This document shows, piece after piece, positions 1-64,000 of a stretch of 64,000 nt of DNA. Each line of letters begins with the position of its first letter. Position 1 is the stretch's first letter. Both the position numbers and the translations under genes were made by a program. The notes under the pieces were generated by a model. It was not told where the DNA came from. It saw nothing but the letters and a program-made list of their open reading frames with translations, and did no database searches. Source of the DNA: Niastella koreensis GR20-10 (GTDB lineage Bacteria > Bacteroidota > Bacteroidia > Chitinophagales > Chitinophagaceae). The stretch spans positions 5,220,744-5,284,743 of the forward strand of contig NC_016609.1 of NCBI RefSeq assembly GCF_000246855.1. The letters run 5' to 3'.

Positions 1-1330
1 CGCGTGGGTCAACGGCGCCGGCCTGAATGAAATACCATTTGTACAGGATGTCCATTACGTTGTGATACCAGTTGATGTGCGTTTCCAGGATCTCGCCGCT
101 GCGGGGATCTTTTACACTGGGACCGCTGGCATTGGCAAAATCAGAGGGTTTGTATACCAATGCAGAGTGACGGGCATCATCAATGCTCCAGGTACTGTCT
201 TCTTCTTTGGTAGGCGCTTCTTTGGCTACAATAGCATTTTTGAAACCGGCTTTTTCAAATGCCGTCTGCCAGTCGTTCACGCCCTGGATCAAATACGGTA
301 CCCACTTCTTTGGGGTTAACGGATCGATGTAAATAACGATCGGCTTTTGCGGCTCCACCAACTCCCCGCGATTATATTTTTCTACATCTTCCGGTTTAGG
401 CTCCAGCCGCCAGCGCCAGATGTTGCTGGTTCTTTTTACCCCCTGGGGATTGGCGTCAAAGTCAACATAATCGGTTGGCCACAGTCCAAAGAAACCAACG
501 CGCGGGTCGTATGGCCTGCCATTCATAGGTTCTTTAGGCAGTAATACTATTGAGTTATTAAATTCAAACGTAAGGGGCATTACGGTGGTGCTGTTGGGTT
601 TGGGAACCGCATAGGTTTTTACCGACTGGATCTCGATGTTCATGGGGAAGGCCCTGATGCTGTCGATATAACTTCTGTCGGGCAGTACCGTACCTAAACC
701 GGTCCAGGCTTTTATATCGGCCTGATAGCCAAACACCGGGTTGTCGCTGACCAGATAATCAGTTACATCAATAACGGTGGTATGTTTGTCCTTGTTGATC
801 GCTTTTACCGGGAAGGCCGCATAAATAGGCTGGATGTTATTTGTCTCCAGGGTTTTTGATAACCCGTTTGCTGAGCTGTCATTGGAACGTTCTTTATAAG
901 AGATCACACTCAACATGATCTTGTTAATACTACCTTTTCCAAAACGGATCACGCTCTCCCCGATCCAGTCGCCTGAATAACTCATTAACCTGCTCAATGG
1001 GTTCCGGTATTCGGAAGATGATTTGGAAATGCGGTTCACCGTAAGCAGATCGCGGCCCAGGATGGAATCGGGTAATTCAAACAATAACCGGTCATCAATT
1101 TTATGAACCTTAAAAAAACCGGTGGCGGTTTTGGCGTCGGCTGTTACTACATCTTTATAGGGTTTCAGGGCATCCGGCTTTGGCAATGATTTTACCAGAG
1201 CAGCCACAGAATCTACCTTTTTGAGTTTTGTTGTATCGGCTTTGGGAGTCTTTTGCGCTAGCGCAGAAACACCGGTTAAATAAATAAGGGCAATAGATAA
1301 CAGTACCCGTTTTGTTATACGTGTTAACAT
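1..1330 (-). CDS. Zinc-dependent metalloprotease, DUF5117/DUF5118 type (3' end cut by window edge)
   Basis: Translating the minus strand from the ATG at 1328-1330 gives 443 codons with no stop, running off the left edge. Residues 1-25 form a signal peptide ending near 'TGVSALAQ', so the protein is exported. The next part matches, from memory, the DUF5118 and DUF5117 regions of large Bacteroidota metalloproteases ('DDRLLFELPDSILGRDLL', 'FGLWPTDYVDFDANPQG'). The stretch 'VIYIDPLTPKKWVPYL' normally leads into the zinc-binding domain, but the HExxH motif would lie outside the window and is not seen. The gene follows SusD by 113 bp on the same strand, so it is probably the last visible gene of that unit and may degrade the peptide taken up by the SusCD pair. 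That role is inference. Confidence 0.85.
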   Translation of the reverse strand, partial: MLTRITKRVLLSIALIYLTGVSALAQKTPKADTTKLKKVDSVAALVKSLPKPDALKPYKDVVTADAKTATGFFKVHKIDDRLLFELPDSILGRDLLTVNRISKSSSEYRNPLSRLMSYSGDWIGESVIRFGKGSINKIMLSVISYKERSNDSSANGLSKTLETNNIQPIYAAFPVKAINKDKHTTVIDVTDYLVSDNPVFGYQADIKAWTGLGTVLPDRSYIDSIRAFPMNIEIQSVKTYAVPKPNSTTVMPLTFEFNNSIVLLPKEPMNGRPYDPRVGFFGLWPTDYVDFDANPQGVKRTSNIWRWRLEPKPEDVEKYNRGELVEPQKPIVIYIDPLTPKKWVPYLIQGVNDWQTAFEKAGFKNAIVAKEAPTKEEDSTWSIDDARHSALVYKPSDFANASGPSVKDPRSGEILETHINWYHNVMDILYKWYFIQAGAVDPR

Positions 1331-1340
1331 GAAATTAGTT

Positions 1341-1380
1341 TAAAGTTGAAAGTTCACAGTTCAACGTTCAAAGTTTAAAG
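1341..1380. repeat. Short AAAGTT/GTTCAA-type tandem words between SusD and metalloprotease
   Basis: The gap holds repeated words of the form GTTCAA/AAAGTT (for example 'agttcacagttcaacgttca'). Related TTTAAA/AAACTG words follow up to the SusD stop codon. No promoter or terminator is evident. It belongs to the general class of simple-word intergenic repeats seen elsewhere in this window. Confidence 0.4.
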
Positions 1381-1443
1381 CCCGATCAGCATATACGCAG
1401 AAAAGAACTTTAAATTTTAAACCATAAACTGTAAACTCATGTG

Positions 1444-2868
1444 TTATTGATAGCCGGGCGTTTGAAGAAGGTTTTTATTGTTTAGTACATCTGATACCGG
1501 TATGGGCCACCACTGTTTGTAAGAGTCCCAGGAGCCACCTTTCAGCGGACTTAGTTTTGTCATGAGTGCATCCAGCGCTTTGGTTCTGCGTAAATCAAAA
1601 AGGCGATGCCCTTCTGTAAACAGTTCCACACGCCGTTCTTTCTGGATGGCATTCAAAATTTCCGTTTGTGTTACTGCGGTAGAACCTGGTAAACCGGCCC
1701 GGATGCGCACCGCGTTCAGATCGGCTAACGCACCGCTAAGGTCACTTTGTTGTGCACGCGCTTCTGCCCTGATAAGATATTGCTCGGCCAGGCGCAGTAT
1801 AACCACCGTTTCCTGCGGTGCAGTGGGATTAGAGATATTAAACTTGTACTTATAGGGGAAATAATAAACTGTATTAGTAGCCAGTACTGTATCTTTTCCT
1901 ACCCAGTTGGTATACCGAAGATCGTTGGGTTCAAAACTATTTACCAGTGAATCGCTCATCGTTGCAGGCACACCTGCCACCAGAGGTGTTTTTCCTGCGG
2001 GAAGAATATAAGCAGATACATCTTTAACCTTATAGGTGGACACCGTATTCGAAGTTGGTACTATTCCCCAAATGTTCTCCGTACTGTTTAACAGGAACAC
2101 CTGCGCAGGATTAACCAGTTGGTAGGTGGCGGTATTGCCAATTGTTATACCTGCCTGGGTTGCAACATTTTTCCAATCCTGCAGATACAGATACACCCGG
2201 GCCAACAGGGCCGAAGCAGCAAACTGATTAGGCCGCCCCCTGTCTTTTGTTGCAACGCCATTGCCATCGCGGTATTCAGGTGTGAGCAAGGTTTGCGCCT
2301 GTAACAGATCTGCAAGTATTTGTTTATATACATCGGCCTGCGGACTGCGGGCCAGGGAATTATTTTTTAGATAATCAGAACTCAATACCAGGGGCACATC
2401 GCCATAGGCATTGGTGAGATAAAAATAGAGCAGGCCCCGCAGGAAGTAGGCTTCACCCAGCCACTGGTTGCGGTAGTTCAGCCCTTTATTATCCGGTGTT
2501 AATCCCTCAATGGCCAGGTTCACTGAATAGAGTTGTTTGTACCCGTTTATCCATAATGCTGTCACCCCACCCAGGGTACTGCTTATGCCATCCATATATA
2601 CGGCCTGGTAAGAGGTGTTCAGCGATAAATGTTTTAACTCGTCACTATACAGCCCGGTATAAAAATTCACGCTTTGGGTACCGTCAAAGTTATTCCCTAT
2701 ATACAGGGCGGAATAAATACTGTTTAAAGCCCCTGCTGCCAGGTAGTCATTATCAAACGCCGATGCAGCGGCGATCCTGTCGATAGGCAAAGGCACTTCC
2801 AGGTATTTTTTACAACCTGATGCGGCAATGAGAATGAGTATTGAAATATATTGAAGAGGATGTTTCAT
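1444..2868 (-). CDS. SusD/RagB family nutrient-binding outer membrane lipoprotein
   Basis: A 474-residue lipoprotein with a lipobox 'AASGC' and lipidated Cys19, placing it on the outer membrane. The N-terminal 'YLEVPLPIDRIAAASAFDN' and TPR-like helices, with the C-terminal 'RRVELFTEGHRLFDLRRT' and 'WWPIPVSDVLNN', are typical of SusD/RagB. Such proteins form the lid over a SusC transporter and bind the substrate. The length is within the family range. It starts 12 bp after the SusC stop at 2881, so the two are co-transcribed and probably form one complex. The substrate cannot be read from the sequence; the downstream metalloprotease suggests peptides rather than sugar. Confidence 0.93.
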   Translation of the reverse strand: MKHPLQYISILILIAASGCKKYLEVPLPIDRIAAASAFDNDYLAAGALNSIYSALYIGNNFDGTQSVNFYTGLYSDELKHLSLNTSYQAVYMDGISSTLGGVTALWINGYKQLYSVNLAIEGLTPDNKGLNYRNQWLGEAYFLRGLLYFYLTNAYGDVPLVLSSDYLKNNSLARSPQADVYKQILADLLQAQTLLTPEYRDGNGVATKDRGRPNQFAASALLARVYLYLQDWKNVATQAGITIGNTATYQLVNPAQVFLLNSTENIWGIVPTSNTVSTYKVKDVSAYILPAGKTPLVAGVPATMSDSLVNSFEPNDLRYTNWVGKDTVLATNTVYYFPYKYKFNISNPTAPQETVVILRLAEQYLIRAEARAQQSDLSGALADLNAVRIRAGLPGSTAVTQTEILNAIQKERRVELFTEGHRLFDLRRTKALDALMTKLSPLKGGSWDSYKQWWPIPVSDVLNNKNLLQTPGYQ

Positions 2869-2880
2869 GATTCAGTCGTT

Positions 2881-5800
2881 TTAATAATTCACGTTAATAC
2901 CGATGGTGTATACCCGTAAAGGAGGTGTACGGCCAGCCAGCATATTCTCCGGATCGAGGTTCTTATACTTCGAAATGGTATACAGGTTCTGCCCCGCTGC
3001 ATATACCGATAAACCGGCCATGCGTGCCCGCTGGATCAGTTTGGCGGGTAAGCGATACGTGATGCTCAGGTTTTGCAGGCGAGCGTAGGTAGCATCGCTG
3101 TATGCACCGGTACTGTTGGTAAACTGGCCCTGACTCAATAACGCGGCCAAACCAGCACTGGCTTTAGGCACATCGGTAATATCACCTTCTTTCATCCACC
3201 TTCTATCGGCAATATCTTTGGGATAATTCACATTGAACCAGCCCAGCGGATAACTTTGGAAAGCCAGGTAGTTGGTGCCCATTCGTTTGGTTACTGTAAC
3301 CAGGAAATCAAGACTGAAACTTTTATAGGTAAAGGCGTTCAGGATACCGCCATAATACTTAGGCGCCAGGTCTACAAACTCCGTCCTGTCGGTATTCGCA
3401 TTCAACTGTTTGGGACTCAGGAAAGGTGTATAGTCGCCTTTTACGCCATCGGCATTGATAAAATTATACATGCCCGTTGTGGGATCAACACCTGCATACC
3501 TGAACAGCCTGATGCCGGTAATGGGTTTGCCGATCTGGTAGTTCACATTGCTCACCAGGTTATCTATTCCGGGATAAGCTTTCAATTTTGTACGTGGCAC
3601 AGTGGCATTGATCCGGGAAGTCCAGGTGAAATTTTTAGTGCTGATGTTCTTTGTATTCACCGTAAATTCGGCCCCGTAGCTGTGAATATGCGCCGGCGAA
3701 TTAATTGTAAAATCGGTGAAGCCGGTTATACTCGACAACGGCTGGCTGGTCAGTTGATCACCTACCTTGTTATAGTAATAGATGGCCTCAATATTTACCA
3801 ACCCCTTCAGCACATCCAGGTTCACCCCTATTTCCGTATTCCTGTTGGTTTCCCAATGCAGGTATGGATTTGCCAGGTTGAAGGGGGTAATTGAAATACC
3901 TCCATTATATGAGGTGCTGTTAAAGCTGTAGGAGTTTATATATTGATAAGGTGGAATAGCACTGCCACCCACCAGGGCATAACTGGCCTTGAATTTAAGA
4001 AAGCTGATAACACCCCGTACCGGTTTAAACCAGGGCTCCTCACTTACGATCCAGCCACCGCCTACAGATCCGAAATTACCAAACTGTTTATTATTCCCGA
4101 ACACGGAAGAACCATCGCGCCTTCCATTTAATGAAAGTATGTATTTATCGGCCCAGCGGAAATTGATTACCCCAAAGCCCCCGATATATCGTCTTGGCAT
4201 AATCGTAAACTGCGTGGATATATTGGTTTGAGCGGCATTAGAGGGGCTCAACAGCAGTTCATCAGACGCAAAACCGGTCCCGTTTATATAGGTACTCTGG
4301 TTCACCATATCACGTATACTACCACCGGCAATAAGGCTCAGGCGGCCCTTTCCAAATAACAGGGTGGTATACTCTGCACGCGGATCGGCACTGAACGTAC
4401 GAACGCGGTATTGATTAACCGCACTCCAGGTTTGCGAAGCGTTAAAGTTAGCCGGGTTGAAATAAGAACTGGGTCTGCCGGAAAATTCCTTTGCCGTTAA
4501 CAGGTTAAACCCACCTGCGGCAGTAAAGCTCAGGCCCTTAACAGGCGTATATACCAAAGACACATTTGCAACCAAATTGTCGGTACTGTTATTGTACAGT
4601 GAATTCAGGATCGCTGCATAATTGGTACCGGTTTCCCAGTTAAGCTTACCATTGGGCAAGATAGGAACAGGCGAATTGGGCGCCAGTGTAAGCCCTGCCG
4701 AACCGGCAAAATCAGCCTGCACCATATCATCTACATTGTTGGTATAACTGCCCGACAAGGCTGTAGTGAACTTGCGGTCATTGGTAGCGGTATTTACACT
4801 AAAGTTCACGCCTCCCTGCCTCACAGATCCTTTACTGCGTTGTATATTATGGATGGTGCTGTAATTAGCCCCCAGCAAAAAATTAGTATTGGCCGAGCCT
4901 CCCGAATAAGTAGCATTCAACCGGGTGGTTGGTGCATGTTCACCCAAATAAAAATCTTTCCAGTTGTTTGAGACGGTTGTATCCCAGGTACCATTCAGAT
5001 CAAGATCGCTGGTCCCGGGCTTTGTTTTATCATTGTCCATTCCGTTGCGGCGTACAGCCAGGTAATCCCGGGTGTTCATTAACTGTACATATTTCCCCAG
5101 CTCTGAAAATCCGTATGAAGCGTTGACATTTAACGAAGGCTTGCCGGCTTTTGCTTTTTTAGTAGTTATAATGATAACGCCAAAAGCCCCTCGCGAACCA
5201 TAGATAGCCGTGGCATCTGCGCCTTTTAACACACTGATCGATTCTATCTGGGAAGGATCCAGGTAATTGAGGGCATTGCCGTTTAACCTGAACTGAGGAG
5301 TGTTCTGGCCAAAATTGAGCATGGGCAAAGGGCTATTCGCCGGGTATTCTACCCCATCCACAATATATAAAGGTTGACCACCAGGCGGAAGACTGCCAGG
5401 AGAATTTTTGGCGCCGCCCGACAGGGTATTAAGACTCCTGATCTGTACCTGGAAAGCGCCATTAGGCACACCTGTGTTTTGCGCCACAAACATGCCCGCT
5501 ACCCTGCCCTGCAATGCCTGCAGCACATTGGGCACCGGGTTCCTGGCTATTTCTTTTGAACTGATGGTAGTGATGTCACCGGTATTGTACCGCATGCTGG
5601 TACTGGTATAGGCCGTGTATTGCACTTCATCGAGCACGCTGACCGATTTCTTCATTACAATCACTGTGATCTGCAGATCGGGCAGCTTTATTTCCCTAAC
5701 GAGCTTTTCATATCCAATATAAGTGACTTCCAATAGATAAGCGCCATTCTCAAATTCCGCCCCCAGTTTAAATTCTCCTTTTTCATTGCTCACCCCGGAG

Positions 5801-6315
5801 CTGATGAGTTTACCCCGTTGATATATGCGAATAGAAGCGCCCACCAGTTGTTCTCCCGCATCACCAATTATGCGGCCAGCTATTTTTGTACCCCAGGGGA
5901 GCTGGTTAAACACTTCATTGATATTTGGCGGCGGGGTGATCTTTGGTTTTATAACCACCACCTTGTCGAACATTTCATAAGTAAAGGGCTGGTTGTTAAA
6001 ACAAAAATCAAGTACCTGTTTCAGCGTTCCATTTTTTACATCGATGGACACCGGCCCGGCCTTTTTAAGCAACTCGATCTTGTAGTAAAAAGAAACGTTG
6101 GCCTGCTTTTCAATTATTTGCAGTACCTTTTCGATGGGGGCGTTCCTTTCAGAAAGTGTGATGTTCTGCGCCCTTCCTTTAGCAGCAACCTGTAAACAGG
6201 CGCCCAATAACAGAATGGCTGTAATTCTCATGATTTTTAGCAGTTTGTTGACCAGTGCGTGGTCTGTTACGTAACGCCAGGGCAACAGGACGTTACTACA
6301 AAGCAAAATTGGCAT
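2881..6315 (-). CDS. SusC/RagA family TonB-linked outer membrane transporter with STN signalling domain
   Basis: A 1144-residue TonB-dependent transporter. Following the signal peptide (around residues 29-50, 'MRITAILLLGACLQVAA') comes an STN domain (about 51-117, 'APIEKVLQIIEKQANVSFYY'). Next are a carboxypeptidase-regulatory-like fold (about 145-225), the plug ('LYIVDGVEYP', 'ESISVLKGADATAIYGSRG') and a C-terminal beta barrel. An STN domain normally contacts a FecR anti-sigma factor, and FecR and ECF sigma genes lie directly upstream on the same strand, so substrate-induced transcription is likely. The upstream ATG is used because Bacteroidota SusC proteins often carry about 25 residues before the hydrophobic stretch; M29 is an alternative start. 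Confidence 0.95.
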   Translation of the reverse strand: MPILLCSNVLLPWRYVTDHALVNKLLKIMRITAILLLGACLQVAAKGRAQNITLSERNAPIEKVLQIIEKQANVSFYYKIELLKKAGPVSIDVKNGTLKQVLDFCFNNQPFTYEMFDKVVVIKPKITPPPNINEVFNQLPWGTKIAGRIIGDAGEQLVGASIRIYQRGKLISSGVSNEKGEFKLGAEFENGAYLLEVTYIGYEKLVREIKLPDLQITVIVMKKSVSVLDEVQYTAYTSTSMRYNTGDITTISSKEIARNPVPNVLQALQGRVAGMFVAQNTGVPNGAFQVQIRSLNTLSGGAKNSPGSLPPGGQPLYIVDGVEYPANSPLPMLNFGQNTPQFRLNGNALNYLDPSQIESISVLKGADATAIYGSRGAFGVIIITTKKAKAGKPSLNVNASYGFSELGKYVQLMNTRDYLAVRRNGMDNDKTKPGTSDLDLNGTWDTTVSNNWKDFYLGEHAPTTRLNATYSGGSANTNFLLGANYSTIHNIQRSKGSVRQGGVNFSVNTATNDRKFTTALSGSYTNNVDDMVQADFAGSAGLTLAPNSPVPILPNGKLNWETGTNYAAILNSLYNNSTDNLVANVSLVYTPVKGLSFTAAGGFNLLTAKEFSGRPSSYFNPANFNASQTWSAVNQYRVRTFSADPRAEYTTLLFGKGRLSLIAGGSIRDMVNQSTYINGTGFASDELLLSPSNAAQTNISTQFTIMPRRYIGGFGVINFRWADKYILSLNGRRDGSSVFGNNKQFGNFGSVGGGWIVSEEPWFKPVRGVISFLKFKASYALVGGSAIPPYQYINSYSFNSTSYNGGISITPFNLANPYLHWETNRNTEIGVNLDVLKGLVNIEAIYYYNKVGDQLTSQPLSSITGFTDFTINSPAHIHSYGAEFTVNTKNISTKNFTWTSRINATVPRTKLKAYPGIDNLVSNVNYQIGKPITGIRLFRYAGVDPTTGMYNFINADGVKGDYTPFLSPKQLNANTDRTEFVDLAPKYYGGILNAFTYKSFSLDFLVTVTKRMGTNYLAFQSYPLGWFNVNYPKDIADRRWMKEGDITDVPKASAGLAALLSQGQFTNSTGAYSDATYARLQNLSITYRLPAKLIQRARMAGLSVYAAGQNLYTISKYKNLDPENMLAGRTPPLRVYTIGINVNY

Positions 6316-6447
6316 AACTTTGTAAAGTTTTGGGTTAATTGATAAAGCAGTCTTTAGCGAGATACTTGTTATATCGGGTTAACTCATTTCCAAACCTGGT
6401 TCGCCTTCCCCGCGGCCAGTTTTTTTATTTGAGTGACCCGAATTCCT

Positions 6448-7737
6448 TTATTTCATTATAATGATTTTCTTGTTTTCGATCCTGAAATGAACACCACTGG
6501 CTTCAATGATCTTCAACATTTCACTGGCCATTACATTCCGCGGGATCTTTCCCCTGAAATGCCCTTCGGGTCTGGCGCCTTCATATACTACTTCCACATC
6601 GTACCAGCGTTCTACCTGTTTCATGACAGATTCTATATCGGCATTGGCGAAATTGAAGAGGCCGTTTTTCCAGGCAAGGACCTCGTCGATATTTGGAGCA
6701 TGCTCTATGGTGAGTGGTGAGTTCCCCACTTTGTCGGAATGCCGGGAATCGGCAGGGTCAGTGGTGAGTGGGCTCACTATTGCAATTGCCTGCTCACCAG
6801 GTTTCAAGACAACAGATTCCCCTTTGCCATCTGCTTCGCCCGCCGAAGCTTTAGCGAAGGAGGGCCGTCTGCCGACTTTCACTCTCCCTTCAATTAAAGT
6901 AATTTTCTCAGCCGCTTCATCAGTATAGGCATGTACATTAAAATGTGTACCCAACACTTCTACTTCGGAGCCACTGGATTCTACCTTAAATGGCTTGGCG
7001 GCATTGTGCACTACTTCCAGGTAGGCTTCGCCATCGATGGTAATTTTTCTTTCTTTTCCGGGGAATGAGGTTGGATAGGTAATAGATGAAGCGGCATTCA
7101 GCCACACTTTTGAGCCATCGGGCAATACCAGTTGGTAAATACCGCCACGAGGTGTACGAAGGGTATTATAAGTTACTTCCTTAGCCTCCCCACTTCCCTC
7201 CCGATTAGCCGGGAGGGAGTAAGAGAGTTGACCACCGTTTGATTTTGTTACAGTTGCTATTCCCTGTTGCGCCAGTTTTCCGTTAGCGGCACTGTCAAGA
7301 ACGATGGTCGAATTGTCGGCCAGAATAAGAATGGCCTTGTTACCGCCTGGTGAAATATCTTTGGTTGTTGCAATTGTTGTTGTGCCGGGCTTAGTTTCCC
7401 GGGTACGGATTAACCAGTACGCAGCCACTCCCATAACCAACAAAACAGAGGCGGCGGCTGCCATCCGCATCCATCTTCTTTTCGCAGCGTACATGCTTAC
7501 CACGGGTGTCTCATAGGTAATCTCTTGTGGAAGCGTCAATGCCGGCAACTGGTATTTACCGGGGAATACATCCAGGCCATCCCAGGTGGCATTGAACAAT
7601 TGCATGATCGTTTCTTCCTGCACATCCTCTCCTTCAAAACCCAGTTCATTGATCAATGCATCCAGCTCCTGCTGCGTACATTGGTTTTGTACGTATTTAT
7701 GATATAGCTCCTCCAATTGTTCCTTGCTTATTGCCAT
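6448..7737 (-). CDS. FecR-family anti-sigma factor carrying two repeat-derived insertions
   Basis: A 429-residue inner-membrane regulator. Residues 1-85 are the cytoplasmic sigma-binding part, 91-110 a single membrane span ('MAAAASVLLVMGVAAYWLI'), about 186-290 the FecR domain ('LRTPRGGIYQLVLPDGSKVW') and 357-428 the DUF4974 domain that contacts the SusC STN domain. It should hold the ECF sigma factor at 7946-8551 inactive until the transporter at 2881-6315 binds substrate. Residues 291-306 ('RPSFAKASAGEADGKG') and 322-343 are extra compared with ordinary FecR proteins. Both are encoded by palindromic repeat DNA that kept the reading frame. They sit between the FecR domain and DUF4974, probably in a loop. 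Confidence 0.93.
   Translation of the reverse strand: MAISKEQLEELYHKYVQNQCTQQELDALINELGFEGEDVQEETIMQLFNATWDGLDVFPGKYQLPALTLPQEITYETPVVSMYAAKRRWMRMAAAASVLLVMGVAAYWLIRTRETKPGTTTIATTKDISPGGNKAILILADNSTIVLDSAANGKLAQQGIATVTKSNGGQLSYSLPANREGSGEAKEVTYNTLRTPRGGIYQLVLPDGSKVWLNAASSITYPTSFPGKERKITIDGEAYLEVVHNAAKPFKVESSGSEVEVLGTHFNVHAYTDEAAEKITLIEGRVKVGRRPSFAKASAGEADGKGESVVLKPGEQAIAIVSPLTTDPADSRHSDKVGNSPLTIEHAPNIDEVLAWKNGLFNFANADIESVMKQVERWYDVEVVYEGARPEGHFRGKIPRNVMASEMLKIIEASGVHFRIENKKIIIMK
6709..6774. repeat. Dispersed repeat inserted in frame in the FecR gene
   Basis: GTGAGTG words flank a core at 6716-6761. The core is the reverse complement, with about three mismatches, of 7904-7950 beside the sigma-factor stop codon. 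In the FecR reading frame it encodes residues 322-343, beginning 'SPLTTDPADSRHSDK', a segment foreign to the family. Confidence 0.7.
6820..6867. repeat. Palindromic element inserted in frame in the FecR gene
   Basis: The arms CTTCGC (6834-6839) and GCGAAG (6854-6859) pair, and a shorter CTTCG/CGAAG palindrome is nested inside. It encodes 'SFAKASAGEADG' in FecR. From memory, similar FAKASAG-type peptides occur as insertions in unrelated proteins of other bacteria. Only one copy was found in this window. Confidence 0.55.
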
Positions 7738-7851
7738 TATATTTATATTAAATGCACAGCCTTACCCAACAGATACGCTTGGGTAAATAAAGAGTACTAC
7801 CTCGGTTAAAAATAAATTTCAGGTGCATTTCAGCAGGTGAGTGGTGAGTAA

Positions 7852-7950
7852 GCTCGCGAAATTGCAGGTGTCCGAACAATCGGAAACCCACTGACCGCTC
7901 ACTACTGACCCTGCCGGTTCCCGGCATCCCGACAAAGTCGGGAACTCACC
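7852..7950. repeat. Hairpin repeat between ECF sigma and FecR genes
   Basis: 7852-7896 is a 45-bp sequence repeated with one mismatch at 18149-18193. It contains a small hairpin, TCCGA-acaa-TCGGA. 7904-7950 is a second module, with inner palindrome TCCCGACAAAGTCGGGA, that recurs inverted inside FecR at 6716-6761. GTGAGTG-type 7-bp words flank both. The sigma-factor stop codon (7946-7948) lies inside the second module. Confidence 0.75.
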
Positions 7951-8551
7951 CCCTGCCTTTCGCGTGCAAACAAAAAGCGAGGATAAGGCAAGCTAAGTCG
8001 GTATGATTAGTAATGTAGTTCCGGATAAACTGGATGGCTTCGGTCATGTGGTTGCGCACCGTATTTTTGCTAATGCCCATTTGCAGGGCAATTTCTTCAT
8101 AGCTTAAATGCTGTTCGCGGCTCAGGATGTAGGCAGTGCGTTTTTGCCGGGGTAACTGCTCAATGGCCTGCTGGTATAATTTGTTCAGTTCTTTTTGCAA
8201 CAGTTCGTCTTCATTGGTATTGCGCAGCGCCTCCATATTATTATACAGGTTCTGTTGCAACTGCCGGTCGAGTTTCACCTTTCTGAAAAAACTAATAATA
8301 TAGTTATAGGTGATCTTTTTTATATAGGGGGTAAGCGGGTAATTGGTATCTATCTGGTTTCTGCGTTCCCATAACTTTATAAATACTTCCTGGGTGGCCT
8401 CCTCGGCTATTTCTTTCGATTTGGTAAGGGTAAAAGCAAAGGCAAAAATACGGTCTTTATACAGGTCGTACACTTCCGCAAACGCATCCGCATCGCCATC
8501 AATAATCTGCAATAGCAGGCCTTTTTCACTATTTGAAAGCTCAGTTGGCAC
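7946..8551 (-). CDS. ECF RNA polymerase sigma factor (Bacteroidota SusC/FecR-linked type)
   Basis: A 201-residue sigma factor of the extracytoplasmic-function class. Region 2 is at about 23-61 ('AEEATQEVFIKLWERR') and region 4 at about 133-170 ('YEEIALQMGISKNTVRNHM'). The start is GTG at 8551, since no ATG lies between it and region 2. It is the first gene of the sigma-FecR-SusC-SusD-protease series and presumably directs transcription of that unit once released by FecR. The last codons ('HAKGRG') and the stop lie at the edge of a dispersed repeat, so the C-terminus may have been reshaped by repeat insertion. Confidence 0.93.
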   Translation of the reverse strand: MPTELSNSEKGLLLQIIDGDADAFAEVYDLYKDRIFAFAFTLTKSKEIAEEATQEVFIKLWERRNQIDTNYPLTPYIKKITYNYIISFFRKVKLDRQLQQNLYNNMEALRNTNEDELLQKELNKLYQQAIEQLPRQKRTAYILSREQHLSYEEIALQMGISKNTVRNHMTEAIQFIRNYITNHTDLACLILAFCLHAKGRG

Positions 8552-8871
8552 GGGGTGTTTTAGTATTTTTGATTTATTGCAGGATTACCCGATAATAACA
8601 TGTGACTGCCTCAAAATCAGCAGGATGATTAAACTTTTTATCCTTACAAATATAAGGCATTCCACTTTTTCCTAATACTTTCAAAATAGCCCGGTATTTT
8701 CCCGTGACCTGTTCATTTTGCACATACAAAACGATATAGCATAGCATTTTTTACCATATATAGGTATTAATTGTCCAAATGTAACTACGGAAACGTTTGC
8801 GCAGGTTTTCAAAAAAGTTCGTCCTTTTTGGATGAATTTCACCCCTTGTTTCTTCACCTTAATCTTAACAA
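8552..8871. promoter_or_regulatory. Divergent control region between sigma factor and second SusC
   Basis: On the minus strand TATATTTG (8647-8654) matches the -7 consensus TAnnTTTG and would start sigma-factor transcription about 90 bp upstream of its GTG. No -33 TTTG stands at the right distance. On the plus side AAACGTTT (8791-8798) is the centre of a LacI-family-like palindrome 74 bp upstream of the SusC start, a candidate operator only. No gene is seen here. Confidence 0.4.
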
Positions 8872-11800
8872 ATGATTGCGATTCGGAAATTCTGTATCCT
8901 GCTATTCATCCTATGGTTATGTGCCCCTTATGAATCGGCAGCCCAACAAAAAAGGATTTTCGGCAAGGTTTTCAACACATCCAATTTACCTATGCCGGGA
9001 GTCAACATCCAATTAAAAGGGACCAACATTGGAACCTTTACCGACACCAAGGGCGTTTTTACCCTTACCATTCCCGATAACAAACAAGCTGTTATTGTAG
9101 TATCTGCCGTGGGTTACAATACCCAGGAGGTTGATGTTACCAACAACAATGGCGAAGTGACCGTTTCTTTAACGGAACAGGTTGCCCAGCTCAGTGACGT
9201 GGTGGTGGTTGGTTATGGTACCGCCCGTAAAAAAGACCTTACCGGTTCTGTAGGATCTGTAGGGTTGGCGAGTACCGACAAAACACCCGTATTTGGAACC
9301 GGCCAGTTAATGCAGGGCCGGGTAGCGGGCGTTCAGGTAACCCAAACCAATGCGCAGCCGGGTTCATCTTTCACCGTGCGCATCCGCGGTACCAACTCTA
9401 TTTCCATGAGCAGCGATCCGCTGTATGTAATTGATGGTTATGCCGGCGCCGATATTGCCGCATTAAACCCCAACGACATTGTTTCGATTGATGTATTAAA
9501 AGACGCATCGGCCACCGCCATTTACGGTAGCCGGGGCGCTAACGGCGTGGTAATGATCACTACCCGCAGAGGATCGGCGGGCAGAAAATCCGTTACAGTA
9601 GATGCTTACACCGGGTTTCAGCAGGTTGCTCACAAGCTCGACATGATGAATGCCAAGCAGTACGCCGAATTCATGAACGAAACGTATGCCAACTTAAACC
9701 CTACCATCACAACCAGACCTTTCAGCCAGGCACAGATAGATACGCTGGGTAAAGGCACCGACTGGCAGGATGAGCTGTTCCGTAATGCCAAGATGTCGAA
9801 TTTCAACGTAGGCTTTTCAGGTGGAAATGCAGATAGCCGTTATTATCTCAGCATGAACTATTTTACCCAGGATGGCGTTATCATCAACTCCAACTACAAA
9901 CGTGGTAACCTGCGGTTTAACCTGGATAGTAAAGTGAGCGAAAAGATCAAAATAGGTTTGAGTTCACAGCTTTCGTACGACAATCAGTTACGGGCCAACG
10001 TAAACACGACTGGTGGCAGCACCGGCGGTACCCTGCTCGATGCCTTGTTATTCAACCCGGGCATACCTGTATATGACAATACCGGCGCCTTTACTTATCA
10101 AAACGGCCCCAATAATTATTCTATCATAGCCGGTAACCCCGTAGCAGCTGCTATGCTTAACAGCGATAAAGCGAAGAACACCCGCCTGTTTGCGAATTTC
10201 TTTGCTGAATACGAGCCAATCAAAGGCTTGAAGATCCGCAGCAGCTTTGGTGGTGAATACCGTAACTACCGCAATGATGTGTTCCGCCCCAGTACCACTT
10301 ACCTGGGTACATTGAACGGAGGTGGGTATGCACAGATAGTAACCAACAATAACTACAACTGGCTGAACGAAAACACCATCACTTACGATAAAGCTTTTAA
10401 TAAAAACAATGCGCTTAATTTAGTAGGTGGTTTTACCTACCAGGAATTTAAGAACAGCTCTGTAACTTCTACAGTAACCGGTTTGTCGACCAATAACCTG
10501 GCAACAGACAACCTGGGTATTGGTGGCGCAACAGACGGGTCAAATACCTCATTAAATACATTGGCTTCGTTCCTGGGCCGCGCCAATTACCGGCTAATGG
10601 ATAAATACCTGTTCACAGTTACCTTCCGGGCAGATGCTTCTTCCCGTTTTGGCGCCAATAACAAATGGGGTTATTTTCCTTCCGGCGCCTTCGCGTGGCG
10701 GGTGAAAGAGGAGAACTTCCTGAAAGATGTGAATGCCATCAGCGACCTGAAATTCAGGGCAAGTTATGGCCTTACCGGTAACCAGGAGATCCCCAACTAC
10801 CTGTCATTGAAACAATATACTTCCAATACTTACTGGCTGGGCCAGGCCCGGGTGAATGGATTCTCCCCCAACAACCTGCCTAATCCGGACCTGTCATGGG
10901 AAGCTACAAAAGCACTGGATCTTGGTTTCGACCTGGGCATTCTGGAAAACAGGGTACAATTCACGGCAGATTATTACCTGAAGAAAACAACCAAACTGTT
11001 GTACAATGTTTTGCTGCCTGTTACCTCAGGGTTTTCGAGCATAACCCAAAACCTGGGTAGTGTACAGAACCAGGGTATTGAGTTAGGAATCAATACCATC
11101 AATATTGATAAGAAAGATCTTAAATGGACCACCGCTTTCAATATCTCTGCTAACCGCAACAAGGTGCTTAGCCTGGGCCCCTATAACTCTCAATTTACCG
11201 GTAACGTAAGTACGAACCTGTTCCCCGGCGGAAAAACATTCTCTTCCCTCCTGCAGGTTGGAAAACCGATCGGTGAATTCTATGGTTATGAATTTGGCGG
11301 CATCTGGCAAACGCAGGACCAGATCAATAAGAGTGGCACCAAACAAAAAGTAAAACCAGGCGATCCCATTTATAAGGACCTCAACGGCGACAGCGCGCTT
11401 GATGGTACAAACGACAGAACGGTCATTGGCCACGCACTCCCGAAATTCACATATGGTTTTACCAGCAACCTTACCGTTGGGCGGTTTAACCTGTTTGTGC
11501 TGATCCAGGGTGTACAGGGTGTTAACATCCTCAATGAAAACAAGATTGAAATGGAAGCCGGTAATGCGTATGCCAACAAATTCGCTTACGTATATACTGA
11601 TTCATGGCGCGGAGAAGGCACCAGCAACACGTTGCCAAGCGCGGGTAATACCCTCCGTCGTACATTGGGCGTAACCAGCGATATGATCGAGGATGGCAGC
11701 TATATGCGCTTCAAGACCATTACGCTCAGCTATGATCTGCCACTGCCCAAACTGAGCAATGTATTCAAATCAGCCAACATTTACGCAACTGCACAGAACC

Positions 11801-11946
11801 TGATCACGATTACCAGTTATTCAGGTTACGATCCCGAAGTGAATTCCTATTCAAACACACAGGGTAATTACACGTCGCTGAATGTTGACTATAACCCCTA
11901 TCCGAACATCAAAACCTATACGTTAGGGGTTAAACTCGGTTTCTAA
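8872..11946 (+). CDS. SusC/RagA family TonB-linked outer membrane transporter (no STN domain)
   Basis: A 1024-residue transporter. It has a signal peptide (1-25, 'LLFILWLCAPYESAAQ') and a carboxypeptidase-regulatory-like domain (about 28-105, 'GVNIQLKGTNIGTFTD'). The linker 'LSDVVVVGYGTARKKDLTG' leads into the plug ('PLYVIDGYAG', 'VLKDASATAIYGSRGANGVV'), followed by the beta barrel. It lacks an STN domain, so it is not expected to signal through FecR, and no sigma/FecR pair is attached. A SusD gene follows after 39 bp. The substrate is not evident because no hydrolase is encoded with the pair. Control may come from the candidate operator upstream. Confidence 0.95.
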   Translation: MIAIRKFCILLFILWLCAPYESAAQQKRIFGKVFNTSNLPMPGVNIQLKGTNIGTFTDTKGVFTLTIPDNKQAVIVVSAVGYNTQEVDVTNNNGEVTVSLTEQVAQLSDVVVVGYGTARKKDLTGSVGSVGLASTDKTPVFGTGQLMQGRVAGVQVTQTNAQPGSSFTVRIRGTNSISMSSDPLYVIDGYAGADIAALNPNDIVSIDVLKDASATAIYGSRGANGVVMITTRRGSAGRKSVTVDAYTGFQQVAHKLDMMNAKQYAEFMNETYANLNPTITTRPFSQAQIDTLGKGTDWQDELFRNAKMSNFNVGFSGGNADSRYYLSMNYFTQDGVIINSNYKRGNLRFNLDSKVSEKIKIGLSSQLSYDNQLRANVNTTGGSTGGTLLDALLFNPGIPVYDNTGAFTYQNGPNNYSIIAGNPVAAAMLNSDKAKNTRLFANFFAEYEPIKGLKIRSSFGGEYRNYRNDVFRPSTTYLGTLNGGGYAQIVTNNNYNWLNENTITYDKAFNKNNALNLVGGFTYQEFKNSSVTSTVTGLSTNNLATDNLGIGGATDGSNTSLNTLASFLGRANYRLMDKYLFTVTFRADASSRFGANNKWGYFPSGAFAWRVKEENFLKDVNAISDLKFRASYGLTGNQEIPNYLSLKQYTSNTYWLGQARVNGFSPNNLPNPDLSWEATKALDLGFDLGILENRVQFTADYYLKKTTKLLYNVLLPVTSGFSSITQNLGSVQNQGIELGINTINIDKKDLKWTTAFNISANRNKVLSLGPYNSQFTGNVSTNLFPGGKTFSSLLQVGKPIGEFYGYEFGGIWQTQDQINKSGTKQKVKPGDPIYKDLNGDSALDGTNDRTVIGHALPKFTYGFTSNLTVGRFNLFVLIQGVQGVNILNENKIEMEAGNAYANKFAYVYTDSWRGEGTSNTLPSAGNTLRRTLGVTSDMIEDGSYMRFKTITLSYDLPLPKLSNVFKSANIYATAQNLITITSYSGYDPEVNSYSNTQGNYTSLNVDYNPYPNIKTYTLGVKLGF

Positions 11947-11985
11947 TTCAGGCAGATCGTATTGCATACCAGTAAAAGAACAATT

Positions 11986-13455
11986 ATGAAAAAAAGTATT
12001 TTCTATATAGCGGGAGCCTGCCTTATGTTGATGGCTTCCTGTAAAAAAGAACTAAAAGAAAAACCTTACAGTTTTCTTACACCGGATAATTACTATACCA
12101 ACGCTACCGATGCTCAGACAGCCGTCAATGGCATCTTCAACGTACTGCAGCAACAACCATCCTACCAACGCACGGTATGGCTTATTGGGGAATTACCAGC
12201 CGATAACCTGATGCCCATCCCCACCACAACCAGCGAGCGTCTTGAATTGAGTAATTTCAACTGGACACCGGGTAATGGGGAGATCCTCAACTGGTGGCAA
12301 ACATCCTACCAGGCCATCAGCCGGGCCAATGATGTGATCCTGTATGTTCCGGCAATCAAGATGGATACTACTCTGCGCAATCATCTTGTAGGTAACGCCC
12401 GGTTTTTACGCGCCTTGTGTTATTTTGACCTGGTAAGGAATTTTGGCGATATACCATTACTGTTACGTCCTATTTTAACAGCATCCGACACCCTGCTGTT
12501 CCCCAGCAGAACGGCGGCGTCTGAAGTATACAAGGCAATTATCAATGACCTGAAATTTGCTGAAACCAATTGCTTTGCAGAAAGCAAGATCACCAAGACC
12601 TATTCAACCCTTAAAGGGATGGCAAGTTCAGGCGCTGCCGCTACCCTGTTAGCCAAGGTATACCTGCAAAGAGGCAGCACAACTTTCGCCGATGCGCAGG
12701 ATAACCAGAATGCCCTGGCAGAACTGAACAAGGTGATCGCGTCCAAAGAGTATTCATTGTTCCCCAACTATTCCGATGTGTTTGACAATGCCAAGAAAAA
12801 CGGCACGGAACATATCTTCTCTATTCAGTTTGGCCCTGGTAACAATGGTGCTGGTTCCAACATCATTTTGCGGATGCTCTATCCATCCAATTTAGGTGGC
12901 GCTGGTCCTTTTGTGGCAGATAGCAATTTCTTCAAGACCGGTTATTCCGCAGACGATATCATTCGCAGAAAATGGAATATGGCAGATACTGTAGGCACGC
13001 AAAGAGTATGGCCTCCGTTTATTTACAAATACCGCGATCCGGCCTACGCAAGTGGCAGTAACAACTCAAACGTAAACTGGATCGTACTTCGTTATGCCGA
13101 TGTACTATTAATGCAGTCTGAAGCACTCAACAATATCGATGCAACCGACATCACTAAATTCAATGGGGTGAATGCAATAAGAGCAAGAGCAGGTTTAACA
13201 GTTGCCAGCCAATTGAACTTTACCAATACAGTATCACAGAATGATTTTATCGACAGCCTGGTGAAAGACAGAGCGCGTGAGCTGTTTGTAGAAGGACATC
13301 GCAAATACGACCTCATCCGGTTAAAACGGTACAAACAGGTAATGGCTGCCTCCAGGGGCATCACAGTGCCTGATTACCGGTTCCTGTTACCCATTCCGCA
13401 AACCGAACGGGATGTGAACAAGAACCTGAGTCAGAATGATGGCTATCCTAAGTAG
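11986..13455 (+). CDS. SusD/RagB family outer membrane lipoprotein
   Basis: A 489-residue partner of the preceding SusC. The ATG at 11986 is chosen over a TTG at 11962 because it gives a clean lipoprotein signal, 'MKKSIFYIAGACLMLMASC' with Cys19. The body shows SusD features: 'YTNATDAQTAVNGIFNVLQQ' near the N-terminus, 'ARFLRALCYFDLVRNFGDIP' in the TPR region and 'ARELFVEGHRKYDLIRLKR' near the end. It ends just before a strong terminator at 13479-13508, so the SusCD pair forms a two-gene operon. Confidence 0.93.
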   Translation: MKKSIFYIAGACLMLMASCKKELKEKPYSFLTPDNYYTNATDAQTAVNGIFNVLQQQPSYQRTVWLIGELPADNLMPIPTTTSERLELSNFNWTPGNGEILNWWQTSYQAISRANDVILYVPAIKMDTTLRNHLVGNARFLRALCYFDLVRNFGDIPLLLRPILTASDTLLFPSRTAASEVYKAIINDLKFAETNCFAESKITKTYSTLKGMASSGAAATLLAKVYLQRGSTTFADAQDNQNALAELNKVIASKEYSLFPNYSDVFDNAKKNGTEHIFSIQFGPGNNGAGSNIILRMLYPSNLGGAGPFVADSNFFKTGYSADDIIRRKWNMADTVGTQRVWPPFIYKYRDPAYASGSNNSNVNWIVLRYADVLLMQSEALNNIDATDITKFNGVNAIRARAGLTVASQLNFTNTVSQNDFIDSLVKDRARELFVEGHRKYDLIRLKRYKQVMAASRGITVPDYRFLLPIPQTERDVNKNLSQNDGYPK

Positions 13456-13478
13456 ATGATAAAGGTTACGCAAACCAG

Positions 13479-13508
13479 GCCCTCCCGATGCATCGGGAGG
13501 GCTTTTTT
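13479..13508 (+). terminator. Rho-independent terminator after the SusCD pair
   Basis: A perfect inverted repeat, arms GCCCTCCCGATG and CATCGGGAGGGC (13479-13502), is followed by six T residues. It lies 24 bp after the SusD stop and 12 bp before the convergent response regulator stop. Confidence 0.9.
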
Positions 13509-13519
13509 CTGCTCATCGT

Positions 13520-13906
13520 TCAATCATTAAAATAAGTATTTGCTATCTTTTGAATGAGGGTTTCCGTCAAAGGCTTTTCAATGTATTCCACTACGGCATT
13601 ATAAGTAAATGCTTTTTTCTTATCTTCTGCTCTCAGGGAAGAGGTCAGCATTACTATTTTTACCTGTTTGCAGGTATTCATCCGGGTAAAATTGTCCAGA
13701 AAATCAAAGCCATCCATCCTCGGCATGCGGATATCGAGGAAAATAATATCCGGACAATTGTTTTGTTGGATCCATTCACAGGCAACCAATCCATCACTGG
13801 CCACGGCTATTTCGCCGGCTATAGCCAGGTTCTTAAAGGCCAGGCTTGCCAGAAAGTTGGTGGCATCATCATCATCTACCAGTAAAACTTTATTAAAATG
13901 TGCCAT
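13520..13906 (-). CDS. Stand-alone response regulator (CheY-like receiver)
   Basis: A 128-residue receiver with no output domain. The acidic cluster is 'VDDDD' (residues 10-14), the phospho-acceptor Asp58 in 'IIFLDIRMPRMDG', the switch Ser/Thr in 'VMLTSS' and the conserved Lys in 'IEKPLT'. Its start overlaps the end of the histidine kinase gene by 14 bp, so the kinase is its likely phosphodonor. It is clearly paralogous to the regulator at 18200-18604 that opens the same operon: both share 'KVVMLTSS'-like and 'VIEYLEKPLT'-like blocks. Output is presumably by protein contact or as a phosphate sink. Confidence 0.92.
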   Translation of the reverse strand: MAHFNKVLLVDDDDATNFLASLAFKNLAIAGEIAVASDGLVACEWIQQNNCPDIIFLDIRMPRMDGFDFLDNFTRMNTCKQVKIVMLTSSLRAEDKKKAFTYNAVVEYIEKPLTETLIQKIANTYFND

Positions 13907-15314
13907 TAGCCAGGTATATTTTAAATATTGTTCCTTTGTTCACCTCGCTTTCGATATAAATTCTTCCACCATACGACTCTACTATTGAATAGATCATATG
14001 CAATCCTATTCCTGAACCTTCAACATGTGTATGAAACCGCTGAAACAGTCCATATAATTTATCTTTATAAAGGTTCATATCTATTCCTATACCCTGGTCC
14101 TTTACTTCCAATACAACAAATTTATCTTCACAGTATGTTGTAATGTCAATTTTCGGCGGATGGCTGTTCTGTTTATATTTAATGGCGTTGGTAAGCAGGT
14201 TTTGAAAAATACTTTTGAGATGAACGGCCGGGTAATATATAAACCTGCACTTAGTGAAATCTGCCAGTATAATTGCCCCGGAAGATGTTATCATATCATA
14301 GATCCTCAATTTAACTTCCTCCAATGCTTCTATCAGGTTTATCTTTTCCCGTTCCACTTTCAATGTTTTACGGAAGGCTATAATTTCATTGAGCGCATTG
14401 ATCGTTTTCTGCATTTGCCGGGCAGAATTGACAGCCAGCTCAAAAAGATGTTGTTTGCCGGGTTGTATGGCTTCTTTTTGTTGTATGAGGGTTAACATGC
14501 CAATTAAACTGGTAATAGGTGATTTCATATCGTGTGAACTAATATAGGCAAACTCTTCCAGCTCTTTATTGGTGCGTTCAAGACTTAAAGAGTAGGTTTT
14601 TAAGGCCTCATTGTTTTCTTTAAGGTACCTGTTCATGTTTTCAATTTGCTCGAGCATTTTATTAAACCCACCCGATAAAATCCCTATTTCATCATTACCG
14701 GCGCCCTTCACACGCAGCGCATAATTACCTGTACTTGCAATCTCTTTTGTTTTTGAAACCAGCGTTAGCAGGCGGTGAACGATGGAACGCTGCAAAAAAG
14801 CTGAAAGAAGAAGGGCGGTTATTAGGGCAGTCAGTAAAACAAATACCGTCACTTTTATATAACTGGCAATAATTTTATCCAGTTCATTTAACTCGCCATA
14901 TAGCACTACGGTTCCCATAAATTCCTTTTCCTGGTAAAACTTATACCTTACCACCAGCAGCTTTCCATCGTCGGCAGCCATTATATCCTTTTCAGTTCCC
15001 GGCTGTTCCCTGGCATACCTGGCAAATAGTTTTCCGTTTTTATCGAGCACAACAGCCTGGGTAATATCAGGCTCCTTATTTAATTTCATCAGTATTTGGG
15101 TAGCGGCGTCCTGGTCCAGGAAAACCACGGTAGACGCTGCATTTTCGCCTACAATCCTTGCCAGGGAATACATTTTACGCCTGGCTTCATCCTTAAAAGT
15201 TTTAATATCATTTAAAACAAAGAAAATACAACATACCAGCACTACAATGAATGCGGTAGCTGTTTGAATAATGATCAGCTTGTTTCTTATTGATAAATTT
15301 CTAAAAGCAATCAT
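13893..15314 (-). CDS. Membrane sensor histidine kinase with HAMP domain
   Basis: A 473-residue kinase. TM1 spans about 13-35 and a short periplasmic sensor (about 37-150, CHASE8-like by its length and 'REQPGTEKDIM'-type loop) follows. TM2 is at about 153-173 and HAMP at 174-225, with a coiled stretch to 250. In the HisKA domain His261 sits in 'SSHDMKSPITS'. The ATPase domain has the N box 'NLLTNAIKYK' (about 373-382), G1 'DQGIGID' (406-412) and G2 'GSGIGL' (433-438). All catalytic motifs are intact. It starts one base after the YfiR gene stop. The receptor-YfiR-kinase order suggests a signal passing from the outer membrane through the periplasm to this kinase. Confidence 0.93.
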   Translation of the reverse strand: MIAFRNLSIRNKLIIIQTATAFIVVLVCCIFFVLNDIKTFKDEARRKMYSLARIVGENAASTVVFLDQDAATQILMKLNKEPDITQAVVLDKNGKLFARYAREQPGTEKDIMAADDGKLLVVRYKFYQEKEFMGTVVLYGELNELDKIIASYIKVTVFVLLTALITALLLSAFLQRSIVHRLLTLVSKTKEIASTGNYALRVKGAGNDEIGILSGGFNKMLEQIENMNRYLKENNEALKTYSLSLERTNKELEEFAYISSHDMKSPITSLIGMLTLIQQKEAIQPGKQHLFELAVNSARQMQKTINALNEIIAFRKTLKVEREKINLIEALEEVKLRIYDMITSSGAIILADFTKCRFIYYPAVHLKSIFQNLLTNAIKYKQNSHPPKIDITTYCEDKFVVLEVKDQGIGIDMNLYKDKLYGLFQRFHTHVEGSGIGLHMIYSIVESYGGRIYIESEVNKGTIFKIYLANGTF

Positions 15315-15315
15315 A

Positions 15316-15843
15316 TCACTTTATAATAATAGCCAGTTTCAATAACTGTGAGCTGGCGGTTAAACCAGCTGAATTTATGGCTCTTACATTGGCCTCAAAC
15401 TTCAGCTTACGGTTAATGATAACAAAATTGATAGCTGTTCCCAATTCTGCATATCCATTCTGCTCGCTGATAACAAGCATTCCTTTCCCGGAAGTTTTCG
15501 TTAAAATGTCATCCAGCGCCACACCAGCGCTCTGGGAAATAAAAAGTATATGGCAAAAGCTGATATCGGCAGGTTTATTGAATCGCTTAATGGCTATTTT
15601 TTTATTATCGACCCTCTCTGTTTTTACAATCTCACCAAGCGGATCGTCAATAGGTGATGATCCAATAATACCTATAATAAATTCATTTTCGCCAGCTTCC
15701 GCTTTCCATTCTATATACCTGGTAAAATTATAAATAAACGCAGCTTTAAGGTTGTACTCACTTGCCCTGTCTTTTTGCGCCCAAATGGAAAAAGAACATA
15801 CAGTAAAAAACAGGATCGTTGTAATCGGCCGGAAGTTTCTCAT
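15316..15843 (-). CDS. YfiR family periplasmic protein (DUF4154)
   Basis: A 175-residue exported protein. The ATG at 15843 is preferred over one at 15873 because it begins a standard signal peptide, 'MRNFRPITTILFFTVCSFSI'. The 'YNLKAAFIYNFTRYIEW' start, 'SFCHILFISQSA' middle and 'AINFVIINRKLKFEANVRAI' end are characteristic of the YfiR/DUF4154 family. In Pseudomonas, YfiR is a periplasmic repressor of the diguanylate cyclase YfiN. Here the downstream membrane partner is a histidine kinase instead, so it probably senses or relays a periplasmic signal to that kinase. That relay is inference. Confidence 0.88.
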   Translation of the reverse strand: MRNFRPITTILFFTVCSFSIWAQKDRASEYNLKAAFIYNFTRYIEWKAEAGENEFIIGIIGSSPIDDPLGEIVKTERVDNKKIAIKRFNKPADISFCHILFISQSAGVALDDILTKTSGKGMLVISEQNGYAELGTAINFVIINRKLKFEANVRAINSAGLTASSQLLKLAIIIK

Positions 15844-15876
15844 GGTTATTGCTTTACTATTATCCGATAGCATAAA

Positions 15877-18078
15877 TCAAAATTCAAAACTGGCGCCCCC
15901 AAACACCATCAATGCCGGCGCATCGGCCCGGTAAAACTCTCGTTCCCTGTTGTTAAAACAGTTTCTTCCACTCAGGGAGAGGGTGATCTTTTTAGTAATC
16001 GCATACCTCACCGCTGCATTCAACATTACTTTCCCTTTAATATGTTCAACACCCCGCTCACCATCATTATAAGTGAGGTTACTGCTTTCCAACTGGGTTT
16101 GGTCGCTATAAAACCATGGACTGAGATTGATATTTAACCGGTCACCGGCTTTCCAGTTAATGTAAGCGCCTCCGTAACAGGCAGGAGTAGCCCGGTGTTT
16201 TATTTTTGTTCCCATGCCTGAATAAATATTGTACGTGGCCGGATCATTGTTATTGGATGGAAGGGGTGGCGCATCCGGTGAATTGGCATATTGAGAATAA
16301 TCATACAACATGGTCTTTTGCAGGGTAACAAATGGCTTGAACTGCCAGTCGCCGGCAATAAAATTAACGGACAAAGTACCACCCCATTGTTTGGCGTACA
16401 CCGTCAAATTGTTCAAATCAGCCAATCCCTGGAATGCGAGCGGCCCGGTAGGGTTAAATGTTCCGCTTTCAAAAATAGTGTAGGAGAAATTACGTGTTTT
16501 GGTGGTGAATAATTCCAGATCAACTCCCAGGTTATCTGTGGGCTGCACCCTGTATCCTGCTTCAAACAGGGTGGAGGTAAGCAGTTTTATATTTTTGTTT
16601 CCCCGAACTTCAAGCAAATAGGTCCTGCCACCCAGGGGGCCTGTGATATCGAGGTTGGAAAACAGATCAATGATAAGCGGGGTCCTATAGGCCTTTGATT
16701 GTACAAAGCGCACCAGGTTGCGGTCATTGATCTTATAAGTGGCAGCCAGCTGCCAGGAATAATAGAACCTGTCGGGATAGTTGAATTTATCAGCCCTGGC
16801 CCCGCCAACCAGGCGAAGCCGTTGATCAAACAATTTATAATCGGCCCGCAGGGAAAAAGCATTGGTTACAGATTCGGCCCGCCCACTCCATAGGCCTTCT
16901 TTTATAGCGGTGTTTACATATTTACTGTCATCATAAATAGCCTGCCGGTAAATAAGGCCAGGGGTGACACTTAAATTTTTTATTGGTACGATTTTATATT
17001 CAACAAGGGCATCGAATGTATTATAATGCCATCTCCACCTGTCAAACCCTAACAAGGGAAATTGAGTTCCGTCCACATAGCACAGCTGAACCAGCCAGTT
17101 ATTAATATCACCTTTTATATTCGCGTACCGGGTATCAGCTTTGGCAGTACTTAAATAAGCCGAATAGCTATCTGTTGCAAATTCTTTCTGCACCTCCGAA
17201 TGCTGGATGCCAAATGCTGCCGAAAAACGGATATTTTCTGCCGGATCGTAATTGACAAATCCGTTAGCGCCATACTTACGCATGGCCAGGTCCGGGTTTG
17301 GGTATCTTTCATTTATATTGGCGGGGCCCAGCGGATTTCTTTTTACAGCAGTAACCGAATCGAGGGGTACATATTGCTGGGCAGGTTCGTCATAATAAGT
17401 ACTTTGGGTCCTGTTCCTGTTTTGAAAATTACCTGATAATACGGCGCTTATTTTGCCCTGGTTGTATCCCAGCGAAGTGTTTGTACTGACCGAATTATAA
17501 CTACCGGCCAATGCATTGGCAACCGCATACAACCCTTCTTTCAATGCTTTGCGGGTAATAATATTAATCACTCCTGAAACAGCATTGGGCCCATATAAAG
17601 CGGCAGAAGGCCCTCTGACCACTTCAATTTTCTCCACATCATTGAGATCGATGGGCAGGGTTTCCCAGAAGGTGCCGCCATGTAAATAATTATATACCGG
17701 ATAGTTATCGATCATTACCAGCGCAGTAGAGCTGGTAAAGAATAAAAAACCTGCATTGGGCGGAATATTGTCGAGCCCCCTGATGTGAATATCATAATTG
17801 CCATTGGTTTGTTCCCGCACAATTACACCGGGCACCAGGCGTAATGCCTCCATGATGGATGTACAGCCCGATCGTTTTATCTCTTCTTTGGTCACCACCG
17901 AAGAAGAAAGCGGCGCGTCAAATGTTGATTCAGCAACTTTGGAGGCCGAATAGATCGGGATGTTCATTAAGTTTTCGATCGACAGGTGTAAAAGAGATGA
18001 TACAGAATCCTTTTTCTGGCCATTTACCTGAATGGAAACAGCATACATACATAATACAAAGGCAATAATTCTTTTCAT
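15877..18078 (-). CDS. TonB-dependent receptor of the signalling operon
   Basis: A 733-residue outer membrane receptor. The ATG at 18078 is chosen: it begins the signal peptide 'MKRIIAFVLCMYAVSIQVNG', whereas an in-frame upstream ATG at 18195 would add residues encoded by repeat DNA. A short segment ('SIENLMNIPIYSASKVAEST') precedes the plug ('SSSVVTKEEIKRSGCTSIME', 'VEKIEVVRGPSAALYGPNA') and a 22-strand-type barrel ending in Phe. It is not SusC-like and has no SusD. The YfiR gene starts 33 bp later. The 'IENLMNIPIYSASK' style is common in receptors coupled to YfiR/kinase pairs, so its main job may be sensing rather than bulk import. Confidence 0.9.
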   Translation of the reverse strand: MKRIIAFVLCMYAVSIQVNGQKKDSVSSLLHLSIENLMNIPIYSASKVAESTFDAPLSSSVVTKEEIKRSGCTSIMEALRLVPGVIVREQTNGNYDIHIRGLDNIPPNAGFLFFTSSTALVMIDNYPVYNYLHGGTFWETLPIDLNDVEKIEVVRGPSAALYGPNAVSGVINIITRKALKEGLYAVANALAGSYNSVSTNTSLGYNQGKISAVLSGNFQNRNRTQSTYYDEPAQQYVPLDSVTAVKRNPLGPANINERYPNPDLAMRKYGANGFVNYDPAENIRFSAAFGIQHSEVQKEFATDSYSAYLSTAKADTRYANIKGDINNWLVQLCYVDGTQFPLLGFDRWRWHYNTFDALVEYKIVPIKNLSVTPGLIYRQAIYDDSKYVNTAIKEGLWSGRAESVTNAFSLRADYKLFDQRLRLVGGARADKFNYPDRFYYSWQLAATYKINDRNLVRFVQSKAYRTPLIIDLFSNLDITGPLGGRTYLLEVRGNKNIKLLTSTLFEAGYRVQPTDNLGVDLELFTTKTRNFSYTIFESGTFNPTGPLAFQGLADLNNLTVYAKQWGGTLSVNFIAGDWQFKPFVTLQKTMLYDYSQYANSPDAPPLPSNNNDPATYNIYSGMGTKIKHRATPACYGGAYINWKAGDRLNINLSPWFYSDQTQLESSNLTYNDGERGVEHIKGKVMLNAAVRYAITKKITLSLSGRNCFNNREREFYRADAPALMVFGGASFEF

Positions 18079-18118
18079 AGAATACCCGTTACCGGTATTT
18101 TTCGGGTTGAAATGAAAT

Positions 18119-18193
18119 GGTGAGTGGTGAATGGTGAGCGGTGAGTGCGCTCGCGAAATTGCAGGTGTCCGAAAAATCGGAAACCCACTGACC
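18119..18193. repeat. Hairpin repeat inside the signalling operon
   Basis: 18149-18193 repeats 7852-7896 with one mismatch in the loop of the hairpin (TCCGA-aaaa-TCGGA). It is preceded by four 7-bp GTGAGTG-like words. It fills the gap between the first response regulator and the receptor gene, so it is probably transcribed inside the operon mRNA. Confidence 0.75.
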
Positions 18194-18199
18194 ACTCAC

Positions 18200-18604
18200 C
18201 TAATTAAGGTAGGTCGTTGCTATCATTTGCACCTTTTCGGAAGTCAATGGCTTTTCCAGGTATTCGATCACCGCCTTGTAGGAAAAGGCCCTCAATTTAT
18301 CTTCGGGCCGTACCGAACTGGTAAGCATAACGACCTTAATCTTTTTTTCGAGCGATAGCTTTTTTAATCTTTCTAAAAAATCAAAGCCATCTATTCCCGG
18401 CATTTTAATATCCAGGAAAATAACGTCGGCACAGTCCGATTGCCTGATCAACTCCAATGCCCTTAAACAGTTTTCAGCAGTCTCAAATTCGTTGGCTGCC
18501 TGCAGGCTTTCGAGCAATTCTTTTGAAAGATAATTAGCGGTGGCATCGTCATCTACCAATAATATTTTATTAATCGGCAGGAATTCAACAGGACGCTTAT
18601 TCAT
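18200..18604 (-). CDS. Stand-alone response regulator (CheY-like receiver), first gene of signalling operon
   Basis: A 134-residue single receiver domain. The acidic pocket is 'VDDDA' (about 17-21), the phospho-acceptor Asp65 lies in 'VIFLDIKMPGIDG', then 'VMLTSS' and the conserved Lys in 'LEKPLT'. There is no DNA-binding or enzymatic output domain. It is a paralogue of the regulator at 13520-13906. The two bracket the receptor, YfiR and kinase genes, which suggests a shared kinase with two receivers, for example one output and one phosphate sink. Its promoter should lie in 18605-18972. Confidence 0.92.
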   Translation of the reverse strand: MNKRPVEFLPINKILLVDDDATANYLSKELLESLQAANEFETAENCLRALELIRQSDCADVIFLDIKMPGIDGFDFLERLKKLSLEKKIKVVMLTSSVRPEDKLRAFSYKAVIEYLEKPLTSEKVQMIATTYLN

Positions 18605-18901
18605 ACACTTTCAATTTTGGGGTTAAGCAAATAATTACAGCTAAGCATACGTATGCATCACCTGGAAATTGCTAATAATCAGACCCTTGCCTGTAACGGT
18701 AAGAAAACTATCGGAAGCTATGTACTGGAAAGTTGCGGTTAGGTAATTGTTTTAACAGGGCAGTATTATTTGTAAACATCAAGCTCACCCTAAGGTAATA
18801 TTATTTTATTATATAAGTATTTTTATTTGGTCTGCGTATAAGAGTAGCGTTTACGTTATGAATACACAAACAACAGGGTTTTTGAAAAAGTCACGCGTAA
18901 T
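18605..18901. promoter_or_regulatory. Leader of the signalling operon with a 12-bp palindrome
   Basis: This stretch without a gene contains GCATACGTATGC (18645-18656), a perfect palindrome 41 bp upstream of the first regulator's start codon and a possible operator. I see no clear TAnnTTTG promoter and no coding sequence. The rest is AT-rich. Confidence 0.35.
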
Positions 18902-18950
18902 AAAAACGGCCCCCAATAAATCGGGGGCCGGGCAATCCGCCAAAGGCGGA
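18902..18950 (-). terminator. Rho-independent terminator after the Fn3-like gene
   Basis: Read on the minus strand, the arms CGGCCCCC/GGGGGCCG (18907-18914 and 18923-18930) with a 8-nt loop are followed by TTTTT (18902-18906). A second small hairpin, TCCGCC-aaa-GGCGGA (18936-18950), precedes it. Both lie just after the stop of the gene at 18973-19578. Confidence 0.88.
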
Positions 18951-18972
18951 CAATATGTGCGTGTGCACTATG

Positions 18973-19578
18973 TTATTGAATAACCCGCGTAACGATCGGC
19001 GAAATAGCCCTTTGTTTGCCAAACCCAATGGCTACAACCCTGAACCAGTGCCGCTTCTCGGAAGTTAGCCCTGTGAAGGTATGGTTACCCTGGGAGCTGC
19101 CTTCCTGTACCCAAACAGTATTTAAACCGGGTGCCTCTGTGGTAAACTGGTGTATATAAGCTTTTACCCCCGTTACCTTTCGGGTACGTATGGTAGCCTC
19201 ACCAGGCCCACCCAATTCCACTACCAGTTCTTTGATAGCAGGATCTGGCGTACCGGCCCTTGCAGCAGTTACCTCGAAGCCGCTGCTAAGCAGCAACGTT
19301 CTGTCGCCTTTGCTTGTTACAGTAACATACGCTGCCAGCTCCTGTAATAAAGCCAGTATGATGGCCTTCTTATCGTTTTTAACAGACACCATTTTTTTGT
19401 CGCCGCCTTTGGCGTCTGCAATGGCCAGCCGAAAATCAGGCAGCTCTTTTTTGAGTTCCGCCAGGGCCGCCGGGGGTGTTGGGTAATCGGGATTGTTTTC
19501 CATTTCCTTTATTACCCGCTCACTGGTTGATACCAGTTCGCCTTCGCTTTTCTTGTACTTTGTTGATATTTGGTCCAT
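18973..19578 (-). CDS. Hypothetical protein with C-terminal fibronectin type III-like domain
   Basis: A 201-residue protein starting at the ATG at 19578 ('MDQISTKYKKSEGELV'); the in-frame upstream codons look non-coding. There is no signal peptide or membrane span. Residues 1-100 are charged and helical, with 'KAIILALLQELAAYVTVTSK'. Residues about 105-200 look like an Fn3 beta-sandwich ('FTGLTSEKRHWFRVVAIG'). The pattern resembles small cytoplasmic Fn3 proteins often found in Bacteroidota, whose function I do not know. It is followed by its own terminator. The upstream region has two perfect palindromes (19673-19690, 19731-19744) that could control it. Confidence 0.75.
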   Translation of the reverse strand: MDQISTKYKKSEGELVSTSERVIKEMENNPDYPTPPAALAELKKELPDFRLAIADAKGGDKKMVSVKNDKKAIILALLQELAAYVTVTSKGDRTLLLSSGFEVTAARAGTPDPAIKELVVELGGPGEATIRTRKVTGVKAYIHQFTTEAPGLNTVWVQEGSSQGNHTFTGLTSEKRHWFRVVAIGFGKQRAISPIVTRVIQ

Positions 19579-19672
19579 AATTTTAAGTTTGTGAACGTTA
19601 AATAATTGCAATACCAGTTGCACTACTAATCAGGAACAAAACCAGCTGTATTGGCCAATATCGCTGTTTCAT

Positions 19673-19690
19673 TTGTCAATCGATTGACAA
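19673..19690. promoter_or_regulatory. 18-bp perfect palindrome upstream of Fn3-like gene
   Basis: TTGTCAATCGATTGACAA is perfectly self-complementary and lies 95 bp upstream of the ATG at 19578. Its size and symmetry fit a dimeric repressor site; the binding protein is unknown. Confidence 0.45.
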
Positions 19691-19730
19691 TGCAAATAAA
19701 CATCACAAAGCATATTGCGAAACCTAGTAA

Positions 19731-19744
19731 ACCTAGTACTAGGT
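19731..19744. promoter_or_regulatory. 14-bp perfect palindrome with an extra half-site
   Basis: ACCTAGTACTAGGT is perfectly self-complementary, and a further ACCTAG half-site stands at 19722-19727. It lies about 40 bp beyond the 18-bp palindrome and could be a second operator of the same control region. Confidence 0.4.
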
Positions 19745-19850
19745 CGTTTACCGCGTTGATTATGAGGGAGAAGAATTTTAAAAAAAGTTTTAGGAGCGGG
19801 TAACAATCCGGGAAGACTGACCACCGTCATTTTTTTTGAAGGCATTCCCA

Positions 19851-20185
19851 TTTATAAACGACAGATATTCGCTGGCGCAGCATCATTACTGATTATAAAA
19901 GATAAATATTCGCGGGAGCGCTATCATTTTTAATTTTAAAATGATAAAAAATAACTGACGGGGTATTGTTTGCGTTTATAAATGACAAAAATTCGCTGGC
20001 GGGCGTCATTTCTGTTTACAAAACGTAAAAAATAATTGGCGCGGTACCGTTTGCGTTTATAAACGATAAAAAATCGCTGGAGAACGTCATTTCCGCCTAC
20101 AGAACGTAAAAAATAATTGGCGCGGTACCGTTTGCGTTTATAAACGACAAAAATTCGCTGGCAAAAATCAAAAATACGCAGCGTT
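19851..20185. repeat. Tandem repeat array, about eight units of 40-42 bp
   Basis: Successive units begin with TTTATAAACG-like sequence, continue with an A-rich run, then TTCGCTGGCG or AATTGGCGCGG, and end with CGTCATTT or ACCGTTTG. Two unit types alternate, giving a near-exact 81-bp higher period in the last half (compare 20038 onward with 20119 onward). The first units are more degenerate. The array fills the gap between the ferredoxin terminator and the Fn3-like gene. The 81-bp period leaves one minus-strand frame open (19936-20244), an artefact of the repeat rather than a gene. Confidence 0.85.
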
Positions 20186-20189
20186 GAAC

Positions 20190-20224
20190 AAAAAAAAACG
20201 CGTTTCGGCCCCGCCAAAACGCGT
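20190..20224 (-). terminator. Rho-independent terminator after the ferredoxin gene
   Basis: Read on the minus strand, ACGCGTTTTGGC pairs with GCCGAAACGCGT around a GGG loop and is followed by an eight-T run. It begins 22 bp after the ferredoxin stop codon. Confidence 0.88.
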
Positions 20225-20245
20225 CTGTTACTGAATAACAACATA

Positions 20246-20581
20246 TTACGGTTCCATCACCCTAATCTTCAACCCATTCAGGGTTTCATCAACCAGTATC
20301 TGGCACGACAAACGAATGATTGACTGCGTAGTCATCATTCTTCTGATAACAGCAGCCTCTTTAGTATCGGTTGCTACTACCAGGTTCTCCCCCGCATTCA
20401 ACAATTCAACCATACAGGTGCCGCAGCGGGCCTGGCCACCACACTCCCCCATTCCATCTACCCACACCTGATCTTTTATCAGTACCATCAGGTTCCGGTA
20501 CTCGCCCGCAAACGTTTCAACGGTCTGGTGGTTACCATTGTACTCGATAAATAAAGTAATATTCTTTTCTCTTTCCGTCAT
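20246..20581 (-). CDS. [2Fe-2S] ferredoxin
   Basis: A 111-residue cytoplasmic electron carrier. The ATG at 20581 ('MTEREKNITLFIEYNGNHQT') gives a normal ferredoxin N-terminus, so the longer in-frame start at 20608 is not used. Cluster ligands are Cys47, Cys53, Cys56 and Cys93, spacing C-x5-C-x2-C-x36-C, in 'GECGGQARCGTC' and 'RLSCQ'. This is the adrenodoxin-like pattern. It lies 87 bp downstream of the RIC gene on the same strand and ends at a terminator. It could supply electrons to the di-iron RIC protein or another iron-sulfur process; the pairing is inferred from position. Confidence 0.9.
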   Translation of the reverse strand: MTEREKNITLFIEYNGNHQTVETFAGEYRNLMVLIKDQVWVDGMGECGGQARCGTCMVELLNAGENLVVATDTKEAAVIRRMMTTQSIIRLSCQILVDETLNGLKIRVMEP

Positions 20582-20668
20582 ACGATTCCTTGCGGCGTAA
20601 AGATACAATCATACACCAGCCCCAGGTCCATAATATTTACAAAAAGCTCAGGGTCCCAATCATTTTTC

Positions 20669-21619
20669 TTAAGCGGCCAGCTCCTGTTCCAATCCAAGTG
20701 CTTTGGGGAACAGGATATTATTTTCCAAATGAATATGCTTTAACAGATCGGCTTCAAACTCCTGCAGCTTGCTGAATAAAAAGGCGTAGGAGTTGCAGGC
20801 ATTGGCAGGAAGCGCATAATCATTGGTGAGCTCACGAAATGCATGCAATTCTTCGCCTGTGCGTTCGTGTTCGGTTTCCATAGCCTGTACGGGAGATGCC
20901 ACGGAGAAACCGGTTTTAAATCTGGCGCCCTGTTTCTTTTTCGCCACCAGCTCTTTCACATAGGGGAATAAAGCCTGTTCTTCTTTTTCCAGGTGCGATA
21001 ACAGATCTGCCAGGCATTGTTGTACGCCTACTGACAAATGCACCAGTTCAGGATGTTGATCGCCATGCCGGTTAGCCACTTTCACTACCAGTTCTTTGAT
21101 CATCGTAGCGTTATCGCGTACATACCTGTGATGGATGTTCACGATGTAATCGGCCAGGAAATCGAGGTCCCAGGTATTGAATTCTATCCCGGCTTTCTCC
21201 CGGCTGTTCTCCTCAAAGTTTTTCATTTCCACTTCCAGTTGTTCCTGGGTAATGCCCACTTCTTCGCATGCCTGTTTCACTGATTTTTTACCACCACAAC
21301 AAAAGTCGATGCCCAGTTTTTTAAACACTTCCGCCTTGCGGATGTCTTTGGCTACTATTTGCCCTACGGTTTCACCCTTTGCAGCCGGCGCCGGTTTGGC
21401 AAGCGCCACCCGCCACCTGTTAGGCCCCTGTTCCAGGTAATTCCAGGTAAAGGTGTTGCCTCTTTCGCCCAGCAACTGATAATACAATGGTTTGGGATCA
21501 TGGTCGTTGAGGATGGTGAAAGTTTCACCGGCGCTCAATGCATCAAAGCACTGGAAAATGGTTGGGTGTTTTAACCGGGGTTCAATTTTGGTTACATCTA
21601 GTATTTCTGCAAGTATCAT
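20669..21619 (-). CDS. ric: Iron-sulfur cluster repair di-iron protein (RIC/YtfE/ScdA) with N-terminal DUF2249
   Basis: A 316-residue protein with three parts. Residues 1-75 are DUF2249-like ('FQCFDALSAGETFTILNDHD'). Residues 83-135 are the ScdA/RIC N-terminal domain, with the paired cysteines of 'GIDFCCGGKKS' at 107-108. Residues about 150-308 are a hemerythrin-like helical bundle carrying the di-iron ligands ('NIHHRYVRDN', 'HLEKEEQALFPY', 'METEHERTG', 'HIHLENNILFP'). RIC proteins repair iron-sulfur centres damaged by nitric oxide or peroxide. The gene follows an Rrf2 regulator by 68 bp and shares a 15-bp promoter word with it (21662-21676), which argues for direct control by that regulator. 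Confidence 0.93.
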   Translation of the reverse strand: MILAEILDVTKIEPRLKHPTIFQCFDALSAGETFTILNDHDPKPLYYQLLGERGNTFTWNYLEQGPNRWRVALAKPAPAAKGETVGQIVAKDIRKAEVFKKLGIDFCCGGKKSVKQACEEVGITQEQLEVEMKNFEENSREKAGIEFNTWDLDFLADYIVNIHHRYVRDNATMIKELVVKVANRHGDQHPELVHLSVGVQQCLADLLSHLEKEEQALFPYVKELVAKKKQGARFKTGFSVASPVQAMETEHERTGEELHAFRELTNDYALPANACNSYAFLFSKLQEFEADLLKHIHLENNILFPKALGLEQELAA

Positions 21620-21661
21620 AGTTCAAGTTTTTATTGGTCACATAAAATATTTAAATACCTT

Positions 21662-21676
21662 TTTGTCTTTTATTAA
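21662..21676 (-). promoter_or_regulatory. Candidate Rrf2 operator in the RIC promoter
   Basis: On the minus strand this is TTAATAAAAGACAAA, identical to 22161-22175 in the regulator's own promoter. It falls between a TTTG (-33-like) and TATTTAAA, a weak -7 match, upstream of the RIC start at 21619. Confidence 0.5.
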
Positions 21677-21687
21677 AACAAAAAAAA

Positions 21688-22119
21688 TCAACGCTTCAGG
21701 AAAACCAGTTTTTGCTCCAGCTGCTCACTGAATTCGCCCAGATGGGTGGTGCGCAGCAATTTTGAAATGGCGTCACGGATCTTTTTAAATTCATTGTGAA
21801 GCGGACATGGCTTTGCCTCCGAGCATTGTTTCAGCCCCAGTCCACAACCAGTAAAGATCTGATCGCCATCGATTACATGAACTACATCGGCCAGCGTATG
21901 TTTGCGGGATTGCGCATCGAGATAAAAACCACCGGTTGGCCCTTTCTGTGATTGTATGATCCCCTTCCGGCTTAACTCCTGCAGGATCTTTGCAATGAAG
22001 TGTTCGGGTGAGTCAATGCCAGCTGCCACTTCCTTAATACCTATGCGCGACCCGTCAACAGTTTTCTGCGCTATAAATATCACCGCCCGTATTGCATATT
22101 CACATGTTTTGGAGAACAT
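21688..22119 (-). CDS. Rrf2 family transcriptional regulator with cysteine cluster (NsrR/IscR-like)
   Basis: A 143-residue regulator from the ATG at 22119 ('MFSKTCEYAIRAVIFIAQKT'). Upstream in-frame ATGs at 22131 and 22146 are disfavoured: the predicted promoter -7 box covers 22144-22151. The winged-helix region includes 'SRIGIKEVAAGIDSPEHF' and 'GIIQSQKGPTGGFYLD'. Cys92, Cys99 and Cys105 ('TGCGLGLKQCSEAKPCPLH') match the three cluster ligands of IscR and NsrR in number, with C-x6-C-x5-C spacing. It probably carries a [2Fe-2S] cluster and responds to nitric oxide or redox stress, repressing itself and RIC. The effector is inferred. Confidence 0.9.
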   Translation of the reverse strand: MFSKTCEYAIRAVIFIAQKTVDGSRIGIKEVAAGIDSPEHFIAKILQELSRKGIIQSQKGPTGGFYLDAQSRKHTLADVVHVIDGDQIFTGCGLGLKQCSEAKPCPLHNEFKKIRDAISKLLRTTHLGEFSEQLEQKLVFLKR

Positions 22120-22143
22120 ATTCTGGCACATTGTTTTGCTACA

Positions 22144-22175
22144 CAAAGATAATAACGAGATTAATAAAAGACAAA
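22144..22175 (-). promoter_or_regulatory. Promoter and candidate self-operator of the Rrf2 gene
   Basis: On the minus strand TTTG (22172-22175), a 20-bp spacer and TATCTTTG (22144-22151) fit the Bacteroidota -33/-7 consensus. The word shared with the RIC promoter (22161-22175) overlaps the -33 box and spacer, where a bound repressor would block polymerase. AAGATAA/TTATCTT half-sites flank the region. Confidence 0.65.
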
Positions 22176-22205
22176 TTTATCTTCTATTATATTTGACTAA
22201 AGGCC

Positions 22206-22256
22206 AACTTTCCACTTTATTCAATCTTCCCCTTGTCAACCCGTCAACTTGTCAAC
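22206..22256. repeat. Intergenic repeat: GTCAAC octamer array plus 17-bp shared word
   Basis: Three GTCAAC hexamers stand at exactly 8-bp spacing (22235, 22243, 22251). The preceding word AACTTTCCACTTTATTC (22206-22222) recurs inverted at 45156-45172. The element lies between the Rrf2 promoter and the stop codon of the epoxide hydrolase gene. Confidence 0.7.
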
Positions 22257-22262
22257 CCCAAC

Positions 22263-23558
22263 CTACTTCCTCAACGACGCAAAAGACGCCCGCAGTTCTT
22301 CTGAAAACAATTTGGGTTGTTCCCAGGCTGCAAAGTGGCCGCCTACATCGAGCTTATTATAATGAATAAGATTTGGAAATGCTTTTTCGGCCCAGCTGCG
22401 GGGCACCTGGTACAGTTCATCGGGGAAAGCGCTCACTGCCACCGGGATCTTTATGTTTTTAATATCAAAGAAAGGCAGCTTGTTTTCCCAGTAAAGGCGG
22501 GCTGAAGAAACACCTGTATTTGTTAACCAGTACAGGGTAATATTCTCTACAATATCTTCTTTGGTAAGTCCGGCAGATTCGCCGTTAAACACCCGGGTTA
22601 TCAACGCCAGGCTGGCGGCATCGTGATCGAGGATCCAACCAGCCAGGCCAACGGGTGAATCTGCAATGCCGTACAACGTTTGCGGGCGGTGGGCCATTTC
22701 AAGCGCATAACTAAGTCCATTCTTATAAAAGAAATCCAATTGTTTAAACGCATGGTCTTCATCGCCCGACAACCCCGCAGGCTCCGGACCACCGGCCTGT
22801 AATACAGTATTTATCTCAGCAGGAACGGTAGCCGCCATGTTGGTATGAATGCCCAACAATTCAGGTGGCGCAATCACGGCCATTTGTTCGGTTACGGCAT
22901 CGCCCCAGTCCCCGCCCTGGGCTACATATTTGGTGTAGCCAAGACGTTTCATCAGCGTGATCCAGGCTTTGGCGATGCGCACCGGGTCCCAGCCAAGCTC
23001 TGTTGGTTTACCCGAAAATCCATGCCCAGGCAGGGAAGGGATCACCACGTCAAAAGCGTCTTCAGCTTTGCCGCCATAAGCTGTGGGATCGGTAAGGGGC
23101 CCAATAACCTTTAATTGCTCGATGATGGAACCGGGCCAGCCATGTGTGATGATCACCGGCAACGCATTTTTATTCTTTGACTTCACCTGTATGAAGTGGA
23201 TGTCAACCCCATCTATATTGGTAACAAACTGCGGCAACGCATTCAGCTTCTTTTCAGTTTTACGCCAGTCGTATGTAGCCCAATAACTGGCCAGTTGTTT
23301 CATGGTGGCCAGCTGCACACCTTGCGTGGCATCTTTAACTAATTCCTGGTCTGGCCACCGGGTGGCCAGAATGCGTTTGCGGAGATCGGTAAGCTGTGCT
23401 TCGGGGATATTTATTTTAAAGGGACGGATCGCTTCATTGGATGTTGGAGAACCGGTAGAACTGCCACTTGTACTATTTTGAGCATTGCTGACTAAACCTT
23501 GCAAAATAAATACAGCTGTTAACAGCCCATTGCCCAGTTTGCCTGTAATCTTTTTCAT
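22263..23558 (-). CDS. Epoxide hydrolase family alpha/beta hydrolase, exported
   Basis: A 431-residue enzyme. Residues 1-27 are a signal peptide ('GLLTAVFILQGLVSNAQ'). About 43-150 is the epoxide hydrolase N-terminal lid ('FKINIPEAQLTDLRKRILAT', 'NIDGVDIHFIQVKSKN'). The alpha/beta core follows with the oxyanion-hole motif 'HGWPGS', the nucleophile Asp in 'GGDWGD' and the catalytic His in 'GGHFAAWEQP'. The Asp nucleophile fits an epoxide hydrolase rather than an esterase. These enzymes open epoxides to diols; the natural substrate is unknown. The gene stands alone, with a predicted promoter at 23578-23585 and repeats after its stop. Confidence 0.9.
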   Translation of the reverse strand: MKKITGKLGNGLLTAVFILQGLVSNAQNSTSGSSTGSPTSNEAIRPFKINIPEAQLTDLRKRILATRWPDQELVKDATQGVQLATMKQLASYWATYDWRKTEKKLNALPQFVTNIDGVDIHFIQVKSKNKNALPVIITHGWPGSIIEQLKVIGPLTDPTAYGGKAEDAFDVVIPSLPGHGFSGKPTELGWDPVRIAKAWITLMKRLGYTKYVAQGGDWGDAVTEQMAVIAPPELLGIHTNMAATVPAEINTVLQAGGPEPAGLSGDEDHAFKQLDFFYKNGLSYALEMAHRPQTLYGIADSPVGLAGWILDHDAASLALITRVFNGESAGLTKEDIVENITLYWLTNTGVSSARLYWENKLPFFDIKNIKIPVAVSAFPDELYQVPRSWAEKAFPNLIHYNKLDVGGHFAAWEQPKLFSEELRASFASLRK

Positions 23559-23577
23559 TGTAAAATATTTAGAGGTT

Positions 23578-23585
23578 CAAAAGTA
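23578..23585 (-). promoter_or_regulatory. Predicted -7 box of the epoxide hydrolase gene
   Basis: On the minus strand TACTTTTG matches TAnnTTTG, 20 bp upstream of the ATG at 23558. An ATTG 21 bp further upstream could act as a weak -33 element. Confidence 0.5.
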
Positions 23586-23717
23586 CACTGCTCCCTACCC
23601 CAGTTCCAATGACCTTCAGCCGAACCCGGCCAAATAACCCGTGAAATAGACATTTGTCAACCCCGGTTCGTACCTACAAGTAATGAATGTTATTATATTT
23701 ACCGCAACATTTTTATC

Positions 23718-24353
23718 ATGAAAGAAGACCTGCTCAGGCTGATAGAAATACTGGGAACCATCACCTTTGCCATCTCGGGGGTGTTTGCTGCCATGCAAAA
23801 GCGGCTGGATATTTTTGGCATCCTGATCATTTCGTTTATCACTTCTATCGGGGGCGGAACGCTAAGAGATGTATTGTTGGGTGACCTGCCGGTAAAATGG
23901 ATGCGGGATATTGAAACGCCGGCGCTCATTTTGGTGAGCGCTATCTGCGCGGTGCTGTTCAGGCATATCATTAAAAACTTTCAGCAAACCCTGTTCATCT
24001 TCGATTCCCTGGGGCTGGGATTCTTTACGGTACTGGGGCTGCAAAAAGGAATAAGGTTTGGATTGAACCCCGGCATTTGTGTAGTGCTGGGCACCATTAC
24101 CGGTTGTTTTGGCGGGGTGATAAGAGATATTTTGCTCAACAATATTCCGTTGATCTTCAGGCGGGAAATTTATGCCACCGCCTGCATCCTGGGTGGCATT
24201 ATCTATTTCATTTTGTATTCAACAAGGTTTCCCAAAGAATGGTTAGACGTAACAGTTATGCTGGTTGTTTTTATGATCCGTTTCCTGGCAGTGAAATATA
24301 ATCTTATTTTACCCGATCTGTATAAAGATAAAGACAAAAAAGGCCATCATTAA
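23718..24353 (+). CDS. Trimeric intracellular cation channel family protein (UPF0126/YicG)
   Basis: A 211-residue membrane protein with about six to seven hydrophobic helices. It shows the internal duplication typical of the family: two glycine-rich hairpins, 'SIGGGTLRDVLLGDLP' (around residue 36) and 'GCFGGVIRDILLNNIP' (around residue 130). Bacterial TRIC homologues are trimeric potassium or cation channels of the inner membrane. It is transcribed alone between the divergent epoxide hydrolase and the convergent YbaB gene. The stop overlaps a weak AAGGC/GCCTT hairpin (24348-24362) shared with the YbaB end. Confidence 0.9.
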   Translation: MKEDLLRLIEILGTITFAISGVFAAMQKRLDIFGILIISFITSIGGGTLRDVLLGDLPVKWMRDIETPALILVSAICAVLFRHIIKNFQQTLFIFDSLGLGFFTVLGLQKGIRFGLNPGICVVLGTITGCFGGVIRDILLNNIPLIFRREIYATACILGGIIYFILYSTRFPKEWLDVTVMLVVFMIRFLAVKYNLILPDLYKDKDKKGHH

Positions 24354-24369
24354 AGACAGCCTTACATTT

Positions 24370-24675
24370 TTATAATCCCAGTCCGCCTAACATGCCACCA
24401 GCCAGGCCCTTCATTTCCTCTTCGTAGGCATCTTCCGCATTTTTCAGCGCCCGGTTCAACGCGGTGATGAGCAGGTCTTCCAGCTCTTCCTTTTTGTCGG
24501 GCGCCATCAACTGGTTATCTATTGAAATGGCTTTCACCTCCCGGTTGCCGGTTACCGAAACCTTTACTTGTCCGTTACCGGCTTCTCCATCAATAATTAC
24601 AGAACCAAGCTTTTGCTTGCCTTCCTGCATTTTCTGTTGCGCTTCCTGCAACTTACTAAGCATATCTCCGAACAT
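24370..24675 (-). CDS. ebfC: YbaB/EbfC family nucleoid-associated protein
   Basis: A 101-residue DNA-binding protein from the ATG at 24675 ('MFGDMLSKLQEAQQKMQEGK'). The in-frame ATG at 24696 lies inside the predicted -7 box and is rejected. Features are the long N-terminal helix, 'VIIDGEAGNGQVKVSVTGNR' strand region and 'DLLITALNRALKNAEDAYEE' helix. Family members form tweezer-like dimers on DNA and are often encoded next to dnaX-recR, which is not the case here. The C-terminus is 'MKGLAGGMLGGLGL', typical of the family. Confidence 0.93.
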   Translation of the reverse strand: MFGDMLSKLQEAQQKMQEGKQKLGSVIIDGEAGNGQVKVSVTGNREVKAISIDNQLMAPDKKEELEDLLITALNRALKNAEDAYEEEMKGLAGGMLGGLGL

Positions 24676-24695
24676 ATAATATACGTTTAAGACCA

Positions 24696-24703
24696 CAAAG
24701 GTA
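24696..24703 (-). promoter_or_regulatory. Predicted -7 box of the YbaB gene
   Basis: On the minus strand TACCTTTG matches TAnnTTTG, about 20 bp upstream of the chosen ATG at 24675, and excludes the upstream start at 24696. Confidence 0.55.
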
Positions 24704-24774
24704 ACTTAATTAATTCTGGCATCTTAAAAATGTCTTAACTTCAGGATTATCATAAACCTACAAAATCCTGTTAC

Positions 24775-25875
24775 ATGAACACTATTTCACGTAGACGTGT
24801 AATAAAAACGATTGCAACCGGCAGCGGCATCCTGCTCCTTTCTCCTAAATCACTATTTGCATCCCCTACCCGCGTTAAAGATAAATTGGGTATTGCCCTG
24901 GTTGGCCTTGGCTATTACAGTACCGACCTGCTGGCGCCTGCCTTACAGCAAACAAAACATTGTTACCTGGCAGGTATAGTTACCGGCACCCCGGCCAAAG
25001 CGGAAGCCTGGAAGCAGAAATACAATATTCCTGACAAGAACATTTACAATTATCAAAACTTCGACACTATTGCCAACAACCCAGACATCGATGTGATCTA
25101 TGTGGTGTTGCCCCCTTCCATGCACAAGGAATATGTGATCAGGGCGGCGAATGCCGGCAAAGAAGTATGGTGCGAAAAACCCATGGCCTTAACCGAAGCG
25201 GAATGCAAGGCAATGATCGAAGCCTGCCGCTCCAATAAGAAATCACTGGCTATTGGTTACCGGCTGCACCATGAACCCAATACCCAGGAATGGCGAGGCA
25301 TAGTAAAAGCAAAAAAGCTGGGCAAAGTAACCAAAGTAAATTGTGCAGCCGCCTATCGCGATAACCGTACCGACCACTGGAAACAGAAAAAAGAAATGGG
25401 CGGCGGCGTTTTATACGACATGGGCGTTTATGCCATCCAGGGAGCAAGACTGGGCACCAACCTGGAACCGGTTGCCATTGTATCGGCAACCACCTCCACC
25501 ACCAGGCCGGAGATCTATAAAAACGGACTGGATGAAACCACCATCGCCACCCTGGAATTTCCTGGCGGAGTAACGGCTGATATTAAAACCAGTTTTGGCG
25601 AGAACATCAACTTCCTCAACATCACCTGCGAAAAAGGCGAAATAAAAATAGATCCCTATTCCGCTTACAATGGCCAGAATGGAACAAGTCCGCTGGGAAC
25701 CATCAACCATCCTTACAGTGTACCTTATCAACAGGCCAAACAAATGGATGATGATGCATTGAGCATTTTAAACAAAAAACCGATGCTGGTGCCGGGCGAA
25801 GAAGGCCTGCGCGACATTAGGATCGTAGAAGCAATTTATAAATCAGCAGCAACGAAACAACGGGTTAGTCTATGA
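24775..25875 (+). CDS. Gfo/Idh/MocA family oxidoreductase with Tat-type signal
   Basis: A 366-residue NAD(P)-dependent oxidoreductase. The N-terminus 'MNTISRRRVIKTIATGSGIL' carries a twin-arginine-like signal, so it is probably exported folded. The Rossmann part has 'LGIALVGLGYYSTDLLAPAL', and the catalytic 'EVWCEKPMALTEAECKAMIE' contains the conserved EKP motif. The C-terminal substrate domain includes 'GGGVLYDMGVYAIQGARLGT', with the Asp usually involved in catalysis. The family oxidises or reduces sugars and inositols; it resembles glucose-fructose oxidoreductase in length and signal. It overlaps the GH5 gene by 4 bp, so it probably acts on sugars released by that enzyme. Confidence 0.9.
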   Translation: MNTISRRRVIKTIATGSGILLLSPKSLFASPTRVKDKLGIALVGLGYYSTDLLAPALQQTKHCYLAGIVTGTPAKAEAWKQKYNIPDKNIYNYQNFDTIANNPDIDVIYVVLPPSMHKEYVIRAANAGKEVWCEKPMALTEAECKAMIEACRSNKKSLAIGYRLHHEPNTQEWRGIVKAKKLGKVTKVNCAAAYRDNRTDHWKQKKEMGGGVLYDMGVYAIQGARLGTNLEPVAIVSATTSTTRPEIYKNGLDETTIATLEFPGGVTADIKTSFGENINFLNITCEKGEIKIDPYSAYNGQNGTSPLGTINHPYSVPYQQAKQMDDDALSILNKKPMLVPGEEGLRDIRIVEAIYKSAATKQRVSL

Positions 25876-26834
25876 AGAAATTAGTTTCCGTATTCATTTT
25901 AGTAATTATTATCGGCAGCGGTTTTGCCCAAACAGTAAAAGTAAATGGCGCGTTGAAAGTAGTGGGTACAAAACTGGTGAATGAAAAAGGACAGCCAATC
26001 ATTTTGCGGGGCATGAGTTTGGGCTGGCACAACTGGTGGCCACGGTTTTACAATGCCGGCGCCATCAACTGGCTGCAAAAAGACTGGGGCTGTACAGTTA
26101 TCCGTGCAGCCATCGGCGTTGAACCTGACAGCGGGTATATAAAATATCCTGACTGGGGAATGGAAAAAGCAAAAACTGCGATCGATGCCGCTATAAAAGA
26201 CGGAATTTATATTATCGTTGACTGGCACAGTCATCACATCAGGCAGGAGGAAGCCAAACAGTTCTTCACTAAAATAGCAAAGGAATACGGAAAGTATGCC
26301 AATATCATTTACGAGATCTTTAATGAACCCGCAGAGAATACCTGGCCCGAAGTAAAAGCGTATTCTATTGATCTGATAAAAACCATCCGGGCCATCGATC
26401 CGGATAATGTGATCTTAGTGGGCTCACCGCATTGGGACCAGGACGTACACATTGTTGCAGACGATCCTATCAAGGGTTATAAAAACCTGATGTATACCTT
26501 GCACTATTACGCGGACACTCACAAGCAGGAGCTGCGCGACCGAGGCGACTATGCCCTGAAAAAAGGCTTGCCCCTGTTTATCTCCGAAATGGGCGGTATG
26601 TCCCATACCGGTGATGGCCCCATCAATAATCCGGAATGGATGAAATGGATTGATTGGTCTGAAAAAAACAAGATCAGCTGGGTTAACTGGTGTGTAACGG
26701 ATAAAAAAAATGTAACCTGTTCCGTTCTTGAACCCACTGCTTCTTCAACCGGGCCCTGGAGTATGAACGATTTGCCTGACTGGGGTAAACAAACCAGGTC
26801 GCTCATTAGAAAATATAATGGGTTAAGACCATAG
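25872..26834 (+). CDS. Glycoside hydrolase family 5 endoglucanase-like enzyme
   Basis: A 320-residue secreted enzyme, signal peptide 1-19 ('MKKLVSVFILVIIIGSGFAQ'). It has one GH5 TIM barrel and no extra binding module. Visible motifs are 'PIILRGMSLGWHNWW', 'GIYIIVDWHSHH', the acid/base Glu in 'IYEIFNEPAE', 'YTLHYYADTH', the nucleophile Glu in 'PLFISEMGGM' and the C-terminal 'SWVNWCVTDKK'. Layout and length fit subfamily GH5_2 beta-1,4-glucanases. Its ATG overlaps the preceding oxidoreductase stop (ATGA), so the two are translationally coupled. No SusCD pair is attached. Confidence 0.92.
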   Translation: MKKLVSVFILVIIIGSGFAQTVKVNGALKVVGTKLVNEKGQPIILRGMSLGWHNWWPRFYNAGAINWLQKDWGCTVIRAAIGVEPDSGYIKYPDWGMEKAKTAIDAAIKDGIYIIVDWHSHHIRQEEAKQFFTKIAKEYGKYANIIYEIFNEPAENTWPEVKAYSIDLIKTIRAIDPDNVILVGSPHWDQDVHIVADDPIKGYKNLMYTLHYYADTHKQELRDRGDYALKKGLPLFISEMGGMSHTGDGPINNPEWMKWIDWSEKNKISWVNWCVTDKKNVTCSVLEPTASSTGPWSMNDLPDWGKQTRSLIRKYNGLRP

Positions 26835-26842
26835 TCAGCTAT

Positions 26843-28744
26843 TCATTGCAGCGGGTCTTCCTGCAGGGAGGCCCGTACTTCTTCCATCAGCTTATCGGGG
26901 TCCCAGGATTGATCACTTTCACCGGTCAGGTATTGCCTGTCTGATTGAATAACGCTTTCGATTTCTTCCATATACTTTCTTGCTTCCACCACATATTCAT
27001 CCGGGTTTCTTATGGCAGATAATCTTTTCAGATTGGCCTCATCATACCGGATAAAATTTCTGGCCAAACGTTGGGCGGTATATTTTCTGAAACCCATCAG
27101 GCTCATCACATCAACCCCCACGCGCAAACTGGTATCCAGCGATTCCCGGTAAATATGCAGCATCCCGGCGTTCATCAAATCATAAGCATCGTACCGGTTG
27201 GCAGCCCGCACCAGCATATGAAGATGGGGAAAATTCATTTTTACGGCCTCTATCATCTCCAGCCTTTTTTCGGGCGAACTGATGGCTATCACAATGATCT
27301 TTGCTTTGTCTGCCCCGGCAGCGTGTAAAAGATCTACCCGGGAGGCATCGCCATAAAACACTTTAAAACCCATTTTGCGCAGGGAATCCACGCGGTCAGA
27401 ATCCAGGTCAAGGTACGTAGCGGGAATCTGATTGGCTCTCAGAAAACGCCCGATGGTACTTCCAAAGTGACCAAAGCCTGCAATGATAACGGGGTGCTTT
27501 TCATCGATCTCATCGGCCGGCCGTTCTTCTTTTTCGTCTGTGCCCACCCGGGGCAGGATCAGTTTTTCGTTGAGCATAATTATCAACGGGGTTAATCCCA
27601 TAGTGATGGCAACCACGGCTGTCATTATATTGGTAGTTTCCAGCGACAGGATGCCCTGCTGAAAGGAAAACGAAAACAGCACAAAAGCAAACTCGCCTAC
27701 CTGGGTAAGACTGAAGGAGAAAATGAAATTCTGTTCGGTGCCCATTTTAAACACTTTGCCCAGCAGCAACATCACAAGCGCCTTCACCACGATCAGGATC
27801 AACACCCACATGATTATTTCCCGCAAATGCTGCCCTACCAGCCCAAAATCAATAGAGGCGCCCACCGCTATAAAAAATACACCCAGCAACAAACCCTTAA
27901 AAGGTTCTATATCGCTTTCGAGTTCATGCCGGTATTCACTGTTTGCCAGAACAACGCCCGCTAAGAATGCACCAAGGGCCGGGCTTAATCCGATCCGGCC
28001 CATCAATACGGCAATGCCTACAACGATCAGCAACGCAGTTGCCGTAAAGATCTCGCGCATATTGGTTTTGGCTACCAGCCGCAATAAGGGGCGCACGGCA
28101 ATTCTACCCACTGCAATAACCGCAGCAATAGTACCTAATACAATGGCGGCATGCAACCAGGCCGGTTGCCCGCTAACCCAGGTACCCGCATCATGCGTAT
28201 CGGTAGTGGGTTTATGTAGAATATCGGTTGTGGCCAGTAAAGGGAAAAGCGCCAGCATGGGGATCACCGCAATATCCTGGAACAACAATACCGCAAAAGC
28301 GCTTTGCCCCGCGGAGGTTCGCATCAATCCCTTCTCTCCCATGGTTTGTAATACAATGGCGGTAGATGACAAAGAAAAGATCATACCTAACGCCAATGCC
28401 TGTTGCCAGTTAAAGTGAAACAGCAAGGCAATGCCTGCTATACATACCGTGCTCACAATCACCTGTAAGCCACCCAGGCCCAGGATTGATTTCCGCAGTT
28501 TCCATAACAATTCCGGTTCCAGTTCCAGCCCAATTAAAAACAACATCATTACCACGCCAAACTCGGCGTAATGCATAATATCCTGTCCTTCGGCGCCAAC
28601 AAACCCCAACACCGAAGGCCCGATCACTACCCCCGCGATCAGGTAGCCTAATACCGAACCCAGGCCCGACTTTTTCGCCAGCGGCACAAATAACACTGCC
28701 GCACCCAGGAACACCAGGGCTTTATAAAAAAATGAATGCTCCAT
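26843..28744 (-). CDS. CPA2 cation:proton antiporter, KefB/KefC type
   Basis: A 633-residue inner-membrane protein from the ATG at 28744 ('MEHSFFYKALVFLGAAVLFV'), directly following the stop of the upstream gene. Residues about 1-390 hold 12-13 membrane helices with the CPA2 signature 'PALGAFLAGVVLANSEYRHE'. About 415-535 is the RCK/TrkA-N nucleotide-binding domain ('HPVIIAGFGHFGSTIGRFLR', 'VFYGDASRVDLLHAAGADKA'), and a short acidic tail follows. The Kef type exports potassium and is gated by glutathione adducts in enterobacteria. The neighbouring Kef-type oxidoreductase strongly supports this class. Ligands may differ, since glutathione is uncommon in Bacteroidota. Confidence 0.92.
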   Translation of the reverse strand: MEHSFFYKALVFLGAAVLFVPLAKKSGLGSVLGYLIAGVVIGPSVLGFVGAEGQDIMHYAEFGVVMMLFLIGLELEPELLWKLRKSILGLGGLQVIVSTVCIAGIALLFHFNWQQALALGMIFSLSSTAIVLQTMGEKGLMRTSAGQSAFAVLLFQDIAVIPMLALFPLLATTDILHKPTTDTHDAGTWVSGQPAWLHAAIVLGTIAAVIAVGRIAVRPLLRLVAKTNMREIFTATALLIVVGIAVLMGRIGLSPALGAFLAGVVLANSEYRHELESDIEPFKGLLLGVFFIAVGASIDFGLVGQHLREIIMWVLILIVVKALVMLLLGKVFKMGTEQNFIFSFSLTQVGEFAFVLFSFSFQQGILSLETTNIMTAVVAITMGLTPLIIMLNEKLILPRVGTDEKEERPADEIDEKHPVIIAGFGHFGSTIGRFLRANQIPATYLDLDSDRVDSLRKMGFKVFYGDASRVDLLHAAGADKAKIIVIAISSPEKRLEMIEAVKMNFPHLHMLVRAANRYDAYDLMNAGMLHIYRESLDTSLRVGVDVMSLMGFRKYTAQRLARNFIRYDEANLKRLSAIRNPDEYVVEARKYMEEIESVIQSDRQYLTGESDQSWDPDKLMEEVRASLQEDPLQ

Positions 28745-28745
28745 A

Positions 28746-29357
28746 TTATGCCAGGTTGTTTTGTGTGGTGTTTTCAATAAGATCGTTCAAACAGGAGGCC
28801 TGCATCAGCTCTTCATCTTTTAATTCCTCCTGTTGCAGCCGTTGCAGCAGCAGGCTGTATTTATGTCCATATTCGTTTATTTGTGGAAGTTCCAGTTTAT
28901 GCGTTCCTGAAACCCAGAAAGGCGGCAGGTAGGTCATGTGGCAAAGTTCTGCGGTACGTTCATATGGTTTCATTACTTCATGAATGGTGCAATGCTGGTA
29001 GCCTTCCCGCTGATAGGCGGTTAAACTTCCACCGGAGGTGATCACATTAAAAATTTTTTTGCCTTTTAATGCATAGCCGTTTTTCCCATAGGCCCAGCCA
29101 TGTTCCAGCACCAGGTCCTGCCATTGTTTTAACAATGCAGGCGCGCTGTACCAATACAACGGGTGTTGCCAGATAATGATGTCGTGCGCCAACAGCAATT
29201 CCTGTTCGCGTTTAACATCTATGTCAAAGTCGGGATAGTTTTCGTAGAGGTCGTTCAACGTTATTCCCGCCTGTTGGGGAATATAATGCAGCAGTCTTTT
29301 ATGCACGCGGCTCTTTTCCAGTACCGGATGAGCAAAAATTATCAGGATCTTCCTCAT
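28746..29357 (-). CDS. NAD(P)H-dependent oxidoreductase, KefF/KefG-like antiporter subunit
   Basis: A 203-residue flavodoxin-fold protein: 'ILIIFAHPVLEKSRVHKRLL' at the N-terminus, 'IIWQHPLYWYSAPALLKQWQ' and 'VITSGGSLTAYQREGYQH' for FMN and substrate binding. The length and motifs match the quinone-reductase-like ancillary subunits KefF and KefG that activate Kef potassium efflux. Its stop codon is one base from the antiporter start, so the two are co-translated. The pair probably detoxifies electrophiles by acidifying the cytoplasm. Confidence 0.92.
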   Translation of the reverse strand: MRKILIIFAHPVLEKSRVHKRLLHYIPQQAGITLNDLYENYPDFDIDVKREQELLLAHDIIIWQHPLYWYSAPALLKQWQDLVLEHGWAYGKNGYALKGKKIFNVITSGGSLTAYQREGYQHCTIHEVMKPYERTAELCHMTYLPPFWVSGTHKLELPQINEYGHKYSLLLQRLQQEELKDEELMQASCLNDLIENTTQNNLA

Positions 29358-29439
29358 GTACCACTGGTTTTAATTAATTCACAACTTAAACAGAAATGGA
29401 ACAATTATCTAAGGTATCACTTAAATTTAAGGTCATAAG

Positions 29440-30354
29440 ATGGAGAAACAAAAAATCAGGTGGAGCCTGCCCATATTGGGGAAACTGCTAAAGGATTCCT
29501 TTAACCGGTTGCAACAGAACGACCCGTTACGCATGGCCGGCGCTACTGCATTTTTTACCAGCTTTGCCCTGCCGCCTATTATGGTGCTCATTTTCCAGTT
29601 CTTCAGTATTTTCTTCAACAAAAAACTGGTGGGCACTGAAATGCGCAATGTACTAACGGCTTCGCTGGGGAAAGAAAATACCGAGCAATTGCGCATCACC
29701 GCCCGGGGGATGCGCAACCTGGCTCAAAACTGGTACATGGTGGTGATAGGTATTTTGTTCCTGATCTTTGTGGCCACTACTTTGTTCAAGGTTATTCGAA
29801 ACACGCTGAATGATATCTGGCATATTCGTCCCGAAAGATCTGGCTTTCTGTATGACCTTACCGTGCGGGGCCGCTCCCTCGCGATCATCCTGGTGGCCGC
29901 CATTCTTTTTATTGCCGGTGAAACCGTTGCCATAGGCCGGGAAGTAGCTGGCAAATATTTTGAGAGTTTTTGGCCGCAGGGCGGAGAATTTTTTACCGGT
30001 CTTATGAAGGAGCTCATCGGTATGCTCACTATCATCCTGTGGTTTATTGTGCTGTTCAGGTTCCTGGCCAATGCGCGGCCTTCCTGGCGGGTGGCCAGGG
30101 TTGGCGGCATCCTCACAGGCGTATTGTTTTATTTTGGCAAATCTTTTCTCTCCTATATGATGCGGCACAGCAATGCCGGTATTGTTTATGGCGCCGGCGC
30201 CGCCCTGGTATTGATCCTGCTGTTTATGTTTTATTCTTCTTTTATTTTATACTTCGGCGCCTGTTTTATAAAAGAATATGCTGCGCTTACCAATGATCCT
30301 ATTGTGCCTGCGCATAAGGCGTATGAGTACGAGTTGCAGAAGGTGGAGGAGTGA
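29440..30354 (+). CDS. YihY/virulence factor BrkB family membrane protein
   Basis: A 304-residue inner-membrane protein with about six helices. Family features are 'NDPLRMAGATAFFTSFALPP' near the start, 'LFKVIRNTLNDIWHIRPERS' in the centre and 'AGIVYGAGAALVLILLFMFY' followed by 'LYFGACFIKEYA' at the end. The function of the family is not settled; older names (RNase BN, BrkB) are not supported for most members. It is transcribed alone and its stop is followed immediately by a long composite repeat. Confidence 0.92.
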   Translation: MEKQKIRWSLPILGKLLKDSFNRLQQNDPLRMAGATAFFTSFALPPIMVLIFQFFSIFFNKKLVGTEMRNVLTASLGKENTEQLRITARGMRNLAQNWYMVVIGILFLIFVATTLFKVIRNTLNDIWHIRPERSGFLYDLTVRGRSLAIILVAAILFIAGETVAIGREVAGKYFESFWPQGGEFFTGLMKELIGMLTIILWFIVLFRFLANARPSWRVARVGGILTGVLFYFGKSFLSYMMRHSNAGIVYGAGAALVLILLFMFYSSFILYFGACFIKEYAALTNDPIVPAHKAYEYELQKVEE

Positions 30355-30357
30355 AAA

Positions 30358-30625
30358 AAGCTGCAAGCCGCAAGCTACAAGCAAATACAGGCTGAAAGCC
30401 GAAAGCCAAAAGCTCAAAACAAATACACTTCCGGTTTTAGCTTTTGCCTGTAACTTTTCGGCTTTTACCCGTTTTCTTTACTTCAACATTCGACATTCAG
30501 CGTACGACATTTTGTATTTTCTTCCTTTATCAACTCTATCAACCCTATCAACTTCCTACTTAATATCACATAACCTTCCTTTACTGTGTAAACCTGTTAA
30601 CGTGTAAACTTGTCAACTAGTTAAA
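30358..30625. repeat. Composite intergenic repeat, copy A
   Basis: About 180 bp at 30372-30552 is nearly identical to the reverse complement of 45165-45360. It has three modules. The first is GCAAGC/GAAAGCC-type words (30366-30415). The second is a conserved core ('acttccggttttagctttt', 'gcgtacgacattttgtatt'). The third is three TATCAAC words at 9-bp spacing (30528, 30537, 30546). Five GTnAAC-like hexamers at exact 8-bp spacing follow (30588 to 30620), the last overlapping the stop codon of the next gene. It separates convergent genes. Confidence 0.88.
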
Positions 30626-31685
30626 ACCTCGCCCGTTCATACTGCACCGGCCAGGCAACTTTCTCATTTAATTCATGTGCGGCAAGCAGGGGAAAATAGG
30701 GTTGCCGAAGCAGTTCACGCGCCATAATGATCAGGTCGGCATCGCCATTCGTTAAAATGGTTTCAGCCTGAATGGCTGTGGTGATCTGGCCTACGGTACC
30801 GGTGAGGATGCCGGTTTCTTTTTTAATGCGGGAAGCAAAAGGCAATTGATACGCCGGGCCAATAGTAATTTGTTGATGATGCGCCAGCCCGCCCGATGAA
30901 ACATCTATCAGGTCAATGCCTTTTTGTTTTAAAATATGAGCCAGTTGTACAGACTCATCCAGGTTCCAGCCACCATCGGCCCAGTCGCTGGCAGAGATGC
31001 GTACCAGCAACGGCAGGTCATTTGGCCAAACGGTTTGAACGCCGGCAATAATTTCCAGGAACAGGCGAATGCGGTTCTCGAACGAGCCGCCGTATTTATC
31101 AGTGCGGTGATTGCTGAGTGGTGATAGAAATTCATGCACCAGGTACCCATGCGCGCCATGGATCTCAATTACTTTAAAACCTGCGCGCAACGCACGGCTG
31201 GCCGCTGCAGTGAAGTCGCTGATGATCTTTTGAATGCCTGCTTCATCCAGCGCCACAGGCATGGGGTAATTACCGGCGAATGCAATGGCCGAAGGCGCCA
31301 CCACTTCCCAACCACCTTCCTTTTTAGAAACAATACCGCGGCCTAACCAGGGCACATTGGTGCTGGCTTTGCGGCCGGCATGCGCCAGTTGAATGCCGGG
31401 CACAGTTCCCTGTGCGGCTATAAATGAAGTGATCTGTTGTAATTTCTCCAGGTGCTCGTCTTTCCAAATGCCAAGGTCATGCGGTGAAATGCGCCCCTCT
31501 GGCGAAACAGCAGTAGCTTCTGTAATAATGAGGCCCGCTCCTCCCACTGCCCTGCTGCCCAAATGCACCAGGTGCCAGTCTGAAGCAAACCCATCAGTAC
31601 TGCTGTACTGACACATGGGCGATACGGTAATGCGGTTCTTTATTTCTATAGATCTAAGCTGTAGCGGCGTGAAGAGATGTGACAT
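30621..31685 (-). CDS. Old yellow enzyme family NADH:flavin oxidoreductase (YqjM-like)
   Basis: A 354-residue FMN enzyme from the ATG at 31685 ('MSHLFTPLQLRSIEIKNRIT'). Motifs are 'ITVSPMCQYSSTDG', with the Cys that tunes FMN in YqjM-type enzymes, 'PGIQLAHAGRKAS', the substrate-binding 'EIHGAHGYLVHEFLSPLSN', 'PLLVRISASDW' and 'DLIIMARELLRQPYFP'. The family reduces activated C=C bonds using NAD(P)H, often in electrophile detoxification. It is transcribed alone; the stop codon lies in repeat DNA. The Lrp regulator upstream is on the same strand, 82 bp away, and may be separate. Confidence 0.92.
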   Translation of the reverse strand: MSHLFTPLQLRSIEIKNRITVSPMCQYSSTDGFASDWHLVHLGSRAVGGAGLIITEATAVSPEGRISPHDLGIWKDEHLEKLQQITSFIAAQGTVPGIQLAHAGRKASTNVPWLGRGIVSKKEGGWEVVAPSAIAFAGNYPMPVALDEAGIQKIISDFTAAASRALRAGFKVIEIHGAHGYLVHEFLSPLSNHRTDKYGGSFENRIRLFLEIIAGVQTVWPNDLPLLVRISASDWADGGWNLDESVQLAHILKQKGIDLIDVSSGGLAHHQQITIGPAYQLPFASRIKKETGILTGTVGQITTAIQAETILTNGDADLIIMARELLRQPYFPLLAAHELNEKVAWPVQYERARF

Positions 31686-31766
31686 ATTCAACAAATTATG
31701 CAATAAAGATACCGCTGTTTGTGCTTCAAAAATTCTTCCGCTTCGCGGGACGCAGGAGTGGGTCTG

Positions 31767-32234
31767 CTAGATAGGATACGCCGTATCACTTTTCGCTTCA
31801 GACAAAACAAAAAAACTTTGCACGGTAGTAATATTGGGCAGGTTGGCCAGTTTGTTCCGGTAAAAATCGTGGTAAGCATCCATATCGCTGGTAGCAATAC
31901 GAAGAATAAAATCAAACGTGCCCGTCATCTGAAAACATTCCATCACCTCGGGAAAACGCGCCACTTCCTTTTCAAAAGTTGACAGGGTTTGCGCGGTATG
32001 GTCATGCAGTTGAACATGCGAGAAAGCGATGAGTCCCTTGTTTACCTTTTTTCTATCAAGCAGGGCCACGATCTTTTTTACATACCCTTCTTCCTTTAAC
32101 CGTTTAATGCGCTCATGTACCGTAGCCACAGATCTGTTCAATTCAAATGCGATCTCCTTGTTGGTAAGAGAGGCATCTTTTTGTAAAAGCCGGAGTATTT
32201 GCCAGTCGGTGGCATCCAATTCTGAATTATTCAT
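31767..32234 (-). CDS. Lrp/AsnC family transcriptional regulator
   Basis: A 155-residue regulator: N-terminal helix-turn-helix (about 8-55, 'DWQILRLLQKDASLTNKEIA', 'RSVATVHERIKRLKEEGYV') and C-terminal RAM ligand domain (about 70-150, 'VMECFQMTGTFDFILRIATS', 'LANLPNITTVQSFFVL'). The family senses amino acids or related metabolites as octamers. It is next to the old yellow enzyme gene and divergent from the cysteine desulfurase region at 32327-33659, which could be a target. That link is only positional. Confidence 0.93.
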   Translation of the reverse strand: MNNSELDATDWQILRLLQKDASLTNKEIAFELNRSVATVHERIKRLKEEGYVKKIVALLDRKKVNKGLIAFSHVQLHDHTAQTLSTFEKEVARFPEVMECFQMTGTFDFILRIATSDMDAYHDFYRNKLANLPNITTVQSFFVLSEAKSDTAYPI

Positions 32235-32326
32235 ACTGAAAAAGAATCAGGAAATAACGTTCATCAACTCAATTAACCGAATAAAATTAGGAAAATATCC
32301 GGCTTAACCATAAAATTTACGGCAAA

Positions 32327-32581
32327 ATGCCCAAGTCATTGGAAATAAGCCGGAAGTATTACAATTTTAACCCAGATTATTGCTCACTTACAGATATACA
32401 ACGGCTTTTTGATTATGATGAAAGTATAGCCAACGCTCATCTTGCAGGTAAGCCGGTAATGATTCATTATCGGCGCTGCCTGCGCGAATTGCCGGAGAAA
32501 CATTTAAAACAAATACTACGAACCAACTATGTCTTCGATCATTTACTTCGACAATGCTGCTACCACCCCTTTAGCCAATGA
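32327..32581 (+). CDS. Possible small protein upstream of and overlapping the cysteine desulfurase gene
   Basis: An 84-codon frame with a plausible soluble composition ('DIQRLFDYDESIANAHLAGK', 'CLRELPEKHLKQILRTNYVF'). It fills most of the gap after the divergent Lrp gene and overlaps the start of the desulfurase by 53 bp in another frame. I do not recognise it. The long overlap argues against it; the protein-like sequence argues for it. It could be a leader peptide coupling translation into the desulfurase gene. Confidence 0.35.
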   Translation: MPKSLEISRKYYNFNPDYCSLTDIQRLFDYDESIANAHLAGKPVMIHYRRCLRELPEKHLKQILRTNYVFDHLLRQCCYHPFSQ

Positions 32582-33659
32582 AGTGCTTGAAGTAATGCTG
32601 CCCTTCATGAAGGAAAATTTCGGCAACCCTTCTTCTTCCTATTCCGCCGGCAGAACGGCGCGGTTAGGGGTGGAAGTTGCCCGCAAAAAGGTAGCGCAAT
32701 TGTTAGGAGTAACGCCCACCACTATTTTTTTTACCAGTGGGGGAACGGAAAGCAATAATACCGCAATTGCAGCAGCGGTGCGGGACCTTGGCTGCACGCA
32801 CATCATCACCTCCCCTATCGAACACCATGCGGTGTTACATACCGTAGAACATTACAGCCATCATAATAACATCACCTTTTCCCTGGTAGCCTTAACAGAA
32901 AACGGGGAAGTAGATTATAAAGACCTCGAACAGCAATTACAAGCACAAACACAGGCTGGCAAAAAAGTACTGGTTTCCCTGATGCATGCCAATAATGAGA
33001 TCGGCACATTGTTGGAAATGTCGCATGTTGGAAAACTCTGCAGGCAACACAACGCCATTTTTCATTCAGACTGTGTTCAAACCGTAGGGCACTACCCGTT
33101 GAATTTGTCAGAAGCAGGCGTGCATTTTATCTCCGGCGCCGGTCATAAATTTCACGGACCCAAAGGCGTTGGTCTGTTGTATGTAAGCAATGAGATAAAA
33201 ATTAACCCGCTGTTATATGGTGGCGGTCAGGAACGCAATATGCGGGCCGGAACCGAAAACACCTATGGCATCGTAGGATTTGCCCGGGCACTGGAAATGG
33301 CTATGGAAGCATTCGAAAAAGAAAGCCAGTACATCAACCAGTTGAAGCAATATATGAAGGCTAAATTAACTGCGGCTATTCCCGGAGTTGGTTTTAACAG
33401 TCCTGATCATTCATTATATACGGTTTTAAGTGTTTGCATCCCGCAGTCACCCAAAACAGATTCTTTATTACTCGAACTGGATATGGCCGGCATTTGTGTA
33501 TCCAGCGGAAGCGCCTGTAGTACCGGCGAAGCTTCGCATGTGATGAAGGCGCTGCGGAAAGATAACAACAGCACTACCATCCGGTTCTCTTTCAGTAAAT
33601 TCAATACGCAGGGGGAGATAGATGTGGTTGTTACAAAATTAAAAGAACTCCTTTCGTAA
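32529..33659 (+). CDS. Cysteine desulfurase (NifS/IscS-like, aminotransferase class V)
   Basis: A 376-residue PLP enzyme that takes sulfur from cysteine for iron-sulfur or thio-cofactor synthesis. Visible residues are His100 in 'SPIEHHAVLHT', Asp181 and Gln184 in 'HSDCVQTVGH', the PLP-binding Lys207 in 'SGAGHKFHGPKG' and the active-site Cys330 in 'SSGSACSTGEASHV'. 'GGGQERNMRAGTEN' is also conserved. The length matches NifS/IscS. No IscU or SufU scaffold gene is next to it. The stop is followed by a GTYRAC array and the convergent phosphoesterase gene. Confidence 0.94.
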   Translation: MSSIIYFDNAATTPLANEVLEVMLPFMKENFGNPSSSYSAGRTARLGVEVARKKVAQLLGVTPTTIFFTSGGTESNNTAIAAAVRDLGCTHIITSPIEHHAVLHTVEHYSHHNNITFSLVALTENGEVDYKDLEQQLQAQTQAGKKVLVSLMHANNEIGTLLEMSHVGKLCRQHNAIFHSDCVQTVGHYPLNLSEAGVHFISGAGHKFHGPKGVGLLYVSNEIKINPLLYGGGQERNMRAGTENTYGIVGFARALEMAMEAFEKESQYINQLKQYMKAKLTAAIPGVGFNSPDHSLYTVLSVCIPQSPKTDSLLLELDMAGICVSSGSACSTGEASHVMKALRKDNNSTTIRFSFSKFNTQGEIDVVVTKLKELLS

Positions 33660-33674
33660 GGATATGCGAAGCAG

Positions 33675-33736
33675 GTTAACAAGTTGACACGTTGACAGGT
33701 TGACGAGTTAACTTGTTAACCTGTCAACGTGTTAAC
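33675..33736. repeat. Array of eight GTYRAC hexamers at exact 8-bp spacing
   Basis: Hexamers start at 33675, 33683, 33691, 33699, 33707, 33715, 33723 and 33731: GTTAAC, GTTGAC (three times), GTTAAC (twice), GTCAAC, GTTAAC, each separated by two variable bases. Every hexamer fits the palindrome class GTYRAC. The two halves are also roughly complementary, so the RNA could fold into a long hairpin. It fills the gap between the convergent desulfurase and phosphoesterase genes and may serve both as terminator. Confidence 0.9.
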
Positions 33737-33739
33737 TAT

Positions 33740-34642
33740 TTAATAATTCACATACCGCTCTTCAAAACTCCCATCCGCATAAAAATCAATCACGCCATAA
33801 CCTGGCGCCGTTTGCCGTCTGTTGCCTTCCCACCACGCGCCGCTTACTGCGCCGTTACAAATAAAGGTCACATCGTTGTACACCACTTTATCACGCAGGT
33901 GAATATGTCCGCTCAAACATAATTTTACATTCTTATGCTGGTAAAACAGGTCAATGATTTTTGCCGTATCAGTATGCATGTCGCCACCAAGCATGGTCCA
34001 TTTATTTACGATATGATCTTCTACCATCAGGGTGGCGGTCAAAATGGGGATATGTGACAATACACAAACGGGCATGGTAGCAGGTGTGGCTTTTAGTTCC
34101 TGTTGTAACCAGTTCATTTGCTCATCGCCCAGTTTGCCAATGTACCAGGTATTATCAATATCCAGGTGCGTACTATCGAGCACAATAAACTTCCAGCCAT
34201 TTTTTGAGAAGGAATAATAAGAGTTGCTTAATCCTAATTGTTCCAGCGAAAACTTTTTACCATACAATGCCTGGCCCTTGTCATCTTCATTCCACCAGAT
34301 ATCGTGATTGCCCAGGGCGTAGTGCATAGGAATAGAGCATTCTGCTTTAACAATGCTATGCCAAAGGTTCCATTCTGTTTTTATAGTTTCCAGGTTTTCC
34401 TTGTTCATATCAAAAACAACATCGCCGCCGTTGAGGATCAGGTCTACTCCCGGCTTTTGGTCCTGCACATGTTGTAAACAGCGGCGGAAACGCGCTGGTG
34501 CATCCCATTTATCTTTTATATGAATATCGGTGAGATGGGCTACTCGCAGCACCGGCTTTTTATTGGCTGCTTCTATGGTAACCGGTAAAGCGGACCCCAA
34601 AAGGAGTCCGCCGGTATTTTTGATCCATGATCTTCTTTGCAT
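33740..34642 (-). CDS. Calcineurin-like metallophosphoesterase, exported
   Basis: A 300-residue phosphoesterase with an N-terminal export signal ('MQRRSWIKNTGGLLLGSALP', Tat-like). The metal-binding motifs are in order: 'AHLTDIHIKDKW' (Asp and His), 'LILNGGDVVFD' (Asp), 'YALGNHDIWW' (Asn and His), 'CVLSHIP' (His) and 'LCLSGHIHLRD' (His pair). The gene begins one base after the SusD stop at 34644, so it is the last gene of the SusC-SusD unit. It probably removes phosphate from the imported compound or acts on it at the cell surface. Confidence 0.92.
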   Translation of the reverse strand: MQRRSWIKNTGGLLLGSALPVTIEAANKKPVLRVAHLTDIHIKDKWDAPARFRRCLQHVQDQKPGVDLILNGGDVVFDMNKENLETIKTEWNLWHSIVKAECSIPMHYALGNHDIWWNEDDKGQALYGKKFSLEQLGLSNSYYSFSKNGWKFIVLDSTHLDIDNTWYIGKLGDEQMNWLQQELKATPATMPVCVLSHIPILTATLMVEDHIVNKWTMLGGDMHTDTAKIIDLFYQHKNVKLCLSGHIHLRDKVVYNDVTFICNGAVSGAWWEGNRRQTAPGYGVIDFYADGSFEERYVNY

Positions 34643-34643
34643 A

Positions 34644-36404
34644 TTATTGCCAGTGTGGATTTTGTTGCAACTTTTGATTCAGCAGTAATTCCTGCGTTGG
34701 CAAAGGAAACAGATAATCCCTGTCTTCCCTGAAATTCTTTGGAATGTTTTTGTTAATTAAGATGTTGCCACCGGCTGCGCCATTTTCCAACACTACATCG
34801 GTGCCCAGTTCCAGCAATTGTACATTGGGGGTAGCAGGTTTGGTACCTGACCAAATGATCAAATCGGCAGCACCATCCCCATCCAGGTCATAACTGCCTG
34901 TACCGGGAAAATAAGCGCCTTTGAATTGAACCGCCAGCAGGTGGCCTTCGCTCCAGCGCATCAGGTCGTTCCAGGCAAATCCTTCCATCACCAGCTCAAT
35001 GCGGCGTTCTCGACGGATCTCCAGCAGCACACCCAGGTTGGAACCGCTTGCATGGGTGTATTGCGCTACTAAATAAGGATCTGGATTGCTATTGGCGGCA
35101 GCCATATTCAGCGCAGGCATGCCTACGCGGTCACGCAACAATTTTACAGACTGGTCCAGATCGGCCTGGGTGAGCGAGCCCAGTTCTGCTTTTGCTTCTG
35201 CAAAGTTCAACAGCACTTCGGCATAACGAAAAACCGGCAGCGCATTGGGCGAATGACCCAGTGCATCATTGGCTGCGCCGGTGACAAATTTTATCAGTTG
35301 ATAACCCGTAACCGTACCGCTGTAGGCAGGCGCCAGGGCTACATTCCCATCGAGTCGTTTATAGCCAGGACCACGAACTGTTTGCATTAATCGGGGATCG
35401 CGGTTTTGCATTTCATCATAGAACTGCATGGTGGCATACCCCGGTTTATCGGTAAAGCGCGAACCATCTTTCATCAGGTAACTGTTCACCAGGCTTTTTT
35501 CCAACCCGGGTTTACCAAAAGATGGCGCAGTAGTGTAATAATTCACGTTATGAAATACCTGCAGCGTAGCGCTGTATTGCCGCGCCAGTAAAACTTCGTC
35601 GGCAATGGGTGTTAACGCGGTAAACAGGTCTCGGTACACTACATCGGCTGCGCTTTTATAAATGGTATACACGCCTGAGCTGATCAGGTCCTGTGCGGCA
35701 TTGGCCGATAACTGTAAAAAACGATCGGCGCCTGACAGATTGAACTCAGGATGGTATTTGCGGAAAGTGCCTTCAAACAAACAAAACCTCGACTTCAGGG
35801 CCAGCGCCGTCCACTTTGTTACCTCCGATACATTTTTACCAGTACCCAAATGCGCAATGGCAAAATCAATATCATTTACTACAGAATCCATCACCAGCGT
35901 TCTGGGATCACGCGCCTTATACAATTGGGCTGTATCACTTACTTCCAACGGTCCCGAATACCAGGGCACATCGCCAAAATGCGCTACCATGCTTGAGTAG
36001 AACCAGGCGCGGAAGAATTTCGCCACCGCCAGGTATTTATAGGTGATGGAAGTATCCAGTTTACCGCGTGTATAGTTGGCGATAAAATAGTTTACATTTC
36101 GCAGATTGCTCCAGTCCCAGCCGCCGCCCGATACCGGGATTGGCCGGTTACCGGTTTGCTCCGGACTTAAACCTGTCAATACAATATTACTGGCGGTTTC
36201 GCCGTACAGGCTATAAAACTCTTTATTAGCCCCATCTGCATCCGGCACCATATTATCATAGAATGAGCGTACATACAGCAACAATTCATTCTCGGTATTG
36301 AACCCATTGTTTGGCGTTATCTGGGAGAGCGGTTGCCTGTCCAACACCTTTGAACAACCCGCGAACAACACGCCTATAACCAGGATGGAAAATATTTTTT
36401 TCAT
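34644..36404 (-). CDS. SusD/RagB family outer membrane lipoprotein
   Basis: A 586-residue lipoprotein with lipobox 'LFAGC' (Cys17), longer than the other two SusD proteins here. SusD features are 'LDRQPLSQITPNNGFNTENE', 'AVAKFFRAWFYSSMVAHFGD', 'RRERRIELVMEGFAWNDLMR' and the C-terminal 'REDRDYLFPLPTQELLLN'. It follows SusC by 21 bp and is followed directly by the phosphoesterase. The SusC-SusD-phosphoesterase set suggests uptake of a phosphorylated organic compound; the substrate is not known. Confidence 0.93.
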   Translation of the reverse strand: MKKIFSILVIGVLFAGCSKVLDRQPLSQITPNNGFNTENELLLYVRSFYDNMVPDADGANKEFYSLYGETASNIVLTGLSPEQTGNRPIPVSGGGWDWSNLRNVNYFIANYTRGKLDTSITYKYLAVAKFFRAWFYSSMVAHFGDVPWYSGPLEVSDTAQLYKARDPRTLVMDSVVNDIDFAIAHLGTGKNVSEVTKWTALALKSRFCLFEGTFRKYHPEFNLSGADRFLQLSANAAQDLISSGVYTIYKSAADVVYRDLFTALTPIADEVLLARQYSATLQVFHNVNYYTTAPSFGKPGLEKSLVNSYLMKDGSRFTDKPGYATMQFYDEMQNRDPRLMQTVRGPGYKRLDGNVALAPAYSGTVTGYQLIKFVTGAANDALGHSPNALPVFRYAEVLLNFAEAKAELGSLTQADLDQSVKLLRDRVGMPALNMAAANSNPDPYLVAQYTHASGSNLGVLLEIRRERRIELVMEGFAWNDLMRWSEGHLLAVQFKGAYFPGTGSYDLDGDGAADLIIWSGTKPATPNVQLLELGTDVVLENGAAGGNILINKNIPKNFREDRDYLFPLPTQELLLNQKLQQNPHWQ

Positions 36405-36425
36405 GTTACAGAAACAGTTTGATGA

Positions 36426-39400
36426 TTAGAAATTAACGTCAAGCCCAAAAGAGAACTGTTTAGAGAATGGATAGTCGCGGCCGCCCCAGTCGCTTGCCAT
36501 CCCGGGTGTTACCTGCTCGGGATCTATATATTTTGAATCCATTTTTGTTAAAGTAAACAGGTTCTGACCGGTAAAGTAGCAGCGGATGCGTTGCATTTTT
36601 AACCGTCTGCTCCAGGTAATGGGCAGATTATATCCCACTGTCAGATTCTTTAACCGGATGTAGCCAATGTCCTGCAAATATTTGTCATCGGGAATGGAGA
36701 GATCACCACCTGCGTAAGAACTATATCCACGTAACAAGGGGAAGTAAGCATTGGGGTTAGAAGGGCTCCAGATCTTGTCTGGGAAATCCTTAGGCACAAA
36801 TGCCACATACGGGCGTCCATATGGCCCCCAGAATAATGAAGATTCCACATCAGGCCACCAGTTCTGTTTGCCAATACCCTGGAAGAAGAAAGAAACATCG
36901 AAATTGTTCCAGCTGAAATTACCATTGATGCCAAATGAATACCGGGGCAGTTTATTCCCGAGTCTTTCCAGGTCACCATGATCGGCCAGGGTGTTTTTGC
37001 CATTGTTGATTACGCCATCGGGTTTGCCATCCGGGCCCGACAGATCTTTAAACTTCAGATCACCTGCATGTAGTTTGCTCCACTCGCCCGGAGATGCAAC
37101 GCGTTGGTCAAGATCGATATAATCCTGGTTGATGGGATAAGCCGCCGCTTCTGCATCCGTTTTAAAATAACCATCCGTTCTGTATCCCCAGATCTCGCCT
37201 ACCTGTTTTCCATCGTAATAAGTAAGGGTATGCTCGTCGCCCAATATTTTATTGGGGTTATAATAGCGGGTGATCTTTGCCGTGTAATCAGACAGCGCCA
37301 CCCCAAAGCCATACGTGAAGCGTTTGCCCAGCAACGTACCGCCATCCTGCCATTTAACCGATAATTCAAAACCATTGGTTTGCAGATCGCCTGCATTTTG
37401 TAAAGGCGCTGCGGCCCCGAATACTGCCGGCAGGGTTAAACCCGGTGCCAGCATGTTGGTTGTTTTACGGCGGTACCGATCAAAGCTGAGCTGTAACCGG
37501 TTTTTTAGGAAGGCCGCATCGATACCCAGGTTCAGGGATGCAGTGCGTTCCCAGGTGAAATTGGGGGTTACCGGCGCAGGCGCGCTTAACACCTGGGTTT
37601 TGCTGCCACCAGTGAGGTAACTGGTCAATGAACTGTTCATCAGCGGCACGTAGGGATACAGCGCCGATGGCGAATTGTAATTGCCCAGGTCCTGGTTACC
37701 CAGCGAGCCATAGGAACCCCGGAGTTTTAATTCCGACACAACAGGGGTGAGCTTTTCAAAGAATGCTTCCTTACTGATGCGCCAGCCCGCAGATACGGAT
37801 GGAAAGAAACCAAAACGCTCGTTGCCGGGGAACCGGGAGCTCCCATCATAACGGCCATCTACTTCCAGCAAATACTTTCCTGCATAATCGTAATTGGCGC
37901 GGAAGAAATAACCCAGCAAGGCCCATTCGCCGGCGCTGCCATTGGCGGTGGGCGAAGTAGTTCCCAGGTCAATCTGGTTCAGATCGTCTGATAACAGATT
38001 GCCTTTGGTAACAGAATCCGTTTTAAATTGCTGCACTTCTTCATTAAAACCTGCAGTAAGTTTTACCATATGTAAACCAAAAGTCTTTTCATAAGTAGCA
38101 AACAGGTTTAATGAATGGTGTTGGTCCATATGTGTGCCTTCCATCAGAATATCTTCTCCGGCTTTGCTGATGGTGCCTGGATAAACCGACCAGGGAATTA
38201 ACGCCCGGCGTTGATAAGTAGAAGAGGGCGCCAGTTGATAAGTATAATTGCCATTAACAGAAAGTCCTTTCAGAATCTGGGCTGTTAATGCTACAGTATT
38301 GCTCAGGTTATTATTTTTGGTACCGCCATGCGATTTACCATTTTGCAGATCGGCATATTCATACGCGCCATAGTTGTTCAGGTTGGTACGGAAAAAGAAG
38401 GTACCATCCGGGTTTTTGGGAACGTAGGAAGCCATGGCATGATTGTAATAACCGGTTGGATATGGACTGTAACCGGGATAGGTATAATCGTTGACGCCGA
38501 ATTGGGTGTTGGTAGATAAAGTAAGCCAATCTGTAAGGTGTGCATTGATCTTGGCGCGGAAGTTATAAGCGTTGTACAGGTTGGGCGAAAAATAAGTCTG
38601 GTACATGCCCTCCTGCCGGTAATAGCGGCCCGAAATGAAATAATCCACTTTCTCATTGCCGCCACTCATATTGATGTGGTGCTCCATACCCGGCCATGTT
38701 TTGCGAAACAAAAAATGCCACCAGTCGGTATTGCCATAGTACACATACATAGGCGTACCATTCCTGTTCTGTACAACTACAGATGGCAGAGAGGGATCGG
38801 TTTTGCGTTTTTTCATTTCTTCATAGTCGGCCGCCGTATACCCGGTATAGCTGCTGCCCACATTACGCGAGAAGGCTACATCGGCCAGTGAATCCTGCAA
38901 AAAACCATCGGTAATAAAATCGGTACGGGTAGTTATACTTTGAATGCTATAACTCGTTCCATAGTTAATGCTCAGCTTTCCCTTTTTTGCCTGTTTGGTG
39001 GTAACGAGAATAACGCCAAAAGCGGCACGCGCACCATAGATGGCTGCGGAAGAGGCATCTTTCAATACAGACAGCGATTCAATATCTGATGGATTCAACA
39101 TATTGATATCACCAGGCGCGCCATCGATCAGGATGAGCGGGCTTCCGGTGGTATTGGATACCGACGCAAAACCACGCACGTTGAAGGTGCCGGTGCTGCC
39201 GGGATGCCCATCGCCAAAATTGATATTGAGGTTAGGGATAGCGCCCTGCAATGCCTGTGCAACAGAAGACACCGGCCTGTCTTCAAATACGCGGGCATCT
39301 ACGGTGCTTACTGCGCCGGTTACATTCACTTTCTTTTGCGTACCATACCCCACCACCACTACATCTTCGAGGAGGCTGTTCTTTTCTGTCAGCCGGATCA

Positions 39401-39752
39401 TAAGGGTATTCTTTCCTTTCCCTTTTACGACAAACCCGGGGAATTCATTTTTTTCATAGCCTACGGTAGAAAATTGAAAATCATATTTTTCACCGGTACG
39501 AAACTCATGGAACACAAAATCGCCGCTCGAGTCTGTTGTAGTATTGTACACGCGACCGGTTGATCGCTCGGTTGCAACCACATTTACCCCGGCTAATGCG
39601 GAGCCCCGCATGCTGAGCACGGTACCGCGCACATCCGATACTTCGCCTGTAGTTGTACTGGCTTCCTTGCTTTGGGCCAGCAGCCGCCCTTGCAAAACCA
39701 GGATCATGATGAGGCATACGATGCCCCTGAAGAGCATTTTCGCTTTTCCCAT
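36426..39752 (-). CDS. SusC/RagA family TonB-linked outer membrane transporter
   Basis: A 1108-residue transporter. Signal peptide 1-27 ('GIVCLIMILVLQGRLLAQ'), carboxypeptidase-regulatory-like domain (about 43-120, 'GSALAGVNVVATERSTGRVY'), linker 'LEDVVVVGYGTQKKVNVTG', plug ('PLILIDGAPGDINML', 'VLKDASSAAIYGARAAFGVI') and a barrel. There is no STN domain between signal peptide and regulatory domain. That is notable because FecR and ECF sigma genes lie directly upstream, the arrangement normally tied to an STN-bearing transporter. It begins 51 bp after the FecR stop. Confidence 0.94.
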   Translation of the reverse strand: MGKAKMLFRGIVCLIMILVLQGRLLAQSKEASTTTGEVSDVRGTVLSMRGSALAGVNVVATERSTGRVYNTTTDSSGDFVFHEFRTGEKYDFQFSTVGYEKNEFPGFVVKGKGKNTLMIRLTEKNSLLEDVVVVGYGTQKKVNVTGAVSTVDARVFEDRPVSSVAQALQGAIPNLNINFGDGHPGSTGTFNVRGFASVSNTTGSPLILIDGAPGDINMLNPSDIESLSVLKDASSAAIYGARAAFGVILVTTKQAKKGKLSINYGTSYSIQSITTRTDFITDGFLQDSLADVAFSRNVGSSYTGYTAADYEEMKKRKTDPSLPSVVVQNRNGTPMYVYYGNTDWWHFLFRKTWPGMEHHINMSGGNEKVDYFISGRYYRQEGMYQTYFSPNLYNAYNFRAKINAHLTDWLTLSTNTQFGVNDYTYPGYSPYPTGYYNHAMASYVPKNPDGTFFFRTNLNNYGAYEYADLQNGKSHGGTKNNNLSNTVALTAQILKGLSVNGNYTYQLAPSSTYQRRALIPWSVYPGTISKAGEDILMEGTHMDQHHSLNLFATYEKTFGLHMVKLTAGFNEEVQQFKTDSVTKGNLLSDDLNQIDLGTTSPTANGSAGEWALLGYFFRANYDYAGKYLLEVDGRYDGSSRFPGNERFGFFPSVSAGWRISKEAFFEKLTPVVSELKLRGSYGSLGNQDLGNYNSPSALYPYVPLMNSSLTSYLTGGSKTQVLSAPAPVTPNFTWERTASLNLGIDAAFLKNRLQLSFDRYRRKTTNMLAPGLTLPAVFGAAAPLQNAGDLQTNGFELSVKWQDGGTLLGKRFTYGFGVALSDYTAKITRYYNPNKILGDEHTLTYYDGKQVGEIWGYRTDGYFKTDAEAAAYPINQDYIDLDQRVASPGEWSKLHAGDLKFKDLSGPDGKPDGVINNGKNTLADHGDLERLGNKLPRYSFGINGNFSWNNFDVSFFFQGIGKQNWWPDVESSLFWGPYGRPYVAFVPKDFPDKIWSPSNPNAYFPLLRGYSSYAGGDLSIPDDKYLQDIGYIRLKNLTVGYNLPITWSRRLKMQRIRCYFTGQNLFTLTKMDSKYIDPEQVTPGMASDWGGRDYPFSKQFSFGLDVNF

Positions 39753-39802
39753 TTAGTTATAGTTTTTAAATATGTTGAATAAGAGTGAAGTGAGCGTGGA
39801 CC

Positions 39803-40867
39803 CTATTTTATAATAAATCCATCGCCGGCAGCAATCAATGAAAGTCCGTTTATTCGCGTAACCGTTTTTAAGATCAGTTCTATGGCATCGCCCGGTAATA
39901 CCGAGCCGGTAAAATAAGCATCGTTTATACTGTTGTTGTTATATTGAATGGCCACATGATAGCGGCGTTTCAATACTTCCAGCACCGTAACCAGTTGGGC
40001 GTTGTTAAAGAGCAGGGTATCGCCCACCCTTCTCACTTCTTTTGTATGCGCCAGCAACGCCTTCTTACTTTCTTCTACTGGTAATTTCTCCTGTTCCCAG
40101 CGGCTCACCGTTGGCTGATGAGCGGTTGTAGTGAACGCCATTTCTTCACCCGGCGCCAGGTAAATGTCATTGCTGGTGGAGTCTGCATCTAACCGGTGAA
40201 TAACAACTTTCCCCGTATACAGGCGAACCCTGATATCGCCCGCCCGTTTGGCAGCCACCAAAAAAGAAGTTCCCAATGCTGTAGTGGAATAACCATTGGC
40301 GTTCACACTAAACGGTTTGCTTTTGTTGTGCGCCACATTAAAGTTAGCCTGACCCTCCAGCGTTACAACCCGGTTGTGCTGGTTGTAGGTGGCAGAGTCG
40401 TACCGTAGTACAGCGCCTGGTTCCAGCACAACCGTTGTTCCATCAACCATCCGGATGGTTAATGGGTGGGTGTCTGATGCATTTCTTGTTGCCAGTAATT
40501 GATGCGTAACAGTTAACGTTTGCTTTGCTACCAACCTGTTTTTATTATGCGGTAACATCAGCATAGTAATGCCCAATGCCAGTACAATGCCCGCTGCTGC
40601 TGCCCAACGAACCCAATGCATCGATCGCACGGGTGTTGAACGGTGGGTGGAGCGTTGAATAACCGCCAACATCTTTTTCTCGTACGGTTCAGGATATTTG
40701 CCCACGGGGGATGCGGCTGACCAGTCCCGGGCAAGCTGGGGCTCCGTTTCATTTTCCAACAGCCAGTTCATGACCTGCTGTGCTTCTTCCGGAGTACAAT
40801 TGCCCTGGTAATAACGATCGATCAATTCCTGGTCAGGCTGCATAAATTTTGTAGCTGTTTTAATCAT
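39803..40867 (-). CDS. FecR-family anti-sigma factor
   Basis: A 354-residue regulator. The ATG at 40867 is preferred over a GTG at 40873; a further ATG at 40843 ('MQPDQELIDRYYQGNCTPEE') is also possible. The N-terminal sigma-binding region includes 'CTPEEAQQVMNWLLENETEP'. One membrane span lies near residue 85-105 ('AAAAGIVLALGITMLMLP'). The FecR domain has 'PLTIRMVDGTTVVLEPGAVL' and 'VVTLEGQANFNVAHNKSKPF', and the DUF4974-like end is 'SLIAAGDGFIIK'. It should control the ECF factor encoded just upstream. Unlike the FecR at 6448-7737 it has no repeat-derived insertions. Confidence 0.92.
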   Translation of the reverse strand: MIKTATKFMQPDQELIDRYYQGNCTPEEAQQVMNWLLENETEPQLARDWSAASPVGKYPEPYEKKMLAVIQRSTHRSTPVRSMHWVRWAAAAGIVLALGITMLMLPHNKNRLVAKQTLTVTHQLLATRNASDTHPLTIRMVDGTTVVLEPGAVLRYDSATYNQHNRVVTLEGQANFNVAHNKSKPFSVNANGYSTTALGTSFLVAAKRAGDIRVRLYTGKVVIHRLDADSTSNDIYLAPGEEMAFTTTAHQPTVSRWEQEKLPVEESKKALLAHTKEVRRVGDTLLFNNAQLVTVLEVLKRRYHVAIQYNNNSINDAYFTGSVLPGDAIELILKTVTRINGLSLIAAGDGFIIK

Positions 40868-40909
40868 GTACACCGCAGGTAAAACAATTCCCCTACTGGT
40901 TACATTTTG

Positions 40910-41479
40910 TTAACATTCAAAAAAAAGGATAGTCAGAATAAGCAGTAAATCGGGAGAAAGGACCCGCAGTTGCCGGGTAGCTTTGGCAAGATGGTTCTCC
41001 ACCGTTTTTACCGAAATGGATAATTGTGTGGCGATTTCTTTATTGGAAAGGCCCTGGCGGGCTTTGAGCAGAATTACTTTTTTGCGAACCGGCGGTAGGT
41101 GTTGGGTTATTTTTTCCAGCAGGTCCTGGGTTTCAAAACCGGTATTTTCGTTGTCGCTGGTGTTGGCTCCCACCGGATACATTTGGTTCGCATAGGTAAG
41201 TTCGCGGGCAGCTTTCCGGTCTTCCTGCCGAAGGTGATTGAGCAGAACAGATTTGGCAATAATATATACCTGTTTTTCTGGTGGGTGCAGTAAGGAAAGT
41301 GAAGCGCGGTAATTATAAATGCGGATGAAACATTGCTGGGTAAGTTCTTTCGCTGCTTCTGAATGACGGGTCCTTTTCAGAAAGAAGTTATACACTTTTC
41401 CGTTCAGAAGATAATACATGTCCACAAAGGCTTTTTCATCTCCTTCCCGGATTGCCAAAATGTCTATTGTGCTATTCAT
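40910..41479 (-). CDS. ECF RNA polymerase sigma factor
   Basis: A 189-residue ECF sigma factor. Region 2 lies at about 20-60 ('AKELTQQCFIRIYNYRASLS') and region 4 at about 125-170 ('LPPVRKKVILLKARQGLSNK', 'EIATQLSISVKTVENHLAKA'). It is the first gene of the unit sigma-FecR-SusC-SusD-phosphoesterase. A -7 box match (TACATTTG, 41507-41514) places the transcript start about 20 bp before the ATG. A perfect 7-bp inverted repeat overlaps that short leader (41481-41507). Confidence 0.93.
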   Translation of the reverse strand: MNSTIDILAIREGDEKAFVDMYYLLNGKVYNFFLKRTRHSEAAKELTQQCFIRIYNYRASLSLLHPPEKQVYIIAKSVLLNHLRQEDRKAARELTYANQMYPVGANTSDNENTGFETQDLLEKITQHLPPVRKKVILLKARQGLSNKEIATQLSISVKTVENHLAKATRQLRVLSPDLLLILTILFFEC

Positions 41480-41480
41480 T

Positions 41481-41514
41481 GCCCTGAAGGGTGGTTACTA
41501 TCAGGGCAAATGTA
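41481..41514 (-). promoter_or_regulatory. Promoter and leader inverted repeat of the second ECF sigma gene
   Basis: On the minus strand TACATTTG (41507-41514) matches TAnnTTTG. GCCCTGA (41481-41487) and TCAGGGC (41501-41507) are perfectly complementary arms between the predicted transcript start and the ATG at 41479, so they could be an operator or an RNA hairpin hiding the start codon. Confidence 0.45.
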
Positions 41515-41655
41515 AAAACATATAAGTGCTGCAGATATTATCATTACATTAATAACTACTATACTATTATAGCAACTACTTCGTGACTAACTCAACCGGC
41601 ATAATTTTGTCCGGACCTTGCATTTATATGAGCTGCACCTTACTTTTATGGTCAT

Positions 41656-42261
41656 ATGAATGCTTATTTGCATGCAGAAATTTCAGTTAAGAAAAGAGGT
41701 GGCAAAATAGAGGACTATTTAGCCCTGCACGATTTCATGGACTCTACCAAGGAACTTTGCAGTGATAACCGGCACAGGATCCTACATACCATGTGGGGCA
41801 TTAAAAGAGTGGTTGTTCCCATCTTCGGGCATTCCTTTCAAAACTCGGCCGGTAAAACTGTTAACGTAAAAGACATTTGCGAACAGGACCACATCTTACC
41901 CGATTACCGCAACCGGTTTATTCCCACCTTAAGTGATTTTACCGATGCCATCGACCCGCATAAGGATGATCTGCAAAGGCTAAGCGCTTTTTACAACGAC
42001 TACAAAGACGATAAAGAAATAAGCGAATTACTGATCTCGCCCCTGAATAATACCGGCCACATCAAATCGCTTTTAATAACCCATAACAGCTGGTTCATCA
42101 ACGAGATCATTCCAAAGATCTTTAAAAGAAATATCCGGCTGCAGGCTTTCCCCCTTGCCCCGTCGGACCTGTTTAACCGGATGAACTTTGCATTGTGGAT
42201 GGACAATGGGTTTGAATACCCCGCAAGCGCTCAAAAAACAAAAAATATCTTCTCAAACTAA
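41656..42261 (+). CDS. Hypothetical protein resembling the DUF6915 family
   Basis: A 201-residue soluble protein with no signal peptide. The first 110 residues ('EISVKKRGGKIEDYLALHDF', 'MDSTKELCSDNRHRILHTMW', 'CEQDHILPDYRNRFIPTLSD') resemble, from memory, DUF6915 proteins, with conserved His residues at the HDF, RHR and QDH positions that could bind a metal. The C-terminal 90 residues are extra and unrecognised. It stands 8 bp before the next gene on the same strand and is probably co-transcribed with it. A near-consensus -7 box (TACTTTTA, about 41641-41648) precedes it. No function is known. Confidence 0.7.
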   Translation: MNAYLHAEISVKKRGGKIEDYLALHDFMDSTKELCSDNRHRILHTMWGIKRVVVPIFGHSFQNSAGKTVNVKDICEQDHILPDYRNRFIPTLSDFTDAIDPHKDDLQRLSAFYNDYKDDKEISELLISPLNNTGHIKSLLITHNSWFINEIIPKIFKRNIRLQAFPLAPSDLFNRMNFALWMDNGFEYPASAQKTKNIFSN

Positions 42262-42268
42262 TCGTACC

Positions 42269-43264
42269 ATGGAAAAAAAATTCAGCCTGCATAAACTTTG
42301 GTTCTTTTATACGGATGAATGGATCGTGGAAAACGGACTGGCCCAAAGTATTGGCACTTTTGCTACACGGGAAGAAGCCGAACGCGAAAAAAAGCGATTG
42401 GACCGTGAGTCGTTAAAAAAAATGCACAGCTACGACCTGATCCGCGACCTGACCAGCTTTTATGAAAAAAACTACCAGGAAGTACAGGACAAATTAATTG
42501 ATTATGCCAAAAGCCAGGGTTGGGATGATTCGTTAAAACAACATTCTTTTGGTAACGACCCCGCCAAATTCTATTATGAACTGGCATTGCCGGCTACCGC
42601 AACCGATGAGCAGTTAGACAGGATCATGGACATTACCGGCGCCAGTTTTCACAAACTGATTGAATACAAAGATGTAAAAGAGTATGCCTATGTAAAGATG
42701 AACTATGAGTTCTGGGGCAAAAAAGTTTTTGATAAACTGAAAGCCGATGGCATCCTCGATTCAAGAAGTCCATATTTAAACGGCGGGTCTAACAAGGGCT
42801 TTTACCTCATAGATACCCCTCCTAAAGGCAGAAAAACTGCTAAATTCAGTTCCCCTGAAACGGCAGTCAACATGGCCATCAAGATATTCCTGGAATGCGT
42901 AGCCGCCTTTCCCGACAATAATTTCCTGGGCAAAACCTATGTGGGAGAATGGTCGGAGGCGTACACTTTGTTAATGGCCTATTTGCAATATTGCAGTACC
43001 ATCCGGTTACAGGCTACTGAAGTAACAAAAGACAATTTAAAAAGCTTTAAAGCCAAACTGAAAAAACTGAAGTCAACCACCGAGCTTACAGAGGGCATGC
43101 AATATTTTGATGTTGCCTTTAGTGAGGCGGCAGCTACAAGCCCTGAGGAAATACTGGGGTTGATAGAATTGTTGAAACTGGAACCCTTTACTATCTATAA
43201 TATGATTGCCGAGATCGACGGACAGACAGTTAAAGATTATGTAGCCGATTCAAGCACCATGTAA
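42269..43264 (+). CDS. Hypothetical protein, second gene of the DUF6915-like pair
   Basis: A 331-residue soluble protein from the ATG at 42269 ('MEKKFSLHKLWFFYTDEWIV'); upstream in-frame codons overlap the previous gene and look non-coding. I do not recognise a domain. The N-terminus resembles a short sensor-like segment ('SIGTFATREEAEREKKRLDR'). The centre is rich in Tyr and Lys. The C-terminus is helical with coiled-coil tendency ('KDNLKSFKAKLKKLKSTTEL'). There is no signal peptide or membrane span. Its role is likely tied to the gene before it. Confidence 0.7.
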   Translation: MEKKFSLHKLWFFYTDEWIVENGLAQSIGTFATREEAEREKKRLDRESLKKMHSYDLIRDLTSFYEKNYQEVQDKLIDYAKSQGWDDSLKQHSFGNDPAKFYYELALPATATDEQLDRIMDITGASFHKLIEYKDVKEYAYVKMNYEFWGKKVFDKLKADGILDSRSPYLNGGSNKGFYLIDTPPKGRKTAKFSSPETAVNMAIKIFLECVAAFPDNNFLGKTYVGEWSEAYTLLMAYLQYCSTIRLQATEVTKDNLKSFKAKLKKLKSTTELTEGMQYFDVAFSEAAATSPEEILGLIELLKLEPFTIYNMIAEIDGQTVKDYVADSSTM

Positions 43265-43266
43265 GC

Positions 43267-43386
43267 CGACAGGACACCGATGAAATTATCCAGGGAATCT
43301 TTCTGCAGATCTGGCAATGCAATATTACCTGGAGCCGGGCCGCCAACGCGAAAAAAGCATCGCTATCGCCAATCAGGCTTTGACCT
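43267..43386 (+). pseudogene. Possible ECF sigma-factor region 2 remnant
   Basis: Just after the stop of the preceding gene, one plus frame reads 'DTDEIIQGIFLQIWQ', which closely resembles the region 2 helix of ECF sigma factors ('E-I-x-Q-x-I-F-L-x-x-W'). The frame has no start and stops after about 40 codons, and no other sigma region is present. A neighbouring frame continues with 'LEPGRQREKSIAIANQALTY'. It may be the scar of a deleted gene. Chance similarity cannot be excluded. Confidence 0.3.
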
Positions 43387-43405
43387 ACTGTAATGCTACT
43401 ATTTT

Positions 43406-45013
43406 TTATTCAAGCTCGTGCCTGCCATCATTCGCCACCTTAGTACCATCTGCCACTTTGTAAATACGCAATGCCAGGTATTCTTTGGCCGGCAGTTTTA
43501 TCGATGCCTTGTTTTTTTCAATGAACCTGTACCGGTTATCGGGCATGGGCACTACTTCAAACTCTTTATCAACCGGTGTTATAGTCATGTTCCAGGTGTC
43601 GATAATATCTGCCTTGAATTTAGCGCCGTTGGTGAGATCTCTTTTCGGCAATACAAAATCCCATTTGGTTAATTTATCTTTTCCAAAATAAATAAGGTAA
43701 TACTCGCCTGCTTTACCCGCCATATTGGTTTCCCAGTATTGGTCAATCGGGCTTAATCCTTCCTTAGGCCCACTCTCCACGATCTTTCTTAAGAAGGCAA
43801 TACGGGCCGGGCTTGTACCAATCAGTTTACCGCCGTACGAGATCCACGGACTGGTTTTATATGTTTCGCCATGGGTGGCGTAACCGCCGCCGATGTAGGC
43901 ATTCCAAAAACGGAAAGTCATTTCTTCACCGGTTAATTGTCCCCAACGGCTTTCAATATCGCCTTCATAGTTGATCTCATCATTTAAAATTGGTTTTTTG
44001 TACAGATCACGCAACAAAGGTGTGCCCCACGGCGCCTTCACCACATTGTAATACTGCAGGCTTACATGAGTTACCCAGGGTTTTGCATAATCGTAGATCC
44101 TGTCAGCGTTGTGGATAGAACGCAGGTGATGATAAGGATCCTTCTCCTGCACCAGTTTAAACAGTTCGTCCCAGTCTTCATCAGTCATGCTTTTGATAAA
44201 ACTGTTTTCATTGCACATGCTCCACCAGATGTTGCGGTACGCCGCATAACGGGCTACCATGTAACGTGTAAAACGTTTGTTCACTTCCTGGCCCATCATA
44301 TCAAAACCCCATTTCCCTTTATCGTACGGACGGAATAGGATCATATCCGCTTCCACCCCGATGTTTCTTAACTGCTGCACACAGGAATCGATGTTTTTAA
44401 AATACGCGGGGTTGAACCGGGAAAAATCCCAGTTGTCTTTATTAGTGCCTTCAAACGGAAAAGTAGTGATCGTAAGCGGACCGGTAACATATCTGTCTTT
44501 ATAAGGCGGTACGGCTAAAAAGCGGGCTTTGTTAAAGGCGCTGGAAGCCATTGTTTCAATTGTCTGTTTCTTTGTGTCCACATCCTGGAATGGCCATTCG
44601 TAAATGGTAGTACCAAAAGGCCAGTAAGGCGTTCCATCTTCATACTGGAAATGATAAGTAGCTCTTACCCGTACCGGGCCGTGATTATTTTTTGAAGCAG
44701 GGGTACACTCAAAATTACCCTTGCTGTTATTCAGTTCTTTTTTATTACTGGTGGTAACATAACTCCAGGCGCCTTCTTTATCGGGCATGAAACGGATCTT
44801 GTAAATACCATTACCATCGTAATATCCCTCCTGGTCATACACTTTATCGCCATTGGTAAAATGGGCGATCAATTCGGTTCCCATAAAGGGATTGCCGGTT
44901 GACGGGCCTTTCAGGGTCAATTCAAATACATCCCATTTTTCAACTTTGTCCTGCGCTACTATTTTACCAACCAATACCAACAGGAACAGGGCGGCCATTC
45001 CGATTTTTTTCAT
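43406..45013 (-). CDS. DUF5060 domain glycosidase-like exported protein
   Basis: A 535-residue exported protein from the ATG at 45013 ('MKKIGMAALFLLVLVGKIVA', signal peptide). Residues about 24-110 match DUF5060 ('KWDVFELTLKGPSTGNPFMG', 'GIYKIRFMPDKEGAWSYVTT'). A TIM-barrel-like region follows ('HFQYEDGTPYWPFGTTIYEW', 'NIWWSMCNENSFIKSMTDED', 'KPILNDEINYEGDI'), with Glu residues in NEN and NDE positions that could be the acid/base and nucleophile, and a C-terminal beta domain. These proteins are thought to act on plant or host polysaccharides. The gene stands alone and its upstream region is filled by a composite repeat. Confidence 0.85.
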   Translation of the reverse strand: MKKIGMAALFLLVLVGKIVAQDKVEKWDVFELTLKGPSTGNPFMGTELIAHFTNGDKVYDQEGYYDGNGIYKIRFMPDKEGAWSYVTTSNKKELNNSKGNFECTPASKNNHGPVRVRATYHFQYEDGTPYWPFGTTIYEWPFQDVDTKKQTIETMASSAFNKARFLAVPPYKDRYVTGPLTITTFPFEGTNKDNWDFSRFNPAYFKNIDSCVQQLRNIGVEADMILFRPYDKGKWGFDMMGQEVNKRFTRYMVARYAAYRNIWWSMCNENSFIKSMTDEDWDELFKLVQEKDPYHHLRSIHNADRIYDYAKPWVTHVSLQYYNVVKAPWGTPLLRDLYKKPILNDEINYEGDIESRWGQLTGEEMTFRFWNAYIGGGYATHGETYKTSPWISYGGKLIGTSPARIAFLRKIVESGPKEGLSPIDQYWETNMAGKAGEYYLIYFGKDKLTKWDFVLPKRDLTNGAKFKADIIDTWNMTITPVDKEFEVVPMPDNRYRFIEKNKASIKLPAKEYLALRIYKVADGTKVANDGRHELE

Positions 45014-45113
45014 GCGTGGCACTATTTTTTAGGCCTGTAAGATAATGCAGTGGTGATAATAAACTTCATTTAGACACTTCATCTTATTCATTTTTAATCC
45101 GTATTTTAGGTTG
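45014..45113. other. Gap upstream of the DUF5060 gene
   Basis: About 100 bp between the glycosidase start and repeat copy B. It is AT-rich and should contain the glycosidase promoter, but I see no TAnnTTTG match. Confidence 0.3.
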
Positions 45114-45382
45114 GTTGACGAGTTGACACGTTAACAAGGGAAAGGAGCTTGGGGTGAATAAAGTGGAAAGTTGATAGGGTTGACAGGGTTGATAAAGGAA
45201 GAAAATACAAAATGTCGTACGCTGAATGTCGAATATCGAATGTTGAAGTAAAGAAAACGGGTAAAAGCCAAAAGGTACCAGGCAAAAGCTAAAACCGGAA
45301 GTGTATTTGCTTTCAGCTTTTAACTTTCGGCTTTCAGCCTGTATTTGCTTGCAGCTTGCAGCCTGAAGCTTGCAGCCGTTTT
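45114..45382. repeat. Composite intergenic repeat, copy B (inverted relative to copy A)
   Basis: Read on the minus strand this copy matches 30358-30625 nearly base for base through its core and differs by an extra 'TATTCGA' word. It carries three GTyrAC hexamers at 8-bp spacing (45114, 45122, 45130), GTTGAT/GTTGAC words at 9-bp spacing (about 45170-45195), the conserved core and GCTTTCAG/GCTTGCAG words. It also contains the 17-bp word shared with 22206-22222. It lies between divergent genes, unlike copy A. Confidence 0.88.
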
Positions 45383-45419
45383 GTTGCCGTTTACCAATAC
45401 ACAATTAATTGCTATTATT

Positions 45420-46256
45420 ATGATCGTTCTCACCTTTACGCTGATCCTGTTTGCAGGCGCCGCCATTGCCGGATTAATTGGCTCGTTAACCGGTTTGGGC
45501 GGTGGTGTGGTGTTAATACCGCTGTTAACCCTTGTATTTAAAGTAGATATTCATTATGCTATTGGTACTTCCCTCATTAGTGTAATTGCTACGTCTTCCG
45601 GCGCAGCCGCTGCGTATGTAAAGGAGGGCATTACCAATATCCGGTTAGGGATGTTCCTCGAACTGGCCACTACTATTGGCGCCATTATGGGCGCCGTGTT
45701 GGCAAAACATGTTTCCACTTCTCTTATTGCCATTATTTTTGGCATCATGCTGCTGGTTTCGGCGATAACTTCTTTTATTCACCAGGAGGATAAAATTGAT
45801 GGTGGATCTCCAGGCCGGTTATCAACCTGGCTACAATTGAATAATACCTATCCAACCGGAACCGGGCCGAAATCCTATATAGTTCACCATGTAGCGGGTG
45901 GGTTTGTAATGATGAATATAGCCGGTATTGTATCCGGGTTGTTGGGGATTGGCTCAGGTGCGTTAAAGGTTATTGCCATGGACCGGATCATGCGCATCCC
46001 TTTCAAGGTATCTACTACTACCAGCAATTTTATGATTGGCGTTACCGCAGCAGCCAGCGCCGGTATTTATTTAAAGGAAGGGTACATTGATCCGGGGCTT
46101 TCCATGCCCGTTGTGCTGGGCGTTTTACTGGGCGCATTCATTGGCTCTAAAATTTTATTCAGGGCACAAACCAAAGTGCTGAAAATTCTTTTTGCGATCA
46201 TCATCTCGGTGCTTGCAGTAGAAATGATCTATAACGGTATCACCCATAAATTATAA
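45420..46256 (+). CDS. TauE/SafE family sulfite or organosulfonate exporter
   Basis: A 278-residue membrane protein from the ATG at 45420 ('MIVLTFTLILFAGAAIAGLI'). In-frame codons upstream are repeat DNA and are excluded. About eight helices form two halves, each with the glycine-rich family motif: 'GLIGSLTGLGGGVVLIPLLT' at the start and 'SGLLGIGSGALKVIAM' in the middle. The family moves sulfite, sulfonates or other anions across the inner membrane. The DUF1634 gene starts 3 bp after its stop, a common pairing. Confidence 0.92.
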   Translation: MIVLTFTLILFAGAAIAGLIGSLTGLGGGVVLIPLLTLVFKVDIHYAIGTSLISVIATSSGAAAAYVKEGITNIRLGMFLELATTIGAIMGAVLAKHVSTSLIAIIFGIMLLVSAITSFIHQEDKIDGGSPGRLSTWLQLNNTYPTGTGPKSYIVHHVAGGFVMMNIAGIVSGLLGIGSGALKVIAMDRIMRIPFKVSTTTSNFMIGVTAAASAGIYLKEGYIDPGLSMPVVLGVLLGAFIGSKILFRAQTKVLKILFAIIISVLAVEMIYNGITHKL

Positions 46257-46258
46257 TC

Positions 46259-46636
46259 ATGCGCAAACAGCTTCATAAACCGGAAGATAAAGACCTGGAG
46301 ATAATCATGGGAAACCTGTTGCGATTTGGTGTATTGTTCGCTGCCATTATTGTGGTGGCCGGGGCCTTTGTTTATTTACAACAACACAGTTTCGATAAAA
46401 CGCAATACACCAGTTTTGCCGGTGAACCGGAACGGTTTACGGCCTATAAACGCATCTGGCAAACCGCGTTCCAGGGCCGGGGAAGATCAATTATTCAATT
46501 AGGACTGCTGTTCCTGATCGCCACGCCTATAGCAAGGATTGTTTTCTCCATAGTGGGCTTTGTACTGGAAAGGGATGTATTATATACGATCATTACGTGT
46601 ATCGTACTCACCGTTGTACTCTATGGGTTCCTGTAA
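46259..46636 (+). CDS. DUF1634 membrane protein, partner of TauE
   Basis: A 125-residue protein with three hydrophobic helices (about 21-40, 75-98, 105-125) and the family blocks 'IIMGNLLRFGVLFAAIIVVA' and 'LLFLIATPIARIVFSIVGFV'. DUF1634 genes frequently follow TauE/SafE genes, as here, with only 2 bases between stop and start. It probably assists the transporter, but no function has been shown to my knowledge. It ends 10 bp before the convergent MOSC fusion gene. Confidence 0.9.
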   Translation: MRKQLHKPEDKDLEIIMGNLLRFGVLFAAIIVVAGAFVYLQQHSFDKTQYTSFAGEPERFTAYKRIWQTAFQGRGRSIIQLGLLFLIATPIARIVFSIVGFVLERDVLYTIITCIVLTVVLYGFL

Positions 46637-46646
46637 CCTGTATAAG

Positions 46647-48389
46647 TTATAGATCCAGTTCAATATCAGTAACAGGAACAGAACAGCAGATCAGCAATCT
46701 GCCGGTACCAGGTGGATCTAACGGTGATGAGGTATATTCAATATTCCCGTCCAGCAGGGAACTTTCACAATGATGACATACGCCCACCCGACACGACCAC
46801 TGTACGGGTACGTCACAAGCTTCAGCCGCTTCCAGCAGATTATTAAAACGGGCATTCCAGTGAAATGAAATGTTGCTCTTTGTAAAACTAACGAATGGGC
46901 CGGCGCCCGTGTTATCAACAGGCAGATGTGGAGCAACGGCAGCCGGTGTAGCCAGGTTGGAATTGATAAAGATCTCAGACCTGATCTGGGCCGGAAGAAC
47001 ACCCAATGACGTGAGGGCTGCGGTAACCCCAGACATATAACCCATTGGGCCGCAAAGATAGTAATGGCAACCGGCGGGAAATTTCAGGTTATTCAAAACG
47101 GTTATATCCAGATGTCCGCTGATATCATATTGTTTTCCGATCTCCTCTTCTGCTGCCGGCCTGCTATATACTTTTATGCTGTGGAAGTTGGGTAAATGCG
47201 AACCGGCGTCTTCCACCTCATGCATAAACGGATAATTCGCGGCATTGCGTGCCGAGTGCACCCACCACACTTCGCGCATAGGTGAGCTGTTCCTGATAGC
47301 CTGTAACATGCCCAGCAAAGGGGTAATGCCAACACCCGCACTCAATAACACAACAGGAAGCTGATCTTCCGATAAAACAAAATCGCCCCTCGGCGCACTG
47401 ACATCAAGCGTATCACCTTCATGCAGCTGCGTATGCATATACTGACTCACCTTTCCTTCCTGCTCCCATTTAACAGCTATCCGGTATGTGCCGGCGCCTT
47501 GCGATCCGCACAGCGAAAACATCCGGGTCAATGGGGTTTTACCGGGTCCGGCAGGAAGTCTGACAGCAATATGTTGACCGGGTAAAAATGCGGCCAATGG
47601 TTTGCCGTCGGCGGGGCGTAATTCAAACGAGCGGATATCATCGGTTTCCTGGTGCAATGCCTGCACAACAAAAGAGCGGTATCCCGGCCATGCAACGGGG
47701 CGGCCATTAACTCCGGAAAGACCTGAATTTCCTGTTGTTATTCCCGCTTCGGCCGATTGTAAAAGATCCTGGAACGATTGACCCCAGCCTTTGCTCAATG
47801 CCGGGATCTTTAATGCCTTCTGCAATTGTTCTTTCGGATGTTCTTTTGAATACAACAAGGCATCTACCTCGGCAATGTTCATTTGTTCAGGACCATCAGC
47901 TATCTTTTGTATAAGATCACCCGCGCCGATCTCACCTTCCTGGATAACGCGGAAATAAAACCCGGGTCGTTTGTGCGACACCAGCAAAGCCGGCATTTCA
48001 GGCACCCCCAATGCTATTCCCACTCTATAACAGGTAACTCTTGGTTGTGTAACTTCAAACACAGCTGTACCGATTGCATACCGGTCGCCAATACATACAT
48101 CCTTGTCTGCTAATCCTTCAACAGTAAGGTTTTCGCCGAATTGCCCATAATACAGATCAATCCGCTTCAATTGTTCCCGCCAGTATTCGTATGACTCGGC
48201 CTGGTAAACAAATACGGCGCGGTGCTCGCCGCCGTGAGCACCCAGGTCTGTCTGGCAATCGCCATCAATATTAAGCCGTCTAACAACCACCCGGCCTGTA
48301 ACCGGTTTTTTAAAAATTGAAGTCCTGATAAGCTTCCCGCGGAACCCGACCTCACGTGACATGCCTACATTTACAGATAAGACTTTCAT
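46647..48389 (-). CDS. Fusion protein: MOSC domain, ferredoxin reductase and [2Fe-2S] ferredoxin
   Basis: A 580-residue cytoplasmic fusion. Residues about 1-210 are a MOSC/YiiM-like domain ('GDCQTDLGAHGGEHRAVFVY', 'PRVTCYRVGIALG'). About 230-465 is an FAD- and NAD-binding reductase ('RMFSLCGSQGAGTYRIAVKW', 'LSAGVGITPLLGMLQAIRNS', 'YLCGPMGYMSGV'). About 490-580 is a C-terminal plant-type ferredoxin with ligands in 'SCRVGVCHHCESSLLDG' and a late Cys in 'RLLICCSVPV'. Similar MOSC-reductase fusions are thought to reduce hydroxylamino or sulfur compounds with a molybdenum cofactor partner, which is not encoded nearby. A 12-bp copy of its start region recurs at 48409-48420. Confidence 0.9.
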   Translation of the reverse strand: MKVLSVNVGMSREVGFRGKLIRTSIFKKPVTGRVVVRRLNIDGDCQTDLGAHGGEHRAVFVYQAESYEYWREQLKRIDLYYGQFGENLTVEGLADKDVCIGDRYAIGTAVFEVTQPRVTCYRVGIALGVPEMPALLVSHKRPGFYFRVIQEGEIGAGDLIQKIADGPEQMNIAEVDALLYSKEHPKEQLQKALKIPALSKGWGQSFQDLLQSAEAGITTGNSGLSGVNGRPVAWPGYRSFVVQALHQETDDIRSFELRPADGKPLAAFLPGQHIAVRLPAGPGKTPLTRMFSLCGSQGAGTYRIAVKWEQEGKVSQYMHTQLHEGDTLDVSAPRGDFVLSEDQLPVVLLSAGVGITPLLGMLQAIRNSSPMREVWWVHSARNAANYPFMHEVEDAGSHLPNFHSIKVYSRPAAEEEIGKQYDISGHLDITVLNNLKFPAGCHYYLCGPMGYMSGVTAALTSLGVLPAQIRSEIFINSNLATPAAVAPHLPVDNTGAGPFVSFTKSNISFHWNARFNNLLEAAEACDVPVQWSCRVGVCHHCESSLLDGNIEYTSSPLDPPGTGRLLICCSVPVTDIELDL

Positions 48390-48403
48390 TATGCAAAGCT
48401 ATC

Positions 48404-48437
48404 ATTAAAAGACTTTCATTGGCTGCAGTCTTTTAAT
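48404..48437. terminator. 11-bp perfect inverted repeat after the HD gene
   Basis: ATTAAAAGACT (48404-48414) and AGTCTTTTAAT (48427-48437) are perfectly complementary with a 12-nt loop. It lies between the HD gene stop (48443) and the MOSC fusion start (48389), both minus strand. There is no T run, so it may be a processing or attenuation hairpin rather than a strong terminator. Confidence 0.5.
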
Positions 48438-48442
48438 AACAG

Positions 48443-49042
48443 CTATAATTCCTTTTTCAGCATCGACTGCAACCACCGGATGTTTTCCTCCTTGCCCTCC
48501 GCCAGCACATCCTGGCAATAAGTTGTTTTGTAAGTATGCCGTTGAAGCAGTTGAAGGCTTGCGGCCACCCAGTTGGCCGGTAATTTTATCTTGCGCAATT
48601 CCAGTTCTTCTTTTACAAACTCATTGGTTTTGCGAAACCAGGCAGTTCCAAAATGATAGGTATCCGCATCGCACATGATCTGCTCTATCAGCAACGCCGG
48701 TGAAGCGCCGGGTTTGGTTGCCAGGATACATCTTTTTATCATGTCAATTATTTGTTCATCCACATCCGCCAATTGCAAAAAGGTCTGCATTTTTAATACA
48801 CTCGCATCTTCATGATTTTCGAAATATCCAAATAAATGACCTACATCATGAAACCAGGAAGCAGCCTGTACAGTAAAGATGCCCAACTGATCGAAGTTAT
48901 AAAACCGGGCAATTTCGGTAGCCTTCAGTACTACCAATTGTGTATGTGCTAAATTATGATAAGGAAATCTGGGGCTTTCGGTTGCGTTATACATTGCAGT
49001 TACAAATTGTTCAACCTTCTCTATCCCGTTCAAATAGTTCAT
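48443..49042 (-). CDS. HD domain phosphohydrolase-like protein
   Basis: A 199-residue soluble protein. The metal-binding residues of an HD domain are visible: His in 'FPYHNLAHTQLVVLKATEIA', the His-Asp pair in 'AASWFHDVGHLFGYFENHED' and a late Asp in 'EQIMCDADTYHFG'. The family cleaves phosphate esters, often nucleotides; the substrate here is unknown. It is upstream of the MOSC fusion on the same strand, separated by a hairpin, and divergent from the VOC gene. Confidence 0.88.
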   Translation of the reverse strand: MNYLNGIEKVEQFVTAMYNATESPRFPYHNLAHTQLVVLKATEIARFYNFDQLGIFTVQAASWFHDVGHLFGYFENHEDASVLKMQTFLQLADVDEQIIDMIKRCILATKPGASPALLIEQIMCDADTYHFGTAWFRKTNEFVKEELELRKIKLPANWVAASLQLLQRHTYKTTYCQDVLAEGKEENIRWLQSMLKKEL

Positions 49043-49160
49043 AAATCTTTAATATGCCAGATAAGAAATATTAAATGTGCAGGGAAATTCTGAAGAAATT
49101 CTATGGATGTTTCAGGCAGTGGCATGCCTTTTTCAGCAATCCCATAAAAAACGGCATCAT

Positions 49161-49550
49161 ATGGGAACACTTACTTTTCAAAAAGTATTTAATACTTTTT
49201 CAGTTGATGATCTTGATAAAGCCTTCGACTTTTATACCGGCAAGCTTAACCTGGATGTTTCCAGGACGCCCATGAATACCTTAACTTTAAATATTCCCGG
49301 CAATCAGAATGGCATGATGATCTACGAAAAAGACAACCACGAGCCTGCCACCTATACAGTGCTTAACTTTGGCGTGAAAGATGTGGAAGCGGCCGTTGAC
49401 GAACTAACGGCGCGTGGTGTTGTTTTCGAACAATATGACAATGGTCCCTTAAAAACCGACAAAAAGGGCATCTCCCGGGGCGATGGACCGGTTATAGCCT
49501 GGTTCAAAGATCCGGCAGGTAACTTTCTTTCTGTTATTGAAAATAATTAA
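49161..49550 (+). CDS. VOC family protein (glyoxalase/dioxygenase fold)
   Basis: A 129-residue protein from the ATG at 49161 ('MGTLTFQKVFNTFSVDDLDK'); the upstream in-frame codons look non-coding. It has two beta-alpha-beta-beta-beta modules: 'DKAFDFYTGKLNLDVSRTPM' opens the first and 'NFGVKDVEAAVDELTARGVV' the second, with 'AWFKDPAGNFLSVIEN' closing it. The conserved terminal Glu suggests a metal site, but other ligands are not clear. The substrate is unknown. It sits 17 bp before the MFS exporter gene and is probably co-transcribed with it. Confidence 0.88.
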   Translation: MGTLTFQKVFNTFSVDDLDKAFDFYTGKLNLDVSRTPMNTLTLNIPGNQNGMMIYEKDNHEPATYTVLNFGVKDVEAAVDELTARGVVFEQYDNGPLKTDKKGISRGDGPVIAWFKDPAGNFLSVIENN

Positions 49551-49567
49551 GATACTTACCACCAGTA

Positions 49568-51106
49568 TTGAAAACAGTTGCCTTAAACAGCGCCGCTGGC
49601 CGATGGGTCATGATTGCCACTATTGTGGCTTCTGCCATGGGGTATATAGATATGACCGGGCTTAATGTGGTGCTGCCTGCGCTTCAAAAAGGGCTTAACG
49701 CCACAGGCCCCGACCTTTTCTGGATCCTGAACGGTTACCTGTTGATGATGGCTTCCCTGATCCTGATCGGCGGCGCACTGGGCGACAAACTGGGGCGCAA
49801 AAAGGTGTTCATGGTGGGGATCACTGTATTTATTGCCGGGTCTGCACTTTGCGGATTCGCCGGCAGTATAACAGCCCTTGTTCTTTTCAGAATTATCCAG
49901 GGCATCGGCGGGGCCATGATGATCCCTGGCAGTCTTTCGCTTATCTCTTCTTCTATCGACGAAAAACAACGCGGGAAAGCTATCGGCATCTGGTCTGCCT
50001 CTTCTACCATATTTACGATGGGCGGCCCCATGCTGGGCGGCGCACTGGCCGATGCAGGTCTTTGGCGGTATATCTTTTTCATCAACGTTCCCCTTGGTAT
50101 TGCCACACTTATCATCCTTCATTTTAAAGTAAATGAGAACCGCGAGGATGACCGTAAGGGCCTCGACTTATGGGGCGCCGGCACCCTGGCCAGCGGGTTA
50201 ACGTTATTGACGTTCGGTTTTCTTCGCATCCCGATTGCCGGTTTTCATCAGCTAACCGTTTATCTTTCTTTAGCGGGCGGAATCATTTTCCTGATCCTGT
50301 ATCTCGTTATTGAAAAAAGGAGCAGCCACCCCATGATGCCGCTAAGCTTATTTTCCAATCCTTTGTTCAGCGGCACTAACACCCTCACATTTTTTTTATA
50401 TGCCGGTCTTAGCGCGAGCACGCTTTTTCTTTCCCTGAACCTCGTGCAGGTGCAGGGTTACTCCCAGTTTCAATCAGGGCTTACCTTTTTACCTTTCACT
50501 ATTCTTATGGCTGCAGCATCGGGTTTTGTAGGCGGACTGTCTGACAAATACGGCTCGCGCTTTTTTTTGATTGCAGGTCCTTTGATCACCGGCATTGGGC
50601 AACTTCTGCTCTCATTGGTTACCAAAACCGATGGCGCCCATCAATACTTTGTTACTTTTTTTCCCGGCATCCTGTTGCTGGGTTTGGGTATGACGCTAAC
50701 AGTTACGCCACTTACCTCGACGGTGATGGGATCTGTTTCCAAACATTTTTCGGGGATTGCTTCCGGTGTAAACAATGCCATGACCAGCATTTCGAGAGTG
50801 GTGGCCAACGCCGTATTCGGCGCACTGGCCATTGTATTTTTCTCAGCAGCCCTGCAGCACGGTATGGATAATACTACGCTGAACCCCACCAAAAAGAATA
50901 TTGTTTTTGCACAGGCATCCAACCTCGGCAACGCCGCCGTTCCACCGGAACTGGCTGCGCAGCAAAGCACCATTAAACAACTTTACCAGGAAAGTTTCAT
51001 TACCGCCTATGCGAAAATTCAACGCATCAGCGCCGGTTTAAGTTTTTTTGCAGCCCTGATGACGATTGTTTTTATCAGGAAGAAGGTGCCTGCTACGCCA
51101 TCTTAA
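49568..51106 (+). CDS. MFS drug exporter, DHA2 family (14 membrane spans)
   Basis: A 512-residue transporter with about 14 helices. Visible motifs are 'ASAMGYIDMTGLNVVLPALQ' in the first span, motif A 'GGALGDKLGRKKVFMVGI' and motif C-like 'STIFTMGGPMLGGALADAGL'. It resembles the EmrB/QacA group that expels drugs with protons. The start is the TTG at 49568, since the next ATG (M17) would cut into the first helix. It follows the VOC gene by 17 bp. It ends directly against the convergent egtB stop (51107) with no space for a separate terminator. Confidence 0.9.
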   Translation: MKTVALNSAAGRWVMIATIVASAMGYIDMTGLNVVLPALQKGLNATGPDLFWILNGYLLMMASLILIGGALGDKLGRKKVFMVGITVFIAGSALCGFAGSITALVLFRIIQGIGGAMMIPGSLSLISSSIDEKQRGKAIGIWSASSTIFTMGGPMLGGALADAGLWRYIFFINVPLGIATLIILHFKVNENREDDRKGLDLWGAGTLASGLTLLTFGFLRIPIAGFHQLTVYLSLAGGIIFLILYLVIEKRSSHPMMPLSLFSNPLFSGTNTLTFFLYAGLSASTLFLSLNLVQVQGYSQFQSGLTFLPFTILMAAASGFVGGLSDKYGSRFFLIAGPLITGIGQLLLSLVTKTDGAHQYFVTFFPGILLLGLGMTLTVTPLTSTVMGSVSKHFSGIASGVNNAMTSISRVVANAVFGALAIVFFSAALQHGMDNTTLNPTKKNIVFAQASNLGNAAVPPELAAQQSTIKQLYQESFITAYAKIQRISAGLSFFAALMTIVFIRKKVPATPS

Positions 51107-52258
51107 TCAGTAGTGTTCAGCCAGGCGGATGCCCGTATATTGCCAGCGCAGGGGCGCATGAAAAAAATTGCGATAGGTTATGCGGCTATGTCCTTCCGGC
51201 GTAACTTCAGATGCGCCGCGCAACACCATTTGATTTACCATAAACTTGCCATTGTATTCGCCAACGGCCCCTGCTGCTCTTACAAAACCGGGATACGGCA
51301 GGTAAGCACTGTTCGTCCATTCCCAACGCTTTCCCCAGGGAAACTTCGGCGCAGCCGCTTCCCATTCAAATTCAGTAGGCAATCGCATCCCCTTCCAGGC
51401 AGCATAAGCTGCCGCTTCATAAAAACTGATGTGGCAAACAGGATCATGTGGCTGTAACAACTGTAGCCCCGATGGCTGATAACACCACCACTCCCCATCG
51501 ATTGCATGCCAGTACATAGGCGCCGACACTTTATTGTTCTTTACCCAATCCCAGCCCTCCGCATGCCAGAACTGGTGTTGTTTATAACCACCCTCTTGCA
51601 TAAACACCAGGTATTCGCGGTTGGTGACCGGCATGGTTGCAATGCGGTAAGCAGGCAGGTAAACCGTATGCCGACCCAATTCATTATCAAAACAAAAACC
51701 ATCGCCGGCATATCCTATTTCGTACAGTCCACTTTCCATGGTTACCCAGCTTTTTTCAGGATCATGAACCTGGCTCGTCTTTTCTACTTCAAATGCGGGC
51801 TGCAACGGATTATTACCCAAAATATATTTAATATCTGTAGCCAGCAGTTCCTGGTGTTGCTGTTCATGGTTAAGCCCAAGAACAATAAGCCCGGTGAGGT
51901 CTGCCGATAACTGTGCCTGTAACAAACTATGCATGGCGTTATCTACATACTTCCGGTAATTATAAATATCTTCTACGGAGGGCCTGCTCAGGTTACCCCG
52001 GTCTGTACGAACAACCCGAACCCCTACCGATTCATAATAGCTGTTGAATACAAAATTGTACATCGGGTCAAACTCGCGGTAGCCTTTAACCGTTTGCAAG
52101 ATGAATGTTTCAAAAAACCAGGTGGTATGCCCCAAATGCCATTTGGGCGGACTAACATCCACCACGGGCTGCACCACATAATCTTCTGTTTTAAGGTTTC
52201 TGCAAAGGTGTTCCGAATGTTTCCTCACTGCCTGGTATTGGTGTAATAATGTATTCAT
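51107..52258 (-). CDS. egtB: Ergothioneine synthase EgtB-like sulfoxide synthase
   Basis: A 383-residue non-heme iron enzyme. Residues 1-150 are the DinB-like iron-binding domain: 'PPKWHLGHTTWFFETFI' supplies a His at 41 or 44, and 'LNHEQQHQELLA' supplies His131 and His135 of the HX3HXE signature. About 170-383 is the formylglycine-generating-enzyme-like domain ('EIGYAGDGFCFDNELGRHTV', 'RLPTEFEWEAAA', 'GHSRITYRNFFHAPLRW'). EgtB joins cysteine or gamma-glutamylcysteine to trimethylhistidine with oxygen. No EgtA or EgtC is nearby, which would fit an enzyme using cysteine directly. Its start overlaps the upstream transporter gene by 4 bp, and egtD is four genes upstream in the same operon. Confidence 0.88.
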   Translation of the reverse strand: MNTLLHQYQAVRKHSEHLCRNLKTEDYVVQPVVDVSPPKWHLGHTTWFFETFILQTVKGYREFDPMYNFVFNSYYESVGVRVVRTDRGNLSRPSVEDIYNYRKYVDNAMHSLLQAQLSADLTGLIVLGLNHEQQHQELLATDIKYILGNNPLQPAFEVEKTSQVHDPEKSWVTMESGLYEIGYAGDGFCFDNELGRHTVYLPAYRIATMPVTNREYLVFMQEGGYKQHQFWHAEGWDWVKNNKVSAPMYWHAIDGEWWCYQPSGLQLLQPHDPVCHISFYEAAAYAAWKGMRLPTEFEWEAAAPKFPWGKRWEWTNSAYLPYPGFVRAAGAVGEYNGKFMVNQMVLRGASEVTPEGHSRITYRNFFHAPLRWQYTGIRLAEHY

Positions 52259-53820
52259 GGTTTAGCTGTTAGTTTTACCAGATCTGAAATATTGGCAATA
52301 GCCAGTTGTTTCATTTGCGTTTGCCGCATCATCAGCGCATACGCATTATTGAACCCGATCGGTTGTAACCATTTGATGTTATATTGTTGCAGGAATTGTT
52401 CGTATACGTACCTGTATACCGCATCTTTATCCTGTATCAATCTGGCTGTAGTGGCATTGTCTGTTTGCAGCACTACCAGCAAACCTGTTCCTGTGTATTC
52501 GGGGTACAGGTCGATGTGGCCATTCCTGAGCGCTTCAAAACATATTTTGGTGCCGCCCAAACCCGTCTTTGTTTCTACATCAAGATCGGTATAGCCTTTT
52601 ATGAGCATAGCATACATATTGCTCAGGATGTATTGCTCCGCAAATATTTTTGAACCAATATGCACCACTCCTTTTTTCCCGCCGCGCGGCGTTTTCCAGA
52701 TACCCTGTGCTTTTAGAAAATCTTCCGCAATCTTTTCCGGTTCCTGGTGCAGGTAATCGGCCCGGTAATTCAGCCCGGTCATAATAGAATCGTTGATCCT
52801 GCCCGTTAGCATATTCAGCACTCCTTCCAGTTCTGGGTATTGCTGCAGCACCCCTGTTCTTACTATGGGCGCCGCATAATAAGGCGGAAAAATATGTTTA
52901 TCGTCTATGAGCGTACCCAGGTCAAAGGCTTTGATGCGGCCATCAGTACTATACCCGCTGATCACGTCCAGCTTTTTTTCATACGCCGCTTTGTACATTA
53001 CAGCATCGCTGATCACTACCGGGTGCATCTGCAGGCCATACACCGACCGCAGGTCGAGATAGCCATCTTTACGGCCCATAAACTCCGGTGTAAAACCAGC
53101 CAGCAACCCGGTATGCCGGATGCCGGGTGTGAGGTAAAATGAACTGACAGCGATCAACAGCGGTACAGTTATAAATGCCGCAGACAATTTTTTAAGTTTT
53201 ATCTTTTGCAGCAGGGATAGTAAAAAGTCGAGTAACAGGGCCAGCAAGGCAGCAGGGATAGCGCCGGCCAGGATCATATTGGTATTGTTCAGCGAAATAC
53301 CACCGAAGATAAATTCACCGAGGCCGCCAGCTGCAATGTAAGCGGCCAGTGTGGCTACTCCTACATTGATCACGGTAGCCGTTCTGATCCCCGACAGGAT
53401 CACGGGCATCGCCAATGGCAATTCTACTTTTAATAGCCTGACACCCGGGGTCATTCCCATAGCAATGGCCGCCTCCCTGATATTTGCATCGATACCGATA
53501 ATGCCGGTATAGGTATTTCTAACTATCGGCAATAACCCATACAAAAACAAAGCAATGATGGCAGGTGTGGGGCCAATGCCGGCTAATGGAATCAGGAAGC
53601 CCAGCAGGGCAATGCTGGGAATGGTTTGAAATACGGCAGTGATGCCAATTACAGGAGCAGCCAGTTTTGTTTTGCGGGCAACATAAATGCCTGCCGGCAC
53701 GCCAATGACTATAGCCAGCATAATGGAGATCAGCGTCAGGCCGATATGCTGAACGGTTTGCTCCAGCAATTTTTGCCAGTGCTCTGCTATAAAACGCCAT
53801 AAGTTTTGTGAACCGTTCAT
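52255..53820 (-). CDS. ABC permease fused to a glycine betaine-type substrate-binding domain (EgtU-like candidate)
   Basis: A 521-residue fusion. Residues 1-210 are a ProW/OpuCB-type permease of about six helices with the EAA loop 'IREAAIAMGMTPGVRLLKVE'. Residues 245-520 are a ProX/OpuCC-type binding domain whose halves are in reversed order. 'DGYLDLRSVYGLQ', 'VISGYSTDGRIKAFDL' and 'DDKHIFPPYYAAP' come first. 'VVHIGSKIFAEQYILSNMYA', 'TGLGGTKICFEALRNGHIDL', 'YPEYTGTG' and 'IGFNNAYALMMR' come last. In ordinary members the GSK..EQ segment begins the domain. The gene is overlapped 4 bp on both sides by the ATPase and egtB genes. Position suggests ergothioneine or a related betaine as ligand, like the known fused transporter EgtU; a betaine/choline importer is the alternative. 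Confidence 0.88.
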   Translation of the reverse strand: MNGSQNLWRFIAEHWQKLLEQTVQHIGLTLISIMLAIVIGVPAGIYVARKTKLAAPVIGITAVFQTIPSIALLGFLIPLAGIGPTPAIIALFLYGLLPIVRNTYTGIIGIDANIREAAIAMGMTPGVRLLKVELPLAMPVILSGIRTATVINVGVATLAAYIAAGGLGEFIFGGISLNNTNMILAGAIPAALLALLLDFLLSLLQKIKLKKLSAAFITVPLLIAVSSFYLTPGIRHTGLLAGFTPEFMGRKDGYLDLRSVYGLQMHPVVISDAVMYKAAYEKKLDVISGYSTDGRIKAFDLGTLIDDKHIFPPYYAAPIVRTGVLQQYPELEGVLNMLTGRINDSIMTGLNYRADYLHQEPEKIAEDFLKAQGIWKTPRGGKKGVVHIGSKIFAEQYILSNMYAMLIKGYTDLDVETKTGLGGTKICFEALRNGHIDLYPEYTGTGLLVVLQTDNATTARLIQDKDAVYRYVYEQFLQQYNIKWLQPIGFNNAYALMMRQTQMKQLAIANISDLVKLTAKP

Positions 53821-54611
53821 GCCTTTTTGTTATTTTGGTTTTGCAGCCACTGCCAGATCTCGCCAGCGGGTATGGTGGCCATGGCGACGGACAGCGAGCT
53901 CCCTTCCAGGAACTTTTTCACTTCTTCATTGACGGGGCGATATAACAACTCATCCGGTTTACCTTTTTGCAACAGTTTTCCATCCTGCAACAAGGCGATC
54001 GTATTCCCCATTTCAAAAGCTTCCTGCACGTCGTGTGTTACCATGATGATCGTTTTGCTTTTCAGTTCTTCCAGTTCTTTAAACAACTGGCGAACAGCAG
54101 TGCGGGTAATGTTGTCCAATGCACTGAACGGTTCATCCATAAGCAGCACCGGCGGACTGGCAGCCAATGCCCGCGCCAGGTTCACCCGCTGTGCTTCCCC
54201 GCCGCTCAATTGATGCGGATAGCGGGTGCGGTATGCATCAGGTAATTGTACTTTTGCGAGTAATTCGGTTACCCGCGCCGTTGTTTTTGACCGGTCCCAT
54301 TTTAAGAGGTTTGGGATCACACTGATATTTTCTTCTACCGTGTAATGTGGGAAAAGGCTGCTTGCCTGGATCACATAACCAATATCACGCCGTAACAAAT
54401 GGGCGGGCTGCGTTGTAATGTCTTTTCCGCCAATAGAGATCGTGCCACCCGTTGGCTCAATCAACCGGTTGATCATTCTCAGCAGCGTTGTTTTACCGCT
54501 GCCGCTGGCGCCCAGTAACGCCAGGTGTTCACCTGATGCTATTTCCATGGATACCTGGTCTACTGCAGCTTTCGTTCCATACAGTTTACTCACCTGTTGG
54601 ATGCTGATCAT
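53817..54611 (-). CDS. ABC transporter ATP-binding protein (betaine/ergothioneine type)
   Basis: A 264-residue ATPase: Walker A 'GASGSGKTT' (34-42), Q loop 'GYVIQASSLFPHYTVEENI', signature 'LSGGEAQR' (135-142), Walker B 'VLLMDEP' (155-161) and switch His in 'MVTHDVQEAFEMG'. It resembles OpuCA/ProV but ends after the ATPase domain with only about 25 further residues; the CBS domains seen in many osmoregulated members are absent. That argues against ionic-strength control of transport. Its ATG overlaps the oxidoreductase stop and its stop overlaps the permease start, so stoichiometric expression is likely. Confidence 0.92.
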   Translation of the reverse strand: MISIQQVSKLYGTKAAVDQVSMEIASGEHLALLGASGSGKTTLLRMINRLIEPTGGTISIGGKDITTQPAHLLRRDIGYVIQASSLFPHYTVEENISVIPNLLKWDRSKTTARVTELLAKVQLPDAYRTRYPHQLSGGEAQRVNLARALAASPPVLLMDEPFSALDNITRTAVRQLFKELEELKSKTIIMVTHDVQEAFEMGNTIALLQDGKLLQKGKPDELLYRPVNEEVKKFLEGSSLSVAMATIPAGEIWQWLQNQNNKKA

Positions 54612-55987
54612 GCGATTGTATTAAAGAGGTTGTTTATGGACTCTGCATAAGTGGGGTGGGCAAAAATATTTTCGGCTAACTGACTGGCCGTAACCCCGCC
54701 AAGCATGGCAATTTGCAATAATGACATCAGTTCACCACCACCGGCGCCAATGACCACCACGCCCAGGATTTTATCGGTTTGCGCATGTACGATCGCCTTC
54801 ATGAACCCTTTGGGTTCTCCGGCTTCAGTAGCCCGCGCCACATAATTCATAGGCAGCTTAGCTACCTTATACGGTAACTGCTGTTCTTTGGCCTCCGTTT
54901 CATTTAATCCTACACGTCCCATTTCGGGGTCCATGAAAACACAATAAGGAACAGGCCGGTTATTGATAGTGACGTTCTGTTGTTCAATAATATTTTTATA
55001 AACAACCAGGTAATCGTTGTAAGAAATATGGGTGAATGCGGGGCCGCCTTTTACATCCCCCAGCGCATAGATGCCCGGAACAGTTGTTTCCAGTTTTTCA
55101 TTCACCTTAATATAACCATTCTTATCTGTTTCCACCCCCGTTTTTTCCAATTGAAGCTTATCGGTATTGGCACGGCGTCCCGTGGCAATCAATACATGAG
55201 AGGCGGTAATAGTTCGGTGCGCGTTGTCATTTGTGGTCAATGTAATAATGCCGCCTGTATCCTTACTGACAGCCTCCACGTTTATGTTTCGTATAATATT
55301 GATCCCCTCTTCTTCCAGGATCGACTGGAGCCCGTCCGACACATCTGTGTCTTCTCTTGCCAGCAAACCAGTTGACCGGTTAAGGATGGTAACGTTACTG
55401 CCAAACCGCCGGAACATTTGCGCGAATTCTATGGACACATAACCGGCGCCAACGATCACGAGGTGTTCCGGTACTGTTTGTAATTCCATTATGGTAGTAG
55501 AGGTAAGGTAAGGCACACCGTCGATACCCGGTATGGGTGGAATGGCGGGGCGTGCGCCTGTATTGATAAAAATATGACCGGCCGTGTACGATTGCGTTTT
55601 ACCATCTTTACCGGTAACAGCGATCTGCTTATTACCGGTAAAAAAAGCTTCTCCCCAAAGGAGGTCGATATGTTCCTGTTTTTCGAGTGACTGTTGTAAC
55701 CCATTTCTGAACCGGTCTACCACACCCTTTTTCCGGTTGATGATGGCCTGCATATCAATCTGGACGTTGCCGGTTGTAAGGCCATACTCCTTTGCCCGCC
55801 TTGCCTGAAAGGCGTTCTTTGCACTCGCTACCATTGTTTTGGTAGGCGTACACCCTTCATTGATGCAGGTGCCGCCGATATGTTCTTTTTCTACCAGGGC
55901 AACTTCCCAGCCTTTGGCAGCCAGCTTGGTGGCCAACGGGCTGGCAGCCTGGCCCGAACCTATGATCAAAGCATCATACTTTTTCAT
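54608..55987 (-). CDS. FAD-dependent pyridine nucleotide-disulfide oxidoreductase (possible thiol/ergothioneine disulfide reductase)
   Basis: A 459-residue class I flavoprotein disulfide reductase from the ATG at 55987 ('MKKYDALIIGSGQAASPLAT'). The redox pair is Cys41 and Cys46 in 'GGTCINEGCTPTKTM'. The NAD(P) motif is 'HLVIVGAGYVSIEFAQMFRR', the FAD motif 'TVPGIYALGDVKGGPAFTH' and the C-terminal His-Glu dyad is in 'FAHPTYAES'. It resembles mercuric reductase and lipoamide dehydrogenase, but lacks the extra C-terminal cysteines and N-terminal metal domain of MerA. The gene is inside the EgtD-EgtB operon, 11 bp after egtD and overlapping the ATPase gene by 4 bp. Reduction of ergothioneine disulfide is a reasonable hypothesis from this setting only. 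Confidence 0.9.
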   Translation of the reverse strand: MKKYDALIIGSGQAASPLATKLAAKGWEVALVEKEHIGGTCINEGCTPTKTMVASAKNAFQARRAKEYGLTTGNVQIDMQAIINRKKGVVDRFRNGLQQSLEKQEHIDLLWGEAFFTGNKQIAVTGKDGKTQSYTAGHIFINTGARPAIPPIPGIDGVPYLTSTTIMELQTVPEHLVIVGAGYVSIEFAQMFRRFGSNVTILNRSTGLLAREDTDVSDGLQSILEEEGINIIRNINVEAVSKDTGGIITLTTNDNAHRTITASHVLIATGRRANTDKLQLEKTGVETDKNGYIKVNEKLETTVPGIYALGDVKGGPAFTHISYNDYLVVYKNIIEQQNVTINNRPVPYCVFMDPEMGRVGLNETEAKEQQLPYKVAKLPMNYVARATEAGEPKGFMKAIVHAQTDKILGVVVIGAGGGELMSLLQIAMLGGVTASQLAENIFAHPTYAESINNLFNTIA

Positions 55988-55998
55988 GCAGCATTGTT

Positions 55999-57006
55999 TT
56001 AAAGAACCACCCAACAGGCATCGACAAACCATTGCTTGCTATCCATTAAATTACTTACCGGTTTAAAGCCATTCTTCAACGCCAGGTCATCGACCTGTTC
56101 CTGGGTAAATTTTTGCGAAATTTCCATCCAGATATATTCATTTTTTTTAAACGAGATGGTGGTATCCCTTATCCGGACGGTCCTGTCTTCCAAACATACC
56201 AGGAAGCTTTTGCATGCACCTGTTTCAGGTTCATAACTACAATAATGTTCAAAATCATCCAGGTTGAAATTCCCTCCCAGTTCGTGGTTGATCCGCTTCA
56301 GCAAGTTAAGATTAAACTGGCTGGTAATTCCATCCCGGTCGTTATAAGCCATTCTGATCATATTAGGATTCTTTACCAGATCAAAACCCATGATCACCAG
56401 GTCGCCGGGGTCTAAATGCCTGCGCAGGTCCTGGCAAAACGCATGGCTTTCCATCATGCTCATATTGCCGATATTACTGCCCAAACATAAAACCACTTTC
56501 CGGTTGGCGGAGTGTTTATTTGCTTTTGAAAGCATGCGGAAGTACTCGCCATGCAAAGGAATGATCGGCATGCCGGGTAGCAGGGCAGGCAGCGTGGTAT
56601 TTATAAGATCGAGCACAGCGCCGGAAATATCTATCGGGAGATAGTTGAAAGTTGCCTGCTGTTTAGTGAGCGCCTTCATCAAATGAATAGATTTGTAACA
56701 ATCTCCCGGCCCCAGTTCAATGAGGTCAAAAGGCGTCCCTTCTTTTATCAACAGCTTCGTCATTTCCGGTAGCCGGGTAGTGAAGATGTCCAGCTCACAC
56801 CGGGTGAGGTAATAATCGGCACTATGCATGATCTGCTGAAAAAGCCTGTCGCCGGCTGCATTATAAAAATATTTTGAAGGAAGTTTTTTGGGGTATTGTG
56901 AAAGCCCTTCCAGTACGTCTTCATAAAACTGTTGGGAATTCTTAGCTACGGTTTCCTTTGGCAGGTTTTTAACGTTAGATTGACTGCTACAAATACTATT
57001 ATTCAT
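55999..57006 (-). CDS. egtD: L-histidine N-alpha-methyltransferase EgtD
   Basis: A 335-residue SAM-dependent methyltransferase that trimethylates histidine to hercynine. Family motifs in order: 'SKYFYNAAGDRLFQQIMHSA' then 'YYLTRCELDIF' (about 44-75), SAM-binding 'DLIELGPGDCYKS' (94-106), 'CLGSNIGNMSM' (174-184), 'AYNDRDGITSQFNLNLL' (220-236) and 'YIWMEISQKFTQEQ' (291-304). The last carries the Met and Glu positions that hold the substrate amino group in known EgtD. The length is slightly above the usual 320 because of a short N-terminal extension. It is the first gene of the five-gene operon ending with egtB. Confidence 0.9.
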   Translation of the reverse strand: MNNSICSSQSNVKNLPKETVAKNSQQFYEDVLEGLSQYPKKLPSKYFYNAAGDRLFQQIMHSADYYLTRCELDIFTTRLPEMTKLLIKEGTPFDLIELGPGDCYKSIHLMKALTKQQATFNYLPIDISGAVLDLINTTLPALLPGMPIIPLHGEYFRMLSKANKHSANRKVVLCLGSNIGNMSMMESHAFCQDLRRHLDPGDLVIMGFDLVKNPNMIRMAYNDRDGITSQFNLNLLKRINHELGGNFNLDDFEHYCSYEPETGACKSFLVCLEDRTVRIRDTTISFKKNEYIWMEISQKFTQEQVDDLALKNGFKPVSNLMDSKQWFVDACWVVL

Positions 57007-57134
57007 TAGCTTCTTTTTTACGTTGTGAATCTTTTCTTTCCCCGCAATTACCCTTATTGGGGTGATAGATGCAAGACTTATGCCTTTATGAGGATTTTAC
57101 TATTTTGAACCTGTTGAAATGTCCATTTTACAGT

Positions 57135-57444
57135 ATGAGCAATTTGAACCGGCTTTTTTTAAAAGATGATGTTACCCTGCTGGCAGTTGAACCATCGGCT
57201 CCCACTTGTTCGATACGCCCCTGCAATGCCCTTTGTGTACAGTGCTGTTTCTAACAGAGGGCAGCGGTACTTGGTTCGCCGATATTGGAAAATTCGACTT
57301 CAAAGCGCCGGTGCTGCCCTTTGCTACCCCACTGCAACACCTCGCCATCACCCGGGAGCAGCCGTTAAAAGGTTACGCCATCAGGTTTCATGGCGATTTT
57401 TATTGCATCGAGTACCACAAGGTGGAGGTTGCTTGTAATTGGTA
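57135..57444 (+). pseudogene. Broken AraC-family regulator, N-terminal domain only
   Basis: The plus strand reads 'MSNLNRLFLKDDVTLLAVE' from 57135. After a frameshift near 57200 it continues in another frame as 'FDTPLQCPLCTVLFLTEGSG', 'FATPLQHLAITREQPLKGYA' and 'IRFHGDFYCIEYHKVEVACN', ending at a stop at 57443-57445. This is the cupin-like sensing domain of Bacteroidota AraC-type regulators. The C-terminal helix-turn-helix pair is missing and repeat DNA begins where it should continue. It is divergent from the egtD operon and may once have controlled it. Confidence 0.7.
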
Positions 57445-57446
57445 GA

Positions 57447-57655
57447 CGGCAGCCGGCAAAGGGCAGTAGGCAGTGGGCAGAGGTGAAAGGGCAAAGGCTT
57501 CCGCGCGGCTTTCCTTTATCAACGCTATCAATTTCATTCTCCCTACCTCCTTCTTCCTAGTCTACCTCTTAACTTGTTAACACGTAAACTTTCTCCTCTA
57601 TCAACGCTATCAACTTTGTCAACCCTATCAACCCTTCCTCGTCAACTTAATTGCC
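57447..57655. repeat. Composite intergenic repeat, divergent third version
   Basis: GGCAG-type words (57447-57482) are followed by two TATCAAC/TATCAAT words at 9-bp spacing (about 57517) and three nTTAAC/GTAAAC hexamers at 8-bp spacing (57568, 57576, 57584). Four TATCAAC-like words at 9-bp spacing end the array (about 57600-57632). It shares word types with copies at 30358 and 45114 but not their conserved core. It directly follows the broken AraC gene. Confidence 0.75.
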
Positions 57656-57671
57656 TCGCTTGACCAGGTTG

Positions 57672-57699
57672 GCCGGAATACTGTCCGGTTGTTTTTTTT
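57672..57699 (+). terminator. Rho-independent terminator
   Basis: GCCGGA-atactg-TCCGGT followed by TGTTTTTTTT on the plus strand. It follows the broken AraC gene and its repeat, suggesting that the region was transcribed from the AraC promoter. Confidence 0.7.
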
Positions 57700-57777
57700 C
57701 ATTGAGTCAATTTTACCCACTTAGTGGTATTAACACTAGTTAACGATAAATCATCAGTGATTAACAACCCGTCACTC

Positions 57778-57785
57778 TAACTTTG
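57778..57785 (+). promoter_or_regulatory. Predicted -7 box of the small lipoprotein gene
   Basis: TAACTTTG matches TAnnTTTG exactly. It gives a leader of about 124 nt that contains a GC-rich hairpin, AAAGCC-tGGCGCCg-GGCTTT (about 57830-57849). Confidence 0.5.
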
Positions 57786-57914
57786 CGTATTCAATTTTAG
57801 AAGATAGGCATCAAAACAAGCTGATCAATAAAGCCTGGCGCCGGGCTTTAGGGTCAGCAGGAAACCCCAAAGTAATCAGAAATAAAAGCCCTGTGCAAAA
57901 TTAAACGCTCATAA

Positions 57915-58091
57915 ATGAAACAAGCAACTCTCCTTTCCCTGATGGTATTCCGTTTATTCGGATGTAAGAATCTAACAAACACCACACAACCAATACCCAC
58001 TCCATCCGCCAATTCGCCGAGCAGCGAAATAAAAACAAGCGGCAATCATATGATCAAAGCAAAGTGCGAATATGGTGTGTGGACAAAATAG
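57915..58091 (+). CDS. Small lipoprotein, 58 residues, function unknown
   Basis: A short gene with an ATG at 57915, stop at 58089-58091. The N-terminus 'MKQATLLSLMVFRLFGCKN' has a lipobox LFGC with the lipidated Cys at residue 17. The mature part is Ser/Thr/Pro-rich ('TTQPIPTPSANSPSSEIKTS') and ends 'KCEYGVWTK', with one further Cys. It has a good -7 box (57778-57785) and is followed by a 14-bp inverted repeat. I do not recognise a family; small lipoproteins of this kind are often envelope-stress related, but nothing here proves it. Confidence 0.5.
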   Translation: MKQATLLSLMVFRLFGCKNLTNTTQPIPTPSANSPSSEIKTSGNHMIKAKCEYGVWTK

Positions 58092-58126
58092 CTCCGTTTT
58101 ATAAATCCGTAATCTGAAAACCACAA

Positions 58127-58160
58127 CAATACCTAATAGTCTTTGTACTATTAGGTATTG
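58127..58160. terminator. 14-bp perfect inverted repeat between convergent genes
   Basis: CAATACCTAATAGT (58127-58140) and ACTATTAGGTATTG (58147-58160) pair perfectly around a CTTTGT loop. It lies between the small lipoprotein stop and the convergent regulator stop at 58178. It is AT-rich and has no T run; a shared terminator or a protein-binding site are both possible. Confidence 0.6.
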
Positions 58161-58177
58161 CTAACGATGGTGGCCAG

Positions 58178-58876
58178 CTATGAACGCTCTATGAGGCTAT
58201 AGCCTTTTCCCCGGATATTTACAATTTCAACAGAACTGTCCAGCCTGAAATATTTCCTTATCCGGGTTATATATACATCCATACTTCTTGCAGAAAAAAT
58301 ATCATCCTTTCCCCACAATTTTATAAGCGCCGTTTTCCTGTCGAGCAAACTGTTTTTTGAATCGCTCAACAATTGTAACAACTCCGCTTCGCGTTGTGAT
58401 AATTGAATTATTTCCCTGTCCCGGCTCAATTCCATTCTGCGGGAATTAAACAAAAAGCGGCCAATGGTTGTTTCCTCCGAAGGATCTGAACGGGGGCTGA
58501 ACCCGCCAACCCGCCGCCTTACCAGCACCTTCAATCTCAGGATCAGTTCTTCCATGGAAAAGGGTTTCTTCATATAATCATCTGCACCAATTTCAAAACC
58601 CCTGATCACATCTTCCGTTTCTGTTCTTGCAGTGAGAAACATGATCGGTACTTTATCATCTACCAGGCGAATTTCAGATACCAGTGAAAAACCATCTTTC
58701 CTGGGTAGTACCACATCAATGATACAGAGGTCTGGCTTCAGTTCACGGAACTGATTCCAGCCATCTATGCCATTTAATGCAATATGAACGATAAACTCCC
58801 GCATTTCCAGTGATTCCTTGATGATAGACGCTAACACAGGCTCATCATCAACCAATAATACCTTGATTTTATTCAT
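58178..58876 (-). CDS. OmpR/PhoB family response regulator
   Basis: A 232-residue two-domain regulator. The receiver (1-118) has 'VDDEP', the phospho-acceptor Asp in 'CIIDVVLPRKDGFSLVSEIR', 'FLTART' and 'KKPFSMEELILRL'. The winged-helix DNA-binding domain (about 135-230) has 'QLSQREAELLQLLSDSKNSL' and 'RSMDVYITRIRKYFRLDSSV'. It should act as a phosphorylation-controlled transcription factor. No histidine kinase gene is adjacent, so it is an orphan in this window. A -7 box match (TAATTTTG, 58955-58962 on the minus strand) lies about 80 bp upstream. Confidence 0.94.
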   Translation of the reverse strand: MNKIKVLLVDDEPVLASIIKESLEMREFIVHIALNGIDGWNQFRELKPDLCIIDVVLPRKDGFSLVSEIRLVDDKVPIMFLTARTETEDVIRGFEIGADDYMKKPFSMEELILRLKVLVRRRVGGFSPRSDPSEETTIGRFLFNSRRMELSRDREIIQLSQREAELLQLLSDSKNSLLDRKTALIKLWGKDDIFSARSMDVYITRIRKYFRLDSSVEIVNIRGKGYSLIERS

Positions 58877-58954
58877 GAAATTGGATCGTGAATGTGTAAA
58901 ACTATGGCAGGAAAAGGATCGCAGTTATCTCAGAAATTTTCGCGCTTCAACCGC

Positions 58955-58962
58955 CAAAATTA
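58955..58962 (-). promoter_or_regulatory. Predicted -7 box of the OmpR-type regulator
   Basis: On the minus strand TAATTTTG matches TAnnTTTG. No clear -33 TTTG is found at 19-21 bp. Confidence 0.4.
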
Positions 58963-59168
58963 AAGCTAAAAATTTTCTTCTCATAATGAAGTTAACAATG
59001 GTTAACACAAAAGCTAATGGTATTACACAAGACAATTACGGAGATTGAATCGTTGCAGTTGCTTTGAACAGGTAGTGAAAGAATTAAACACATTATGATA
59101 AATTATAAAACTAACTACTGCCGTAAACAATAGCTGGTTCTATTAAAAGACCTTTACAACAAAACTCA

Positions 59169-59968
59169 TTATTTATCGGGCTCAACCTGCACCACTTCAT
59201 ATTTGTTTTTGCCATCAATCTGTACCGGCTGATAATTGGTTTCGCCTATCTTAACATAAGTCTGATTGCCGACCTTTACTTCCTCCCCACCTTCGGGGAG
59301 ATTCTCTACCACAGCGCCTGCCGGTGGCGGCACTACTTACTACCAGAAGGGATGGTTGTAACAGTAGCGCCTACCGGCGCCTGTACAACCGTATACCCCC
59401 CTCCTGATTGTGCATACCAAACACCCTGGTCGTAGTGATACTTTTCATTTTCAACACTAACTACGATTGCGGTAACAGCCAGTGTGGCTACAAAGAATCC
59501 CCAGGGATGCCAGGCGGCTCCCCAGTAAAAAGGTCTGTACGGATGATAGATATAAGGATGATAACAATAGTACCGCGCCCCGCTATATACATAGGGTGGT
59601 CTTCTGTAGGTGGCAATATTATTGGTTCGCACCACCGTGTTTCGATTGTTTACCACATTAACATCGTGGCTTCTGTCTACATTTATATTAACCGTGTTAC
59701 CGCTTATATTAGTATTGTTACTGTTGCGCGTGGCGTTATTTATATTCTTACTGCGGTCTGTATTCCTGTTATCAATGTTGTTATTATTAATAGCAGGCCT
59801 TGTATTCCTGTGGGGCATGGTATGCTGTGTGGCGCCGCCATGCATAGGCTGCTGGCCTCCGCCGCCTGCCGGACGCCCCCGCCCTCTTTGTGCCTGAACC
59901 GCAATACGGGCGCAGGAGATAATCAGCAATAGAACAACATGCAGAGAGGAGAGGACACGAAACAGCAC
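59169..59968 (-). pseudogene. DUF6515-like exported protein, damaged by deletion and frameshift
   Basis: From the ATG at 59968 a 211-codon frame runs to a stop at 59333. It has a signal peptide (1-26), a low-complexity Asn/Arg-rich part (about 55-105) and a hydrophobic stretch ('GFFVATLAVTAIVVSV'). It ends with 'GGYTVVQAPVGATVTTIPSG'. Immediately beyond, in another frame, comes 'VVPPPAGAVVENLPEGGEEV' and 'YVKIGETNYQPVQIDGKNKY' up to a stop at 59169-59171. Family members carry two such VxPPxGAxVxxLP modules in one frame, separated by about 25 residues. Here that linker is missing and the join is out of frame, so the second module is lost. The truncated protein may still be made. Confidence 0.7.
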
Positions 59969-60091
59969 GTGAATCCGCCAAATGAGGAAAAAAAAGAATT
60001 AAGGCCGCCCCATCCCGAAGCATCGGGACAGAACAGCCCATTCTTCTCTATAATCATGAACCTGTAAACAAAACTTTTCAGCTAATGACTA

Positions 60092-61105
60092 CTACCAAAG
60101 TGTACCGGTATTAACCCATTTGCCGGTTGCATCTGTAGCGCCAACAAAGGTTGAGGTAATAGTACCGGTTATATCAATGCTCCAGGTAGATGGTAACGCG
60201 CCTACCACTTCAGCGGTAACAAGGGTAACATCAACGTTCTCACGGGTAGAAGGTCTTGAGTCGGTGATGTTGAAGGTAGAAGGCAAGCTATAATAGCTCA
60301 AACGGCTCATACCTGGTAAGGTGCAGGTTCCGGTTACAGCCCATGCTTCAGACCTTTCTTCACTTGCATTTGGATTCCAGTCGCAGCAGCCCTGCCATTC
60401 CATTTTCAACCGCAGGATCACTGAAGCATGGTACAGGTTAATGCCAGGTAAAGTAGGATCGCTGTAAGGGTCAACTTTACCGTAAATTTCATGAACATAT
60501 TTCCGGTTACTGCCAACCATGTTGGTGCCGCTGATAGCGCTTATTGGGAAAAACACATATTGATTCCGTGCATCCAGGCCGGTATTACCCAGGTCAACAT
60601 GCGCATTCGGATGGCCCACGGCAGTAGTACCATACTTAGCAAACTTTTTGATCTGAGCCGGATCTTTTTTCAGCGATTCCAGGTTCGCTTCTTCGCTGGC
60701 AGGGATCCAGTACTTGTTACCGTCATGATACCAGATGATCTCATTGCCGATCTTTACCTCACCCTTTTCATTCAGGGTTGCCAGAAAACCTGCGGGGAAT
60801 TCAAATTTATCCAAATCAGCCAGGGTGGCTGATAAACCCGGGTCCTTGTCGGTTTTCTTGTACGAAGCCTGCAGGGCGGCGAACAGCGAATGGAAACCGG
60901 TTTTAGCGGATGTTTCAGTTTTTACAGTCTCCGCATAATTGTAATAATCCTTGTTTGTGTTGAAAGCCAAACGGCCGTTTTCTACTTTAACGGCAGCATC
61001 AGTTTGTTTCTCAATGGCGGCCTGTTCATTATTTTTTTTACAGGCGTTGAAAGTCACGGCGAAGCCGGCCAACAGCAATGCTGTCAGAACGAGTGTCCTT
61101 TTCAT
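60092..61105 (-). CDS. Hypothetical lipoprotein
   Basis: A 337-residue lipoprotein with lipobox 'FNACKK' (Cys22). The mature part starts with a short helical segment ('LAFNTNKDYYNYAETVKTET', then 'FHSLFAALQASYKK'), typical of uncharacterised Bacteroidota lipoproteins. It ends in a beta-rich region ('DITGTITSTFVGATDATGKW'). Four Cys residues in the second half ('GCCDWNPNA', 'VTGTCTLPG') might form disulfides. I do not recognise a domain. It has a good predicted promoter but a long leader of about 190 nt and appears to be transcribed alone. Confidence 0.8.
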   Translation of the reverse strand: MKRTLVLTALLLAGFAVTFNACKKNNEQAAIEKQTDAAVKVENGRLAFNTNKDYYNYAETVKTETSAKTGFHSLFAALQASYKKTDKDPGLSATLADLDKFEFPAGFLATLNEKGEVKIGNEIIWYHDGNKYWIPASEEANLESLKKDPAQIKKFAKYGTTAVGHPNAHVDLGNTGLDARNQYVFFPISAISGTNMVGSNRKYVHEIYGKVDPYSDPTLPGINLYHASVILRLKMEWQGCCDWNPNASEERSEAWAVTGTCTLPGMSRLSYYSLPSTFNITDSRPSTRENVDVTLVTAEVVGALPSTWSIDITGTITSTFVGATDATGKWVNTGTLW

Positions 61106-61303
61106 AAGCTTTATGTTTAATTATTAAAAAACACAGGGTATCGTCACCGGGAAAGATGGCGATAAACACCACGGGCATAAAGCCAGTGGGTACATGATCT
61201 GCAATAAGAATTTAGTTGAACGATAGTGGTTCTTCTATGCCGTATAGAATGATCTGATTATAGAAGCTAACAGGTGTGACGTGTGTTCATTGAATTTGCG
61301 AAC

Positions 61304-61335
61304 CAAAAGTAAAAGGATATTTTCTCCCCAACAAA
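61304..61335 (-). promoter_or_regulatory. Predicted promoter of the lipoprotein gene
   Basis: On the minus strand TTTG (61332-61335), a 20-bp spacer and TACTTTTG (61304-61311) fit the -33/-7 consensus with the same spacing as the Rrf2 promoter. The leader to the ATG at 61105 is about 190 nt. Confidence 0.6.
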
Positions 61336-61401
61336 ATCCGGGATGTATATATTTTGTTTCAATAAATTTTCAAGTATATATTTTCGTTAGTGTTATGATA
61401 T

Positions 61402-63126
61402 CTATTCCAAAATAACGAACTGCCCCGATTTCAGGTTCAATTGCACAAACAAAGCACCGGAAGGCGCCACCTGTACCTGCACACCCCCAACATCTCCATA
61501 CAGGAATGTTAGTTTGTCACCCGCTTTATGGAACGCAGCATCTACAATAATGCAATCATTCCTGGCAGATGAGGAGACATTATACGCCACTAAAACTTCC
61601 TGGCTATACAACAAACGCGAAAAGGCAAGGGTATACTCAGGGCCAACCGGTAAACCAAAATCTTTTCCATTTCCCGATATCTGCCGGTAATACATCCTGC
61701 CGAAGCGAAGCGGCTCGTGGCTTCGCATAACAGCTGCTATTTTGGCAATCTCCTGGTAAATATTACAATGTGTATTCAACAAACTCTGGCCGGGGCCTGC
61801 CTTGTCAAACAACGCTTCCCTGATATTATTATCAGCTCCTGATCCGGAAAAGCCTTGTTCAGTACCATAATAGATACAGGGAGTTCCCAGGGAACAAAGT
61901 ACAAAGCCGATCCCTGCAATGACCTGCTGATCGGAAGCGTAAGCACCAAATCTTCCCCTGGGTTGCCAGAAGGAATCATGGTTGTCGATAAAGCTAACCA
62001 GGTAACGTCCCAGCTCGCCGCGGTTCAAAGCCCTGGATTGCTGCGCCTGCAGGCGTTCAAATAAAGTCTGTGGCGATGCATTGCCTGTAATAACATCCCT
62101 GAGCCCTGCCCTTATGCCAGCACCGGCCAACCGAAAATCAAGCAGGGAATTGATCCCGAAAAAAACGGTATTATTTCCATCAGACACTGAAGTGTTCTGG
62201 CCGAGGTATTGATTGTAAATATCATCATTGGGCGTGGCCAGTTCGCCAAACAGGAAAAATCCGCGCTTCCCCAGTGAATAGGCATACTCGCGGATGTTGG
62301 AACAAAACCGGGAACATGCCAGCGGCCCCATGTGCTTTACTGCATCCACCCGAAACCCGTCTATGTCTGCTTCGCGGATCCAGTAACAATGTGCCTTAAT
62401 AAGAATATTGATCAGTTCAGAACCCGCCCTATCATCGTCATTGGCATAATCTTTCAGTCCAGACAGGTCACCGTGCTGGTTTTCGGGATATGTGTCATAG
62501 CCCGATGCGCTGGCTATAGAACCACGGCGGTGATACAGATCCAGGTTCCTCAATTCCAGTGGCACGGGCCTGTCGGGTTTGCGCCAGTTTCCAAAATCAA
62601 AGCGGATGTCGTTGAAATATTTATAGGGTTGTACACCGGGCTGGTCTTCGTTCTTATAAAACCAGTTGTCGCCAGAATGATTGATCACCACATCGAGAAT
62701 GATCCGGATGGGAAATGGCGCTCCATTCAATTGATAATTGTGTGCTGCATCAACAAGATCAATCAGGTCTTGTTTGGTACCGAAATTCGGATCTATGTTC
62801 AGGTAGTTATTAATGTTATATCCATGGTAAGCGCCGGCATTGTTTTCAAAAACAGGCGAGAGCCAGATGGCTGTACACCCAAGCCCTGCAATATAATCGA
62901 GGTTGTTAGTAATGCCACGAATGGTGCCGCCATAAAAATTGTCGGGCGTATGAATGCCAGCCACCCGGCCCGGCTGGTTTATTGGTGATCTGGCCTGGCT
63001 GTCCTGAAACCGGTCTACCAATAAAAAATAAATGAACTCTTCCCGCCACTCCCGGTTCAAATTAAAATAGGTTTTGCCTGGTTGTGGCAATAAATCGATT
63101 TGCTGAATGGAATTAATGGCTGCCAT
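61402..63126 (-). CDS. Alpha-amylase family glycoside hydrolase (GH13)
   Basis: A 574-residue enzyme with no signal peptide, so probably cytoplasmic. GH13 conserved regions are visible: region I 'RIILDVVINHSGDNWFY', region II with the nucleophile Asp in 'DGFRVDAVKHMGPLA', region III with the acid/base Glu in 'GFFLFGELATP' and region IV 'LVSFIDNHDSFWQPR'. The start 'FIYFLLVDRFQDSQARSPIN' and 'GCTAIWLSPVFENNAGAYHG' are typical. A C-terminal beta domain ends the protein. It should cleave alpha-1,4-glucans or maltodextrins. No other starch genes are adjacent; the upstream neighbour is divergent. Confidence 0.93.
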   Translation of the reverse strand: MAAINSIQQIDLLPQPGKTYFNLNREWREEFIYFLLVDRFQDSQARSPINQPGRVAGIHTPDNFYGGTIRGITNNLDYIAGLGCTAIWLSPVFENNAGAYHGYNINNYLNIDPNFGTKQDLIDLVDAAHNYQLNGAPFPIRIILDVVINHSGDNWFYKNEDQPGVQPYKYFNDIRFDFGNWRKPDRPVPLELRNLDLYHRRGSIASASGYDTYPENQHGDLSGLKDYANDDDRAGSELINILIKAHCYWIREADIDGFRVDAVKHMGPLACSRFCSNIREYAYSLGKRGFFLFGELATPNDDIYNQYLGQNTSVSDGNNTVFFGINSLLDFRLAGAGIRAGLRDVITGNASPQTLFERLQAQQSRALNRGELGRYLVSFIDNHDSFWQPRGRFGAYASDQQVIAGIGFVLCSLGTPCIYYGTEQGFSGSGADNNIREALFDKAGPGQSLLNTHCNIYQEIAKIAAVMRSHEPLRFGRMYYRQISGNGKDFGLPVGPEYTLAFSRLLYSQEVLVAYNVSSSARNDCIIVDAAFHKAGDKLTFLYGDVGGVQVQVAPSGALFVQLNLKSGQFVILE

Positions 63127-63448
63127 ACCTATAGGTTTGTATCTTTTAATTTACAACACCTCTAGCGAACATCAGCCGTGAAAAACACCCCATTTTATGA
63201 TGTTTTTGAAGCAGATTATAAAATTTCCGCATATCTTCAGAAAGTGATAACCCGCACTTAACAGACGAAATGTGGCTTTGTTGCAGCAGACTTATACTTT
63301 TGACTGCCGGAGGCTGACTATATAACATTAAGATAATATATAGCTCTTCCACTAAGTGCACCATTATTAAAACCACTCCATTAAACCGCTATTCTATTAA
63401 TTAGATCCTACCTTATTTTTTGATTATTTCTGAAGATTTAATTCCATT
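63127..63448. promoter_or_regulatory. Divergent control region between amylase and glycosyltransferase
   Basis: A stretch of 322 bp without a convincing gene. On the plus strand TACTTTTG (63295-63302) matches the -7 consensus 147 bp upstream of the glycosyltransferase start, without a -33 box at the right distance. I see no clear promoter for the amylase side. Confidence 0.3.
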
Positions 63449-64000
63449 ATGCGATTGAAAAATTCCACCCTCATTCTTTTGATCACAGTTGTAGCAACCG
63501 TGCTTTTTATTCCATTCCTGGGGAGCGTGCATTTATTCGATTGGGACGAAATAAACTTTGCCGAATGCTCGAGGGAAATGATAAAGCTTCATGATTATAC
63601 CCGGGTATATATTGATTATCTTCCATTCTGGGAAAAGCCCCCAATGTTTTTCTGGATGCAGAGCACTGCCATGAAGTGGTTTGGCGTAACTGAATTTGCC
63701 GCCCGTTTTCCCAATGCCATCTGTGGTATTGCCACCCTGCTTGTAGTATATGCTGTTGGCAGGCGCATTTACGATACCCGTTTTGGTATATTGTGGGCGC
63801 TGGCCTATGGCGGTTCACTTTTTCCCAATATGTATTTCAAATCGGGAATCATCGACCCCTGGTTCAATCTTTTTATTTTTCTATCTCTTTATAATTTCAT
63901 CCTCTACCATTGGAAAAAGAATGGTTTCGATAAGGAAGGACTAACAAAGCCACTTTATTATTATGTGATCTGGTCAGGCGTGTTCATGGGGCTGGCCATA
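63449..64000 (+). CDS. GT39-type membrane glycosyltransferase (ArnT/PMT-like), cut by window end
   Basis: From the ATG at 63449 the frame stays open through 184 codons to the window end. The N-terminal membrane helix 'LILLITVVATVLFIPFLG' is followed by a periplasmic loop with the Asp-Glu pair 'LFDWDEINFAECSREMI'. 'WEKPPMFFWMQSTAMKWFGV' and 'EFAARFPNAICGIATLLVVY' come next. These are hallmarks of family 39 (dolichyl-phosphate mannosyltransferase/ArnT) enzymes that use polyprenyl-phosphate sugars at the outer face of the inner membrane, often for lipid A or protein glycosylation. The acceptor cannot be judged from this part. Confidence 0.9.
   Translation, partial: MRLKNSTLILLITVVATVLFIPFLGSVHLFDWDEINFAECSREMIKLHDYTRVYIDYLPFWEKPPMFFWMQSTAMKWFGVTEFAARFPNAICGIATLLVVYAVGRRIYDTRFGILWALAYGGSLFPNMYFKSGIIDPWFNLFIFLSLYNFILYHWKKNGFDKEGLTKPLYYYVIWSGVFMGLAI

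Follow-up and report, generated by a model that had tools for sequence, protein, structure and literature searches.

Organization of the locus

The window analysed, a stretch of 64,000 nucleotides from Niastella koreensis GR20-10, carries five minus-strand genes (51107–57006, from ORF coordinates) that encode EgtD, a flavoprotein, the ATPase of an ABC importer, a permease fused to a binding domain (SBD) and EgtB (Table 1). The coordinates place 11 bp downstream of egtD and give three 4-bp overlaps thereafter, which reproduces the packing described in an earlier note on this DNA (the original prediction). The start of the flavoprotein was set at the downstream ATG; an alternative upstream ATG at 56032 would run into egtD. 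A promoter scan of 50900–58300 returned six sites where 12.8 are expected, and thus gives nothing usable.

Table 1. Genes and domains of the five-gene operon
Feature	Position	Strand	Description
egtD	55999..57006	(-)	335 aa; histidine Nalpha-methyltransferase (hercynine synthase)
Flavoprotein disulfide oxidoreductase	54608..55987	(-)	459 aa; nearest model PRK06370.1-4; Cys41/Cys46, His444/Glu449
ABC importer ATPase	53817..54611	(-)	264 aa; TIGR01186, PF00005
Permease-SBD fusion	52255..53820	(-)	521 aa; quaternary-amine binding domain, circularly permuted
Permease part, residues 1–212	53185..53820	(-)	PF00528; matches OpuA transmembrane chains
First SBD half (C-terminal one in EgtU/AfProX)	52693..53106	(-)	residues 239–376, aligned with EgtUC chain 139–276
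Last SBD half (N-terminal one in EgtU/AfProX)	52261..52671	(-)	residues about 384–520
egtB	51107..52258	(-)	383 aa; TIGR03440; sulfoxide synthase, Chloracidobacterium (cysteine-using) type

Biosynthetic enzymes

EgtB scores 528.9 bits against TIGR03440 (cut-off 360). SenA and OvoA were rejected as its identity, since their models gave 355 and 95.6 bits, below cut-offs of 420 and 400, respectively. The best PDB matches (8qf6/6qki/6o6l) have E-values of 1.1e-124 or better, and the best solved match is the EgtB of Chloracidobacterium thermophilum, with which the window protein has in common a Tyr-Tyr pair and the HX3H motif. It differs from that enzyme in lacking about 18 residues near position 310, and in being encoded in a five-gene operon with an importer and a flavoprotein. 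The HX3HXE motif is formed by His131, His135 and Glu137, exactly where it had been placed by the original prediction. These three residues, His41, His44, Tyr74 and Tyr75 are conserved in all 76 aligned relatives; His41 or His44 is the predicted N-terminal iron ligand, beside His131/His135. According to a review (PMC10903977), the Chloracidobacterium EgtB favours cysteine and the Tyr-Tyr pair has a catalytic role in the cysteine-using type. The nearest solved structure and the invariant Tyr-Tyr pair thus agree with the proposed cysteine-using EgtB.

EgtD matches PF10017 with 309.2 bits (cut-off 23) and falls just below the curated TIGR03438 model (273.2 bits, cut-off 290.9). The assignment of the two proteins as ergothioneine enzymes is upheld with this one shortfall. 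EgtD also aligns with the mycobacterial EgtD structures (4uy6/4pim), and Tyr65, Tyr66, Asn181 and Tyr221 are invariant in all 74 aligned relatives; 73 of these also keep Glu295 and 72 keep Ser297. The conserved Tyr, Asn, Tyr and Glu are presumably the histidine-binding residues.

Conservation of the gene set

Eighty Bacteroidota loci were fetched with the permease-SBD fusion as query. EgtB is present in 79, the ATPase in 78, EgtD in 76 and the flavoprotein in 57 (58 with a copy cut by a contig end). This recurrence indicates that the genes are not grouped by chance, and the linkage of importer and flavoprotein with egt genes noted earlier is therefore a conserved one. The fusion, ATPase, EgtB and EgtD are all found in each of the 58 loci longer than 17 kb, and the flavoprotein is absent from 12 of them. 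Since three orders occur in these long loci (FATBD in 46, DBAT in 7 and ATBD in 5), it is the gene set, rather than one frozen order, that is conserved. The five-gene arrangement considered in the original prediction thus recurs as a set, but the window's exact order is not among the orders of these long loci.

There is no conserved sixth gene, as the commonest extra cluster, DUF427-like by eye, occurs in only 20 of the 80 loci; the genome of the window gave no match to PF04248. No conserved linked PLP lyase was recognised by eye among the clusters present in at least six of the 80 neighbourhoods (at most 8 kb on each side), in line with the view that the operon does not include a lyase. In the window's genome, where 8 of the 19 PF00266 matches were scanned, none exceeded the cut-off of 400 for EgtE (TIGR04343); the best of these (G000:C1:2075922-2077010) scored 138.3.

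Among 395 sampled genomes from the phylum, 22 carry the permuted transporter; EgtB is present in 20 of these versus 93 of the remaining 373. In 14 of the 22, EgtB and the transporter are no more than 10 kb apart; in six they are separate, one of these (G269) having a weak EgtB match (32%), and in two EgtB is absent. The two transporters most closely related to that of the window (70% identity; in G101 and G001), together with G049, are unlinked, with EgtB elsewhere in all three genomes. Where transporter and EgtB are apart, the flavoprotein lies beside EgtB-EgtD in three of six genomes examined (G101, G001 and G507) and is missing in the other three. A second transporter, with an unpermuted SBD ahead of the permease (N-C-P), occurs in 31 of the 395 genomes; 25 of these have EgtB, which in six lies within 10 kb of the transporter.

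Architecture of the importer

The ATPase scores 277.3 bits against TIGR01186 (proV), below the cut-off of 326.6, and matches PF00005; a Pfam scan detected no CBS domain. The SBD is circularly permuted: residues 387–517 align with EgtUC chain 9–135 and residues 239–376 with EgtUC chain 139–276, such that the C half of an EgtU/ProX-like sequence precedes the N half and an OpuAC topology results. The window's C-N order differs from the P-N-C order of five plasmid-borne fusions (L215, L217, L218, L219 and L221). The reversed halves and the betaine-type specificity residues described below were absent from the original prediction.

An AlphaFold model of the full-length fusion had a mean pLDDT of 70.2 and was weak at residues 162–186 and 225–253, among others, and the SBD was therefore modelled alone (mean pLDDT 86.7, pTM 0.86). 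Foldseek aligned the predicted SBD with OpuAC 2b4l over 301 columns (TM (query) 0.57, rmsd 5.0, 15% identity) and with 2b4m at a TM (query) of 0.61; the full model aligned with OpuA 7ahd/7ahh. OpuAC 2b4l was not among the 32 phmmer matches of the SBD. The glycine betaine importer OpuA/OpuAC thus resembles the window fusion in having the permease before the SBD and, by the predicted model, the same SBD topology, but differs in sequence and in that the window SBD has a Tyr cage of the EgtU/AfProX kind. Archaeoglobus ProX (1sw1) is matched by phmmer with an E-value of 2.6e-39. Its likeness lies in the Tyr/Phe switch and the Phe at the 244 position, as described in PMC9732360; the window SBD differs from it by its reversed lobes, permease fusion and egt linkage. 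Circular permutation among glycine-betaine binding proteins is already known, as stated in PMC2395249. The swapped-lobe fold is therefore not new in itself; the combination is.

Substrate-binding pocket

The SBD is identical to EgtU chain 9egi at 99 of 265 aligned residues and matches wild-type EgtU at 10 of 14 listed contact positions. The retained betaine, carboxylate and imidazole contacts include Lys391, Thr424, Thr445, Asn492, Tyr494, Glu246 and Arg250. EgtU, described by Zhang et al. (2022, PMC9732360) as almost confined, in its SpEgtU homologs, to Firmicutes, likewise pairs an ATPase with a permease-SBD fusion. The same authors identify Gly244, Phe293 and Tyr337 as determinants that set EgtU apart from glycine-betaine SBDs, tie Gly244 to a water network around the thioimidazole, and report ergothioneine binding about 100- and 10-fold weaker in G244F and F293Y, respectively. 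The corresponding residues of the window SBD are Phe393, Tyr442 and Phe490, the betaine (AfProX) type. As a positive control, the same residue reading gave G/F/Y for three Bacillota fusions (L215, L217 and L221). The window SBD thus departs from EgtU at these three positions, in its reversed halves and in having biosynthesis genes alongside. The description of the importer as EgtUV-like consequently stands for architecture and most pocket residues, but fails for the specificity residues, all three being of betaine type, and for lobe order.

Flavoprotein

The CxxxxC pair (Cys41/Cys46) and His-Glu dyad (His444/Glu449) proposed for the flavoprotein are present, and each is found in 57 of 58 aligned relatives, one row not spanning the position. 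The best model is PRK06370.1-4 (514.4 bits), and the protein scores below the curated cut-offs of the glutathione reductase and mycothione reductase models. In a phylogenetic tree, 66 of 67 egt-linked rows group with one unlinked row (support 93/85), and the egt-linked label requires three changes versus 19.2 in shuffles; the exceptions are the egt-linked copy of G507, outside the clade, and the unlinked copy of G389, inside it. Sampling of the tree is uneven, since most of the linked rows derive from the loci that had been retrieved through the transporter. The ten top-scoring copies in the phylum sample all adjoin egt genes.

Proposed function and alternatives

From the gene families, conserved linkage, lobe order and pocket residues observed here, we infer a Bacteroidota ergothioneine locus that couples synthesis, import of a histidine-betaine-type compound and an NAD(P)H flavoenzyme keeping thiols reduced, a reading to which we give an even chance. 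EgtD would trimethylate histidine to hercynine, EgtB of the cysteine-using type would yield hercynylcysteine sulfoxide, and a putative unlinked PLP lyase would complete the last step to ergothioneine. The importer would take up a compound of the histidine-betaine type, with ergothioneine itself (or hercynine) as the likeliest cargo, by means of a permease-fused binding domain with swapped halves and a cage of glycine-betaine (AfProX) type. The flavoprotein may use NAD(P)H, via the CxxxxC cysteines, to maintain ergothioneine or partner thiols in reduced form. This reading draws on the EgtB score, with SenA and OvoA under their cut-offs, on the linkage in 80 loci, on the retained betaine, carboxylate and imidazole contacts and on the flavoproteins that stay beside EgtB-EgtD where the transporter has separated. 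Against it are the replaced EgtU determinants, the EgtD score, the lyase that was not identified, the permuted-form genomes with EgtB unlinked or absent, the 68 of 113 EgtB genomes without either fused transporter, and the long loci and split genomes in which the flavoprotein is missing.

The pocket leaves a real, if lesser, chance that the substrate of the importer is glycine betaine or a different small betaine. Such a compound could be co-located with egt genes as a source, through methionine, of S-adenosylmethionine, three methylations being spent per hercynine, or because both are stress solutes. Of 115 permuted sequences, 111 have F at the 244 position, all 115 have Y at 293 and 114 have F at 337, and betaine-type residues occupy the same positions in 27 sequences of the N-C-P transporters, in whose 31 genomes EgtB is unlinked in 19 and absent in six. 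Two ordinary P-N-C fusions, L218 and L219 (from a cyanobacterium and a fusobacterium), are also of betaine type, a finding that counts against an ergothioneine substrate as well. However, a small betaine does not account well for the tight conserved linkage with EgtB/EgtD, nor for neighbourhoods in which, judged by eye, no family beyond the five genes occurs in more than 20 of 80. Moreover, Ile392, equivalent to the thione contact Ile243 of EgtU, is Ile in 104 of the 115 permuted forms but variable in the 27 N-C-P forms. Salvage of hercynine as precursor, rather than of ergothioneine, is improbable: an enzyme able to use it is encoded in the same operon, the betaine and carboxylate contacts are retained and Gly244, which PMC9732360 ties to the water network of the thioimidazole, is absent, but Glu375 of EgtU, an imidazole NH contact that aids ergothioneine preference, is retained as Glu246. 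Pneumococcal EgtU is itself reported to favour ergothioneine over hercynine by orders of magnitude.

Judged from its fold and neighbourhood, the flavoprotein may plausibly be an ergothioneine-disulfide reductase; no enzyme of that name was found in the literature searched. This reading has a close competitor, itself at somewhat under an even chance, in a reductase of the RclA/MerA type that is co-regulated in oxidant defence and acts on reactive chlorine, thiocyanate-derived oxidants or metal ions. That group likewise consists of flavoprotein disulfide reductases with CxxxxC, and the nearest solved structures comprise 6kgy/6kod (a pyridine nucleotide-disulphide oxidoreductase according to its deposition, which we take to be RclA), 8ajj/8ajk and a mercuric reductase. 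Unlinked relatives also occur in genomes without EgtB (e.g. G464 and G480). The scores on the RclA (388.8 bits), hypothiocyanous-acid MerA (392.5) and MerA (389.6) models are, however, all below cut-off, and the window protein is set apart from that group by its egt linkage, the clustering of egt-linked copies on the tree and the position of the ten best-scoring copies. A second dihydrolipoyl dehydrogenase is highly improbable: the TIGR01350 score of 416.8 slightly exceeds the cut-off of 408.8, but PRK06370.1-4 scores higher, two egt-linked relatives fall below (388.5 and 381.0), and another locus of the window's genome reaches 558.9.

A further-reaching form of the ergothioneine-locus reading, which we hold more tentatively, would make the SBD a true ergothioneine/hercynine receptor with swapped lobes and a betaine cage, within a system that makes, retrieves and recycles the thiol. 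The tether from the permease would then enter through the other SBD half, and Bacteroidota would have an ergothioneine system with a dedicated NAD(P)H flavoenzyme, for which the flavoprotein is a candidate; elsewhere in the phylum, in other families, a second transporter of different domain order would have become associated with egt genes. If the permuted SBD binds ergothioneine, the current rule for spotting importers overlooks those of many Bacteroidota. With the same partners and general pocket, betaine-type deciding residues and swapped lobes, these transporters offer a natural test of ergothioneine-importer specificity.

Related gene pairs on plasmids

A plasmid search matched 1026 records, and 10 of the first 25 were examined. 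The FAD oxidoreductase is missing from two Lactobacillaceae plasmids (L221 and L224), and the L217 flavoprotein is only 28% identical to that of the window, with CxxxxC but without the C-terminal His-x4-Glu; as support for the window's system, a pairing of import and reductase on such plasmids is therefore only suggestive. The pairing itself is seen on two Lactobacillaceae plasmids (L217 and L223), where three consecutive genes encode an EgtU-type transporter, an ATPase and an FAD oxidoreductase.

Organization of the operon and its biosynthetic enzymes

The window lies in a genome assembled as a single contig of 9.03 Mb, and the loci nearest to it are from Bacteroidota, such as Chitinophagaceae and Sphingobacteriaceae. 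The tight packing of five minus-strand genes was confirmed, with an 11-bp gap after egtD followed by three 4-bp overlaps. The evidence for an ergothioneine locus, with importer and flavoprotein genes linked to it, is good. A literature search that was thin on subscription journals found no account of such a cluster from Bacteroidota.

Coordinates of the operon, neighboring features and plasmid modules
Feature	Position	Strand	Description
Operon	51107-57006	-	egtD, flavoprotein, ATPase, permease fused to substrate-binding domain (SBD), egtB
egtB and MFS transporter gene ends	51104-51109		Convergent neighbors; zero bases between stop codons (51106/51107)
ORF upstream of egtD	57206-57445	+	79 codons; by eye like a shortened sensor part of an AraC-type regulator
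580-residue protein	46647-48389	-	MOSC, YiiM 3-alpha, FAD/NAD reductase and 2Fe-2S domains
Lactobacillaceae plasmid locus L217	1482-5304		Consecutive permease-SBD, ATPase and FAD oxidoreductase; adjoins IS elements
Lactobacillaceae plasmid locus L223	3995-7817		As L217

In a family-model scan, EgtB matched TIGR03440 with 528.9 bits (cut-off 360). Assignments as SenA (355 bits, cut-off 420) or OvoA (95.6 bits, cut-off 400) were rejected. The closest solved relatives are three EgtB entries, one named Cabther. The expected EgtB motif is present (His131, His135 and Glu137) and, like His41, His44 and the pair Tyr74-Tyr75, is conserved in 76 of 76 aligned relatives. The EgtB of Chloracidobacterium is described in a review as preferring cysteine and using a Tyr93-Tyr94 pair in catalysis (PMC10903977). 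EgtD belongs to Pfam family PF10017, and scores 273.2 with TIGR03438, below the cut-off of 290.9. The residues that we take to be histidine-binding are aligned in the window protein, and are conserved in 73–74 of 74 aligned relatives. No lyase gene was seen near the operon; the genome contains 19 PF00266 matches, and none of the eight scanned reached the EgtE cut-off of 400 (top score 138.3).

Circular permutation of the binding domain

Comparison by phmmer with pneumococcal EgtU (ergothioneine-binding domain, chain 9egi) paired window residues 239–376 with chain residues 139–276, and residues 387–517 with 9–135. By these alignments, the SBD is circularly permuted, with its halves reversed relative to EgtU. 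BLAST searches with the permease (P) and the C- and N-halves of the SBD separately gave the order P-C-N in loci L101–L121 and N-C-P, a second form with the SBD before the permease, in L122–L129. The same script found no P-C-N order among eight plasmid loci, which comprised five P-N-C fusions, one N-C-P and two in which the SBD is encoded separately from the permease.

An AlphaFold model of the SBD alone (mean pLDDT 86.7, pTM 0.86) was compared using Foldseek, whose alignment depends on chain order. The model aligned over 301 columns with OpuAC, the glycine betaine domain of OpuA (15% identity, TM 0.57, rmsd 5.0), and mostly over only 134–139 columns with the EgtU domain (40–41% identity), the exception being 9egj_B (342 columns, 13% identity, rmsd 8.6). 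Such a pattern is expected for an EgtU/ProX-like sequence in the lobe order of OpuAC. OpuA was also the first match of the full-length model (mean pLDDT 70.2). Permutation among glycine-betaine binding proteins has already been reported (PMC2395249).

Ligand-binding pocket

The EgtU paper PMC9732360 lists the ergothioneine contacts of EgtU, and distinguishes it from AfProX, the Archaeoglobus betaine-binding protein, by Gly244 and a Phe293/Tyr337 switch. The original prediction of an EgtUV-like importer holds for ten contacts that are identical in the window (Lys242, Ile243, Thr275, Thr296, Asn339, Tyr341, Glu375, Arg379, Tyr419 and Tyr443, EgtU numbering), but not for the order of the halves or for Gly244, Phe293 and Tyr337, which are replaced by Phe393, Tyr442 and Phe490. 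Judged by sequence, the pocket is of the betaine type at these EgtU-defining positions. Because the mapping chain is the EgtU T274G mutant, Gly423 of the window matches the mutant residue and not the Thr274 of wild-type EgtU; the paper exempts this position from strong conservation (PMC9732360).

In a set of 115 distinct permuted sequences that includes the one from the window, position 244 is Phe in 111 and Gln in 4, 293 is Tyr in all, 337 is Phe in 114, 243 is Ile in 104, and 419 is Tyr in 93 and Ser in 22. The 27 N-C-P sequences all have Phe244 and Tyr293, with Phe337 in 26 (one gap) and mostly Lys or Leu at 243. With the same script, three Bacillota fusions read as Gly/Phe/Tyr, and a cyanobacterial (L218) and a fusobacterial (L219) fusion as Phe/Tyr/Phe; therefore, the mapping can detect either state. 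Some Helicobacter transporters of other subclusters aid ergothioneine uptake with lower affinity, according to PMC9732360, so an importer that lacks the EgtU determinants may still carry ergothioneine. Ergothioneine is the best single guess for the imported compound, with a chance of about one half.

Linkage of the gene set across Bacteroidota

A permease-SBD scan of genome contigs yielded 180 relatives, of which the best 80 loci were fetched, a set skewed to close kin (best segments 63–68% identical). Of these 80, 79 contain EgtB, 78 the ATPase, 76 EgtD and 57 the flavoprotein (79, 77, 76 and 58 at a 120-bit limit, some copies being cut by contig ends). All 58 loci longer than 17 kb contain the ATPase (A), permease-SBD (T), EgtB (B) and EgtD (D), and 46 also the flavoprotein (F). 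The orders are FATBD (56), ATBD (10), DBAT (7), ATB (2), TBD (2) and three single cases. Thus, with regard to whether the five-gene order is conserved, the gene set recurs in relatives, but the window's DFATB is absent among the best 80 of 180 loci; DATB is present in genome G330.

In a phylum sample of 395 genomes, 22 have a full-length permuted transporter and 113 have EgtB. Of the 22 transporter genomes, 20 have EgtB and two lack it (Fisher 5e-10 for co-occurrence, kinship ignored); the gene is less than 10 kb from the transporter in 14 and at another place in six, one of which, G269, has a weak match of 32% identity. In a same-family sample, 20 of 147 genomes have the transporter; EgtB adjoins it in 17 and lies elsewhere in three, including the two genomes nearest to the window. 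Neither fused transporter occurs in 68 of the 113 EgtB genomes, and import is therefore an optional partner.

In two genomes (G500, locus L155; G224, locus L157), the permuted transporter is near an EgtD-like gene, with no EgtB match at E 1e-15; these perhaps have another sulfur-insertion route or use hercynine. Between egtD and the ATPase gene, L157 carries a small gene assigned by Pfam to DUF427 (PF04248), and L155 and L156 have one similar in size and place. A cluster upstream of the flavoprotein in 20 of the 80 loci is DUF427-like by eye only. The DUF427 gene is a possible further ergothioneine-linked gene; PF04248 was not found in the window's genome.

The flavoprotein

The flavoprotein often accompanies the biosynthetic enzymes: among six examined genomes with EgtB and transporter apart, G101, G001 and G507 have a flavoprotein-EgtB-EgtD block, and in G049, G389 and G523 the EgtB-EgtD pair lacks the flavoprotein. 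A flavoprotein match at 1e-100 occurs in 36 of the 395 genomes sampled across the phylum. All ten top-scoring copies, among them that of the window, are beside egt genes; weaker ones are mostly away from them, some in genomes without EgtB. In a tree of 88 rows, linkage to egt genes requires 3 changes versus a shuffled mean of 19.2, the exceptions being linked G507 outside the main group and unlinked G389 inside.

The nearest family model is PRK06370.1-4 (514.4, cut-off 629). The protein exceeds the LpdA cut-off by 8 bits; two egt-linked relatives fall below it, and the LpdA model scores 558.9 at a different locus of the genome. Among solved structures, the protein best matches 6kgy/6kod, 8ajj/8ajk and a mercuric reductase. 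By these scores and matches, the protein is assigned as a flavoprotein disulfide oxidoreductase, in agreement with the family originally proposed; ergothioneine disulfide, the proposed target, is a candidate with weaker support than ergothioneine import.

A second transporter form and plasmid modules

In the 395-genome sample, 31 genomes have the N-C-P form, its order being read by script in 27 and from coordinates in the other four. EgtB is encoded in 25 of these (within 10 kb in six, elsewhere in 19) and absent from six; in loci L166–L168 the transporter adjoins EgtB-EgtD. The presence of two differently built transporters from a single superfamily beside egt genes makes a shared histidine-betaine substrate likelier, short of proof. 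The permease-SBD of plasmid locus L217 is of the EgtU type (Gly/Phe/Tyr), and the L217 and L223 modules perhaps represent mobile ergothioneine uptake with a flavoenzyme.
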